A stretch of 45,200 bases of DNA. Source: a bacterium. Lineage in GTDB: Bacteria > UBP15 > UBA6099 > JAJRTR01. The position numbers and the translations under genes are program-made. Positions 1-45,200 of the stretch are shown here, one piece after another. Every line of letters starts with the position of its first letter. Positions within the stretch are counted from its first letter, which is position 1. The stretch is taken from contig JAJRTR010000153.1 in assembly GCA_024278215.1 (NCBI GenBank), positions 1-45,200 on the forward strand. Reading direction: 5' to 3'. The notes under the pieces were generated by a model. The model did no database searches, was not told where the DNA came from, and was given only the letters and a program-made list of their open reading frames with translations.

Positions 1-174
1 CAATTGCAAAATTATGTTCGTAGCGAGGTCGAGCTAAATTGTTCGGAGCAAGGCGGAGGTGTAAAATCCTCGCAGGCGTACTTGTAGAGTACGTCGAGGA
101 CGATTTTGTGCCGACAACGCAGCTATGGACAATAGCCGCCGACCTCAGCAGAATCAGAATTTTGCAATTGGCTC
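1..174 (+). repeat. MITE-like element, copy A (left end cut by window)
   Basis: This is the first of four ~178-bp copies of the same element; the others are at 11435, 13650 and 39980. The window begins four bases inside the left terminal repeat. The right terminus is the inverted repeat of the left one (ends AATTTTGCAATTGGCTC). The middle holds a stem GTACTT/GAGTAC nested inside TCCTCG/CGAGGA. The right flank is CATA, so the family rule of 4-bp target duplications predicts CATA just outside the window on the left. It contains no transposase and no convincing gene. Confidence 0.9.
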
Positions 175-250
175 CATATTAAATCGTTTCCTACCAGACA
201 CCTTTTTTCACTATAGAATTAACACTCAAGAAAACACAATGGTATAGAAC

Positions 251-1684
251 ATGACAATTCGATCAAAACTACTTTTGTCCATGTCGCTGACACTGTTTTT
301 TGTCTCACTCCTTGGATTTATTTACTATAAAAGTCTTGTGACCATGAAGCACAGACTTATGCTCATTGAGAGCATTGACGATCTGGGCGCCGACATCTCT
401 GATATGAGACGCGCGGAAAAAAACTATATGTTGTACCATGATCAGAACAGTTCTCAAAAGTGGATAATGCAGATTGATTTGATTTCCAGTGCTATTAAAG
501 AAAAGACCCCTGAGATGATAAAACTCGAAGGAAAGCAATATTGTATACAGCTCAAGCGCAGTTTCGATGCTTATGCCACCCTTGCACGCAAGCTTGTTTC
601 GACACGGGACACCAAAATCGACGAAGAAAAGATTCGCAGGAAAGGCCGCATGGTTTATGCCTCTTCTCGCAATATGATCAGGATGGAACGCAGGCAAATA
701 GATGTCATGGCGAGTTATATGTTCCGTGTTTTTCTTATTTCTATTTCGATTATGATTTTTACAGCGTTGGTGAGCATAATAATAATCGCGAGAGACATCA
801 TAAGGCCTCTGACCAGGATCGAGCGTGCGACACGCAAGGTTTCCGAGGGAAACTATGTTCCGCTGACAGGCGTTTACTTGAACGACGAGATCGGCAAACT
901 TGCAAAGGCGTTCAACTACATGATTCGCCAGATCGAGAAACATCAGGAAGAGTTGGTGCAGGCCGGCAAACTCGCATCGCTCGGCACACTGACTTCAGGC
1001 GTGGCCCACGAAATCAACAATCCCATAAACAACATCTCGATGATGGCTCAAGCCGGTGTTCAACTATATGATGATATGGATGATATGGAACGTATCGATC
1101 TGCTGTCGAAGATTGACAAGCAGTGCAAGCGCACGCGTGATATTGTTGATAATCTGCTGGATTTCTCTCGTGTGCGTCCGCGCACTTTCGAATCGACCCC
1201 TATAGATGAAGTAATCTACGAAAGCATCCAGCTTGTCAGCAATCAGCTTATCATCAATAACATAAAATACAATATCAATATAGAACCTGATCTGCCGGAA
1301 ATATTTATCAGTCGCAATCGCATCAAGCAGGTGTTGATAAATATATATACCAATGCTGTCAAGGCCATGCCCAACAGCGGCCAACTCGATGTGGAGGTGG
1401 CGCTTTCGCGCAATAAACGCTTCGTAAACATAACGATTACGGATTCGGGTGTCGGCATACCGCCTTCTGTACAGATGCACATATTCGATCCGTTCTTCAC
1501 CACAAGTGAGGTGGGGAAGGGCACAGGGCTTGGTCTCTCCGTCAGCTACAGCATTATCAAACGTCACGGGGGAACCATCACTGTGCGGAGCGAACAGGAT
1601 AAAGGCAGTACTTTCACAATATCGATCCCTATAAATAACAAGGAGACTAAAAATGGAAACGAAACCCAGGATTCTTGTAGTTGA
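251..1684 (+). CDS. Membrane-bound sensor histidine kinase (HAMP, HisKA, HATPase)
   Basis: This 477-residue kinase senses an unknown signal and should phosphorylate the receiver protein encoded next. Membrane segments lie near residues 7-27 and 158-180, with a helical extracytoplasmic region of about 130 residues between them. A HAMP linker follows (about 182-234). The H-box has H253 in VAHEINNP, which is NtrB/FixL-like. The ATP-binding lobe shows an N-box (INIYTNAVKAM), DSGVGIPP, FDPFFTT and GKGTGLGLSVS. No PAS domain is evident. The ribosome site before the ATG is weak. The gene overlaps the receiver gene by 32 bases, so they should be co-translated. Kinase class is certain; the signal is unknown. 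Confidence 0.93.
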   Translation: MTIRSKLLLSMSLTLFFVSLLGFIYYKSLVTMKHRLMLIESIDDLGADISDMRRAEKNYMLYHDQNSSQKWIMQIDLISSAIKEKTPEMIKLEGKQYCIQLKRSFDAYATLARKLVSTRDTKIDEEKIRRKGRMVYASSRNMIRMERRQIDVMASYMFRVFLISISIMIFTALVSIIIIARDIIRPLTRIERATRKVSEGNYVPLTGVYLNDEIGKLAKAFNYMIRQIEKHQEELVQAGKLASLGTLTSGVAHEINNPINNISMMAQAGVQLYDDMDDMERIDLLSKIDKQCKRTRDIVDNLLDFSRVRPRTFESTPIDEVIYESIQLVSNQLIINNIKYNINIEPDLPEIFISRNRIKQVLINIYTNAVKAMPNSGQLDVEVALSRNKRFVNITITDSGVGIPPSVQMHIFDPFFTTSEVGKGTGLGLSVSYSIIKRHGGTITVRSEQDKGSTFTISIPINNKETKNGNETQDSCS

Positions 1685-2024
1685 TGATGAGGAAGTTGTC
1701 TGCGTAATGACAAAACGTATCCTTGAGCACGATGGTTTCGACGTCACCGTGTTTATGGATTCCACCCGTGCGCTGGCCGCTCTCGAACAGGAACAATTCG
1801 ATGTGTTAATTACCGACCTGAAAATGAAAGATGTTGACGGTATGCAACTGTTGGATTTCACAAATAAAAAATGGCCCGAGACAAAAGTCATTGTTCTGAC
1901 TGCTTTCGCAACCACAGAAGTCGCCGCAGAAGTTTTCGACAAGAAGGCTTTCGATTATTTTACCAAACCCGTTCGAATAAGCGATCTTCAAGCATCTGTC
2001 AAGCGTGCTCTTGAACATAAATAG
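1653..2024 (+). CDS. Single-domain response regulator (CheY-like receiver)
   Basis: This 123-residue receiver has no output domain. The acidic pocket is D11/D12, the phosphoacceptor is D55 in LITDLKMKDVDG, the switch Thr lies in VLTAFATTE, and the conserved Lys is in YFTKPVR. A ribosome site (AAGGAG) lies just before its ATG, inside the kinase gene. The 32-base overlap with the kinase makes it the likely partner. Because it cannot bind DNA, it must pass phosphate or a contact signal to another protein, for example a phosphorelay or a sigma54 activator. Confidence 0.93.
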   Translation: METKPRILVVDDEEVVCVMTKRILEHDGFDVTVFMDSTRALAALEQEQFDVLITDLKMKDVDGMQLLDFTNKKWPETKVIVLTAFATTEVAAEVFDKKAFDYFTKPVRISDLQASVKRALEHK

Positions 2025-2416
2025 ATATGAAAGTATCCCCTGATGACCGAAGAAAATGAACGAGCAAATGGAAATGACGAAAATGGGAACCTTCCCCGAA
2101 TCGCCCGTACTCTTATGAATTCTCATATGAGGAAAACAGGCTGACATCCACCCTTATTGAATCTGCGAAAAAACGCACCGAATATGCAGGAAACAGAAAG
2201 CGCCTGCTTCCACCGCTTACGATGCGACAAGAGCATTATCATAAATATTTCACCAGTGTGGGTTAACTAATAAGGCGTGATAACTGGTGTGTTTAATATC
2301 TATATAATAGAATGTATATACTGCTCCTGGCGATGGATATCATAGAATGGAAATATCCAAACGATTCACACGCTGGAGAAAGAGAAAAAAAGAAAGTGTA
2401 AGCTCCAGATAACTGC
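2025..2416 (+). other. Intergenic region with a possible decayed small ORF
   Basis: No intact gene is visible in this 392-base stretch. A 33-codon frame starts at ATG 2043. From about 2078 a second frame stays open for roughly 60 codons to a TAA at 2262-2264; it encodes a basic, Tyr-rich peptide (KKRTEYAGNRKRLLPP). Joining the two near 2110 would give about 74 codons, so this may be a frameshifted remnant, but nothing familiar is recognisable. The second frame's stop lies in the palindrome at 2241-2268. A TATAAT at 2303-2308 could serve ntrY, without a good -35. Confidence 0.35.
2241..2268 (+). repeat. Short palindromic repeat (REP-like), degenerate copy
   Basis: This is one of four copies of a ~29-bp palindrome whose best form is arm TAACCCGCAT, loop ATTTCACCA, arm ATGCGGGTTA. 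Here the loop (ATTTCACCA) and right arm (GTGTGGGTTA) survive while the left arm has decayed. Other copies are at 17384, 19353 and 35126. Confidence 0.6.
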
Positions 2417-4222
2417 ATGGAAGAATATTCCGACAGAAATAAGAGGCCGCTGATTTCCATTCGCGCAAAGCTGATGGCCGCATTCGTTGTTGGAATATTG
2501 ATACCTGTGTGCGCGATGCTTTACCTGATGTCAATGAGGCTGCCGGAGAGATACGACAGGCTGGCGGAGCTTCGTGTTCGCAGCGCGCTCGACGGGATCA
2601 GCTCGGATTTCGATTCGCTGATGAACGACACCCGCGAACGTGTGAAATCAATTGCAAACGACGACAACGTGGTCGAGGAAGTCGCGTCGATTTCGCTGAA
2701 GGGATCACCCTACGGAGCAAGCTGGTTCACAAAACGCATACGCACACTGAAGGATGCGACCGGGCTCGATATGCTGAAAGTGATAAACAGAAAGAAAACG
2801 CTTATCGCCGACGCGGTGAATCCGGAGAAGTTCAATGTATCATATAAAAACGATCCCTATGTGGCGGAAGTTCTGAAAAACGGTGTCACCAGAACATTTG
2901 CAAGGACGGAGAAGGTGGGAGGGAAAAACAGCGTTGTAATAATGGTCTATCAGCCTGTGTGGTATCAGGGCGCGCCTGTGGCGGTATTGATCGGCGGCAG
3001 AAAGATCGGGCGTGATTATTTAAACAGGCTGCATCGGCTGAGCAGCGCGAGGGTTGTTCTTTATGTCGACTACAAACCACTGATAGATTCAAACAGCAGC
3101 GAAACATCGGCGGGGTTGCCGATCGACAAAAGTTTTCTCGAAGACCTCGATCGGAAGCCGGGCCTGATAAGGAAGGTGGGCAGCGGAGACGCTGATTTCA
3201 TGGTGGGCGGCGTGCCGCTGACGGAATCGCAGACTGGCGAACTGCTTGGTTTTTTCGTAATGGGGGTGAGCAGGGATCAAGTAAAAAACATCATGAGACA
3301 GACACGAGCCGATATCGTGCTGGTCGCGCTGGTCGGCATCGGCATATCGCTTTTTCTCGCCGTAATCATTTCAATAGGGATAACGCGACCTATCTCCCGG
3401 CTTGTGCAATTTGCAAGGAGTATCGGGCGCGGCGATTTCTCGAACAAGAATATATCCGCGACATCACGCGACGAAATAGGGCTTCTCGCGGAGACAATGA
3501 ATCGTATGGCTAAAGACCTGTCGGACTACAGCGAAAAGCTGGCCTACAGTGAACGGATGGCGGCGTGGAGCGACATAGCTCGACGCATGGCGCACGAGAT
3601 TAAGAACCCGCTTTCTCCTATTCAACTGTCGGTCGAAAACCTTCGCGCGAGCTTCGATGAAGACCGGGCCGCGTTCGACAGGCTTTTCCCCGAGAGCGCG
3701 GAGACGGTTCTCGAGGAAGTCGAAAAGCTGCGTAAGCTGGCGAACGAATTTTCGGAGTTCGCGCGGTTGCCCGCACCTGTTTTTGAAGATGTCGAAGCAG
3801 GCGAGTTGCTTCGCAATCTTGTAGCTTTTCATGCAGGTATTACTCCGGAAAACGTAAATATAGAATATAATATCGAGGAAACGCCTCTGAAAGTACGTGC
3901 GGACCGTGACCAGTTGAATCGCATATTCACCAACCTCATTAAGAACGGTATCGAGGCGATGGGTGAGGGCGGCACACTGCATGTTTCCTCTTATGCTGAA
4001 AATGGTTACGTTAAATTTATATTCAGAGATGAAGGGAAAGGAATCGCGGAGGAAGACCTTGAAAAGATTTTCATGCCGTATCACACTACAAAGGTGCGCG
4101 GTACGGGGCTCGGGCTTGCGATTGTAAAAAGAATCGTCCAGGATCACGGCGCAGGCATGACGGTGAGCAGCGAACCCGGCAGGGGCGCGACGTTCGAACT
4201 GGACTTCAGGCAGGTCGATTAA
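2417..4222 (+). CDS. ntrY: NtrY-type sensor histidine kinase
   Basis: This 601-residue kinase resembles NtrY, the membrane sensor partnered with NtrX; family roles include nitrogen, redox and envelope control. A membrane segment at about 19-39 precedes an extracytoplasmic sensor region (about 40-299, Cache-like). A second segment follows (about 300-322), then HAMP (about 323-375). The NtrY-type H-box is ARRMAHEIKNPLSPIQ with H393. The ATP lobe shows FTNLIKNGIEAM, DEGKGI and GTGLGLAIVKRI. It lacks the extra N-terminal membrane helices of classical NtrY. Its stop is 18 bases before ntrX. Start-site support is modest, with no strong Shine-Dalgarno. Confidence 0.9.
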   Translation: MEEYSDRNKRPLISIRAKLMAAFVVGILIPVCAMLYLMSMRLPERYDRLAELRVRSALDGISSDFDSLMNDTRERVKSIANDDNVVEEVASISLKGSPYGASWFTKRIRTLKDATGLDMLKVINRKKTLIADAVNPEKFNVSYKNDPYVAEVLKNGVTRTFARTEKVGGKNSVVIMVYQPVWYQGAPVAVLIGGRKIGRDYLNRLHRLSSARVVLYVDYKPLIDSNSSETSAGLPIDKSFLEDLDRKPGLIRKVGSGDADFMVGGVPLTESQTGELLGFFVMGVSRDQVKNIMRQTRADIVLVALVGIGISLFLAVIISIGITRPISRLVQFARSIGRGDFSNKNISATSRDEIGLLAETMNRMAKDLSDYSEKLAYSERMAAWSDIARRMAHEIKNPLSPIQLSVENLRASFDEDRAAFDRLFPESAETVLEEVEKLRKLANEFSEFARLPAPVFEDVEAGELLRNLVAFHAGITPENVNIEYNIEETPLKVRADRDQLNRIFTNLIKNGIEAMGEGGTLHVSSYAENGYVKFIFRDEGKGIAEEDLEKIFMPYHTTKVRGTGLGLAIVKRIVQDHGAGMTVSSEPGRGATFELDFRQVD

Positions 4223-4240
4223 CATGCGGAGGCTGTTTGT

Positions 4241-5605
4241 ATGAGTGAAGCAGGTATACTTATTGTGGATGACGAAAAAAATATCCTTTCCGCAATGTCC
4301 GCAACACTCGAGTCTGCCGGTTACTCCGTGGGCACGAGTTCCAACGGCAAGGATGCTCTCGAAAAGATAGTCGGCAACAGATATGACGCCGTGCTGCTGG
4401 ACATACAGATGCCGGGCATGGACGGAATGGAAGTGCTGAAACGCGCGCGCGAGAAGCGGCCCGAACTCATAGCGATCATAATGAGCGGCCACGGCACGAT
4501 CAGTACGGCGGTGAAGGCGACGAAGCTGGGCGCTTATGATTTCATAGAAAAGCCTGTGTCGCGCGACAAGCTGTTGCTGACGATCAGGCGCGCGCTGGAC
4601 TTCCGGCGCCTCGAAGACGAAAACACCGAACTGCGCAGCCAGATAGCACATAAGTTTGACATCGTCGGGCAGAGCCCGAAAATAAAACAGTTGCTGAATA
4701 GGATCGAGACGGTCGGCGCGTCGCCCAGCAGGGTAATGATACGCGGCGAAAACGGTGTCGGCAAAGAACTCGTCGCCCGCGCTATCCACCAGGCCGGCGC
4801 GAGGGCCGACAAGCCGTTTATAAAAGTAAATTGCGCCGCGATCCCCAACGAATTGATAGAAAGCGAACTTTTCGGACATGAAAAAGGCGCATTCACAGGC
4901 GCCACCACTATGAGGCGCGGTAAGTTCGAGCTCGCGCACAGAGGCACTATCTTTCTCGACGAAATCGGCGACATGCACCTCGAAACACAGGCCAAGGTGC
5001 TGCGCGTGCTACAGGAAAATGAACTCCAGAAAGTCGGCGGCGACGAGCTGATAAAAGTCGATGTCCGCGTCATTACAGCAACAAACAAGGACCTCGAAGC
5101 AGAGATCAGAAATAATAATTTCAGGGAAGACCTCTTTTTTCGCCTGAACGTGATCCCCATCGAGGTGCCGCCTCTGCGGGAGCGCAAGGAAGACATACCA
5201 CTTCTTGCGCGTCACTTCTTCAAGAACTTCACAGACGAATACGGACGCACAAAAAAGCAGTGGACGGAAGATGCTTTCGACGCGCTTGTCGAGTATCCCT
5301 GGCCCGGAAATGTCAGGGAGCTACAGAACCTTACGGAACGTGTTTATATCATGTCTGAAACAGACGTTATCGACGCGGAGACAGTGAGGTCGTTTCTGCC
5401 GAAACATGCTCCGGACGGCACCGCGCTCGAGGATATAGACCCTGACAGGCCACTCAAGGAAGCGGTCCTCGCTTTCGAAAAAAAATATATAGAAAAGAAA
5501 TTGAAGGAAAGAAACTACAGGATAAGCGAGGCTGCGAGATCGCTGCAACTCGAACGCAGCCATCTCTACAAAAAAATTAAAGCACATGGAATAAATGTTC
5601 CTTGA
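4241..5605 (+). CDS. ntrX: NtrX-type sigma54-dependent response regulator
   Basis: This 454-residue activator is the expected partner of the upstream NtrY. The receiver domain (1-120) has D10/D11, phosphoacceptor D54 and K104. The AAA+ domain (about 140-365) has Walker A GENGVGKE, which is the NtrX form, the sigma54-contacting loop GAFTGA (216-221) and Walker B TIFLDEIGD. The C-terminal Fis-type helix-turn-helix lies around 412-452 (ISEAARSLQLERSHLYKKIK). Length and domain order match the family. No clear -24/-12 sigma54 promoter was found by eye in the window, so its targets are unknown. Confidence 0.93.
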   Translation: MSEAGILIVDDEKNILSAMSATLESAGYSVGTSSNGKDALEKIVGNRYDAVLLDIQMPGMDGMEVLKRAREKRPELIAIIMSGHGTISTAVKATKLGAYDFIEKPVSRDKLLLTIRRALDFRRLEDENTELRSQIAHKFDIVGQSPKIKQLLNRIETVGASPSRVMIRGENGVGKELVARAIHQAGARADKPFIKVNCAAIPNELIESELFGHEKGAFTGATTMRRGKFELAHRGTIFLDEIGDMHLETQAKVLRVLQENELQKVGGDELIKVDVRVITATNKDLEAEIRNNNFREDLFFRLNVIPIEVPPLRERKEDIPLLARHFFKNFTDEYGRTKKQWTEDAFDALVEYPWPGNVRELQNLTERVYIMSETDVIDAETVRSFLPKHAPDGTALEDIDPDRPLKEAVLAFEKKYIEKKLKERNYRISEAARSLQLERSHLYKKIKAHGINVP

Positions 5606-5697
5606 GCGGAATAAAATCGACTTAATTGAAGAAGACAACTGAGTTTTGCAAGCGGCTCATAAAAGTGACGGCAGGAAACAACTCACGGAGGTAGAGC

Positions 5698-6921
5698 ATG
5701 AAAAAGTTAATTGTCCTGATTTCAACTATTGCGGTCGGAATCGTCTTTCTGGCTGGTTGTTCCAGTGTACCCGACGGCAAACCCGCTATGCCCACAACAG
5801 GCGCGGACAAGCTCAACTACAAGAATGAAGGCGCGCATTTCGAAAGTCCCTTCGAGTACTGGTATGTTACAGGCCATCTGGACACGGACGAAGGCCGGCT
5901 GTATTTCGCGACTCATTTTCACAGGGTAGGCAGTGTTTACATGCAGACCCGCAACGCCTACAACTCTTTGCGGCTGCCCGACGGTTCGTACGATTACCGT
6001 TCAGTCGGCGACGGTTTCATACAGACACTTACCGGGAACAAGCTTAAGGAAAAAATGGAAAGATATCCGGACATGAAGATATATAAGGAGATTCACGATA
6101 AGCTCGTAAATAACGAATCCGAGCATTTTACTTATGTGCCCGAGGAAGACCGACCGATGTACCGGAACAAACTTTTTATCCGCATGAACAAAAACAGTAT
6201 CGAAAGAGCAACAGATACCACGTATTTATATAATTTGAAACTCGACACATGGGCCGGACTTCTCGATCTGAAGATGGAAGCCGTCTCCGAGCCGGTAAGA
6301 CTGTTCCAGGACAATATCGTGCACGTCGGCGGCGGCTCACTGATATGGTATGCAAAACCGTGGCTCGACGTGAAAGGAACATTCGACAGAAACGGCAAAC
6401 AACAGCAGGTCAGCGGCGAGGCATGGATGACACACATGTGGGGAACACCCGACCCGCGTGCTATGTACTCACAAGAATTTATCATGTTGAGATTGAATAA
6501 CGGCGGCGCGTTTCTCCTTATAAATCTATATGACAAAGATAAAAAACTTGCCAATACGAAATTCGTTTATCAGAAACCTGACGGAACACTGGAAACAGGC
6601 ATGAAAGTCACGACTGAACCTGTCGACACATGGAAGAGCAAAGCAACTTTTGAAACTTACAATACAGGCTGGAAAACATCCGGAGATTTTACCGGAACCG
6701 TAAAAGCCTTATATCCCGACAGCGAGATCATGCTCGATTATGGAGTAGGTGCCTTCTGGCTCGGGCCGTGCAGGTTCGAAGGGAAAATGGGCGCGTCGCT
6801 TTTTTCACCTGAGATCACGGGAGAAGGCTTCTGCCGGGTTGTCGGCACAGAGGACAAACCCGGTGATTCAATAGTCGAGAAGATCAAGAAAAAGAAGACG
6901 GAAGAAACAAAGAGCAAATAA
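5698..6921 (+). CDS. CrtC/AttH-like lipoprotein (lipocalin-like fold)
   Basis: This 407-residue protein carries a lipoprotein signal (hydrophobic stretch then LAGC, Cys at 21), so it should be an envelope-anchored lipoprotein. The mature part starts with FEYWYVTGHLDTDEGR followed by YFATHFHRVGS. This corresponds to the EWWYxTGHL signature of the AttH/CrtC family, which includes carotenoid hydratase CrtC and secreted AttH proteins. A later motif, THMWGT, sits where family members often have DHQWG, so the catalytic Asp position may be altered and enzyme activity is doubtful. The Shine-Dalgarno is strong (ACGGAGGT). A Lys/Glu-rich tail ends the protein. The substrate is unknown. Confidence 0.8.
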   Translation: MKKLIVLISTIAVGIVFLAGCSSVPDGKPAMPTTGADKLNYKNEGAHFESPFEYWYVTGHLDTDEGRLYFATHFHRVGSVYMQTRNAYNSLRLPDGSYDYRSVGDGFIQTLTGNKLKEKMERYPDMKIYKEIHDKLVNNESEHFTYVPEEDRPMYRNKLFIRMNKNSIERATDTTYLYNLKLDTWAGLLDLKMEAVSEPVRLFQDNIVHVGGGSLIWYAKPWLDVKGTFDRNGKQQQVSGEAWMTHMWGTPDPRAMYSQEFIMLRLNNGGAFLLINLYDKDKKLANTKFVYQKPDGTLETGMKVTTEPVDTWKSKATFETYNTGWKTSGDFTGTVKALYPDSEIMLDYGVGAFWLGPCRFEGKMGASLFSPEITGEGFCRVVGTEDKPGDSIVEKIKKKKTEETKSK

Positions 6922-6979
6922 TGTAATATACGCAAGTCATGAACTTCATATATATAAAACCACTCGGATAAGGTGAAAC

Positions 6980-8253
6980 TTGTATCAGCACAACACACAA
7001 CAACAGGCGGCAACGACCGGCACAGGCAGGATTTCCCTCGATAAACGGCTTGTCGACGCCTGGAATATTGTCAGCGACAACCTTGTGCTGATCGTTCCGG
7101 CTTTTCTGGTCGCTGTTCTTAACATCATTGTATATGGCGGCCTCATCGGGCTGTTTTTCCTTTTATGTGTTAAGGACATCTCCGGGTTGAATATCAATTT
7201 GTCCGATCCTACGACATTTCCAATCGACAGAATCGGTGCATACATAATGCAATTCCTCACATATATTATCGGATTCGTGATAATAGGAAGCGTGTACAGC
7301 TTTGCAGTTAAAATCGTGCACGGAGCGGGATGGAGCAATATGTTCGCGTGTGCCGCAAGGAACGGAAAAACAGATTTCGGTGATTACATGGCAGGCATCG
7401 GAAACTTCACGGGGCGGATGTTCGGAATGCAGATGGTACGTACATCCATAATGCTGCTGCCTGTACTGCTTGTACTTGTGGCAGCGGTCGCATTCGCGGC
7501 CGTTGGTGGAGAAAACAGCGACGCGCCTTCATTGGTGATCATCATTTTCGGCGGATTAGCTTTGTTTCCGGTTATCGGTATTATTTCATTTATGCTGTGG
7601 ATGTGGCGGCCTGCAATGTTTGTCCGTGATATGCCGTTGATGGACTCTATGTTCGAGTGTATACGTTTTACACGCCTGCGACTCGCAAACCTTATTATAT
7701 TTCTCCTTCTGTGGATCGCCGCCACTGTGGCTGTGAGCACGATCTTCAGCGGTATGAATATGACATTTCAGATGATCGGAAGCGGAGCAAAGGACATCGT
7801 GTCCGGCTCGATTATTCTAATGATTATGTTCGCGGTAAGATTCGTATCCGGATTTTTCTTATTATGTATGAAGCTCTATTTCAACGCGATGTATTTCAAA
7901 TTCTACGCAGACGAATACGCTGTCGAACCTGCTCCGACGGGAATGATGTACAGGCAGCAGAATACGCAACCTTATTATCACCAGTCGTTGCAACGTCAAT
8001 ATCCCGGGCCTGTGTCGTCAACCGGTTTTCCGGCAGCCGGGCCTGTCGGACAACAGCCCGCGCCGGTTTCGGACATATTAAGTGAAATTGAAGAGATGAG
8101 CGATACAGACAGCGACACGAAACAATCCGGGAGCACGGAAAACAACAAGAAAACAGATGATATGCCGGACCATGATTCGCCGGAAAGTGAAGAAGAAAAA
8201 AACGGGCCGGACAAAGACGAAGGCGGCTCCCACACCCTGCCGCCGGACTTCTG

Positions 8254-8257
<4 letters not shown>
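6980..8257 (+). CDS. Multi-pass membrane protein with acidic disordered tail
   Basis: I do not recognise a named family for this 425-residue protein. It starts at TTG, with AAGG six bases upstream. Residues 20-35 form an amphipathic lead-in (DKRLVDAWNIVSDN). Hydrophobic spans lie near 37-63, 88-112, 150-175, 180-207, 238-262 and 272-300. The layout resembles bacterial six-helix 'DUF' membrane proteins related to glycerophosphodiesterase membrane domains. The last ~100 residues are Pro/Gln-rich, then strongly acidic and probably unstructured. Its stop overlaps the stop of the convergent minus-strand regulator by four bases. Confidence 0.75.
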
Positions 8258-9789
<1,532 letters not shown>

Positions 9790-9892
9790 AGCCAGAGTCT
9801 CCGAATATCTTATGAGCCGACGGGCATTACGGATTTGCAGACCCATCAGGCAATATTCTATTTGTTTATGGATGTGCTTGTACAGAAGGGCA

Positions 9893-9919
9893 TAAAAAAT
9901 AAGGCCCCATGAAGGGGCC
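9893..9919 (-). terminator. Rho-independent terminator of the thioredoxin-fold gene
   Basis: On the minus strand a GGCCCC/GGGGCC stem with a TTCAT loop is followed by TTATTTTTT. It lies 39 bases past the stop of the gene ending at 9958 and before the likely start of the next minus-strand gene, which argues against the longer start of that gene. Confidence 0.85.
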
Positions 9920-9957
9920 GATAACAATAGAATTCAGTCAGTTGAGATATCAGGTTA

Positions 9958-10887
9958 TCAGTTGCACGCATCGGGCGCATCGCCCGAATACATCTTGCAA
10001 AGTTTAGATTTTATGTTGTCATAGGGTACAGCGCCGACAATGTTTTTATTGCAATTGTAAACGGAAGTCGGTGATCCGCGCGCGCCGTAGTCCCTGGCGA
10101 GCTTCAGGTCCTTCTCGGCAAGCTGGGCGGCCTCCTCGGCAAAGCAGGTCTGCAACTTGTCTGTCGGTATTCCTGCTTGTTCCGCGCAATATTGCCATGA
10201 TTTCGCGTTGCCGCTTTTCGACTTGCCATAAATCTCAGTGCTGTAGCAATCCATGTAGTTGAGCCACATGTCGATGCCCCACTTGTCACGAATGCAAATC
10301 TGTCGCATGTCCTCGTCGACTTCCTTCTGGCCGTGCATCGAAGTAAATTTGTCGCCGTTCTTTTGCATAATGTAGTATGGTGTCCAGTCGAGGGTGCCGC
10401 CGAAATCATCTATCATCGGGCGCAGCACAGAAGAAACATACCTGACTCCATAGGGGCAATATGACATTATGAAAAAGTCGTTCTTGAGCTTGTCCTTGAC
10501 TATGCAGGCGAGGTTCCCGTTGTCGCTGACGAGTGACCTGCCCTGAATCTTGTAGTTGTCGACAATGTACAGGATGTCATTCTCGGACATAGAGCCGCTT
10601 ATCATTTTCTTGACAAGTCCGATAACCTTGTCTCCCTGCGGACAGAGTGCACCTTCAGCCTCGGCTTCGGCCATGCTGATATTTATCTTTGGGCAAACAT
10701 ATTTTTCCTTAACCTTTTTTATTACAGCATCTTCGTTTATTTTTGTGTCGGCAATCGCTGTTTTCATAATGCCCGCACCCGCTTCTTCATTATTGTTGCC
10801 GACTGCCGAGTTGTCGTACAGGTAGTACGCAACGAGCCCTCCTACAAGAAATGCAAGCAAAATAACCTTTGTTAATCCTGATTTCAT
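9958..10887 (-). CDS. Membrane-anchored CcmH-like/DsbA-like thioredoxin-fold protein
   Basis: This 309-residue protein has an N-terminal signal anchor (about 7-23). The C-terminal half is a DsbA-like thioredoxin fold: SYCPYGVRY holds one active-site Cys (C144) with no second Cys, and GSP at 271-273 is the expected cis-Pro loop. Several further Cys (197, 214, 234, 248, 279, 297, 308) are typical of this CPYG subfamily. Residues 63-112 (VCPKINIS, then LVKKMISGSMSENDIL and YIVDNY) resemble the helical CcmH/NrfF domain, but CxxC is reduced to C65 alone; this part is inference. A thiol-redox role outside the membrane is likely. The Shine-Dalgarno GGGGGAG is strong. Confidence 0.75.
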   Translation of the reverse strand: MKSGLTKVILLAFLVGGLVAYYLYDNSAVGNNNEEAGAGIMKTAIADTKINEDAVIKKVKEKYVCPKINISMAEAEAEGALCPQGDKVIGLVKKMISGSMSENDILYIVDNYKIQGRSLVSDNGNLACIVKDKLKNDFFIMSYCPYGVRYVSSVLRPMIDDFGGTLDWTPYYIMQKNGDKFTSMHGQKEVDEDMRQICIRDKWGIDMWLNYMDCYSTEIYGKSKSGNAKSWQYCAEQAGIPTDKLQTCFAEEAAQLAEKDLKLARDYGARGSPTSVYNCNKNIVGAVPYDNIKSKLCKMYSGDAPDACN

Positions 10888-10931
10888 TTTCTCCCCCGTT
10901 CTCGAGTTGATTTCAGATTTTTAATATCTCA

Positions 10932-10937
10932 ATTATA
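10932..10937 (-). promoter_or_regulatory. Possible -10 box for the minus-strand thioredoxin-fold gene
   Basis: The minus strand reads AACTATAATTG here, a perfect TATAAT 45 bases before the start codon. A matching -35 is not convincing. It shares the divergent intergenic region with the plus-strand promoter at 10976. Confidence 0.4.
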
Positions 10938-10975
10938 GTTTAACAGAGTAATAACAAAGTGTCCATGTCGGACTA

Positions 10976-11004
10976 TTGCTTGTATCGAATGAATTCTGTA
11001 TACT
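10976..11004 (+). promoter_or_regulatory. Sigma70-type promoter for the 11042 gene
   Basis: TTGCTT, a 17-base spacer and TATACT end 37 bases before the ATG. Spacing and both boxes fit a housekeeping sigma promoter. Confidence 0.6.
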
Positions 11005-11041
11005 TCTGAAATTCGCTAAATATTAATAGGAGTGCTCTGAA

Positions 11042-11416
11042 ATGGAAAGAGACATTGAACCGAGGCGCATTCTGATGATGGGGATCGGGCTTTTTGATTA
11101 CATCAGGGACAGGTTGGAAGAACTCCAGGAAGAGCTTGTCAGGCGCGGAGAGGAACGCACCGAGGACATAAGTGATTTCTGGGACGATGTCAAAGAAAAT
11201 CTTTCGATGAAATCAGATGCCGAAGATGATGGGGATTTCTCTTCAGGGGAAGATAGAGAAGAATCCGTACAGGAACTCGGCGGCCTTCTCACTGATGTCG
11301 ATCTGCCTGGAATGATAAGTGATTTTATCTATGATCTGGGATTGGCTACAACGCAGGATTTGTCGGAATTGAATGATAGAATAGACAGGTTGACGCGTGC
11401 CATTGAAAACTTCTGA
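11042..11416 (+). CDS. Small acidic helical protein, phasin-like C-terminus
   Basis: This 124-residue protein is not firmly assigned. The first third is a charged helix (DYIRDRLEELQEELVRRG), the middle (about 58-80) is a very acidic Ser-rich linker, and the end (LGLATTQDLSELNDRIDRLT) resembles the heptad-rich C-terminus of phasin and PhaE-like proteins. That suggests self-association or surface binding by coiled coil. It has its own promoter and an AGGAG ribosome site. No polyhydroxyalkanoate genes are seen nearby, so the phasin link is only a resemblance. Confidence 0.7.
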   Translation: MERDIEPRRILMMGIGLFDYIRDRLEELQEELVRRGEERTEDISDFWDDVKENLSMKSDAEDDGDFSSGEDREESVQELGGLLTDVDLPGMISDFIYDLGLATTQDLSELNDRIDRLTRAIENF

Positions 11417-11434
11417 ATTTTCGATACAATATAA

Positions 11435-11612
11435 GAGCCAATTGCAAAATTATCTTCGAAGCGAGATCGAGCGAAATTGTTCAGCGCAAGGCGGAGGTGT
11501 AAAATCCTCGCAGGCGTACTTGTAGAGTACGTCGAGGACGATCTTGCACCGACAACGCAGCTATGGACAATAGCAGCCGACCGCAGCAGAATCATAATTT
11601 TGCAATTGGCTC
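11435..11612 (+). repeat. MITE-like element, copy B
   Basis: This is a complete 178-bp copy. Its ends are GAGCCAATTGCAAAATTAT and the exact inverted partner ATAATTTTGCAATTGGCTC. It is flanked by ATAA on both sides (11431-11434 and 11613-11616), a 4-bp target duplication. It lies between the 11042 gene and tRNA-Pro, 16 bases before the tRNA. Confidence 0.92.
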
Positions 11613-11628
11613 ATAAGTCGTCGGATAA

Positions 11629-11703
11629 CGGGGAGTAGCGTAGTCCGGTAAACGCGCACGTCTGGGGGGCGTGAGAGCGGGGGTTCAAATCCCCCCTCCC
11701 CGA
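11629..11703 (+). tRNA. tRNA-Pro (anticodon GGG)
   Basis: This 75-base cloverleaf has acceptor CGGGGAG pairing perfectly with CTCCCCG, and a D-arm GCG/CGC. The anticodon stem is CACGT/GCGTG around the loop CTGGGGG, giving anticodon GGG, which reads CCC and CCU (Pro). The T-arm is GGGGG-TTCAAAT-CCCCC and the discriminator base is A. CCA is not encoded. A terminator follows 16 bases later. Confidence 0.95.
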
Positions 11704-11718
11704 TACAACTGAAAATTG

Positions 11719-11753
11719 CGCCGTGGGGGCGACAGCCGCACGGCGTTTTTTTT
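11719..11753 (+). terminator. Rho-independent terminator after tRNA-Pro
   Basis: CGCCGTG and CACGGCG form a 7-bp stem, followed by eight T residues. Confidence 0.9.
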
Positions 11754-11846
11754 GTAAATGCAATCTGCTGTAACTGTTTGCGGGATGTTTATTGATGACT
11801 CGGATTTTACAATATGCTTCTGGCAAAGCATATACGGAGGCTGGAA

Positions 11847-12611
11847 ATGAAAGTACTGCTGACAAATGACGACGGCTATACGGCAAAGGGCATACGCGCT
11901 CTGGCACGCGCGGTTGCCGACCGTGGACATGATGTCGTTATAGTCGCCCCGGAACGTCAGAGGTCCGCGGCGAGCCATGCTGTTACTCTTCATAAACCGC
12001 TCAGACTGAAAAGAGACGAAAACGCTGAAGAAGATCGAATCGAAGTTTATTACACGAGCGGAACCCCGGCGGACAGCGCCATGCTGGGCGTTCTGGAAGT
12101 TGCGCCCGATTGTGATATTATCATATCCGGCATAAACTCCGGTCCCAACCTGGGTGAAGACACAATTTATTCCGGGACTGTCGCAGCCGCTGTCGAAGGC
12201 GCGCTGATCGGAAAACGAGCAATATCTGTTTCACTCGCAGATTTTCTTTTCGACGACTACGAACTGGCCGCAGCATTCACGGCTGGACTTGCACAGCAGT
12301 TTGTGAAAATGAACCTGCCGAGCGGCGTTGTGATAAATGTGAATGTCCCGCCAATCGGAATTGATGAATACAAAGGTTTTCTCATAGCGCCGCTGGGCAC
12401 AAGAAAGTACAAGGATGTTCTACAGAAACGAACCGACCCGCGTGGACAGGAATTTTTCTGGATCGCAGGTGACATTATAAGAAATCACAGTGAGGTGGGT
12501 ACCGACAATGCGGCAATTGCTGATGGAATGATCTCTATCACACCGCTTGTTCTTAACCTCACTGCTTTCGAGCAATTGGAAATGATGAAATTCGACGATC
12601 CTCTTCAATAA
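11847..12611 (+). CDS. surE: 5'/3'-nucleotidase SurE
   Basis: SurE is a metal-dependent phosphatase that removes phosphate from nucleoside 5'- and 3'-monophosphates in stationary-phase and stress metabolism. The protein begins MKVLLTNDDGY, with metal ligands D8 and D9. The family motifs APERQRSAASHAVT, YYTSGTPADS and ISGINSGPNLGEDTIYSGTV follow. Its 254 residues are the normal length. I choose 11847 because GGAGG precedes it; an in-frame ATG at 11814 lacks a site. The gene follows tRNA-Pro and its terminator, so it needs its own promoter, which I could not pin down. Confidence 0.95.
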   Translation: MKVLLTNDDGYTAKGIRALARAVADRGHDVVIVAPERQRSAASHAVTLHKPLRLKRDENAEEDRIEVYYTSGTPADSAMLGVLEVAPDCDIIISGINSGPNLGEDTIYSGTVAAAVEGALIGKRAISVSLADFLFDDYELAAAFTAGLAQQFVKMNLPSGVVINVNVPPIGIDEYKGFLIAPLGTRKYKDVLQKRTDPRGQEFFWIAGDIIRNHSEVGTDNAAIADGMISITPLVLNLTAFEQLEMMKFDDPLQ

Positions 12612-12707
12612 GAAAACCCGGCGCAGGGCCGGTGCAGATATATCACAAACATTTGGCTCAATAATCAATCGCCTGCATTATCAGATGGACCGGGAAGTTC
12701 CTCCGAT

Positions 12708-13394
12708 CTAATACGCAGGACTCAATTGATCTATAACTGCGCGTTGTTCCGGTGTTCTCTTTTCTTTCGGTATCTGCTTGTATTTGTCCAGCAGAGCCTT
12801 TAGTTCCGGAGCTTTAACCGATGACGGATCCTTCTTGTATTGTTCCAGAATATCATGCAGCACAAGTGATTTGTCGTCGAAAGTTTCTTTGCCAAGCATC
12901 CTGGGAACGAAATAGCTTGGCCTTACGAACCTTGTCATGTGCAGCATTGCAAGGGCGCGAGCATACCTTTTTTCGAGGTCCTCCTGGTATTCCGGTACCC
13001 CCGGAGTGCTTGCAATAAGCTGCTCGACATATTCCGCGTGTTCCGCGTCGGTCATGAATGTTTCACGAATAAGCATCAATTCTCCCGAATCAAGGAAAAA
13101 GCCTCCGCAGAGGTAGCATTCATCTATATTGACCGCTTTAGCTCTTTTGTATTTATGTATGTGCATCGGCTTGCCGCATTTCGGGCAATTGATCTGCCCC
13201 CTGTCATTATCATTGACCCTTGGACTTTCGAGCGCTTCCTCCAGTGCGCGGCCCGCACCTTCGTGTTGTTCGTCCAGCTTGCCGAGTTCCATCCAGTCGA
13301 ACCACATACCCTTGCAACCGTTTTCGCAAACATCTACCAGCACACCGCCGAAATCTTTTTCGATCATTTCATTTGAACATACGGGGCAGTTCAT
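12708..13394 (-). CDS. Twin zinc-ribbon protein (zf-TFIIB family)
   Basis: This 228-residue protein has two TFIIB-like zinc ribbons near the N-terminus: MNCPVC with DVCENGC, and INCPKCGKPM with CYLCGGFF, each giving four Cys. Each ribbon is followed by the family's characteristic acidic helix (WFDWMELGKLDE; FLDSGELMLI). The C-terminal ~110 residues are helical and charged, without a known domain. Start 13394 is preferred because the upstream in-frame ATG at 13406 is part of the GGAGGT ribosome site. The role is unknown; such proteins are usually annotated as possible nucleic-acid or zinc-binding proteins. Confidence 0.8.
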   Translation of the reverse strand: MNCPVCSNEMIEKDFGGVLVDVCENGCKGMWFDWMELGKLDEQHEGAGRALEEALESPRVNDNDRGQINCPKCGKPMHIHKYKRAKAVNIDECYLCGGFFLDSGELMLIRETFMTDAEHAEYVEQLIASTPGVPEYQEDLEKRYARALAMLHMTRFVRPSYFVPRMLGKETFDDKSLVLHDILEQYKKDPSSVKAPELKALLDKYKQIPKEKRTPEQRAVIDQLSPAY

Positions 13395-13521
13395 TTTTAC
13401 CTCCATAAATACATATTTATGATAGCCTCAAAGCAATATATAATGTATTATAAACATAATTGCAAATTATGATACCTCAAGCAGTGGCAAGTTCGATGTA
13501 ACCCGGATGCCTCACAAAGAA

Positions 13522-13571
13522 ATCCGGAAAATCGCGATGACGCCTGTTTTACCGCAGTCAGTTTTCCGGAT
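13522..13571 (+). other. Inverted repeat, possible RNA hairpin
   Basis: ATCCGGAAAA (13522-13531) pairs perfectly with TTTTCCGGAT (13562-13571) around a 30-base loop. Inside the loop TGAC and GTCA can pair as well. It is not followed by a T-run, so it is not a simple terminator. Confidence 0.5.
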
Positions 13572-13572
13572 C

Positions 13573-13614
13573 GTCCCCAGGAAATTCTGCGCATGTTTCA
13601 AAAACGCACAAGTT
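13573..13614 (+). repeat. 42-bp direct repeat, copy 1
   Basis: It matches 14690-14731 at 38 of 42 bases, and all four differences are A/G transitions. The core ATGTTTCAAAAAC is identical in both. This copy lies upstream of tpiA, the other upstream of rodA. Confidence 0.8.
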
Positions 13615-13649
13615 AAGTTAATATTGTTATTGTGTATCTGTACTCATTA

Positions 13650-13828
13650 GAGCCAGTTGCAAAATCATGTTCGAAGCGAGGTCGAGCGAAATTGGTCGGA
13701 AGCAAGGCGGAGGTGCAAAATCCCCGCAGGCGTACTTGTAGAGTACGTCGAGGATGATTTTGTGCCGACAACGCAGCTGTTGCCAATTGCAGCCGACCGT
13801 AGCCGAATCAGAATTTTGCAATTGGCTC
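13650..13828 (+). repeat. MITE-like element, copy C
   Basis: This is a complete 179-bp copy flanked by ATTA on both sides (13646-13649 and 13829-13832). Its left terminal repeat differs from the consensus at two bases. It lies between the 42-bp repeat and tpiA, and its right end is 90 bases before the tpiA start codon. A frame through the whole element happens to be open but has no coding support. Confidence 0.92.
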
Positions 13829-13918
13829 ATTATACGAGAAATAAAAATAGACGTGTCGTTTGATTCAGTTGCGACATTGCTGATGACACAGCTAATCTGA
13901 AAACGGAGGAACTGGAAA

Positions 13919-14683
13919 ATGAGAAAACCTTTCATGGCGGGAAACTGGAAGATGAATGGAACAAAGTCCACGGCAAAAGAATTTATCGACAACTTTTCAT
14001 TATCTGCGGAACTTGCGGAAAAAAGACAGGTCGTAATTTGTATGCCGTTCACGCTGCTGCCTTTCTGGTCGGAATACGGCGGTGAGAAGAACCCTGTGAT
14101 CGAGATAGGCGCGGAGAATGTATATCCGGAACCCAAAGGCGCATATACGGGTGAGATTTCTGTCGATATGCTGAAGGATACCGGTGCTGCATACTGCATT
14201 ATCGGCCACTCGGAAAGACGCGAATATTTCAGCGAGAGCGACGAGTTTGTCAACAGGAAAATGAACGCGCTGCTCGATGGGGGAATTGTGCCGATAGTGT
14301 GCGTGGGTGAAACCCTCGAAGAAAGAGAAAAAGGCATCACGCAGCAGGTTGTAGGGAAGCAGATCGCACAGAGTGTAATCGCGTCGGCGGGTGAAAAAGA
14401 CCTGTCCGGCATAGTCGTTGCATACGAGCCGATATGGGCGATAGGCACGGGCAAAACAGCGACGAGCGAGCAGGCTGAAGAGGTTTGCGCATTTATCCGA
14501 AGCGAACTTGACAGGTGTATTTCGACCGCCGCCGCCGACAGCATCAGGATACTTTACGGCGGAAGCATGAAGCCGGCAAATGTCGACGAACTTATGAGCA
14601 AACCGAACATCGACGGCGGCCTTGTGGGAGGCGCAAGCCTGAATGCCGCGGATTTCTCGCGCATAGCCGCTTTTGAGGAATGA
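13919..14683 (+). CDS. tpiA: Triose-phosphate isomerase
   Basis: This glycolytic enzyme interconverts dihydroxyacetone phosphate and glyceraldehyde 3-phosphate in the cytosol. Its 254 residues are the standard length. The N-terminal GNWKMNG carries catalytic K11, IIGHSERREYF carries H97, and VAYEPIWAIGTGKTA carries the catalytic base E170 and flexible loop 6. LYGGSMKPAN and GGLVGGASL form the phosphate site. Ribosome site CGGAGGA is strong. The usual gap-pgk neighbours are absent, and the upstream region is occupied by a MITE. Confidence 0.97.
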   Translation: MRKPFMAGNWKMNGTKSTAKEFIDNFSLSAELAEKRQVVICMPFTLLPFWSEYGGEKNPVIEIGAENVYPEPKGAYTGEISVDMLKDTGAAYCIIGHSERREYFSESDEFVNRKMNALLDGGIVPIVCVGETLEEREKGITQQVVGKQIAQSVIASAGEKDLSGIVVAYEPIWAIGTGKTATSEQAEEVCAFIRSELDRCISTAAADSIRILYGGSMKPANVDELMSKPNIDGGLVGGASLNAADFSRIAAFEE

Positions 14684-14689
14684 CCGCGT

Positions 14690-14731
14690 GTCCCCGGGAG
14701 ATTCTGCACATGTTTCAAAAACACACAAGTT
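14690..14731 (+). repeat. 42-bp direct repeat, copy 2
   Basis: This second copy (38 of 42 bases identical to 13573-13614) lies between tpiA and rodA and ends 31 bases before the rodA start codon, in its likely leader. Confidence 0.8.
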
Positions 14732-14762
14732 CCGGACTGATATGAACAGATAGAAGGACAAT

Positions 14763-15869
14763 ATGCTACCCCGCGGTTTTTTCAAGAATCTCGATGCCGG
14801 TCTTATCGGCTCGACTTTTCTGCTTGTGGCCATAAGCCTTTTCTTTCTCTACACACTGGGAGGACGCGGGTCATCATTCGGCGGCTACTTTTTCAGGCAT
14901 CAGGCGGCATGGGTGCTCGTTGCGATTGTCGCCGGCCTGCTGGGATTTACACTTAACTATAAATTATGGGAACGCTTTTCCTGGCTCCTCTATATAGTAA
15001 ACATAGCACTGCTTTTAGGGCTGTTGCTTTTCGGCAGCCGCACGAAAGGCGCTGAAAGCTGGTTCTCGCTTGGATTCGCAAGGTTTCAGCCTTCGGAGAT
15101 CGCGAAGATCCTTTTCATAATGACCTTCGCCGGTTTTCTGACCCGCTACAGATATGAGATCAACCGTCTTCCTGTGTTGCTGCTTGCGCTCGGCCAGTTT
15201 TTTCTCCCGTTCGGGCTTATTCTCCTCCAGCCGGATATGGGTACGGCGCTGGTGTTCATGGCGATATTTTTCGGAATGCTCTATGTCAGCGGCATAGACG
15301 GTTTTACCTATTTCCTTACACTCTTTGTGTTTATTTCAGCAGGTATCGCGGCAATACCTTTTTTTATCAAAGGCTATCAGTTCGCCAGGCTGACATCTTT
15401 TCTCGCGCCTGAAAGAGACCCGCTGGGGACAGGCTACCAGTTGATCCAGTCGAAGATCGCAATCGGATCGGGTGGCTTGCTCGGCAAGGGAATATTCAAC
15501 GGCACACAATCGTCACTGGGGTTTCTGCCCACATCCGAGTCGGATTTTATTTTCGCGACAATATGCGAGCAGGCAGGCTTCATCGGCGGCGCAATCGTGA
15601 TAATACTCATAGCATGGCAGTTGTCGCGCATCGTGAGTATCGGCTCGCACTCCGAGGACCTTTACGCGATGTTTATCGCGGCGGGCGTTTTCTGCATGTT
15701 CGCATTTCAGGCCGTTGTGAATATCGGGATGACGGTGGGGCTTTGCCCGATAACGGGAGTGCCGCTTCCGTTTGTAAGCTACGGCGGCAGTTCCCTGATG
15801 ACGAGCAGTCTTGCCGTGGGCTTGCTTCTGAATATATGTATAAGGCGCAGAAAGATTATGTTTGTGTGA
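14763..15869 (+). CDS. rodA: RodA peptidoglycan glycosyltransferase (SEDS family)
   Basis: SEDS proteins polymerise lipid II into glycan strands; RodA works with a class B PBP in the elongasome of rod-shaped cells. This 368-residue protein has about ten membrane helices. Its SEDS motifs are WFSLGFARFQPSEIAKI, LLQPDMGTALV (with the catalytic-region Asp), ASFL-like FLAPERDPLGTGYQLIQSKIAIGSGG and GLCPITGVPLPFVSYGGSS. The length fits RodA rather than the longer FtsW. A ribosome site AGAAGGA precedes the ATG. No mreBCD or PBP2 genes are in the window, which is unusual since rodA often follows them. Confidence 0.93.
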   Translation: MLPRGFFKNLDAGLIGSTFLLVAISLFFLYTLGGRGSSFGGYFFRHQAAWVLVAIVAGLLGFTLNYKLWERFSWLLYIVNIALLLGLLLFGSRTKGAESWFSLGFARFQPSEIAKILFIMTFAGFLTRYRYEINRLPVLLLALGQFFLPFGLILLQPDMGTALVFMAIFFGMLYVSGIDGFTYFLTLFVFISAGIAAIPFFIKGYQFARLTSFLAPERDPLGTGYQLIQSKIAIGSGGLLGKGIFNGTQSSLGFLPTSESDFIFATICEQAGFIGGAIVIILIAWQLSRIVSIGSHSEDLYAMFIAAGVFCMFAFQAVVNIGMTVGLCPITGVPLPFVSYGGSSLMTSSLAVGLLLNICIRRRKIMFV

Positions 15870-15946
15870 TTCCGGTCGGGCGGCTTTCGTTTTGCAAACA
15901 GAGTCCCCTGTAAAAGCGGTAGAAACGACTTTTGCAAGAGACTCGA

Positions 15947-15970
15947 CAGGATATTCTTCAAAATATCCTG
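15947..15970 (+). other. AT-rich inverted repeat upstream of the receiver gene
   Basis: CAGGATATT and AATATCCTG form a 9-bp perfect dyad with a short centre, 40 bases before the next gene. It could be an operator or a weak intrinsic hairpin for rodA; no T-run follows. Upstream of it TTTTGCAA occurs twice (near 15892 and 15930). Confidence 0.45.
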
Positions 15971-16010
15971 CAAAATTTGGTTGGCGTAATGGATTGTATT
16001 TTATAGCCGG

Positions 16011-16406
16011 ATGAGCAACGATAAAAAGTATAGAGTCCTTATTGTGGACGACGCAATTTATGTGCGCTGGAAGATCAAAAAGGCATTCGAGTCCGACCCC
16101 CGGATCATTATCGTGGGTGAGGGGGAAAAGGGTGGAGATGCGGTCGAGATGGCACGCGCCCTCGACCCGGATATTATAACCCTCGATATTACTTTGAGAG
16201 AGAAAAACGGTATCGAGGCGACTCGTGAAATAAGGAAATTCAACGACAGGGCACGAATCCTGATCATATCCGCACTCGGGCAAAAGAGAAAAATCGTCGA
16301 AACGGTTACAGCCGGAGCCGACAGTTTCCTGCTGAAACCATTCACGGATCAAGGCCTGCTCAGGATGATCGAGCAACTGAAAAAGGGTGTCGAGCCGACA
16401 GGCTGA
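16011..16406 (+). CDS. Single-domain response regulator
   Basis: This 131-residue receiver has acidic pocket D13/D14, phosphoacceptor D59 in ITLDITLREKNG, switch Ser in LIISALG and conserved Lys in SFLLKPF. Sequence around the phosphosite (LDITLREKNGIEA) is close to CheY-like chemotaxis and motility receivers. No kinase lies next to it, so it is an orphan. No strong ribosome site is visible before the ATG. It may serve the type IV pilus system elsewhere in the window, but that is a guess. Confidence 0.9.
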   Translation: MSNDKKYRVLIVDDAIYVRWKIKKAFESDPRIIIVGEGEKGGDAVEMARALDPDIITLDITLREKNGIEATREIRKFNDRARILIISALGQKRKIVETVTAGADSFLLKPFTDQGLLRMIEQLKKGVEPTG

Positions 16407-16469
16407 ATGGAATAAGTTTGAAACAGTATAAAAGCGAGAAAAATTCATGTAAGTTTGGAATTAACCATA

Positions 16470-16634
16470 ATGGACAACAAAAACGAAAATACGCATGAGG
16501 AGCGCAGAAAACTCTGTGCAAATTGTGCTTACAAGCAGTATTGCAAAAAGAGGTTTTCCGTAAATACAGTCAATGGAGAAGTCCAGTGTGTGGACTACGC
16601 GCCGGACTTAAAAGATTCAGGAGATGACCGGTAG
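16470..16634 (+). CDS. 54-residue Cys4 mini-protein coupled to glmU
   Basis: This small ORF encodes 54 residues with four Cys (C16, C19, C25, C40) in the pattern CANCAYKQYC, then VQC. That suggests binding of one metal ion, zinc or iron-sulfur. Its TAG stop shares its G with the GTG start of the glmU gene (TAGTG), which strongly suggests translational coupling and supports it as real. I see no clear Shine-Dalgarno before its ATG. I do not recognise a named family. Confidence 0.65.
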   Translation: MDNKNENTHEERRKLCANCAYKQYCKKRFSVNTVNGEVQCVDYAPDLKDSGDDR

Positions 16635-17386
16635 TGGCGGCGGATGAATTGATCGTGTTGATACTTGCCGGCGGCAAGGGAACGCGGATGAAGTCGGACC
16701 TCGCGAAAGTGCTGCATGAAGTGTGCGGGCGAGCGATGATCGAGTATGTGCTCGACACCTCGGAAGCTCTGAAACCCGACAGGATAATAGTGATAGTGGG
16801 GCACCAGGCGGAGCGTGTTGAAAATGTGGTGGGCGGCAGAGGCGTATGCGTATTGCAGGAACCGCAATTGGGAACGGGACACGCTGTTATGTGCGCGGCG
16901 CACGAGATAAAGAAATCAGGAGCAGACGGCACGCTCGTGCTTCTTTATGGTGATGTACCTCTTATCACACCGGAAACAATAAATAAACTACTTGCTGAAC
17001 ATATCTCGCGTGGCCACTCCGCAACTGTTCTTTCCACTGTGCTGCCCGATGCCTCCGGTTACGGCAGGATAATAAGGAAAGAAGACGGAACGCTCGACAG
17101 GATTGTCGAGGATAAGGATGCGTCCGCCGAAGAAAAGAATATCAGGGAGATAAATTCAGGTATATACTGTTTTAATATAACAGACCTGATCGAGCTTCTC
17201 GATGAACTCACGAACGAAAATGCACAGGGCGAATATTATATAACCGACGCGGCAGAGATACTTAACTCGAAGGGGAAGACAGTTGGTGTTGTAACAGCGA
17301 AGGACCCGGGGGAAGTCGAGGGCGTAAATAATGTCGAACAACTGGCATGTGCGGAACAAACTCTGAAATCCCGTACCAACCGCTAA
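16634..17386 (+). CDS. glmU: N-acetylglucosamine-1-phosphate uridyltransferase, GlmU N-domain only
   Basis: The nucleotidyltransferase domain makes UDP-GlcNAc from GlcNAc-1-P and UTP for peptidoglycan and LPS. The signature is LILAGGKGTRMKSDLAKVLH, with LQEPQLGTGHAV, LYGDVPLI and the metal-binding EGVNN near the end. The protein stops at residue 250, just after the linker helix; the whole left-handed beta-helix acetyltransferase domain of normal GlmU (about 450 residues) is absent and not encoded downstream. Start is GTG with AGGAGATGACC upstream. The stop codon TAA is the first three bases of a palindromic repeat, so truncation by that element is possible. Confidence 0.88.
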   Translation: MAADELIVLILAGGKGTRMKSDLAKVLHEVCGRAMIEYVLDTSEALKPDRIIVIVGHQAERVENVVGGRGVCVLQEPQLGTGHAVMCAAHEIKKSGADGTLVLLYGDVPLITPETINKLLAEHISRGHSATVLSTVLPDASGYGRIIRKEDGTLDRIVEDKDASAEEKNIREINSGIYCFNITDLIELLDELTNENAQGEYYITDAAEILNSKGKTVGVVTAKDPGEVEGVNNVEQLACAEQTLKSRTNR

Positions 17387-17413
17387 CCCACTTATTTCAC
17401 CAACGCGGGCTAA
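17384..17413 (+). repeat. Short palindromic repeat (REP-like) at the glmU stop
   Basis: The element has TAACCCACTT, loop ATTTCACCA, then ACGCGGGCTA. Its first three bases are the glmU stop codon. It lies before the prs promoter. It belongs to the same family as 2241, 19353 and 35126. Confidence 0.7.
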
Positions 17414-17426
17414 TTCCTTATTATTA

Positions 17427-17454
17427 TTGACTTATTGAAATGTTTGCTTATCAT
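17427..17454 (+). promoter_or_regulatory. Sigma70-type promoter for prs
   Basis: TTGACT, a 16-base spacer and TATCAT end 34 bases before the prs GTG start. It is a good match to the housekeeping consensus. Confidence 0.6.
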
Positions 17455-17488
17455 AAGAATCTGTTGAATCGCGAAAGGAGTTCTGCAC

Positions 17489-18472
17489 GTGGACCGGAAG
17501 TCTAAGACGTTCCATCACACATTGAACAGGAAGTCGAAAATGGTTCTTGCCACCGGCAACTCGAATCCGAAACTGGCTGAAGCTGTTGCGGAATATCTGA
17601 GTACAGACCTTGCGGATGTTGTCGTAAGCAGATTCAGCGACGGCGAATCGCGCATACAGATAAAAACTAATATGCGGGGTATGGATGTATATATCATACA
17701 GTCCATGTGCTATCCGGTGAATGAAAATCTCATGGACCTGCTGATAATGGCGGATGCTATGAAAAGAGCCTCCGCGAGGCGTGTTATGGCGGTAACACCA
17801 TATTACGGATATGCGAGGCAGGATAAAAAACTTCAATCCCGCGAGCCGATAACGGCCAAGCTGGTTGCGGACCTGCTCGAGAGGGCCGGAGTGCGCCGCC
17901 TTGTTGCTATGGACCTTCACGCGGACTCGATACAGGGATTCTTCAACCGGCCTGTCGACCATCTGACTTCACTGCCCACTATAGTAAACTGTCTGAAAAA
18001 GCGAAGATACAAGCAGGAAAACACGGTAATCGTGTCGCCTGATGTCGGCGGTGTTGTGCGCGCGAGAATGGTCGCCGACAGGCTTGGATGTTCCATCGCG
18101 ATTATATCAAAGCGGCGGCCAAGACCAAATGTGGCTGAGGCTTCGGAACTTATCGGTGAAGTCGAAGGTATGCGCTGCATAATGATCGACGACATCGTGG
18201 ACACAGCAGGTACTCTCACCAAGGGCGCGGAAATGCTCAAGAGCAACGGCGCGAAAGAAGTCATCGCATACTGCACACACGGCGTGCTTTCCGGACCGGC
18301 CTACGACAGAATCGAAAAATCCACTCTCAAAGAGTTGATCATTACGGATACGATACCACAACCGAAAGATAAGAATTGCAGTAAGATAAAGATAATCTCG
18401 GTTGCCGATGTTTTCGGTGAAGCAATAATGAGGAATTTCGAACAGCGCTCTATCAGCGAACTGTTCGTCTGA
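17489..18472 (+). CDS. prs: Ribose-phosphate pyrophosphokinase
   Basis: Prs makes PRPP from ribose 5-phosphate and ATP for nucleotide, His and Trp synthesis. This 327-residue protein has SRFSDGESRIQI, the nucleotide-binding YYGYARQDKK followed by PITAKLVADLL, the divalent-cation site AMDLHADSIQGFF, and the PRPP loop IDDIVDTAGTLT. A GTG start is supported by AAGGAG nine bases upstream. The N-terminus carries ~15 basic residues beyond the usual start. The gene sits just ahead of rplY, a common pairing (prs with rplY/ctc) in bacteria. Confidence 0.97.
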   Translation: MDRKSKTFHHTLNRKSKMVLATGNSNPKLAEAVAEYLSTDLADVVVSRFSDGESRIQIKTNMRGMDVYIIQSMCYPVNENLMDLLIMADAMKRASARRVMAVTPYYGYARQDKKLQSREPITAKLVADLLERAGVRRLVAMDLHADSIQGFFNRPVDHLTSLPTIVNCLKKRRYKQENTVIVSPDVGGVVRARMVADRLGCSIAIISKRRPRPNVAEASELIGEVEGMRCIMIDDIVDTAGTLTKGAEMLKSNGAKEVIAYCTHGVLSGPAYDRIEKSTLKELIITDTIPQPKDKNCSKIKIISVADVFGEAIMRNFEQRSISELFV

Positions 18473-18579
18473 ATTTTTTCCGAGCGGCGGCAGTACGCCG
18501 GGAATTAAGAATATGCAAAATATAGCATGATGGTGTGCCGGACGTTACGGCGTGCCGCTTTTATGAAGGGATGTAAAGA

Positions 18580-19254
18580 ATGGGAACTACAGTAGCTCTG
18601 AAAATGAAAGTACGTGAAGAAAAAGGGAAAGGCCCCATGCGCAGAATAAGGGAAGCGGGCATGGTTCCGGCGATTCTATACGGCGGCGGCAGCAGCCCGT
18701 TGCCGCTTAAAGTCGAATACAATGTGGTCGAAAGGGTACTTGCCAAACAGGCCAAGAATCCTATTCTCGACCTGGATATTGAAGGTCTGAATGAAAAGAC
18801 ACTCGCGATGTTCAAAGATATCCAGCAGGAAACCATCTCAAGCAAGATACTGCACCTGGACCTGTTGCGCATATCTATGGATGAGAAGGTTGAGATTGAG
18901 GTCAAGATCGTTCTCGTGAACGAAGAGACGGTGAGGAAGAGCAGCGGCATTGTGCAGCAATTGCTTAATAAGGCTGTTGTCTCATGCCTGCCGATGGATA
19001 TTCCCGAAAATATTGAACTTGATCTCTCGGAAGCCGAGATCGGCATGTCCTATAAAGTCTCCGACCTGAAAGTTCCCGAAGGTGTCGAGTTCATGCTGGC
19101 GGAAGATGATACAGTCCTTTCGATCCTTGCCCCGAAGGTCGAGGAAGAGCCGGTCGTCGAAGAGGGCGAAGAAGGCGAAGCCGAAGAAGGAGCAGAAGGC
19201 GAAGAAGGCGAAGCGAAAGAGGGCGAAGAAAGCGAAGGAAAAGATTCAAAATAA
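18580..19254 (+). CDS. rplY: 50S ribosomal protein L25 (CTC/TL5 type)
   Basis: This protein binds 5S rRNA in the large subunit. Its 224 residues match the two-domain CTC/TL5 form: an L25 domain (about 1-93; MRRIREAGMVPAILYGGG and the VERVLAK region) and a second beta domain (about 100-185). A Glu/Gly-rich tail (about 190-224) of alternating EEGEEGE repeats is common in this family. The ribosome site AAGGGATG precedes the ATG. It is co-oriented with prs, and a terminator follows. Confidence 0.96.
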   Translation: MGTTVALKMKVREEKGKGPMRRIREAGMVPAILYGGGSSPLPLKVEYNVVERVLAKQAKNPILDLDIEGLNEKTLAMFKDIQQETISSKILHLDLLRISMDEKVEIEVKIVLVNEETVRKSSGIVQQLLNKAVVSCLPMDIPENIELDLSEAEIGMSYKVSDLKVPEGVEFMLAEDDTVLSILAPKVEEEPVVEEGEEGEAEEGAEGEEGEAKEGEESEGKDSK

Positions 19255-19273
19255 CTTATTGTCGAACTACCAA

Positions 19274-19311
19274 AACGCCGGGCCGGCATATCTCAAAGCC
19301 CGGCGTTTTTT
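19274..19311 (+). terminator. Rho-independent terminator after rplY
   Basis: AACGCCGGGC pairs perfectly with GCCCGGCGTT over a 14-base loop, followed by a T-run. It separates the prs-rplY unit from the ccm operon. Confidence 0.92.
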
Positions 19312-19352
19312 CATTTGGCGCTTATGTTTCAGATTTGTTCTCCCGATTTTTG

Positions 19353-19380
19353 GCCCGCATTGGTGAAATATGCGGGTTAA
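19353..19380 (-). repeat. Short palindromic repeat (REP-like) before ccmA
   Basis: This is the best-paired copy, on the minus strand: TTAACCCGCAT, loop ATTTCACCA, ATGCGGGC. It lies between the rplY terminator and ccmA. The open frame upstream of ccmA reads through it, which argues for the later ccmA start. Confidence 0.72.
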
Positions 19381-19412
19381 GCATGATAGAATATTATCGA
19401 ATTGCGGCTGTT

Positions 19413-20036
19413 ATGGCAGAGAATCTGATACAGGTACATGGAATCAAAAAGCGGTTCGGGACACACCTGATATTCAAGGATATCAATATGGAGTTGAGAC
19501 CGGGCGATTCGCGCTGTATATGGGGTCCGAACGGATCGGGCAAAAGCACACTGCTGAAAATTGTCGCGGGGCTGCTGAGACCGACTTCCGGCAGTGTCGA
19601 GTACTGCGTCGACGGGGCGTGCGGCCGCCCGGCGGTGTTCAGGAATTCCATCGGTTTCGTCGCGCCGGATGTCGTGCTTTATGGTGAACTCACACTGCGC
19701 GAAAACCTCGATTTCCTTTCGCAATGCAGGGGTATCACCCGCAACGTCGATTACGAAAACGAACTTGTCGAACGTCTGTTCCCGGAGGGACTGAGGGACG
19801 ATCTCGTGGGCGCGTTTTCGTCCGGCATGAAGCGAAAGGCGCAGTTTATCGCCGGTTTATGCCACAAACCCGCCGTGATTTTTCTGGACGAACCGACTTC
19901 ACACCTCGACGAAGCGGGCCGCGCGGAAGTTGCGAATATTATCAATACCCTAAAGAATGATAAAATATTATTGATTGCCAGCAATGACCCTGACGAACGT
20001 AGCTGGTGCGGAGAGACGCTTGAGCTTCATATCTAA
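19413..20036 (+). CDS. ccmA: Heme exporter ATP-binding protein CcmA
   Basis: CcmA is the ATPase of the CcmABCD complex, which frees heme-loaded CcmE for cytochrome c assembly. This 207-residue protein has Walker A WGPNGSGKST, ABC signature FSSGMKRKAQ and Walker B VIFLDEPTSHLDE. An in-frame ATG at 19383 also exists; neither start has a strong ribosome site, but the 19413 start best matches the family and avoids the palindrome at 19353-19380. It overlaps ccmB and opens a run of six tightly packed ccm genes. Confidence 0.88.
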   Translation: MAENLIQVHGIKKRFGTHLIFKDINMELRPGDSRCIWGPNGSGKSTLLKIVAGLLRPTSGSVEYCVDGACGRPAVFRNSIGFVAPDVVLYGELTLRENLDFLSQCRGITRNVDYENELVERLFPEGLRDDLVGAFSSGMKRKAQFIAGLCHKPAVIFLDEPTSHLDEAGRAEVANIINTLKNDKILLIASNDPDERSWCGETLELHI

Positions 20037-20688
20037 AACCTGCGCTGTTGTCCGCAAAGACGGCATGTCGGAGTTTCGCACACGATACGCGCTGAACTCG
20101 GCACTTTTATTTTGCGTTACATGTGTTTTTGTCGTGAGTTTCGCAGTGAAGGGAACTGTGCAGGACACGCGCATAGTGTCCGCGATGTTGTGGGTGATAC
20201 TCTTCTTTTCGGCAATGACAGGGTTGTCGCGCGCATTCATAAAAGAGGAAGACCAGGGCACGATGAACCTCCTGCGGCTTTCCTGCGAGCCGGGGCCGTT
20301 GTTTTTCGGCAAGTTCCTGGTAAATTTTCTGCTTTTATTAGCGGTAGTAGTGATAGCGACACCACTTTTCTTTATAATGATGAATGTTGCACCCGGCAAT
20401 CCGGCATTTTTATGCGCCGCATTGCTGCCGGCATCTGCGGCGATGTCTGCGATCTGTACACTCGTATCGGCGATTATCGCAGGCGCAAGGGCGCGGGGTA
20501 TGCTCTTCCCTATACTCGCCTTTCCAGTCCTGCTGCCTGTGTTCTGGGTCGCGGTGGACGCTACAGACATAGCGATGTCCGCGAGAGGTGCGTGGCAACA
20601 TTCGAATATGCTGCTGTTCCTTGGATGCTATGCCGTGGCCGGAGTAGTGGGCGGCAGTTTTCTGTTCGAATACATTTTCGAGGAGTAA
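19984..20688 (+). CDS. ccmB: Heme exporter membrane protein CcmB
   Basis: CcmB is the membrane subunit paired with CcmA. This protein of about 234 residues has six hydrophobic segments and the family's N-terminal pattern, a short amphipathic lead-in (VRKDGMSEFRTRYALNS) before the first helix. FIKEEDQGTMNLLRLSCEP matches the conserved cytoplasmic loop that contacts the ATPase. The gene overlaps ccmA by 53 bases; a TTG nine bases upstream (19975) is an alternative start. Identification rests on order and topology as much as on sequence. Confidence 0.86.
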   Translation: MTLTNVAGAERRLSFISKTCAVVRKDGMSEFRTRYALNSALLFCVTCVFVVSFAVKGTVQDTRIVSAMLWVILFFSAMTGLSRAFIKEEDQGTMNLLRLSCEPGPLFFGKFLVNFLLLLAVVVIATPLFFIMMNVAPGNPAFLCAALLPASAAMSAICTLVSAIIAGARARGMLFPILAFPVLLPVFWVAVDATDIAMSARGAWQHSNMLLFLGCYAVAGVVGGSFLFEYIFEE

Positions 20689-20701
20689 GATCGGAAAGAT
20701 T

Positions 20702-21361
20702 TTGGAAAGAGTCCTGAAGGCAACACTTTTTTTATGGATGACAGGAGTACTGTGGGGCGCGTTTTTCTATGCACCGCCCGCAAGGGGACTCGGCGACTCC
20801 GCAAGGGTTATATTTTTTCATGTGCCGGCGGCTTGGATTGCGGTGCTCGCTTTCTGCATGTCGCTGTGGCACAGCATAATAGTGCTGCGGAGCGGCAACC
20901 GTATGAGCGATATTAAAGCGGAAGTTGCGGCACGTATGGGACTGGTGTTCTGTGTGTTCGCAACTGTTACAGGCGCGATATTCGCAAAATCCGCATGGAA
21001 CAGCTACTGGAACTGGGACCCGCGCGAAACGTCGATAGTCGTGCTGCTGCTGGTCTACATGGCATATTTCGGACTTCGCTCGGCCATCGACGACCCGGAC
21101 AAACGCGCGCGACTCGCCGCTGTCTATGCGATACTTGCATTCTGCGTGATGCCGTTCCTCGTGTTCGTGCTGCCTCGCATTACTATCAGCCTGCACCCCG
21201 ACCCGCTTATCAACTCGGAAGGACAGCAGAACATCGACCAGAAAATGCGAATTGTGCTTTTCGCTGCAATTGCGGGCTTTACGGGACTGTACGCATGGAT
21301 GTACAACCTGACGGTCAGGATCGAAAGGCTTGTGAGAAAAAAGGAGGGCGAGGATGTCTGA
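20702..21361 (+). CDS. ccmC: Heme handling protein CcmC (WWD domain)
   Basis: CcmC delivers heme to CcmE at the outer face of the membrane. This 219-residue, six-helix protein has the tryptophan-rich WWD motif NSYWNWDPRET, with FFHVPAAWIAV carrying a conserved heme-ligand His before it and ISLHPDP carrying one after it. It starts at TTG with GGAAAG upstream. Its stop overlaps the small ccmD by eight bases. The length fits CcmC rather than the longer CcsA. Confidence 0.92.
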   Translation: MERVLKATLFLWMTGVLWGAFFYAPPARGLGDSARVIFFHVPAAWIAVLAFCMSLWHSIIVLRSGNRMSDIKAEVAARMGLVFCVFATVTGAIFAKSAWNSYWNWDPRETSIVVLLLVYMAYFGLRSAIDDPDKRARLAAVYAILAFCVMPFLVFVLPRITISLHPDPLINSEGQQNIDQKMRIVLFAAIAGFTGLYAWMYNLTVRIERLVRKKEGEDV

Positions 21362-21458
21362 CTGGAGTACGGTTTTCGCGGTTTCCGTTGTGCTTTTTCT
21401 GGGGATTTTCGTGTATCTTTTATACCTGGATATGAAAGTAAGGAAACTGGAGAAATAA
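21354..21458 (+). CDS. ccmD: CcmD-like small membrane protein
   Basis: This 34-residue protein has one membrane helix (FAVSVVLFLGIFVYLLYL) followed by a short basic tail (KVRKLEK), the layout of CcmD. CcmD holds CcmC, CcmE and CcmAB together. It has GGAGGGCGAGG just before its ATG. It overlaps ccmC by eight bases, and its stop overlaps the ccmE start (TAATG). Position and topology identify it; the sequence alone would not. Confidence 0.8.
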   Translation: MSDWSTVFAVSVVLFLGIFVYLLYLDMKVRKLEK

Positions 21459-21856
21459 TGAAAGCAAAACACATTATCGGAGGACTGGTCATAGTGGTTT
21501 GTGCAGTTGCCGCTGTGTACAGTCTCAGATCGGCGCTCACGCCTTACGTAAGCTTCGACGAAGCGAAGGTGTCGGGCCGGACAGTGCAGGTGGCGGGCGC
21601 TCTTGTCGCCGGCAGCCTCATTTTCGACAAACAGAAGGGCATGTACACATTCACGTTGCATGATCCCGACGGTGCTACAATCAATGTATCTACAAAGGTG
21701 ACTCTTCCCTCGAATTTCCAGCAATCAACTACAATAGTGGCAATCGGCGCTTACCGCGATAATTTCTTCCGGGCGAATCGCATACTTGTGAAATGCCCGT
21801 CGAAGTATGAGCGTGACAGCAAGGGCGATGCCCACCCCGGAGACAACCCGAAATGA
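21458..21856 (+). CDS. ccmE: Heme chaperone CcmE, Cys-type
   Basis: CcmE carries heme across the periplasmic side to the CcmF lyase. The protein is 132 residues, with a signal anchor (about 5-22), then the OB-fold (VSGRTVQVAGALVAGS, GATINVSTKV). Classical CcmE binds heme through His in an HxxxY motif. Here the matching site is KCPSKYE with C113 and Y117, so it is the CxxxY variant known from Desulfovibrio and archaea, the System I* type. The last four bases overlap ccmF (ATGA). Confidence 0.93.
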   Translation: MKAKHIIGGLVIVVCAVAAVYSLRSALTPYVSFDEAKVSGRTVQVAGALVAGSLIFDKQKGMYTFTLHDPDGATINVSTKVTLPSNFQQSTTIVAIGAYRDNFFRANRILVKCPSKYERDSKGDAHPGDNPK

Positions 21857-24081
21857 TAACAGGACAATTTTTGGTTTTAGCAGTATTCGCTCTGTGCATT
21901 GCCGTGTTCGGCGCGTACTTGATGTCGATCGGCAACGGTGAAAAAAGCGGATGGAAAACAGCGGGGCGGGCCGGTACATGGCTGATGTTTATCCTGTGCG
22001 GACTCGCGCTTGCCAATCTCCTCGTGCTTTTTCTCAACGACAGGTTTTTCGTCAAATACGTTTATGAAAACAGTTCGACCACAATGCCCGTGCTCTATAA
22101 GATTTCCGCGGTGTGGGCCGGTCAGGACGGCACATTCCTGCTCTGGCTTTTTTTCCTGACACTGACGAGCGTGTTGATGCTCCGTTCCCGCGTTGACAAC
22201 GAAAGCCGTGTGATGCTGTTCATGAAGGCGCTGGAACTGGTGATGTGTGTTCTGCTGATCCAGAAATCACCATTCATGCTGCTCGGCGGCGGTGCGACAC
22301 CGGCGGAAGGCTCCGGCATGAATCCATTGCTGATGAACCCCTGGATGGCGATCCACCCACCGGTGGTTTTCCTCGGCTTCGCGCTCACCGCGGCACCTTT
22401 CGTGATATTTTTGGGTTCGGTGTCCAAGGGCGATGCAACAGGCTGGACACGAAAAGCGAGGCCCTGGGCTATCGCCGCCCTTAGCATACTGGGCGCGGGC
22501 ATATTCCTCGGCTGCTACTGGTCATACGAAGTGCTGGGCTGGGGCGGCTACTGGGCGTGGGATCCCGTCGAGAACGCTTCTCTATTCCCCTGGATTGCGT
22601 TATGCGCACTTATTCACGGCATGATTCTGCAAACCTATCGCCGCAACTATGCTTTCTGGAACGGCGTCATGGTCACCATTGCTTACGTAATGGTCATCTT
22701 CAGCACATTCCTGACACGCAGCGGCATACTCGCCGATTTCTCTCTCCACTCATTCTCCGGTCTCGAACTCTATTACCCGCTTCTCACGGCTCTTGCAGGC
22801 ACGGCCCTGCTCGGTATCGTGATGCTTGTGAGGCAACTCGGGCTGGCGGTTGATCTGTCCGGCGAGACCAGGGGCAACCCGATGAAGCCGCTGCTCCTGA
22901 CATGGTCGATATACTTTTTCTGGATATTCTTCCTCTTTGTTTTCATCGGAACGACGTACCCGATTTTCGCAAAGATCATGGGCGCACAGCCTTCACCGGT
23001 ACAGGGCGGCTACTACAACAACACATCGGTCGTCGCGGGGATACCGATCGCGCTGCTCCTGACGGTTTGCCCAATATTATTCGGTCGTCGATCAGGCAAA
23101 GGCCTGCCGTGGTCGATGATCGCGCTATCAGTCGCGGGTGGCTGCGTCGCGGCATATTTGACGTATATCACTAAAACAGTGCATCCGGCGGTTGTGGCTC
23201 TTGCGTTTGTCGCGGCATCCGCCACAGTTGCAAATACATGGTGTTTCTTCAGCCACATACTCGCGCGTCGTATGCGGTTTACCAGCTATCTGTCACACAT
23301 CGGTGCGGCGGCGCTCATCGCTGGTTTCGTCCTTTCTTCAGTGGCATCACGGCAGGACAGGATTGTGCTGACACGCGGCGAGACAACGTCGGCATTCGGC
23401 TACAATGTTACACTTTCCGGCCTGAGTCCGACGGACACAGGCGCTCTGGCTGAATTCACAATTGAAAAAAATAAAAAATCATTCAAAGAAAATCTTGATT
23501 TCGTAAAGGATTCCATGCACAGAGTAAAACTTAATGTTCCTGCAATTCACCACAGCGCCTCCGGAGACGTATATCTATCGCCTGTGCAGATAATGCTGCT
23601 CGACTCGCAGGCAAGCGACGGCAGCGGCGAAAGCGTCATGATCGAACGCGGCAACACTTATGAAACAAAGAGCGGGCTTGAGATCACTTTCGTGAAATTC
23701 GATCTGGCGAGGATGCAGGAAATGGGCGTTGTAGGAATTGTGCTCGCGGTAAAGTTTGAAGACAGCGAACAACAGATAGTCATCGACTACGGCCCCGGTG
23801 CCGCCGAACCGGAAAAACAAAAGGTGCGTCTGCAAATAGCGCCTTTCGAGATAAGCGTGTCTTCAATAGAAGCGGCATCGGCGCGTGTGCGGCTCGAAGT
23901 GAGAAACACGAATGCAGAGACGAAACCGGAGAAAGAAAAACAGAAACAGGATGTCGCGGTAATGTTCCAGTTCAGCGTGAAGCCCTATATAGGACTGGTA
24001 TGGATGGGTATGCTGCTGCTGACCGGCGGTTCGTTGCTTGCAGTGTGGCGAAGAAGTCCGGCTGGAAAAACAAAAAACTGA
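21853..24081 (+). CDS. ccmF: Cytochrome c heme lyase subunit CcmF
   Basis: CcmF attaches heme to apocytochrome c. This 742-residue, multi-helix protein has the WWD motif GWGGYWAWDPVENASLFPW and, after it, FLTRSGILADFSLHSF with a conserved His. A large extracytoplasmic domain (about 500-710) separates the last helix from the rest, as is usual. No CcmG, CcmH or CcmI gene follows, consistent with System I*. The start overlaps ccmE by four bases. There are no c-type cytochrome genes with CXXCH in the window. Confidence 0.94.
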   Translation: MITGQFLVLAVFALCIAVFGAYLMSIGNGEKSGWKTAGRAGTWLMFILCGLALANLLVLFLNDRFFVKYVYENSSTTMPVLYKISAVWAGQDGTFLLWLFFLTLTSVLMLRSRVDNESRVMLFMKALELVMCVLLIQKSPFMLLGGGATPAEGSGMNPLLMNPWMAIHPPVVFLGFALTAAPFVIFLGSVSKGDATGWTRKARPWAIAALSILGAGIFLGCYWSYEVLGWGGYWAWDPVENASLFPWIALCALIHGMILQTYRRNYAFWNGVMVTIAYVMVIFSTFLTRSGILADFSLHSFSGLELYYPLLTALAGTALLGIVMLVRQLGLAVDLSGETRGNPMKPLLLTWSIYFFWIFFLFVFIGTTYPIFAKIMGAQPSPVQGGYYNNTSVVAGIPIALLLTVCPILFGRRSGKGLPWSMIALSVAGGCVAAYLTYITKTVHPAVVALAFVAASATVANTWCFFSHILARRMRFTSYLSHIGAAALIAGFVLSSVASRQDRIVLTRGETTSAFGYNVTLSGLSPTDTGALAEFTIEKNKKSFKENLDFVKDSMHRVKLNVPAIHHSASGDVYLSPVQIMLLDSQASDGSGESVMIERGNTYETKSGLEITFVKFDLARMQEMGVVGIVLAVKFEDSEQQIVIDYGPGAAEPEKQKVRLQIAPFEISVSSIEAASARVRLEVRNTNAETKPEKEKQKQDVAVMFQFSVKPYIGLVWMGMLLLTGGSLLAVWRRSPAGKTKN

Positions 24082-24106
24082 AGACGGCGGATGTTTATTT
24101 AATGCG

Positions 24107-24781
24107 ATGACTGAAGAAATAAAAGAGACAAGAAAAAAACTGATCGGAGACTTGCACAGGCTCCGGCCTTACATGAGAAGTGAGTACAGGGCAATGCTCG
24201 GCGATGCCGGCATACCCGAGATGGACGAAAAATTATATCGCGAAAAAGTATTCGACTTCGAGCGCGCCCCCCATGTCGAAAAAAATGGCATAGAAAAAGC
24301 AATCGATATTATCGGAGCGGTAAGCGCGGATGTCTTTCCGAACACTACAATATATCTCTTTACATGCCTTCAGAGAACCGAAGCGTTTCACTATGAACTG
24401 CTCAGACCCGAGAACGAACCCGGCAAAGATGAAAGCCGGTCGCTTATGTTTAAACTCGGTTTAAGAAAAACAATACGGAAGACAGCCGCCATGTTGCCTG
24501 AAAGCGCCCTGAATATATGGAGATGCAGACGGCAGCTGCTGGATGTTCTGGAGAACGAACTATGGCGCATCGAACTCGATATCGGAGAGACCGCCGAAGC
24601 TGAAAAAGTGACTAAACTGCGTATGCTCGCCGACACTCTCCATGCAATAACACCCGCGCAGCTTTCCATTTTTGAATCCGACTCCGACTTGAAGGAATCA
24701 TTCGTAAGGGAAAACGGCGAACCGGCGAAAAAACTCTTGCTTTTCGTGGCGGACAAGAACATATCCCATGCGGCGGATTGA
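24107..24781 (+). CDS. Hypothetical cytoplasmic helical protein
   Basis: This 224-residue protein is not recognised. It has no signal or membrane segment, is rich in charged residues and looks alpha-helical. A central pattern (IYLFTCLQRTEAFHYELLRP) is the least charged part. The frame is open further upstream to 24038, inside ccmF, but the ATG at 24107 gives a normal spacing of 25 bases from the ccmF stop. It is co-oriented with the ccm operon and may be transcribed with it. Confidence 0.65.
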   Translation: MTEEIKETRKKLIGDLHRLRPYMRSEYRAMLGDAGIPEMDEKLYREKVFDFERAPHVEKNGIEKAIDIIGAVSADVFPNTTIYLFTCLQRTEAFHYELLRPENEPGKDESRSLMFKLGLRKTIRKTAAMLPESALNIWRCRRQLLDVLENELWRIELDIGETAEAEKVTKLRMLADTLHAITPAQLSIFESDSDLKESFVRENGEPAKKLLLFVADKNISHAAD

Positions 24782-24853
24782 CACTTGACAACAGCATCAT
24801 TACAGCACTGGGAACGTCGGATTTTAACACCTGAATATTTTGTTCGATATATC

Positions 24854-24881
24854 TTGATTTTTACGGACAAAGATATAAACT
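24854..24881 (+). promoter_or_regulatory. Possible promoter for the ferredoxin gene
   Basis: TTGATT, a 16-base spacer and TAAACT lie 53 bases before the ferredoxin ATG. The match is weak to moderate. Confidence 0.35.
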
Positions 24882-24933
24882 GCACATAGGCAGTGAGCCG
24901 AAACAGTGCACAAAACAGAGGGAGGATAGTAAA

Positions 24934-25122
24934 ATGAAGGTAGAAGTAGACGCAGAACTGTGTGAGGGTTGTGAAACATGTATCGAGCTGGCACCGGATG
25001 TTTTCGAGATGGAAGGCGAAGTAGCTACAGTGAAAATCGACGGCGATGTCCCTGCCGACCAGCAGGAAGATGTACAGGAAGCCGCTGATTCATGCCCGGT
25101 TGAAGCCATCATCGTTTCATAG
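24934..25122 (+). CDS. Single-cluster [4Fe-4S] ferredoxin
   Basis: This 62-residue ferredoxin begins MKVEVDAELCEGCETCIELAP (shown in part). C10, C13, C16 and the late C54 (DSCPVEAI) bind one [4Fe-4S] cluster. It is acidic, as expected for low-potential electron carriers of anaerobes. GGGAGG precedes the ATG. A strong terminator follows, so it is probably a single-gene unit. Confidence 0.94.
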   Translation: MKVEVDAELCEGCETCIELAPDVFEMEGEVATVKIDGDVPADQQEDVQEAADSCPVEAIIVS

Positions 25123-25157
25123 GCTGGAAAACAGATATACAACCATTTGAGACTATA

Positions 25158-25192
25158 GCCTGCGGAGTGTGAAAACTCCGCAGGCGTTTTGT
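25158..25192 (+). terminator. Rho-independent terminator after ferredoxin
   Basis: GCCTGCGGAGT pairs perfectly with ACTCCGCAGGC over a six-base loop, followed by GTTTTGTT. Confidence 0.92.
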
Positions 25193-25457
25193 TCGTAAAG
25201 GTTCTGGTTTGCATTTCTCCACCAGAGAGAAGGTTTCAAAATAGTGCCTTTTTTATCTTCACATCAAGTTGATCCCACATATTTATCATGAAACTTTTTA
25301 TTTTTTCTGTACATACATAACCCTATTCATACTATAATGAACAATAATGAACCTGTGCGTTTCTGAACATCGGTTCTTCTTGTGAAAACATTGCAGGTTA
25401 GCCGAAAGGTGGATGTTTTTCGCATATACAAGTGGTGTAAACAGGCGGTGTGCGACT
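25193..25457 (+). other. AT-rich leader upstream of a receiver gene
   Basis: No gene is visible. A perfect TATAAT at 25333-25338 may be a -10 box, giving a leader of about 110 bases. The tandem words AATGAAC and AATAATGAAC follow it. A GAAC/GTTC dyad occurs near 25369-25380. Confidence 0.35.
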
Positions 25458-25814
25458 ATGAAAAAGATACTCATCGTTGACGATAAGGAAAGCATTAGAA
25501 CCCTGATTGAAGATGAGTTGGAGGATGAGGGATACGAAGTCCTGTCGGAATCCAGCGGCAAAGAGGCGCTCGCCACACTCGATAATATCGAATATCAAGT
25601 CGACCTCGTTATGCTCGATATAAAAATGCCGGGTATGAACGGACTGGAAGTTCTTAATGAGATAAAAAAGAAAAATAAGAACCTGCCTGTAATACTGCTT
25701 TCGGCCTACCACACATACAAACAGGACTTCTCGTCATGGGCCGCCGACGACTACATTGTCAAATCCACAGATTTTGCAGAACTGAAATCCAAGATAGAAA
25801 ACCTTATCGGTTGA
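25458..25814 (+). CDS. Single-domain response regulator
   Basis: This 118-residue receiver starts MKKILIVDDKESIR, with acidic pocket D8/D9, phosphoacceptor D54 in VMLDIKMPGMNG, switch Ser in VILLSAYHTYK and Lys in YIVKSTD. ATG 25458 is preferred over 25413 because receivers begin with this strand. No kinase adjoins it. It is convergent with rlmB, with 22 bases between their ends. Confidence 0.92.
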   Translation: MKKILIVDDKESIRTLIEDELEDEGYEVLSESSGKEALATLDNIEYQVDLVMLDIKMPGMNGLEVLNEIKKKNKNLPVILLSAYHTYKQDFSSWAADDYIVKSTDFAELKSKIENLIG

Positions 25815-25836
25815 TGTTGTGATTTTGCAACCGGCT

Positions 25837-26574
25837 CTATTGCAGCTTACCTTGGCGGCGGGCTGTTTCGAAGATGGTCGCCGCAGCCGCGACGGATATG
25901 TTTAATGATGGAAAATCCGGATTCGTGGGAATCCGCAACAGAAAGTCGGACTCGTCTTTTGTCAGCCTCGACAAACCTTCCCCCTCGCTGCCGAACACAA
26001 GAACGAGCGGCATGGCGAGGTCGTGAGTGTAGCAGTTTTCTTTCGCCCTTTCGTCCGTGCCGGCAATCCAGCAGCCCCAGTCTTTCAGCTTTCGCAATGC
26101 CTGCCGCAAGTTTGCAACTCGAGCTATCGGCACAATATCCGCGCCGCCGCATGACGTCTCATAAACCGTCTCAGTAACTTCGCAACATCGTTTTTTTTCA
26201 ATAATAAAACCATCGGCGCTCACGGCGGCTGCCGTGCGTATAATCGCGCCGAGATTCCGGGGGTCCTGAATATGATCGACCGCGATAACGAGCGCACCGT
26301 CGCCGCTGTTACGTACGTTTTCGCCTATCAGCTCGATGTCCACATATTCAAATGGTTCGCAGTGCGCTTCGATGTCGGCTGTGCGTCTGCCCCTGCCGCC
26401 GCGACCACGCGGCGAGTCGGGAGGCGCCTTGTGAATCACAATGTTTCCGCCTCGCGCTATCGACAGCAGTTCGTTGATTTTTTTATCTGAAACATATTTG
26501 GGATTGACAGTCAGCGACTTGACTCTTCCCGCCCTCATCGCTTCATATATGGAATTCTTATCTCTTATTATCAT
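25837..26574 (-). CDS. rlmB: SpoU-type rRNA 2'-O-methyltransferase, RlmB-like
   Basis: This 245-residue SPOUT methyltransferase methylates a ribose 2'-OH, in RlmB at G2251 of 23S rRNA. Its SpoU motifs are DHIQDPRNLGAIIRTA (motif 1), LVFGSEGEGLSRL (motif 2) and SLNISVAAAA (motif 3). A substrate-binding N-domain (about 1-75) includes a basic RGRGGRGRR loop. The gene overlaps ispF by 17 bases. The yacL-ispF-rlmB order matches the Firmicutes yacL...rlmB (yacO) region. The exact target base is inferred. Confidence 0.9.
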   Translation of the reverse strand: MIIRDKNSIYEAMRAGRVKSLTVNPKYVSDKKINELLSIARGGNIVIHKAPPDSPRGRGGRGRRTADIEAHCEPFEYVDIELIGENVRNSGDGALVIAVDHIQDPRNLGAIIRTAAAVSADGFIIEKKRCCEVTETVYETSCGGADIVPIARVANLRQALRKLKDWGCWIAGTDERAKENCYTHDLAMPLVLVFGSEGEGLSRLTKDESDFLLRIPTNPDFPSLNISVAAAATIFETARRQGKLQ

Positions 26575-27061
26575 CTTTTCTTATCAGGCTTGCAACGCAT
26601 CGGGCCGAGATGCCCTCGCCCCTGCCTTCGGGTCCGAGTCCTTCGGGCGATTTCGCCCTGACCCCCACTCTGTCCGGCTTGATTCGCAATGCGTTCGCCA
26701 AATTTTCCTTTATACTATTTATGTACGGTGCCAATCGTGGCTCCTGCGCGACTACTACGGAGTCGATGTTGTTGACCGAAAAACATTTTTCTTCAATCAT
26801 GCCTGCGACACTGCCGAGAAGTATCATGCTGTCGATGTCCTTATATTCGGGATTATCCGCAGGAAAAAGTGTGCCGATGTCGGGCAGGCCGGCGGCGCCA
26901 AGGAGCGCGTCGCAAACTGCGTGCACGAGCGCGTCCGCGTCCGAATGGCCTTGCAGTCCGTAAGCGAACGGTATCTCGACGCCGCCCAGTTTCAGAGGCC
27001 CCGGCGCTGCAAGCGGATGCACATCCCAGCCGATCCCAACCCTGAACAGATCGTCAGACAT
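26558..27061 (-). CDS. ispF: 2-C-methyl-D-erythritol 2,4-cyclodiphosphate synthase
   Basis: IspF forms the cyclic diphosphate in the MEP pathway of isoprenoid synthesis. It is about 167 residues long. RVGIGWDVHPL carries metal-binding Asp and His, GHSDADALVHAVCDALLGA is the family signature, and PDIGTLFP and AKSPEGLGPEGRGEGI follow. Start 27061 fits the family N-terminus and has AGGA upstream; an ATG at 27079 is less likely. It overlaps yacL by eight bases and rlmB by 17. The usual partner ispD is absent. Confidence 0.96.
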   Translation of the reverse strand: MSDDLFRVGIGWDVHPLAAPGPLKLGGVEIPFAYGLQGHSDADALVHAVCDALLGAAGLPDIGTLFPADNPEYKDIDSMILLGSVAGMIEEKCFSVNNIDSVVVAQEPRLAPYINSIKENLANALRIKPDRVGVRAKSPEGLGPEGRGEGISARCVASLIRKDDNKR

Positions 27062-28157
27062 CTTCTCTGTCCTGATCATTATCGTTGTTCGTGGGAGAGT
27101 CCTGAATGATAGTAGCGAAGATCAGCCGCCCGGCGACAGACTGCATGATGTTTTTGATCTCGACCTCGAGTGTCTCGCCGATCTTTTTGTCGCCGTGTTC
27201 GATAACCACCATCGTGCCGTCGTCAAGGTAGGCGATCCCCTGCCCGTGTTCCTTGCCGTATTTTACGACATTGACTACCATGGTTTCGCCCGGCAACAGG
27301 CTACGGCGCAGGCTGCCTGCAAGCGTGTTGAGATTGTAGACCCGCACTCCCCTGAGTTCGGCGATTTTCGAGAGGTTGAAATCGTTTGTCACGAGCACGG
27401 CGGCAATGGATTTGCTGTAGTTCACGAGCCGGGCGTCAACAGCAGTCGCTTCGCCCGCGCGCGGCGCAGGCATATCTATGACTTCAAGTTCGATGTCTTC
27501 TCTTTCCTTGATTTTTGTGATAACGTCCAGTCCTCTGCGACCGCGCTTGCGGCGCAATCCGTCCGAGTCGTCTGCGATTCCCTGCAACTCGTTAAGTACA
27601 ATATCGGGAACAAAAAGCTTGCCCTCGATGAAATTATTTTCAAGCAGTCCCAGTATCCTGCCGTCGATCAGAACACTTGTGTCGAGCACTTTTGGCTTCG
27701 CCGCGTCGATACGATAGGCCGTCGTGCTGACAATGTTGCCGCCCCATAGCGAAACCCGGCTGAAGATCAGAACTCCAAGATAGCCGAAAATAATACTGGC
27801 GAGAATGGTCAGTCCCAGATTCAGTGTCCTCATGTCACCGGCAAACAGCCACAACGGCAATGTCACGAGAATTGCGAAAAGGAATCCCATCAGGAGACCG
27901 ATAAAACCTGACGCCAGCGCATGAGGAGAAAACCGCTGCAGCGATCTCATTATCTGCTTATGCAACATCAGCAGCCAGCGCTCGGTATACGGGGCTATCA
28001 GTAATCCGAATAAAAAACCTGCGCTGACAAATCCCGCGTTGTTATATAACTCGGACTGGTAATCCGTCAGGTATGCGCGGTTGAACATATCGGACAGGCG
28101 GTAGAACAACAACATTCCACCGGATATGCAGATTATGCGGACTAATAACGCAAACAT
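27054..28157 (-). CDS. YacL-like PIN/TRAM membrane protein
   Basis: This 367-residue protein has four N-terminal membrane helices (about 1-20, 40-60, 83-107, 113-135). A PIN nuclease-like domain follows (VLDTSVLIDGRI with the first acidic residues, VNELQGIADD, ATAVDARLV, LVTNDFNLSKIA). A C-terminal TRAM RNA-binding domain (about 290-345) completes it. This is the YacL architecture of Firmicutes and other phyla. The acidic PIN residues look intact, so RNA cleavage is possible but unproven in the family. It leads the operon with ispF and rlmB. Confidence 0.92.
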   Translation of the reverse strand: MFALLVRIICISGGMLLFYRLSDMFNRAYLTDYQSELYNNAGFVSAGFLFGLLIAPYTERWLLMLHKQIMRSLQRFSPHALASGFIGLLMGFLFAILVTLPLWLFAGDMRTLNLGLTILASIIFGYLGVLIFSRVSLWGGNIVSTTAYRIDAAKPKVLDTSVLIDGRILGLLENNFIEGKLFVPDIVLNELQGIADDSDGLRRKRGRRGLDVITKIKEREDIELEVIDMPAPRAGEATAVDARLVNYSKSIAAVLVTNDFNLSKIAELRGVRVYNLNTLAGSLRRSLLPGETMVVNVVKYGKEHGQGIAYLDDGTMVVIEHGDKKIGETLEVEIKNIMQSVAGRLIFATIIQDSPTNNDNDQDREDV

Positions 28158-28215
28158 GATTTTTCAACTTCTTTTTGCCGTATTAAAAACAAAATACACT
28201 AACAAATGTAAACGC

Positions 28216-28221
28216 ATTATA
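28216..28221 (-). promoter_or_regulatory. Possible -10 box for yacL-ispF-rlmB
   Basis: The minus strand reads TATTGTATAATGCG, a perfect TATAAT 58 bases upstream of the yacL start. No clear -35 is visible. Confidence 0.4.
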
Positions 28222-28307
28222 CAATAAAAGCATAAGAAATGGCTATCGGCAACATATTGATGGTCTGCGCGAATACAACGGTAATCACTGTTAATTCCGA
28301 AAAATGC

Positions 28308-28316
28308 TGGTATAAT
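28308..28316 (+). promoter_or_regulatory. Extended -10 promoter for the McsA-McsB-like gene
   Basis: TGGTATAAT is a perfect extended -10 (TGnTATAAT), 34 bases before the ATG at 28351. It is divergent from the yacL promoter. Confidence 0.6.
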
Positions 28317-28350
28317 TCACATATCAGGCAGGGCGTTTCGGGAGATGAAT

Positions 28351-29970
28351 ATGAAGTGCAGCAAGTGTCATGAAAACAATGCCGCGTATTATATATCGCA
28401 CCAGTCGTCAGGCGGCGCGTCGATTGGATTCTGCGATACATGCGCGGAAGAGATCGGTATTTTCTCGGTGCTCAGGCGTGTCGAGTCGCTTATGCACGGC
28501 TACGGAATGAAGACCGATGGATTGAGCGTGCTGCAACAATCAGATTTCCCCATCGATTTCGCCGAAGAGTGTAAAACTTGCGGAACGGAACTGCGCGAGT
28601 TCGAGCGGCGCTTCTATTTCGGGTGCGAAGAGTGCGGCATCGTGTTCGGATCGTTAATCAGCAATTACCTGACGCTGCTCGGTGGAAACACGAAAGACGT
28701 GTCTTCAGTTTATCACGGCACACCGCCTCTGAGCTATCGTGAAAAAATCGATATTCATACTGCCGAAAAAAAATTGAACGAAAAGATCGACGCTGAAAAC
28801 TACACAGCCGCTGAAGCAGGAAAAGCAAGGCTCGAAAAGCTCGAAGAAAAAAGAGCGCGCCGCCTGTGTCGCGCTTCCTCCTATGTTAAAAAAGGTAAAA
28901 CCAGAATCCCCGAAGCAGGGAAAAGCGAAAGAAACCGGATATTGCAGAAATCAGGCGTTTTTGCCCGTGGAGACCGCAACTGGCTGATGTCTTCCATAGA
29001 AATCAGGAGAAATTTCAGCGATTACAAGTTCCCCACAAAAAGTGACGGGGCAATGAAGGAATTTGTACGCCGATACGCATCCGGATTGCTGACTGAAAAA
29101 TATGCAAGAGGCCTTAAAACTATCTTATGGGACGAATGTGCGCCCGCGGAAAGAAACGCGCTCCAGACAAGCCTGATCGGCCGCAGACTCTTTCCACAAT
29201 CAAGTATTCTCACAGATTCAACGATGAACCGGGTTGTACTGCTTAATAATATGGACCATATAACCGTTCTTTCGAGAACCGGCGAACAGGACGCGGGAAC
29301 TGCCGTCGCGCAGGCGCTCGAACCTCTCAAAGGCATCGAACGCAAAGCAGACATCGCTTTTTCCAGCAGGTTCGGATATGTCACGGCTGTTCCGAAATAT
29401 CTCGGCACCGGTCTTTCGGCTTCCGTCCTATTGCATCTTCCCTACAGTCTTTTCAAAGGCCGCACATATTCTATTCCAAGTCTCTGTGCCGCAAAATCCA
29501 TCAAATGTGAACCACTCGTAGGCAACAACTTTGATCAGCACGGCTTTTTCAAAATTTCAAGCACAGTGGGTTTCAGCCGTAGCGAAGAAGATATCGTCGC
29601 CGAAGTTTTCGACTTCGCGGCAGGCCTTATAGATGAGGAAAGTATCATCAGGGCCGAACTCAAACCGAGCGAGACCCGGCGCATCGCAAACTCAATGAAG
29701 AAAGTTCTTTATCACGCCACACGCTCCTACCGTCTGTCATATTCCGACGCGCTTAGTTTCACTACTTTTCTCCATCTCGGGCTTGAGAATGATGTAGCGG
29801 ATATACCGGGTTTCCGCCTCGACGACGTTATCCCCTGTCTTTCTTCCGCATTCATTATGTACCGCGACGGCGGCAGGCGATACACCGTCAATATCTGCGA
29901 AAAGAGACGCGCCGACCTCTATGCCGACCTTGTCGAATCCTGGCAGCAGCCGGCAATAACCGGTGTTTGA
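28351..29970 (+). CDS. McsA-McsB-like fusion, probable arginine-kinase pseudoenzyme
   Basis: About 539 residues. The N-terminal part is McsA-like: MKCSKC, GFCDTC, EECKTC and FGCEECG give four CxxC pairs, then a UVR-type helix (EKIDAENYTAAEAGKARLEK). The C-terminal ~330 residues align with protein-arginine kinase McsB (RRNFSDYKFPT; GYVTAVPKYLGTG then SASVLLHLP). Key residues are changed: SSRIR to SSIEI, NEEDHIR to NNMDHIT, and the catalytic Cys in CPTN to VPKY. Kinase activity is therefore unlikely. The start at 28351 is chosen because GGGAG lies six bases upstream. Firmicutes mcsA and mcsB are separate genes near yacL. Confidence 0.85.
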   Translation: MKCSKCHENNAAYYISHQSSGGASIGFCDTCAEEIGIFSVLRRVESLMHGYGMKTDGLSVLQQSDFPIDFAEECKTCGTELREFERRFYFGCEECGIVFGSLISNYLTLLGGNTKDVSSVYHGTPPLSYREKIDIHTAEKKLNEKIDAENYTAAEAGKARLEKLEEKRARRLCRASSYVKKGKTRIPEAGKSERNRILQKSGVFARGDRNWLMSSIEIRRNFSDYKFPTKSDGAMKEFVRRYASGLLTEKYARGLKTILWDECAPAERNALQTSLIGRRLFPQSSILTDSTMNRVVLLNNMDHITVLSRTGEQDAGTAVAQALEPLKGIERKADIAFSSRFGYVTAVPKYLGTGLSASVLLHLPYSLFKGRTYSIPSLCAAKSIKCEPLVGNNFDQHGFFKISSTVGFSRSEEDIVAEVFDFAAGLIDEESIIRAELKPSETRRIANSMKKVLYHATRSYRLSYSDALSFTTFLHLGLENDVADIPGFRLDDVIPCLSSAFIMYRDGGRRYTVNICEKRRADLYADLVESWQQPAITGV

Positions 29971-30068
29971 GCATAAGAGCCTGTATCTCGAACAATCCTG
30001 ACTTCCAGCATGATATTTCAGTCGTAAAACACTATCAACATATCACGCCACCTCTCATCATTCACCTC

Positions 30069-30097
30069 TTGGTTTGTTCCCACAATCAATATATAAT
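30069..30097 (+). promoter_or_regulatory. Sigma70-type promoter for the SIS-domain gene
   Basis: TTGGTT, a 17-base spacer and a perfect TATAAT end 28 bases before the ATG. Confidence 0.6.
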
Positions 30098-30125
30098 CAC
30101 TTTATTCACTGAACAGGAGCGTGCT

Positions 30126-31163
30126 ATGAGCTGGATGCTTAAAGAAATACACGAACAGCCGGACGCGATGTCTCGTTTTTATGACAAAGAATCCGGCGCG
30201 ATAAAAGCGATTGCACAAAAAGCAAAAGGACTGAATATATCACATATAATGATAGTTGCTCGCGGCAGTTCCGATAATGCGGCGCGATACGGCAAGTATA
30301 TTTTCGAGTCGCATCTGGGGATACCGACCATACTTGCGGCCCCATCCATCGTAACCGTATATGGGAAGCAACTTAAACTCGGCAAAGGTGTCGTTATCGG
30401 TATCTCGCAATCGGGACAGGCACCGGATATCGTGCGTGTGATAAAGTCGGCGCGGCAAAGCGGCGCATACACAGTCGGCATCACAAACACAAAGGGATCA
30501 CCCCTCGCAAAGGCGGCCGACGACGCGATAATGTTGCGGGTCGGCAAGGAAAAGGGACTGGCGGCCACAAAAACTTACACGGCACAACTTATGTCCCTGA
30601 TGCTTTTCGCGGCTTTTTTTTCGGGCGACTCGAAACTGTTGGCGGCAATCAGAGATCTGCCGGCCGCTATGATGCAGACCCTCGCCGCCAGGGAACAGGT
30701 GGAAGAGATTGTCGAGCGCTACCGGTACATGGAACAATGCGTTCTCATAGGAAGGGGCTTCAATTATTCGACTGTCCAGGAAGCGGCGCTGAAGTTCATG
30801 GAGACATGTTATATTGTGGCACACCCGTTTTCGACTGCCGACTTTATGCACGGCCCCATAGCCATAGCAGGCACCGGGTTCCCCGTCTTTATCTGCATAC
30901 CGCAGGGAAAAACAACTAAGCAGCTTAACGAAGTCTGCAGCGGGCTGAATAAAAAACAACTCGAAACAATTGTTGTCTCACCGCTCAAAAGCAGTCTATC
31001 ACTCGGCACGCAATCGATCCGCATACCCGTAAGAACGAGTGAAATACTAAGCCCGATAGTCAATATCATTCCTTTCCAGTTCTTCGCCTGCTTTCTCTCG
31101 CGGGTGAAGGGGCTCGACCCGGACAATCCGCGGTTCCTCAAGAAAGTGACACGGACATTATAA
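30126..31163 (+). CDS. SIS-domain amino-sugar isomerase/deaminase (GlmS C-half/NagB-II type)
   Basis: This 345-residue protein has two SIS domains, as in the isomerase half of GlmS, but no glutaminase domain. It begins MSWMLKEIHEQPDA. VARGSSDNAARYGKY and GISQSGQAPDIVR bind the sugar phosphate in SIS 1, and IGRGFNYSTVQEAALKFMET and HGPIAIA mark SIS 2. Such stand-alone proteins are often NagB-II-type GlcN-6-P deaminases or AgaS-like isomerases. The frame extends upstream to 29967, but AGGAGC and a promoter support 30126. The exact substrate is not fixed by sequence. Confidence 0.9.
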   Translation: MSWMLKEIHEQPDAMSRFYDKESGAIKAIAQKAKGLNISHIMIVARGSSDNAARYGKYIFESHLGIPTILAAPSIVTVYGKQLKLGKGVVIGISQSGQAPDIVRVIKSARQSGAYTVGITNTKGSPLAKAADDAIMLRVGKEKGLAATKTYTAQLMSLMLFAAFFSGDSKLLAAIRDLPAAMMQTLAAREQVEEIVERYRYMEQCVLIGRGFNYSTVQEAALKFMETCYIVAHPFSTADFMHGPIAIAGTGFPVFICIPQGKTTKQLNEVCSGLNKKQLETIVVSPLKSSLSLGTQSIRIPVRTSEILSPIVNIIPFQFFACFLSRVKGLDPDNPRFLKKVTRTL

Positions 31164-31178
31164 ACATGGAGGCATGAA

Positions 31179-32018
31179 GTGGATAAACATCAACTTGACG
31201 AGAGAGCTATAAAGACCTTCGGCGGAGAATTCACTCCGAAGTTTCTGGCGACAGCAACACCCGACGGGACTCCGAATATCGTTCCTGTTATTTCGCTCGA
31301 AGCCTGGGACGCAAACACGCTTATATTCGGAGAATTGATGATATGGAAAACTAAGAAAAACCTGCTGGCAAACTCGAAAGTCGGCGCGTCGGTTTTCACT
31401 CCTGATATGAACTCATGGTCTGTAAAAGGCGACTTCTCTCACTTTGAACGAACCGGCGAAATATACGACAAACTCAATATGCACGACATGTACCGCTACA
31501 ATGCCTACACCGGGTTCCGCAATGCCGGAATTATCAATATAAAAGAAGCATGGCGTGAAAAGGGAATGATGTCGCCGGCGCGAATAGCCGAAATCGCGCT
31601 GATCGCCGCCACGACAAAAAAGCCCGTCCACAGCTTCGACGGACCTATGCCCCCGCAGGTTTCCGAGAAGTTTTCACGCATAAAAGCGGCGAAATACATT
31701 TCTTACATCGACGATGACGGATACCCGCTCGCGATACCTGCACTTTCTCTGACCGCCGCCGGTCACGATACTATGTTATTCGGTGCCGGCACGCTGATGG
31801 ATGAAAACGAAGCCCTGCCTGAACCTCCCTTTAAAGTGGCTGCCTGCGTGATCACATTCGACCCGGTGGCATACCAGGTCAAGGGAACAGTTACCGAATA
31901 CAGGAAACGTCTGGGGATAAGAATAGCGCGTCTGGAAGTCGAAGAAGTTTACAGCGCGTCGCCCCCGCTTCCCGGCAAGAGAATAGATGTCGATTACGAC
32001 GAAGCCGCAGGGGAGTGA
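31179..32018 (+). CDS. Pyridoxamine 5'-phosphate oxidase-like flavin-binding protein
   Basis: This 279-residue protein has an N-terminal split-barrel domain (KFLATATPDGTPNIVPVI is the usual strand pair; WKTKKNLLANSKVGASV follows). A second barrel-like repeat (KAAKYISYIDDDGYPLAIPA) lies at about 167-250. FMN or heme binding is possible. It starts at GTG with GGAGG upstream, 15 bases after the SIS-domain gene, so the two are probably co-transcribed. Its function is unknown. Confidence 0.85.
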   Translation: MDKHQLDERAIKTFGGEFTPKFLATATPDGTPNIVPVISLEAWDANTLIFGELMIWKTKKNLLANSKVGASVFTPDMNSWSVKGDFSHFERTGEIYDKLNMHDMYRYNAYTGFRNAGIINIKEAWREKGMMSPARIAEIALIAATTKKPVHSFDGPMPPQVSEKFSRIKAAKYISYIDDDGYPLAIPALSLTAAGHDTMLFGAGTLMDENEALPEPPFKVAACVITFDPVAYQVKGTVTEYRKRLGIRIARLEVEEVYSASPPLPGKRIDVDYDEAAGE

Positions 32019-32150
32019 AAATATAAGATAAACGCGGAGCGTTCAGTGAATGTGTTCCGAACCGGCATAACTGCTCTTATTTCCACCAGGTTACAAACAT
32101 GACTTCTTAATATCTACCTGCAAGTCGGACACCCATAAGAGAGCCCGACA

Positions 32151-32178
32151 TTGCACCGGGCAGATTTTCTCATATAAT
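32151..32178 (+). promoter_or_regulatory. Sigma70-type promoter for the XRE-cupin gene
   Basis: TTGCAC, a 16-base spacer and a perfect TATAAT end 37 bases before the ATG. Confidence 0.6.
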
Positions 32179-32215
32179 AATGCTTTGAGAGAACGCACAC
32201 AGAAAGGAATCAGCC

Positions 32216-32806
32216 ATGAATGATGAAATAAAAGATATGCCGGTCGGTGAAAAGATTAAACAACTCAGGAAAGAGAAGGGCATTTCGCTCCAGCAGTTTG
32301 CAGAGTTGTCTGGTTTTTCTTCCGCACTCCTGTCGCAGATCGAGAACCATCTGGTCTCGCCGCCGCTTGGCACGCTGATCAAGATTTCAAAAGCGCTGGA
32401 TGTGGAAATAGGATACTTTTTCGAAACTGTCAGAGAAGCTCCGTACACGATTGTGCGAAAAGATGAGCGGAAAAATATTTCCCGCGTTGCATCGAGGGAG
32501 GGCAAGAAGTACGGTTACTCTTATGAATCACTGGCGTTTGACAAAAAGGGACGCCACATGGAACCGTTCATGGTGACACTCGAACAGGCTACAGTTAAGG
32601 ACACGCACGCATACAGCCACGACGGCGAAGAGTTTATTATGGTGCTCGAGGGCAAAATGGAAGTGCAGCTGGGCGACCATAAGGACATACTCGAACCCGG
32701 CGACAGCATCTATTACGATTCGTCGATCCCGCACAGGGTTTCTTGCTGCGAAGGTGAAGAAACGAAGATACTGGCAGTGATATATACCGGCGAAGATAAG
32801 AAGTAA
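32216..32806 (+). CDS. XRE-family regulator with C-terminal cupin domain
   Basis: This 196-residue protein has an N-terminal helix-turn-helix (about 9-65; LRKEKGISLQQFAELSGFSS) and a C-terminal cupin fold (about 110-190; EFIMVLEGKMEVQLGD, LEPGDSIYYDSSIPHRV). This is the PuuR/SinR-like architecture in which a small molecule bound by the cupin tunes DNA binding. It lies just ahead of the CoA-transferase-family gene (70 bases between), a likely target. AAGGAA precedes the ATG. Confidence 0.92.
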   Translation: MNDEIKDMPVGEKIKQLRKEKGISLQQFAELSGFSSALLSQIENHLVSPPLGTLIKISKALDVEIGYFFETVREAPYTIVRKDERKNISRVASREGKKYGYSYESLAFDKKGRHMEPFMVTLEQATVKDTHAYSHDGEEFIMVLEGKMEVQLGDHKDILEPGDSIYYDSSIPHRVSCCEGEETKILAVIYTGEDKK

Positions 32807-32875
32807 ATACAGCCGTATGCAACTTGACGACAGTGTCCCGCAACGGCAAACTGCGAGAATACCTGGAGGTCAATA

Positions 32876-34063
32876 ATGGGCGCACCGCTCGAGGGAATAA
32901 GAATACTTGATTTATCCCGGCTGCTGCCGGGCCCGTTCTGTACGATGATTCTCGCAGACCTTGGCGCCGAGATAGTGAAGGTGGAGGACCCGGTCCAGGG
33001 CGATTACGTTCGTTGGCTGCCTCCGTACATAGGCAAAACCGGAGTGCGTTTCCTGGTGCTCAACCGCAACAAGAAGAGCATAACCCTGAATCTGAAAGAC
33101 CCGCGCGGTGTGGAAATACTACTCGAACTGGTTAAGAACTACGATGTGGTGGTAGACAGTTTCCGTCCCGGTGTGCTCGAGCGACTCGGCGTGGGTTACG
33201 AAACGGCAAGCAAGTTGAATCCTGCGATAATTTATTGTTCGCTCACCGGCTACGGAAAAGACGGGCCGTACAGCATGAGGGCGGGGCACGACATCAATTA
33301 TGTAGGCTACACAGGTGTGCTGTCGCTGACGGGCGAGAAGGGCCGGAAGCCTGTGCTGCCGGGTGTTCAGGTGGGTGACCTGGCCGGTGCGATGTCTGCT
33401 GTAATCGCTATCCAGGCTGCGATTATCGAGCGGGCGAAGACGGGCAAAGGGCAGGCGCTTGACGTGTCGCTCGCGGACGCCGCGTTCTCGCTGCTGCCCA
33501 TGGATGTCGGCGCCATCGAGGCTGGAGAACCCGTGCCGCGCGCAGGCCAAACAACGCTTACCGGCCTGCAGGCATGTTACGGAACTTACGAAACCGCCGA
33601 CGGCAAGTATGTGGGGCTCGGTGCTATCGAACCGAAATTCTTTAAAAAATTCTGTGAACTCGTCGGGCGTGAGGACCTCGAAGTGGCGCACTTCAGCACA
33701 GGTGAAGAAGCGGAAAAACTGCGTGTTGAACTTACAGAGCTTTTTAAAACGAAAACCCAAAAAGAGTGGTGCGATCTGCTCGAGGAACAGGAAGTCTGTT
33801 TCGGACCGGTGAACGGGCTTGACGAGGCGCTGGAAGACCCGCAACTGCTGCATCGCGGCATGGTCATAAATGTTCCGCTTGCCGACGGTAGCGAGATGCG
33901 CCAGACAGGGCTTCCTTTCAAGCTGTCGCGCACTCCGCCTGTCGAACCCGCGCCTCCGCCGGAAATCGGACAGCACACGGCGGAAGTGCTCGCGCAAATC
34001 GGCATTGCCGATGCCGACCTTGCCGAACTCGAAGCAAAGGGTATTGTGAGAAGTGAAGGGTGA
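32876..34063 (+). CDS. Class III CoA-transferase family protein, alpha-methylacyl-CoA racemase-like
   Basis: This 395-residue CaiB/BaiF-family enzyme begins with LEGIRILDLSRLLPGP. RAGHDINYVGYTG has H138, and VGDLAGAMSAV has D168. A His and an Asp 30 residues apart in these motifs are the racemase pair of alpha-methylacyl-CoA racemase (His126/Asp156 in the mycobacterial enzyme), so it probably inverts the 2-methyl centre of an acyl-CoA rather than transferring CoA. GGAGG precedes the ATG. It sits between an XRE-cupin regulator and a TRAP binding protein, suggesting use of an imported acid. Confidence 0.9.
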   Translation: MGAPLEGIRILDLSRLLPGPFCTMILADLGAEIVKVEDPVQGDYVRWLPPYIGKTGVRFLVLNRNKKSITLNLKDPRGVEILLELVKNYDVVVDSFRPGVLERLGVGYETASKLNPAIIYCSLTGYGKDGPYSMRAGHDINYVGYTGVLSLTGEKGRKPVLPGVQVGDLAGAMSAVIAIQAAIIERAKTGKGQALDVSLADAAFSLLPMDVGAIEAGEPVPRAGQTTLTGLQACYGTYETADGKYVGLGAIEPKFFKKFCELVGREDLEVAHFSTGEEAEKLRVELTELFKTKTQKEWCDLLEEQEVCFGPVNGLDEALEDPQLLHRGMVINVPLADGSEMRQTGLPFKLSRTPPVEPAPPPEIGQHTAEVLAQIGIADADLAELEAKGIVRSEG

Positions 34064-34087
34064 TTTCAGAATAGGACCGGTACAGAA

Positions 34088-35128
34088 ATGAGAATAATAA
34101 AAGCAGCGAGTTGCCTTGTAATTATTTGTATTGCGTGCGCGGTGATTTATATGCCGAATGCGCAGGCGTCGAAGAAGAAAATATACCATGTAGAGATCGG
34201 CTCATACATCACGCCTTACAGCGCATGGGGCAAAGCGATTAATACGGCAATTCTAAAAATCAAGAAAAAAACCAAAGGTCAGGTAGTGGTCAAACACCTG
34301 CACTCGGGAATGCTGGGCAGCAACGATAGTATGCTCGAACAGGTTCTGCACGGCGGCATTCAGGGCGCGGGCATCGACACCTCGACACTCGCAAACTTCA
34401 TCCCGGAAATGAACATACTCGAAATGCCGTTTCTCTTCAGGGACAATGATGAAGCGCATTACCTGATTGACAATGTGATCACGCCCCACCTGCGCAAGAA
34501 AATGGATGCAAAGGGGCTCGTGACATCGACGATAATGGAAATAGGGTTTATGGATTTCCTGATGAGTGTGCCTATACACACCCCGGCGGACCTGAAGAAA
34601 GTGAAGATCGGTTCGTGGGAAAGCCCCGTGCATATCGCGTTCTGGAAAGCGCAGGGCGGAAATCCGATACCGATACCGGCCACGGAAGTTTTCAGCGCTT
34701 ATGCGCGCGGAATGGTCAACGGCGGGTCCATAGCACCCAATGCGGCAATTGCGTGGGACAAGCTTTTCGGCGGCGGACTTAAACGCAACGAATTGTATCT
34801 GACAAAAATAGCATACACATACCATGCAGGTATAATCGTATTTAATAAGAAGTTTTACGACAGTCTGCCGTCAGCTTTGCGGCGGGACCTGACGCAGGGG
34901 CTCGAAATAATGGGCCGCCAATTGAGAAAAGACCTGGCGGCGGCTGAACCCGAAACCTACAGACAACTCGGCAAACTTGGCTACAACATTATCGAACTGA
35001 CTCCCGAACAAAAACAGGCATTTATCGATAATTCGCAAGTTGTCTATGATGAGTTCGAAAGCATTATCGGCAAGGAATTCCTGAAGGAAGTTCTTGATGC
35101 ACGCGAAGCATACAGGAAAGGGAAATAA
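34088..35128 (+). CDS. TRAP transporter solute-binding protein (DctP family)
   Basis: This 346-residue periplasmic protein has a signal peptide (about 1-27, cut after AQA). It has the DctP-type carboxylate-binding layout: LEMPFLFRDNDEAHYLID near the middle, then LKKVKIGSWESPVHIAFWKAQGG and ATEVFSAYARGMVNGG. No DctQ or DctM membrane subunit lies nearby, so it is an orphan and must use distant subunits. The stop codon TAA is the first three bases of a palindromic repeat. It lies 24 bases after the racemase-like gene and is probably co-transcribed. Confidence 0.9.
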   Translation: MRIIKAASCLVIICIACAVIYMPNAQASKKKIYHVEIGSYITPYSAWGKAINTAILKIKKKTKGQVVVKHLHSGMLGSNDSMLEQVLHGGIQGAGIDTSTLANFIPEMNILEMPFLFRDNDEAHYLIDNVITPHLRKKMDAKGLVTSTIMEIGFMDFLMSVPIHTPADLKKVKIGSWESPVHIAFWKAQGGNPIPIPATEVFSAYARGMVNGGSIAPNAAIAWDKLFGGGLKRNELYLTKIAYTYHAGIIVFNKKFYDSLPSALRRDLTQGLEIMGRQLRKDLAAAEPETYRQLGKLGYNIIELTPEQKQAFIDNSQVVYDEFESIIGKEFLKEVLDAREAYRKGK

Positions 35129-35153
35129 CCCGCATATTTCACCAATCCGGGTT
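35126..35153 (+). repeat. Short palindromic repeat (REP-like) at the dctP stop
   Basis: The element has TAACCCGCAT, loop ATTTCACCA, then ATCCGGGTT. Its TAA is the stop codon of the solute-binding protein. It fills the gap between two convergent genes and could serve as a bidirectional transcription barrier. Confidence 0.72.
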
Positions 35154-35157
35154 GCAT

Positions 35158-37083
35158 TCAAATATCCTGGTAACGTATCTGGTGGTCGGGTCGTTCGGGG
35201 TCGAACGTGCGGGCGACATTGAGCAGAGAACTTTCAGTAAGCAAAATAGATACAGAATTTCCTTTTTCAAGTACTGTCTGTCCGTGAGGGATCGTTACGA
35301 GTCCATCCTTCTTCACAGTCAGTACAAGTGCATCGCCGGGCAGGGGAATGTCCTTGATGCGGCGTCCGACGACATCGGGATTAAGCACCTCGACTTCAAT
35401 CACTTCCGTGCCTTCCTGTTCGTGTGAGAGCAGGCTGTAGACAAGTGGTCTGTACATGAGATTTTCCAGCGCGATGACAGACGCAAGCGCTGTGTTCATA
35501 GGGACGATATCGTTTTCGATAAATAAGTTGATGTTAAGCGGATTGCCGACACGTGCCACGGTTCGCCTGACATGAAAGGTTTTTCGCGCGAGAACGCAGG
35601 CGTCGAAATTCACAGTATCATCGGAAGTCACAGCGACAAAGACACCGGTGTTTTCAGCTCCGGCCTGTCGCAATGTCTCCTTGCTCAACTTGTCATAGAG
35701 AATAGCTTTTAGCCCGAGCCTGCGGGTTTTCTTTACTGCTTCGGCATTGATATCAAGCAAGGCGACAGAGTGGTGGCGGTCGGCGAGCCGCTCGCCGAGC
35801 AGTCTGCCGACTTTGCCCGCACCGAGAATAATGATGCCGGTTTTTGTCTGCAAAGCGCTATTGCTTCTGAGTGCGAGGAAAAGCATGGGCGAGACCAGAC
35901 AGGTCACAATAGCGATCATAACGGAAACAGCTTCCAGCTCTTCCTGGAGCAGCCCCGCGCCGACTGCCACCTCGGCAAAAGCGATAATCAGGCTCAGGCG
36001 GCTGCTGAGAATAAAACCGCCTGCGGCGGCGTTGCGGGCTCCAAACCTGAACGACAGCAGCATGGACGGTACGAGTTTTACCGCGAAGGCTATAAGCAGC
36101 AACAGCAGAATCAGCCATACGAGCTCCGGCCTGTGCCATATTTCCGGCAGATCGAGTTTGACGCCGACCATGATGAAAAAAATCGGAATCAGGAATCCAT
36201 AGCCGACGGCGTCGAGTTTCATGTCCTCTGTGAGCCCCGTAGAATGGAACACCAGCCGGTATACCGCCCCTGCGAGGAATGCGCCGAGAACGATCTCGAC
36301 GCCGACTATGCTGCTCAGCATCGCGAAAAGAAGCATGAGCGCGAAAGCAGTGCGTATCCGCAACTGAGCCGACGTGTGCGTCAGTTCCGAATACAGTCTG
36401 CTGACACTCGATCCGGCCATGAATCGGGCGCCGGCTCGATATACGAAGAAGAAGACTGCGCAGAGCGCGGAGATCGCGAGCAACTCCGAGCCCCGCTGGC
36501 CGGGTGTGAGGAAAAGAATAAGAATTGTGGCAATGAGAATCGTTGCGAAATCGGCCAGCATCGCGTTGACAAGCAGCGATTGCCCGTAGGGGCTCTCCGT
36601 GTCGCGGCTTTCTTTCAGCGTAGGCACAACAACACCGACCGATGTTGTACTCAGCAACGCGGCGAGTATCATGGGCGATGTCGGCGCTGTGATGTAGCCC
36701 GCCCTCATTAAAAAAAGACTTGCCACATAGCTCATTGCGAAAGTCATGGCGAAAATCACTCCGCCGAGAACAAGCGGCGAGGACAGCTTGCTTTTCTGTT
36801 GTTTTGAAATAACACGCCGCGACAGGCCCAGTTGAGAAAAATTTATTTCCATCCCGCCGAGGAACATGAGATATGTGAATCCGAGTAGAGAAAGAAGGTT
36901 CAGAAACGGGTCGCCGGGGTCTATAAGGTTGAAACCTGTCCTGCCGACCACCAGCCCGCAAACGATTTCACCGACGACGACTGGTATCCTGGCGGGCCTG
37001 AACTTATGCAGCAGAATCGGGATGACAAGCGCCATCCCGCTGATAAGCAGCAACGAATACAATGTTCCACTCTGCGCTTCCAT
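35158..37083 (-). CDS. Kef-type monovalent cation/H+ antiporter with TrkA-N and TrkA-C domains
   Basis: This membrane antiporter is about 641 residues: ~12 helices (CPA2 family; EIVCGLVVGRTGFNLIDP and FLAGAVYRLVF mark the N-half), a TrkA-N domain with GAGKVGRLLGERLA and LLDINAEAVKK (NAD-type Rossmann fold), and a C-terminal TrkA-C domain (EVEVLNPDVVGRRIKDIPLP). K+ or Na+ exchange for H+ gated by a nucleotide is the family role. I choose the start at 37083 (MEAQSGTLYSLLL), with GAGGA upstream; a longer frame to 37191 has no site. It is convergent with the solute-binding gene. Confidence 0.93.
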   Translation of the reverse strand: MEAQSGTLYSLLLISGMALVIPILLHKFRPARIPVVVGEIVCGLVVGRTGFNLIDPGDPFLNLLSLLGFTYLMFLGGMEINFSQLGLSRRVISKQQKSKLSSPLVLGGVIFAMTFAMSYVASLFLMRAGYITAPTSPMILAALLSTTSVGVVVPTLKESRDTESPYGQSLLVNAMLADFATILIATILILFLTPGQRGSELLAISALCAVFFFVYRAGARFMAGSSVSRLYSELTHTSAQLRIRTAFALMLLFAMLSSIVGVEIVLGAFLAGAVYRLVFHSTGLTEDMKLDAVGYGFLIPIFFIMVGVKLDLPEIWHRPELVWLILLLLLIAFAVKLVPSMLLSFRFGARNAAAGGFILSSRLSLIIAFAEVAVGAGLLQEELEAVSVMIAIVTCLVSPMLFLALRSNSALQTKTGIIILGAGKVGRLLGERLADRHHSVALLDINAEAVKKTRRLGLKAILYDKLSKETLRQAGAENTGVFVAVTSDDTVNFDACVLARKTFHVRRTVARVGNPLNINLFIENDIVPMNTALASVIALENLMYRPLVYSLLSHEQEGTEVIEVEVLNPDVVGRRIKDIPLPGDALVLTVKKDGLVTIPHGQTVLEKGNSVSILLTESSLLNVARTFDPERPDHQIRYQDI

Positions 37084-37202
37084 ACTGTTCCTCGGGCAAT
37101 TGCCTCTTTTGTCGATTCCTAACCCGGCAAAGCCGGAACTAAAAAGGACGTATTTTCGTGCCCAAACAAATGCGGTTTGAGCACGGCACACTGGGTTTCA
37201 TC

Positions 37203-37280
37203 GTTCCCAGAGTCTACCCCGGGAACACCTGGAACTGGACGTTCCAGCTTCTTATCGTTCCGGGGCTCCGACCCGGAACG
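37203..37280. repeat. Cluster of three GTTCC/GGAAC palindromes
   Basis: GTTCCC/GGGAAC (37203-37226), TGGAAC/GTTCCA (37230-37246) and CGTTCCGGG/CCCGGAACG (37256-37280, perfect 9-bp stem with 7-base loop) follow one another. The words resemble the widespread GTTCCCAGGCTCC-type repeats of bacterial genomes. Confidence 0.75.
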
Positions 37281-37435
37281 CAACGACTGAACGCTCTGCG
37301 TTTACCAATCTCTTTTTTAGCATTTCATTACCATCCTGCGTAGCATTTCAGTCGTAAGATCCTGATTACACAACAGGGGCGGCAATCAGGCGCTTATCGC
37401 ATCTTCATATCAGGCACGTGTTATGTCGAATGTTA

Positions 37436-37464
37436 TTGGTCACGATGCGCTGTGAGTGTATAAT
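37436..37464 (+). promoter_or_regulatory. Sigma70-type promoter for the DHH gene
   Basis: TTGGTC, a 17-base spacer and a perfect TATAAT end 39 bases before the ATG. Confidence 0.6.
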
Positions 37465-37503
37465 ATGGATATCGAGAGAAACGGTCAATAACGGGAACTG
37501 AAA

Positions 37504-38583
37504 ATGCCGGAAGACAAAAACGCACAGGATACGGCAGGCAGAGACACGGAAGCGCTGCTTGCGAAAATGGGCGCTGCCATCAGGTCGAGGAAAGCGGCCA
37601 TCGTGATGCACAATAACCCCGACCCCGACAGCCTGGCGGCGGCATTCGGGATGCGGCTGCTGCTGAGGCGTCGATTCAATACGTCAGGTTCGATCTATTA
37701 CGGCGGCATGATCGGCAGGGCGGAAAACAGGTGCATGGTCGCACAGCTTCGCATTCCCGTCAATCAGGTGCAGAAGGATATAAGCGAACTGGACCTGAGA
37801 ACATACCGGACAATCATTATGGTGGACACACAGCCCGGCGCGGGCAACAATGTCGTGCCGTACAATATCATTCCCCAGATTGTAATAGACCACCACAGGC
37901 CCATAAGGAAACTTACGAAAAGGGCGGCGTTCGTGGATGTAAACGCCAGCATGGGCTCGAGTTCCACAATTGTCACCGGCTATCTCAGGGCCGCCGGTGT
38001 CAGGCTCCCGCGCGCTGAAGCAACAGCGCTGCTGTATGGGATCAAGACCGACACATACGACCTGGGGCGCGACGCAGGCAACGAAGATATCGCGCAATAT
38101 CAGTATCTGCTGGATAAAATGGACCGAAAGAAAATCCATCGTATAGAACACCCCTTGCACCCACGCAGTTACTACGGCCAGCTCTACAGGGCCTTGCAGC
38201 ATGTCGAACTTTACGAAGATGCCTGCGTCACGGTGCTCGAAGATATTGATTATCCCGAGATCACTGCCGAACTCGCAGACTGGTTTTACAACTTATGGGG
38301 TGTCCACTGGGTACTGGCCGTCGGGGTCGGCGATGATGGAAAAATATACTTGTCGCTGAGAATAAGGAACCGGAAACGCAAAGCGGGCAGCCTGATAAAA
38401 AAGATCGCGGGGCGTCACGGGATGGCGGGCGGACACGAGCAGATAGCCGGGGGCGTCGTCATTGCGGCGGACAAATCTCCTGAGACTGTCGGGGCGGAGA
38501 TAGCGCGGATAAAACTGAGATTCCTCAAAGTGATCGGAATCGACGACAGTGTGAAACCCGCGCCGTTGATCCCGTCGCCCTGA
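37504..38583 (+). CDS. DHH-family phosphoesterase (NrnA-like)
   Basis: This 359-residue protein belongs to the DHH/DHHA1 family, whose members degrade short RNA and pAp or linear cyclic-dinucleotide products. HNNPDPDSLAAAFG is the metal motif with its His and two Asp, IVIDHH is the DHH triad, and TALLYGIKTDTYDLG carries the next Asp. The DHHA1 domain has GRHGMAGGHEQIAGG. Metal-binding residues look intact. It could be NrnA-type nano-RNase/pAp phosphatase or a relative acting on cyclic-dinucleotide products. Confidence 0.92.
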   Translation: MPEDKNAQDTAGRDTEALLAKMGAAIRSRKAAIVMHNNPDPDSLAAAFGMRLLLRRRFNTSGSIYYGGMIGRAENRCMVAQLRIPVNQVQKDISELDLRTYRTIIMVDTQPGAGNNVVPYNIIPQIVIDHHRPIRKLTKRAAFVDVNASMGSSSTIVTGYLRAAGVRLPRAEATALLYGIKTDTYDLGRDAGNEDIAQYQYLLDKMDRKKIHRIEHPLHPRSYYGQLYRALQHVELYEDACVTVLEDIDYPEITAELADWFYNLWGVHWVLAVGVGDDGKIYLSLRIRNRKRKAGSLIKKIAGRHGMAGGHEQIAGGVVIAADKSPETVGAEIARIKLRFLKVIGIDDSVKPAPLIPSP

Positions 38584-38690
38584 CCATGTCCGCCTGCCTG
38601 TGGCATCCACTCATTCACCATTTGCCCGACAGCTCCCGACCGGCATTTGACGATGATACTTAAGATGTACGGCATTAATTCAAATAGTGA

Positions 38691-38719
38691 TTGAGCGCCC
38701 GGCGCTTATGTGGTATATT
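38691..38719 (+). promoter_or_regulatory. Sigma70-type promoter for pilT
   Basis: TTGAGC, a 17-base spacer and TATATT are seen. The predicted transcription start falls near 38726, four bases before a MITE fragment. Confidence 0.6.
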
Positions 38720-38729
38720 TTCAACTGAA

Positions 38730-38763
38730 GAGCCAATTGCAAAATTCCGATTCGGCTACGGTA
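38730..38763 (-). repeat. MITE end fragment in the pilT leader
   Basis: GAGCCAATTGCAAAATTC and the following 16 bases match the right end of the MITE family in reverse orientation with one mismatch. No other end is present, so this is a solo fragment in the 5' leader of pilT. Confidence 0.8.
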
Positions 38764-38833
38764 ATGAACACAATATCGCGCCGCAACCACGACCGGATCA
38801 ACAACAATAAATTCATGATATGAGAGATCGAAA

Positions 38834-39910
38834 ATGAATTCAGAAATCGCGGAACTTGATATTGACGAACTTTTACAGAAGACCGTGCAGAGAAAAGCGT
38901 CGGACCTGCATCTGACTGCCGGGTTGCCGCCCGTACTCAGAATCGACGGTCATCTCGTCCCGATGGACACAGACAGAATCATCCCGACTATCTCACAGCG
39001 CCTTGTCTACTCGATGCTGACCGACCAGCAAAAGCAGGCTTTCGAAGAGAATTTCGAACTCGACTTCTCCTACGGTGTCGCAGGCATAGGACGGTTCAGA
39101 GTAAACATTTTCCTGCAGCGAGGCTCCATCGGCGCCGTCATGAGGGTGATTCCGTCGAAAATCCCTACCCTCGACGAGCTTCGAATACCAAAAATCGTAA
39201 AAACACTCTGCACAAAACCAAGGGGGCTCATTCTCGTCACAGGTCCCACAGGGTCAGGTAAATCCACAACACTCGCCGCCTGCATCGACCTCATAAACAC
39301 TACACGCGACTGCCATATCATCACTATCGAGGACCCAATCGAATACCTGCATCGCCACAAAAAAAGCATGATAAACCAGCGTGAACTTGAACTGGACACA
39401 AAATCATTCAAAAAAGCGCTCAGGTCCGTGCTTCGCGAAGACCCCGACGTGATTCTCATCGGTGAAATGAGAGACCTCGAGACGATGGAAGCGGCTATTA
39501 CTATCGCGGAAACAGGGCACCTCGTTTTCGCCACACTGCACACGAATACGGCCGCCGGCTCGATTGACAGAATTGTCGATGTGTTTCCGCCTCACCAGCA
39601 GACTCAGATACGCACACAGCTTTCGATGAACCTCGAAGCCGTATTGTCGCAGCAACTTCTTACCCGTGTAGGCGGCGTGGGGCGCGTGCCGGCTGTCGAA
39701 ATACTTGTCGCAACCCCGGGTGTGAAAAACCTGATCCGTGAGAACAAAGCCTACCAGATAAACGGCGCTATCCAGACAGGCGGCAATGTCGGCATGCAGA
39801 CTATGGACCAGGCACTCAAAGACCTTTACACCAACGGCCTGATAACTTATCAGGATGCACTGTTAAGGTCGTTCAACCCCGACGACCTTAAAAAGTTGAT
39901 ACACGGATGA
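38834..39910 (+). CDS. pilT: Type IV pilus retraction ATPase PilT
   Basis: PilT is the hexameric ATPase that retracts type IV pili (twitching, DNA uptake, surface sensing). This 358-residue protein has Walker A GPTGSGKST, the Asp box IITIEDPIEYLH, Walker B DPDVILIGEMRDLETM, the His box HTNTAAGSIDRIVDVFP, and the C-terminal AIRNLIRE-like VKNLIRENKAYQ with QTMDQAL of true PilT. The gene is followed by pilC, with a MITE between them. No pilB, pilM-Q or pilin gene is in the window. Confidence 0.95.
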   Translation: MNSEIAELDIDELLQKTVQRKASDLHLTAGLPPVLRIDGHLVPMDTDRIIPTISQRLVYSMLTDQQKQAFEENFELDFSYGVAGIGRFRVNIFLQRGSIGAVMRVIPSKIPTLDELRIPKIVKTLCTKPRGLILVTGPTGSGKSTTLAACIDLINTTRDCHIITIEDPIEYLHRHKKSMINQRELELDTKSFKKALRSVLREDPDVILIGEMRDLETMEAAITIAETGHLVFATLHTNTAAGSIDRIVDVFPPHQQTQIRTQLSMNLEAVLSQQLLTRVGGVGRVPAVEILVATPGVKNLIRENKAYQINGAIQTGGNVGMQTMDQALKDLYTNGLITYQDALLRSFNPDDLKKLIHG

Positions 39911-39979
39911 TCAGCAAAGTTATGTGCGATGCTTGAAACTATACGCACCCGGGTATATAAGTAATTGTGTAACCTGATT

Positions 39980-40158
39980 GAGCCAATTGCAAAATTATGT
40001 TCGAAGCGAGGTCGAACTAAATTATTCAGAAGCAAGGCGGAGATGCAAAATCCCCGCAGGCGTACTCGTGGAGTACGTTGAGGAAGATTTTGCGCCGACA
40101 ACGCAGCTATGGACAATTGCAGCCGCCCGCAGCCGAATCAGAATTTTGCAATTGGCTC
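39980..40158 (+). repeat. MITE-like element, copy D
   Basis: This is a complete 179-bp copy flanked by GATT on both sides (39976-39979 and 40159-40162). It lies between pilT and pilC. Its hairpin stem has TC/GA where the other copies have TT/GA, so the stem pairing is kept. The frame of pilC is open through it, producing a false longer N-terminus. Confidence 0.93.
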
Positions 40159-40247
40159 GATTGTATAACGATAAAATCTTTGTGATAAACGCCGCATTTG
40201 CTGAATTGTATCAGCAGCGATGCTTCGGAAGGAAAACAGCGAATCAA

Positions 40248-41456
40248 ATGCCGACTTTTGCCTACAAAGCAAGAGACCCCAAAGGCCAGATCGTTTCCAG
40301 CACGATGGATGCTGAAAACGAACAGGTCGTACGTAACCGTCTCCGCGAAAAAAACTACATCGTAACTTCGATCGCCCTGAAATCGAAGTCCTTCGACATG
40401 TCGGAATTTATCTCGAAGTTCCAGAAGGTGAAGGGGAAAGACCTCTCGATTTTCGCCAGGCAGTTCGCGACAATGGTCGGCGCCGGTCTCTCACTGGTCA
40501 GGGCGCTGGACATACTCGAGAAACAGGTGGACGACAAAAAACTGATGGAAATCATCAGGGATGTCAGGATAAGAGTCGAAGGAGGCTCGGCGCTTGCCGA
40601 AGCTTTCGCAGCGCACCCAAACACATTTTCCGATCTTTTCATCAACCTGACTAAAGCGGGCGAAGTCGGTGGTGTGCTCGACGAAACCCTCAACAGGATC
40701 GCGGAATTTCTCGAAAAAGACCAGGCTCTAAAGGCCAGAGTAAAATCCGCGATGACATATCCTACTGTTATCCTTATTTTCGCCATTGTAATCGTCATTT
40801 TTCTTTTAACTTTTGTTCTTCCTACTTTTATAACGGTATTCGAAGGACTCAATGTCAAACTGCCTGCCATGACACTATTCCTCGTCAATATCAGCAAAGC
40901 AATGAGAAACTACTGGTATCTCTTTGTGTTCGGTGGCGGAATAGCCGTTTTCTCCCTGAAATATTATGTGGGAACACCTCGAGGCCGCTATCACAAGGAT
41001 ATGCTTGTTCTGAAAGTTCCGGTATTCGGTATGTTGAATAAAAAGGTTACGGTAGCAAGATTCAGCAGAACACTCGGCACACTTCTCAGCAGTGGAGTGC
41101 CTGTAATGCAGGCTCTCGAGGTTACCAGCAAGGCAGCAGGAAACAAAGTCGTGGAAGAAGCACTCGAAAATGTTCGCGAAAGCATCAGAGAAGGCGAAAG
41201 CATATCGGTGCCGATGGACGAATCCGGGCTTTTCCCACCGATGGTGACGCAAATGATAGCCGTTGGTGAAGAGACGGGAAATCTGGATGCGATGCTGGAC
41301 AAGATAGCGGAATTCTACGACATGGAAGTCGAGGCCACACTTGACGCGCTCACGTCACTGCTCGAGCCGCTGCTCATGGTAGCTATCGGCGGGATAGTAG
41401 GATTCATCGTGATGGCAATGTTCATGCCGCTGTTCCAGATTGTCAATGCCGTATAA
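40248..41456 (+). CDS. pilC: Type IV pilus assembly inner-membrane protein PilC
   Basis: PilC is the inner-membrane platform protein on which PilB and PilT act. The start at 40248 gives the canonical N-terminus MPTFAYKARDPKGQ and a 402-residue protein of normal length. Two type II/IV secretion F domains are present (FARQFATMVGAGLSLVRALD; FSRTLGTLLSSGVPVMQALE), with three membrane helices near 170-190, 220-240 and 375-395. The frame continues upstream to 39978 through a MITE; that extension is not PilC-like. A weak AAGGAA lies 14 bases upstream. Confidence 0.94.
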   Translation: MPTFAYKARDPKGQIVSSTMDAENEQVVRNRLREKNYIVTSIALKSKSFDMSEFISKFQKVKGKDLSIFARQFATMVGAGLSLVRALDILEKQVDDKKLMEIIRDVRIRVEGGSALAEAFAAHPNTFSDLFINLTKAGEVGGVLDETLNRIAEFLEKDQALKARVKSAMTYPTVILIFAIVIVIFLLTFVLPTFITVFEGLNVKLPAMTLFLVNISKAMRNYWYLFVFGGGIAVFSLKYYVGTPRGRYHKDMLVLKVPVFGMLNKKVTVARFSRTLGTLLSSGVPVMQALEVTSKAAGNKVVEEALENVRESIREGESISVPMDESGLFPPMVTQMIAVGEETGNLDAMLDKIAEFYDMEVEATLDALTSLLEPLLMVAIGGIVGFIVMAMFMPLFQIVNAV

Positions 41457-41636
41457 CACGATCTGAATTTTCTCAAACCTGTCGTTCCAGGCGCAAGTAC
41501 CGGAGATCTCAAAGTTTACTGTCCTCGCGTATGCAGGTAACCAGTAGCTTTATACATGATTCAGTGGATGCTGTTGTCAAACCCGATACAATCATCGAAA
41601 TCTTACAATTTTATAACAGGGTGGGGGGATATTGTC

Positions 41637-44600
41637 ATGACAGTGAAAAAGTCAAAAAAACTATTATACGGAATTTCACTTTTTTTGCTTTCGGGACTGG
41701 TGATGCTTCTCGCAGGCTGCGGCGGCGGTGGCGGCGGAGTCGCCGCTACAACTCCGGGCGAGGGCACTGTTGCGGGCTATATGAACGCGCTTGTGGCGAA
41801 GACAGCAGCACGGAGCGCGGACTCTGTACCGGCGGGTTACGCGCCCGTCGAAAACGCGACTGTCGTCTGCGCGGGGAAATCCGACACGACCGATGCCGAC
41901 GGATATTATGAGATAAAGGAAGTGCCGTCCGGAACGCAGACATGCACGGCGACTAAAGAAAATCTCACCGAGATAACTTTCAGCGTTGTTGTCGTCGCAA
42001 ATGAGACTGTTGTGGCAACGGCGCAGGATTCGACGGATACCGCTTTCGAGCCGGAGGTGACGGGTGCCCTGTCTGTGTCTTCGACTCCGACAGGCGCGTC
42101 GATCTCCATCGACGGCACGACTATCGAGGATACAACCGACGCGACTCTGCTGCTTGTACCCGGCACATATTCTGTGGTTTTGTCGTTGACCGGTTACGAA
42201 ACCTCGCAGGCGAAGAGCGTGACTATCACACAGAACGCGACGGCTACGGCTGCTTTCGGAGCGCTGAGCCCGATGATTACGCAGATTGTCGTTTCTCCCG
42301 ACAGCTACGCTTTTACAACCGTTTCGGCTACTCGACAACTGGCAGCAAGCTGCACCTATATCGACAGCACTTCAGGTGATTGTACAAGCGACGTGACGTG
42401 GACGTCGTCCGACGAGCAGGCCGCCACGGTCTCCGCTTCGGGGCTCGTGACATCCGTCGGCGCTGGTTCGGCGACAATAACCGCATCGAATTCGGACGGG
42501 TCCGCCTCCGACACAATTATAGTGAGTGTTACAGATACATTTACTTCGATTACAGTAACACCGTCGAGCATTGACGACCTTATCGAGGGAACGACTCAGA
42601 CGCTGTCGGCGAGTTGCGTGTGGTCGATATCGGGAAGCGCCTCATGCGCTTCATTGACATGGTCGTCCGACGATGGAAATGTTGTCACAGTAGACGCGCA
42701 GGGCGTTGTGAGCGGTGTCGGCGCGGGCTCGGCGACTGTGAAAGCAAGTAGCGACGGGGTCGAGAGCGACGCTGTAAGCGTCACAGTGATCGAGGACACA
42801 CTTCAGACTTTATCTGTTTCTCCCTCGACAATAGACAGCCTGTTGATTGGCGCGACTTCGAACCTCTCAATTGTATGTCTGTGGACATCGTCGGGGCTGG
42901 CGGAATGTCCGGCGCTGACATGGAGTTCGGGCGACGACGACATTGCCACAGTCAGCGCGTCGGGTGTCGTAACCGGAATCGCAGTCGGCAACACGAATGT
43001 CACGGCATCTGCGAACGGGATCGACAGCAACTCGGTTGCCGTCACTGTAGTGGATGTCGGCACACTCGAGAACATATCCGTCACTCCGGCGAGTATAACT
43101 AATCTCGGCATCAATGAAACATCGGCACTTTCCGCGGCCTGCACTTTCGTCGGGACGGGCTCGGGACAGTGTCCGACGCTGACATGGACTTCCGCCGACA
43201 TTTCTGTCGCCACCGTCGACCCCTCGGGTGTCGTCACGGGTGTGGCCGCCGGTGACACGACTGTGAAAGCCGCATCCGGAGATGTGGACAGCAATAATAT
43301 TTCAGTCAATGTCAACACGCCGCCCGCGGCGTCGATAACATCGCCCGCGGACGGAGCTTCCTATGCTCAAACTGTCGACATCTCATTCTCCGGCACGGGC
43401 ACAGACGCCGAAGATACTTCCGGTGCACTGACATACAACTGGACTTCGGACATCGACGGCGAAATCGCGCAGACATCCGATTTTACCAAATACGACCTGA
43501 GCGCAGGTACACATACCATCACTTTCTCCGTCACCGACACCGGCAATCTCGCGGCCTCCACATCCACGACACTGATTGTCACTCAGAACAACGCGCCGAC
43601 CGCCCAGATCGTGCTGCCCGCCGACAACAGCACTTATAACGCCACAACAGACATTCTGTTCACTGGGGCTGCGACAGACCCCGACACTGGAACGAACTAT
43701 CTGACATACGCGTGGGTTTCAAATATCGACGGAAGCCTCAGCAGCGACGCGATATTCCAGACAAGCGACCTCTCCATCGGCACACACACTATCACCTTCT
43801 CCGCGACGGACCGCGGCAGCCTCACGGATCAGAAATCCATCACTGTCGTTATAGAACAGAACACGGAGCCTGTCGCGGGGATCGCATCGCCCACGACGGG
43901 CAGCTCTTTCGGCGAAACAGCGAGTATCACTTTCATCGGCTCCGCCACCGACGCGGAAGACAACCAGAGTGAGCTGACATATAGCTGGACTTCGGACATC
44001 GACGGCGAAATCGCCACGGACCTGGTCGCTGTAGTGGACACGCTGTCGCAGGGCGATCACCTGATAACCTTTACGATTACCGACACAGGCAATCTCACCG
44101 ATTACGCAACAATTACAATCACTATCGGCGCAAACACAGCGCCGACGGCTGTTATCACTTCACCCGCCGAAGGAGCGTCATACAACCAGACACAGACTAT
44201 AACCTTTAACGGGCTGAACTCGACAGACGCAGAGGAAAACGCGCTCGAACTCGGCTACCTGTGGGTATCGAATGCCGATGGAGTAATCGGCACAACAGGT
44301 ACATTCACCCTGGACGACCTTTCTGTCGGAGACCACACTATACTGCTTACAGTTAAAGATTCCGGCAACCTGGCGGACAGCACTACAGTATCCATCAGCA
44401 TAGGCGCCAACACCGCTCCGGAAGTTACCATATCCAGCCCAACCGACGGCGCCTCCTACAACCAGACGGACAACATCACATTCCAGTGCACCGTCGTCGA
44501 CGCGGAAGAGACGATTATGACGACATACGCATGGTCATCGAGCATCGACGGTTCATTCGGAGGCAACTCGCCGCTTGTGCAGGTGAGCACTCTTTCCACC

Positions 44601-44960
44601 GGCACGCATACGATTACGGTTTCAGTTACGGATTCCGGCGGCCTGTCGGACAACGATTCTATCGAACTTGTAATAAACGCGAACACTGCGCCGACAGCGT
44701 CGATAACATCGCCCGCGGACGGGGCTTCATATACCGGTGCCGACTACATAACATTCCAGGGAAGCGCTTCCGATGCCGAGGACGACGCGCTGGGGCTCAG
44801 CTACGAATGGTCATCGAGCATCGACGGCGTTTTCAGCACATTGATAATCGCGCCGCTCGTGAACACACTTTCGGCAGGCACGCACACGATTACATTCAAA
44901 GTAACCGACAGCGGCGCCCTCACCGCGGACGACTCTATAACGCTGCATATTGCGGATTAG
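41637..44960 (+). CDS. Large repeat-rich lipoprotein: CarboxypepD_reg, PEGA, 4 Big2, 6 PKD-like domains
   Basis: This 1107-residue protein has a lipoprotein signal (LLAGCG) and a Gly-rich stretch after it. Residues about 59-110 are a carboxypeptidase-regulatory-like domain, about 136-190 a PEGA domain, and about 195-560 four Big2 Ig-like domains (WTSSDEQAATVSASGLVTSV). Six ~95-residue PKD/cadherin-like repeats follow (AGTHTITFSVTDTGNL). Each Big2 has two Cys about 10-12 residues apart. It probably forms an extended stalk on the cell surface or outer-membrane face for adhesion or polysaccharide binding. The start at 41637 follows a GGGGGA ribosome site; the longer frame from 41556 lacks one. 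Confidence 0.9.
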   Translation: MTVKKSKKLLYGISLFLLSGLVMLLAGCGGGGGGVAATTPGEGTVAGYMNALVAKTAARSADSVPAGYAPVENATVVCAGKSDTTDADGYYEIKEVPSGTQTCTATKENLTEITFSVVVVANETVVATAQDSTDTAFEPEVTGALSVSSTPTGASISIDGTTIEDTTDATLLLVPGTYSVVLSLTGYETSQAKSVTITQNATATAAFGALSPMITQIVVSPDSYAFTTVSATRQLAASCTYIDSTSGDCTSDVTWTSSDEQAATVSASGLVTSVGAGSATITASNSDGSASDTIIVSVTDTFTSITVTPSSIDDLIEGTTQTLSASCVWSISGSASCASLTWSSDDGNVVTVDAQGVVSGVGAGSATVKASSDGVESDAVSVTVIEDTLQTLSVSPSTIDSLLIGATSNLSIVCLWTSSGLAECPALTWSSGDDDIATVSASGVVTGIAVGNTNVTASANGIDSNSVAVTVVDVGTLENISVTPASITNLGINETSALSAACTFVGTGSGQCPTLTWTSADISVATVDPSGVVTGVAAGDTTVKAASGDVDSNNISVNVNTPPAASITSPADGASYAQTVDISFSGTGTDAEDTSGALTYNWTSDIDGEIAQTSDFTKYDLSAGTHTITFSVTDTGNLAASTSTTLIVTQNNAPTAQIVLPADNSTYNATTDILFTGAATDPDTGTNYLTYAWVSNIDGSLSSDAIFQTSDLSIGTHTITFSATDRGSLTDQKSITVVIEQNTEPVAGIASPTTGSSFGETASITFIGSATDAEDNQSELTYSWTSDIDGEIATDLVAVVDTLSQGDHLITFTITDTGNLTDYATITITIGANTAPTAVITSPAEGASYNQTQTITFNGLNSTDAEENALELGYLWVSNADGVIGTTGTFTLDDLSVGDHTILLTVKDSGNLADSTTVSISIGANTAPEVTISSPTDGASYNQTDNITFQCTVVDAEETIMTTYAWSSSIDGSFGGNSPLVQVSTLSTGTHTITVSVTDSGGLSDNDSIELVINANTAPTASITSPADGASYTGADYITFQGSASDAEDDALGLSYEWSSSIDGVFSTLIIAPLVNTLSAGTHTITFKVTDSGALTADDSITLHIAD

Positions 44961-45138
44961 TGTCAACTTTGTGTTGACGTATGAAATGAAAAGCGCGGTC
45001 ACCGTCCCATGCCTATTCATCTTCACCTGTGTGTGCCATGCAGTTAAAGTATTAAAATATAAGGGGCATCCGGGAATCAAGTGGGTGACCACAACATGTA
45101 GTGTAGAAAGGATAGAAAGGCGAGTTTATCGCATTCAG
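44961..45138. other. Intergenic region without visible gene
   Basis: No start codon with a ribosome site and no coding pattern stand out. The stretch lies between the repeat lipoprotein and the nested inverted repeats at the window edge. Confidence 0.4.
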
Positions 45139-45200
45139 GACGATAACTGGAGAGAAAAAGAAAGAGAGGCCCCATTGAGAGGGCCTCTCCAGTTACCGTC
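45139..45200. other. Two mutually exclusive nested inverted repeats
   Basis: The inner stem GAGAGGCCC/GGGCCTCTC (45164-45172 with 45181-45189) shares CTCTC with the outer stem GACGATAACTGGAGAG/CTCTCCAGTTACCGTC (45139-45154 with 45185-45200, one mismatch). Only one can form fully. The window ends before it is clear whether a T-run or a gene follows. Confidence 0.6.

Follow-up and report, generated by a model that had tools for sequence, protein, structure and literature searches.

A gene joining McsA and McsB

The window, i.e. the whole stretch of 45,200 nucleotides analysed here, carried on its forward strand a gene in which McsA and McsB are joined. An open frame ran uninterrupted from 28345 to 29970 (+) and coded for 541 aa counted from its first ATG. 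Position 28351 appeared to be a better start than 28345, since a GGGAG stands at 28340-28344 and the relatives begin with MKCSKC; from this ATG, the product (28351-29970, +) has 539 residues. Signs of a broken gene were absent: there were no internal stops and the frame was kept in the relatives. The features are given below, with residues of B. subtilis McsB followed by their counterparts in the window protein.

28340..28344, + strand: GGGAG, which probably serves the ATG at 28351 as ribosome-binding site (read by eye)
28351..29970, + strand: predicted McsA-pseudoMcsB fusion gene, 539 aa (ORF; PDB, Pfam and NCBIfam matches)
28351..28650, + strand: McsA zinc-finger part with four CxxC pairs (McsA profile match)
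28735..28860, + strand: McsA C-terminal UVR-like helix region (LNEKIDAENYTAAEAGKARLEKLEEK), which the McsA profile match reaches; less conserved in G002
28984..29658, + strand: McsB phosphotransferase domain, catalytic residues lost (PDB match, alignment)
28990..29013, + strand: SSRIRLARN site, R29 to S215 and R31 to E217, with R34 and N35 retained and A33 replaced by the order-invariant R219 (alignment)
29245..29265, + strand: NEEDHIR site, here NNMDHIT, E121 to M301 and R125 to T305 (alignment)
29356..29385, + strand: AFS.RFGY loop, retained (alignment); in S. aureus McsB, the corresponding loop is where the McsA zinc finger docks (PMC12467219)
29389..29418, + strand: CPTN..GTGLR site, here VPKYLGTGLS, C167 to V347 and R176 to S356 (alignment)
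29506..29526, + strand: RG..GE site, here EP..GN, R207-G208 to the order-invariant E387-P388 and E212 to N392 (alignment)
29659..29967, + strand: McsB dimerisation and phosphoarginine (pArg) receptor domain (alignment)
29896..29916, + strand: pArg receptor motif RDxxRA, here CEKRRAD, R337 to C516, D338 to E517 and R341 kept as R520 (CE.RRAD invariant in the order)

The N-terminal part of the fusion matched the NCBIfam McsA model (1.7e-11, whole-protein search) as well as the McsA chain of PDB entry 8WTB (chain B, 1.4e-5). Its CxxC pairs, located at residues 3/6, 28/31, 74/77 and 92/95, represent two zinc fingers' worth, as looked for in an McsA, and all eight cysteines were retained in the four fusions of the order. 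Likewise, the C-terminal part matched PDB McsB chains at 2e-17, the family profile at 1.5e-24 and, far above the cut-off, Pfam ATP-gua_Ptrans (PF00217) at 3e-20. The NCBIfam McsB equivalog gave 76.8 bits against a cut-off of 500, under which most intact sampled McsBs also fell, and other McsB models scored the fusion at 43-96 bits, all below cut-off. Predicted structures reached a pLDDT of 42 for the whole protein and 49 for the McsB half, each from a three-sequence alignment. Little weight is given to a Foldseek search with the low-confidence model of the McsB half, whose top matches were all McsB (E 3e-12, TM 0.32).

An earlier note on this DNA had described a McsA-McsB fusion with an intact 539-residue frame, four CxxC pairs in its McsA part and an alignment to McsB along its C-terminal half. 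This description was borne out: McsA and a full-length McsB lie in frame, and the homology covers both the phosphotransferase and the dimerisation domains.

Catalytic residues of the McsB half

Eight residues were scored, namely R29, R31, R125, R176, R207, E121, E212 and C167 in the numbering of B. subtilis McsB, whose reference sequence and the PDB chain are in agreement over the aligned part. By homology with phosphagen kinases, and following what is established for the structures of arginine kinase and McsB, we take the five arginines to bind the ATP phosphates, E121 and E212 to bind the guanidinium group and C167 to be the catalytic residue. The alignment comprised 114 McsB rows, coming from a search of 386 genomes spread over the domain, from the members of the window's order and from B. 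subtilis McsB itself.

None of the eight residues was found in the window protein, versus all eight in 77 intact McsBs. The phosphate-binding arginines R29, R31, R125, R176 and R207 were replaced by S215, E217, T305, S356 and E387, respectively, two of them (R31 and R207) thereby being swapped for acidic residues. The substrate carboxylates E121 and E212 had become M301 and N392, and the catalytic C167 had become V347. The substitutions pointed out in the earlier note were all real (the Cys to Val change in CPTN, now VPKY; the lost arginines of SSRIR, now MSSIE; and NEEDHIR, now NNMDHIT), and three further losses were added to them, i.e. R176 to S (GLRASV to GLSASV), R207 to E and E212 to N. 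Judged from its residues, the McsB half is a predicted pseudokinase, devoid of phosphate-binding arginine, guanidinium-binding carboxylate and catalytic cysteine.

Relatives in the order and selection

The fusion was the single PF00217 protein detected in the window's genome by profile search. Three of the order's six further genomes (G001, G006 and G002) carried the same fusion, at 38-39% identity and spread over three families, and the four sequences formed one clade with full support and a long stem. No PF00217 match was recorded in G003, G004 and G005, incomplete MAGs that do carry ClpC, including G003, which is 92% complete and belongs to the same genus as two fusion carriers. These absences are uncertain, due to the incompleteness of the MAGs and to the fact that a gene located near mcsAB in G001 and G006 is missing there too.

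All four fusions had lost C167, R31, R125, R207 and E212. One of the eight residues (R29) was retained in G001 and G006, and three (R29, E121 and R176) in G002. The core loss is thus common to the order, and the remaining losses came later. Between G001 and G006, dN was 0.019 and dS 0.135, i.e. a dN/dS of about 0.14, which indicates purifying selection. By part, the ratio was about 0.07 for McsA and about 0.34 for the phosphotransferase domain, figures that rest on 20 nonsynonymous codons. Among the columns near-invariant in active McsBs, 59% of the others were retained in the order versus 17% of the eight catalytic ones. New order-specific invariants appeared both in the old active site (R219 for A33, E387-P388 for R207-G208) and in the pArg pocket (Y464 for S285, C516-E517 for R337-D338). 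Together with purifying selection, these invariants argue for a conserved and repurposed protein rather than one in decay. The earlier note had proposed to follow the substitutions across relatives and to estimate dN/dS, and both outcomes agree with its view of a catalytically dead yet retained protein: eight of eight residues are lost, three relatives display parallel loss and selection is purifying.

Phosphoarginine pocket, partner genes and neighbourhood

In B. subtilis McsB, the receptor for pArg relies on R337, R341, S285 and D338, and the R337A/D338A mutant is disrupted in its pArg-dependent oligomers (PMC8370763). The counterparts of R337, D338, R341 and S285 in the fusion are C516, E517, R520 and Y464, i.e. 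one residue kept and one conservatively replaced, a set that is invariant in the order.

ClpC, recognised by its N-domain proteins, was present in all seven genomes of the order. In the window's genome, clpC lies on another contig (L003) and is followed by a CarD-like gene. CtsR gave no match in these seven genomes (profile search; MAGs incomplete) and, among the controls, matched only in Lactococcus. The control B. subtilis genome gave no match for any of PF00217, Clp_N and CtsR, all of which this species possesses; the clpC operon may be absent from that genome or masked in it, and the control is therefore imperfect. No intact McsB that the McsA part could activate was found in the window's genome (profile search, PF00217). 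The YwlE loop motif CTGNTCR was absent from the four fusion-carrying genomes (DNA pattern search; MAGs incomplete), and the retrieved proteins of the LMW phosphatase family carried loops of the CTGNS.RSQMAE type or similar. We take the latter to be arsenate-reductase (ArsC)-like and distinct from the YwlE loop CTGNTCRS. Within the limits set by incomplete MAGs, pArg writer, eraser and classical target all appear to be missing or altered. Residues E32 and E106, which we assume to be the pArg contacts of the ClpC N-domain, were considered as a discriminator and rejected, as they were kept in all ClpCs of the order, fusion-less genomes included.

Genes rlmB, ispF and PIN-TRAM adjoin the fusion divergently on the opposite strand (25837-28157). 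In Firmicutes, rlmB, ispF and PIN-TRAM genes lie near the clpC operon (clpC-radA-disA-yacL-ispDF-rlmB), a neighbourhood that these genes recall. The neighbours of the G001 and G006 fusions differ from those in the window.

McsBs without catalytic residues in other bacteria

Loss of the McsB catalytic residues is not unique to the window's fusion. We called an McsB dead when no more than five of the eight were present, a line of our own and a residue count that is not equivalent to an assay. Accordingly defined, dead McsBs made up 31 of the 114, four belonging to the window's order and the other 27 to 19 family-level groups from elsewhere. Among these 27 are L101, L103-L116, L122-L126, L128-L130, L133 and L137, each being the sole McsB match of its genome. 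An McsA carrying paired CxxC adjoined most dead McsBs, and clpC often followed downstream; McsA was not detectable near six divergent ones (L111, L112, L113, L115, L116 and L126). On the best tree, a quick one with long branches, no fewer than seven changes are needed, of which the well-supported branches force just two. The YwlE motif was rarer with dead McsBs (2/31 vs 18/49, Fisher p 0.003), a comparison for which a phylogeny-aware test had too few independent pairs.

Two McsBs with none of the eight residues, L100:3914-4984 and L097 (genomes G258 and G382), were assigned to Chlamydia by gene order (rpsB-tsf-pyrH-frr-tRNAs-mcsA-mcsB-tRNA-secretin). Both adjoin an intact McsA, and the YwlE motif was absent from both genomes. 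Their tRNA flanks agree with a published description (PMC10128030), and chlamydial McsB has been described as an arginine kinase (PMC10128030, PMC11708050). Judged from sequence, these chlamydial McsBs are without the residues on which the known reaction depends.

A second type of fusion was encountered in L119 (G178:C46), where McsA is joined to a kinase with eight of eight residues. Its intact kinase and different position in the tree point to a separate fusion event; it was seen in one MAG and may be an assembly effect. The earlier note had held that relatives with the same fusion and an intact Cys and Arg set would speak against its reading: the close relatives were all dead, whereas this distant fusion was intact. 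Fusion and catalytic death would thus be separable. L114, L117, L118 and L120, whose length had suggested fusions, were rejected as such since they are read-throughs of an upstream other frame.

In L131, L098, L102, L142 and L144, Ser was found in place of the catalytic Cys and nearly all other catalytic residues were kept. The C167S change inactivates B. subtilis McsB.

Proposed function and alternatives

The fused McsA-pseudoMcsB might form a constitutive complex, an adaptor or scaffold for ClpC that does not depend on phosphorylation; this is our preferred reading, and we give it close to, but less than, an even chance. The fusion would lock McsA and McsB into a permanent 1:1 complex by which phosphoarginine is no longer written, and this complex would serve the ClpC unfoldase without phosphorylation. 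The McsB fold, the McsA zinc fingers and the UVR-like helix would supply the surfaces for client and ClpC binding, to which the zinc fingers might add redox control. We infer both bindings and consider the adaptor role plausible. In its favour are the retained McsA cysteines and docking loop and the ClpC found in all seven genomes of the order. A regulator of active McsB is not expected, since the genome has no second PF00217 protein. In B. subtilis, McsB C167S retains a partial effect on MgsR turnover, read by its authors as a kinase-independent adaptor activity (PMC7235348), and McsB freed from McsA removes CtsR from DNA without kinase action (PMC5506225). Counting against a ClpC adaptor, fusion and clpC are on different contigs, three genomes of the order have ClpC without a fusion match, and stimulation of ClpC by McsB in B. 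subtilis was reported to require kinase activity (PMC5506225).

The earlier note had suggested a non-kinase role as adaptor or phosphoarginine reader; the adaptor part stands as plausible while the reader part was weakened. A dead kinase that kept its C-terminal pocket could deliver pArg-marked proteins, and with R341 kept and D338 changed to Glu, a guanidinium/phosphate site might persist. Yet, R337 has become Cys and S285 Tyr throughout the order, at a site where the B. subtilis double mutation breaks pArg-dependent oligomers, and neither a pArg writer nor a YwlE-type motif was found on searching the genome, its LMW phosphatase loops being ArsC-like, which makes a reader improbable. It is more doubtful still that the protein remains a kinase through an active site rebuilt from other residues or acting on another substrate. 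The new invariants R219 and E387-P388 in the old active site could be taken that way, and some pseudokinases elsewhere proved to have other activities; however, nothing is left of the phosphate-binding arginines, the two carboxylates or the cysteine, and two of the arginines are now acidic.

The McsA part might also carry the function, e.g. redox or zinc sensing, with the McsB half only as oligomerisation scaffold. This agrees with the lower dN/dS of the McsA part between G001 and G006 and with its eight conserved cysteines, but these ratios depend on few codons, and that the McsB half is not drifting is indicated by its order invariants and by motifs conserved at an overall identity of 38%; we regard this explanation as rather unlikely. 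Decay towards loss, as the lack of a match in G003, G004 and G005 could suggest, is hardly credible and already contradicted by the unbroken frame of 539 aa, an identity of 38-39% among three families, a dN/dS of 0.14 and order-specific invariants, the absences falling in incomplete MAGs from which the gene near mcsAB is also missing.

As to the family at large, a role of the pair with ClpC that is free of kinase action would predict dead McsBs beside intact McsA, often with clpC, and McsB seems to have a job needing no kinase activity. It is possible, and here our doubts somewhat outweigh our confidence, that McsA and McsB jointly serve an old function free of arginine phosphorylation, probably as ClpC adaptor or scaffold, that catalysis was lost repeatedly (including in Chlamydia) while the pair was kept, and that the window's fusion goes furthest, the two partners having merged into a single non-catalytic protein.

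Homologues of McsB, the model protein-arginine kinase, receive a kinase annotation by default, which the dead fusion shows can mislead. As a natural separation-of-function protein, the fusion is also of use for a question from B. subtilis, in which the adaptor role is not easily told apart from the kinase role (PMC5506225), and the survey bears on the plan to map the McsB-directed phosphoproteome of Chlamydia (PMC11708050). No description of McsB as a pseudokinase was found in the open-licence literature, which is weak evidence of novelty, and priority is not claimed.

Comparison with known systems

The McsA activator (PDB 8WTB chain B) resembles the N-terminal part of the fusion in having four CxxC pairs and, at its C-terminus, a UVR-like region, but stands alone as a protein. 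McsA classically positions the catalytic Cys of McsB, a role that is without target in the window's fusion. With the McsB kinases of B. subtilis, G. stearothermophilus and S. aureus (PDB 6TV6, 6FH1 and 8GQD), the fusion shares both homologous domains and the McsA-docking loop; it differs by the loss of the eight catalytic residues, an altered pArg pocket and the fusion to McsA, and no CtsR or YwlE-type partner was found. Dead McsBs elsewhere, including those of Chlamydia, likewise have lost most or all catalytic residues with McsA present, but are encoded by separate genes and are not close to the window's fusion in the tree. L119 displays the same arrangement, McsA then McsB in one frame, and differs by its intact kinase.
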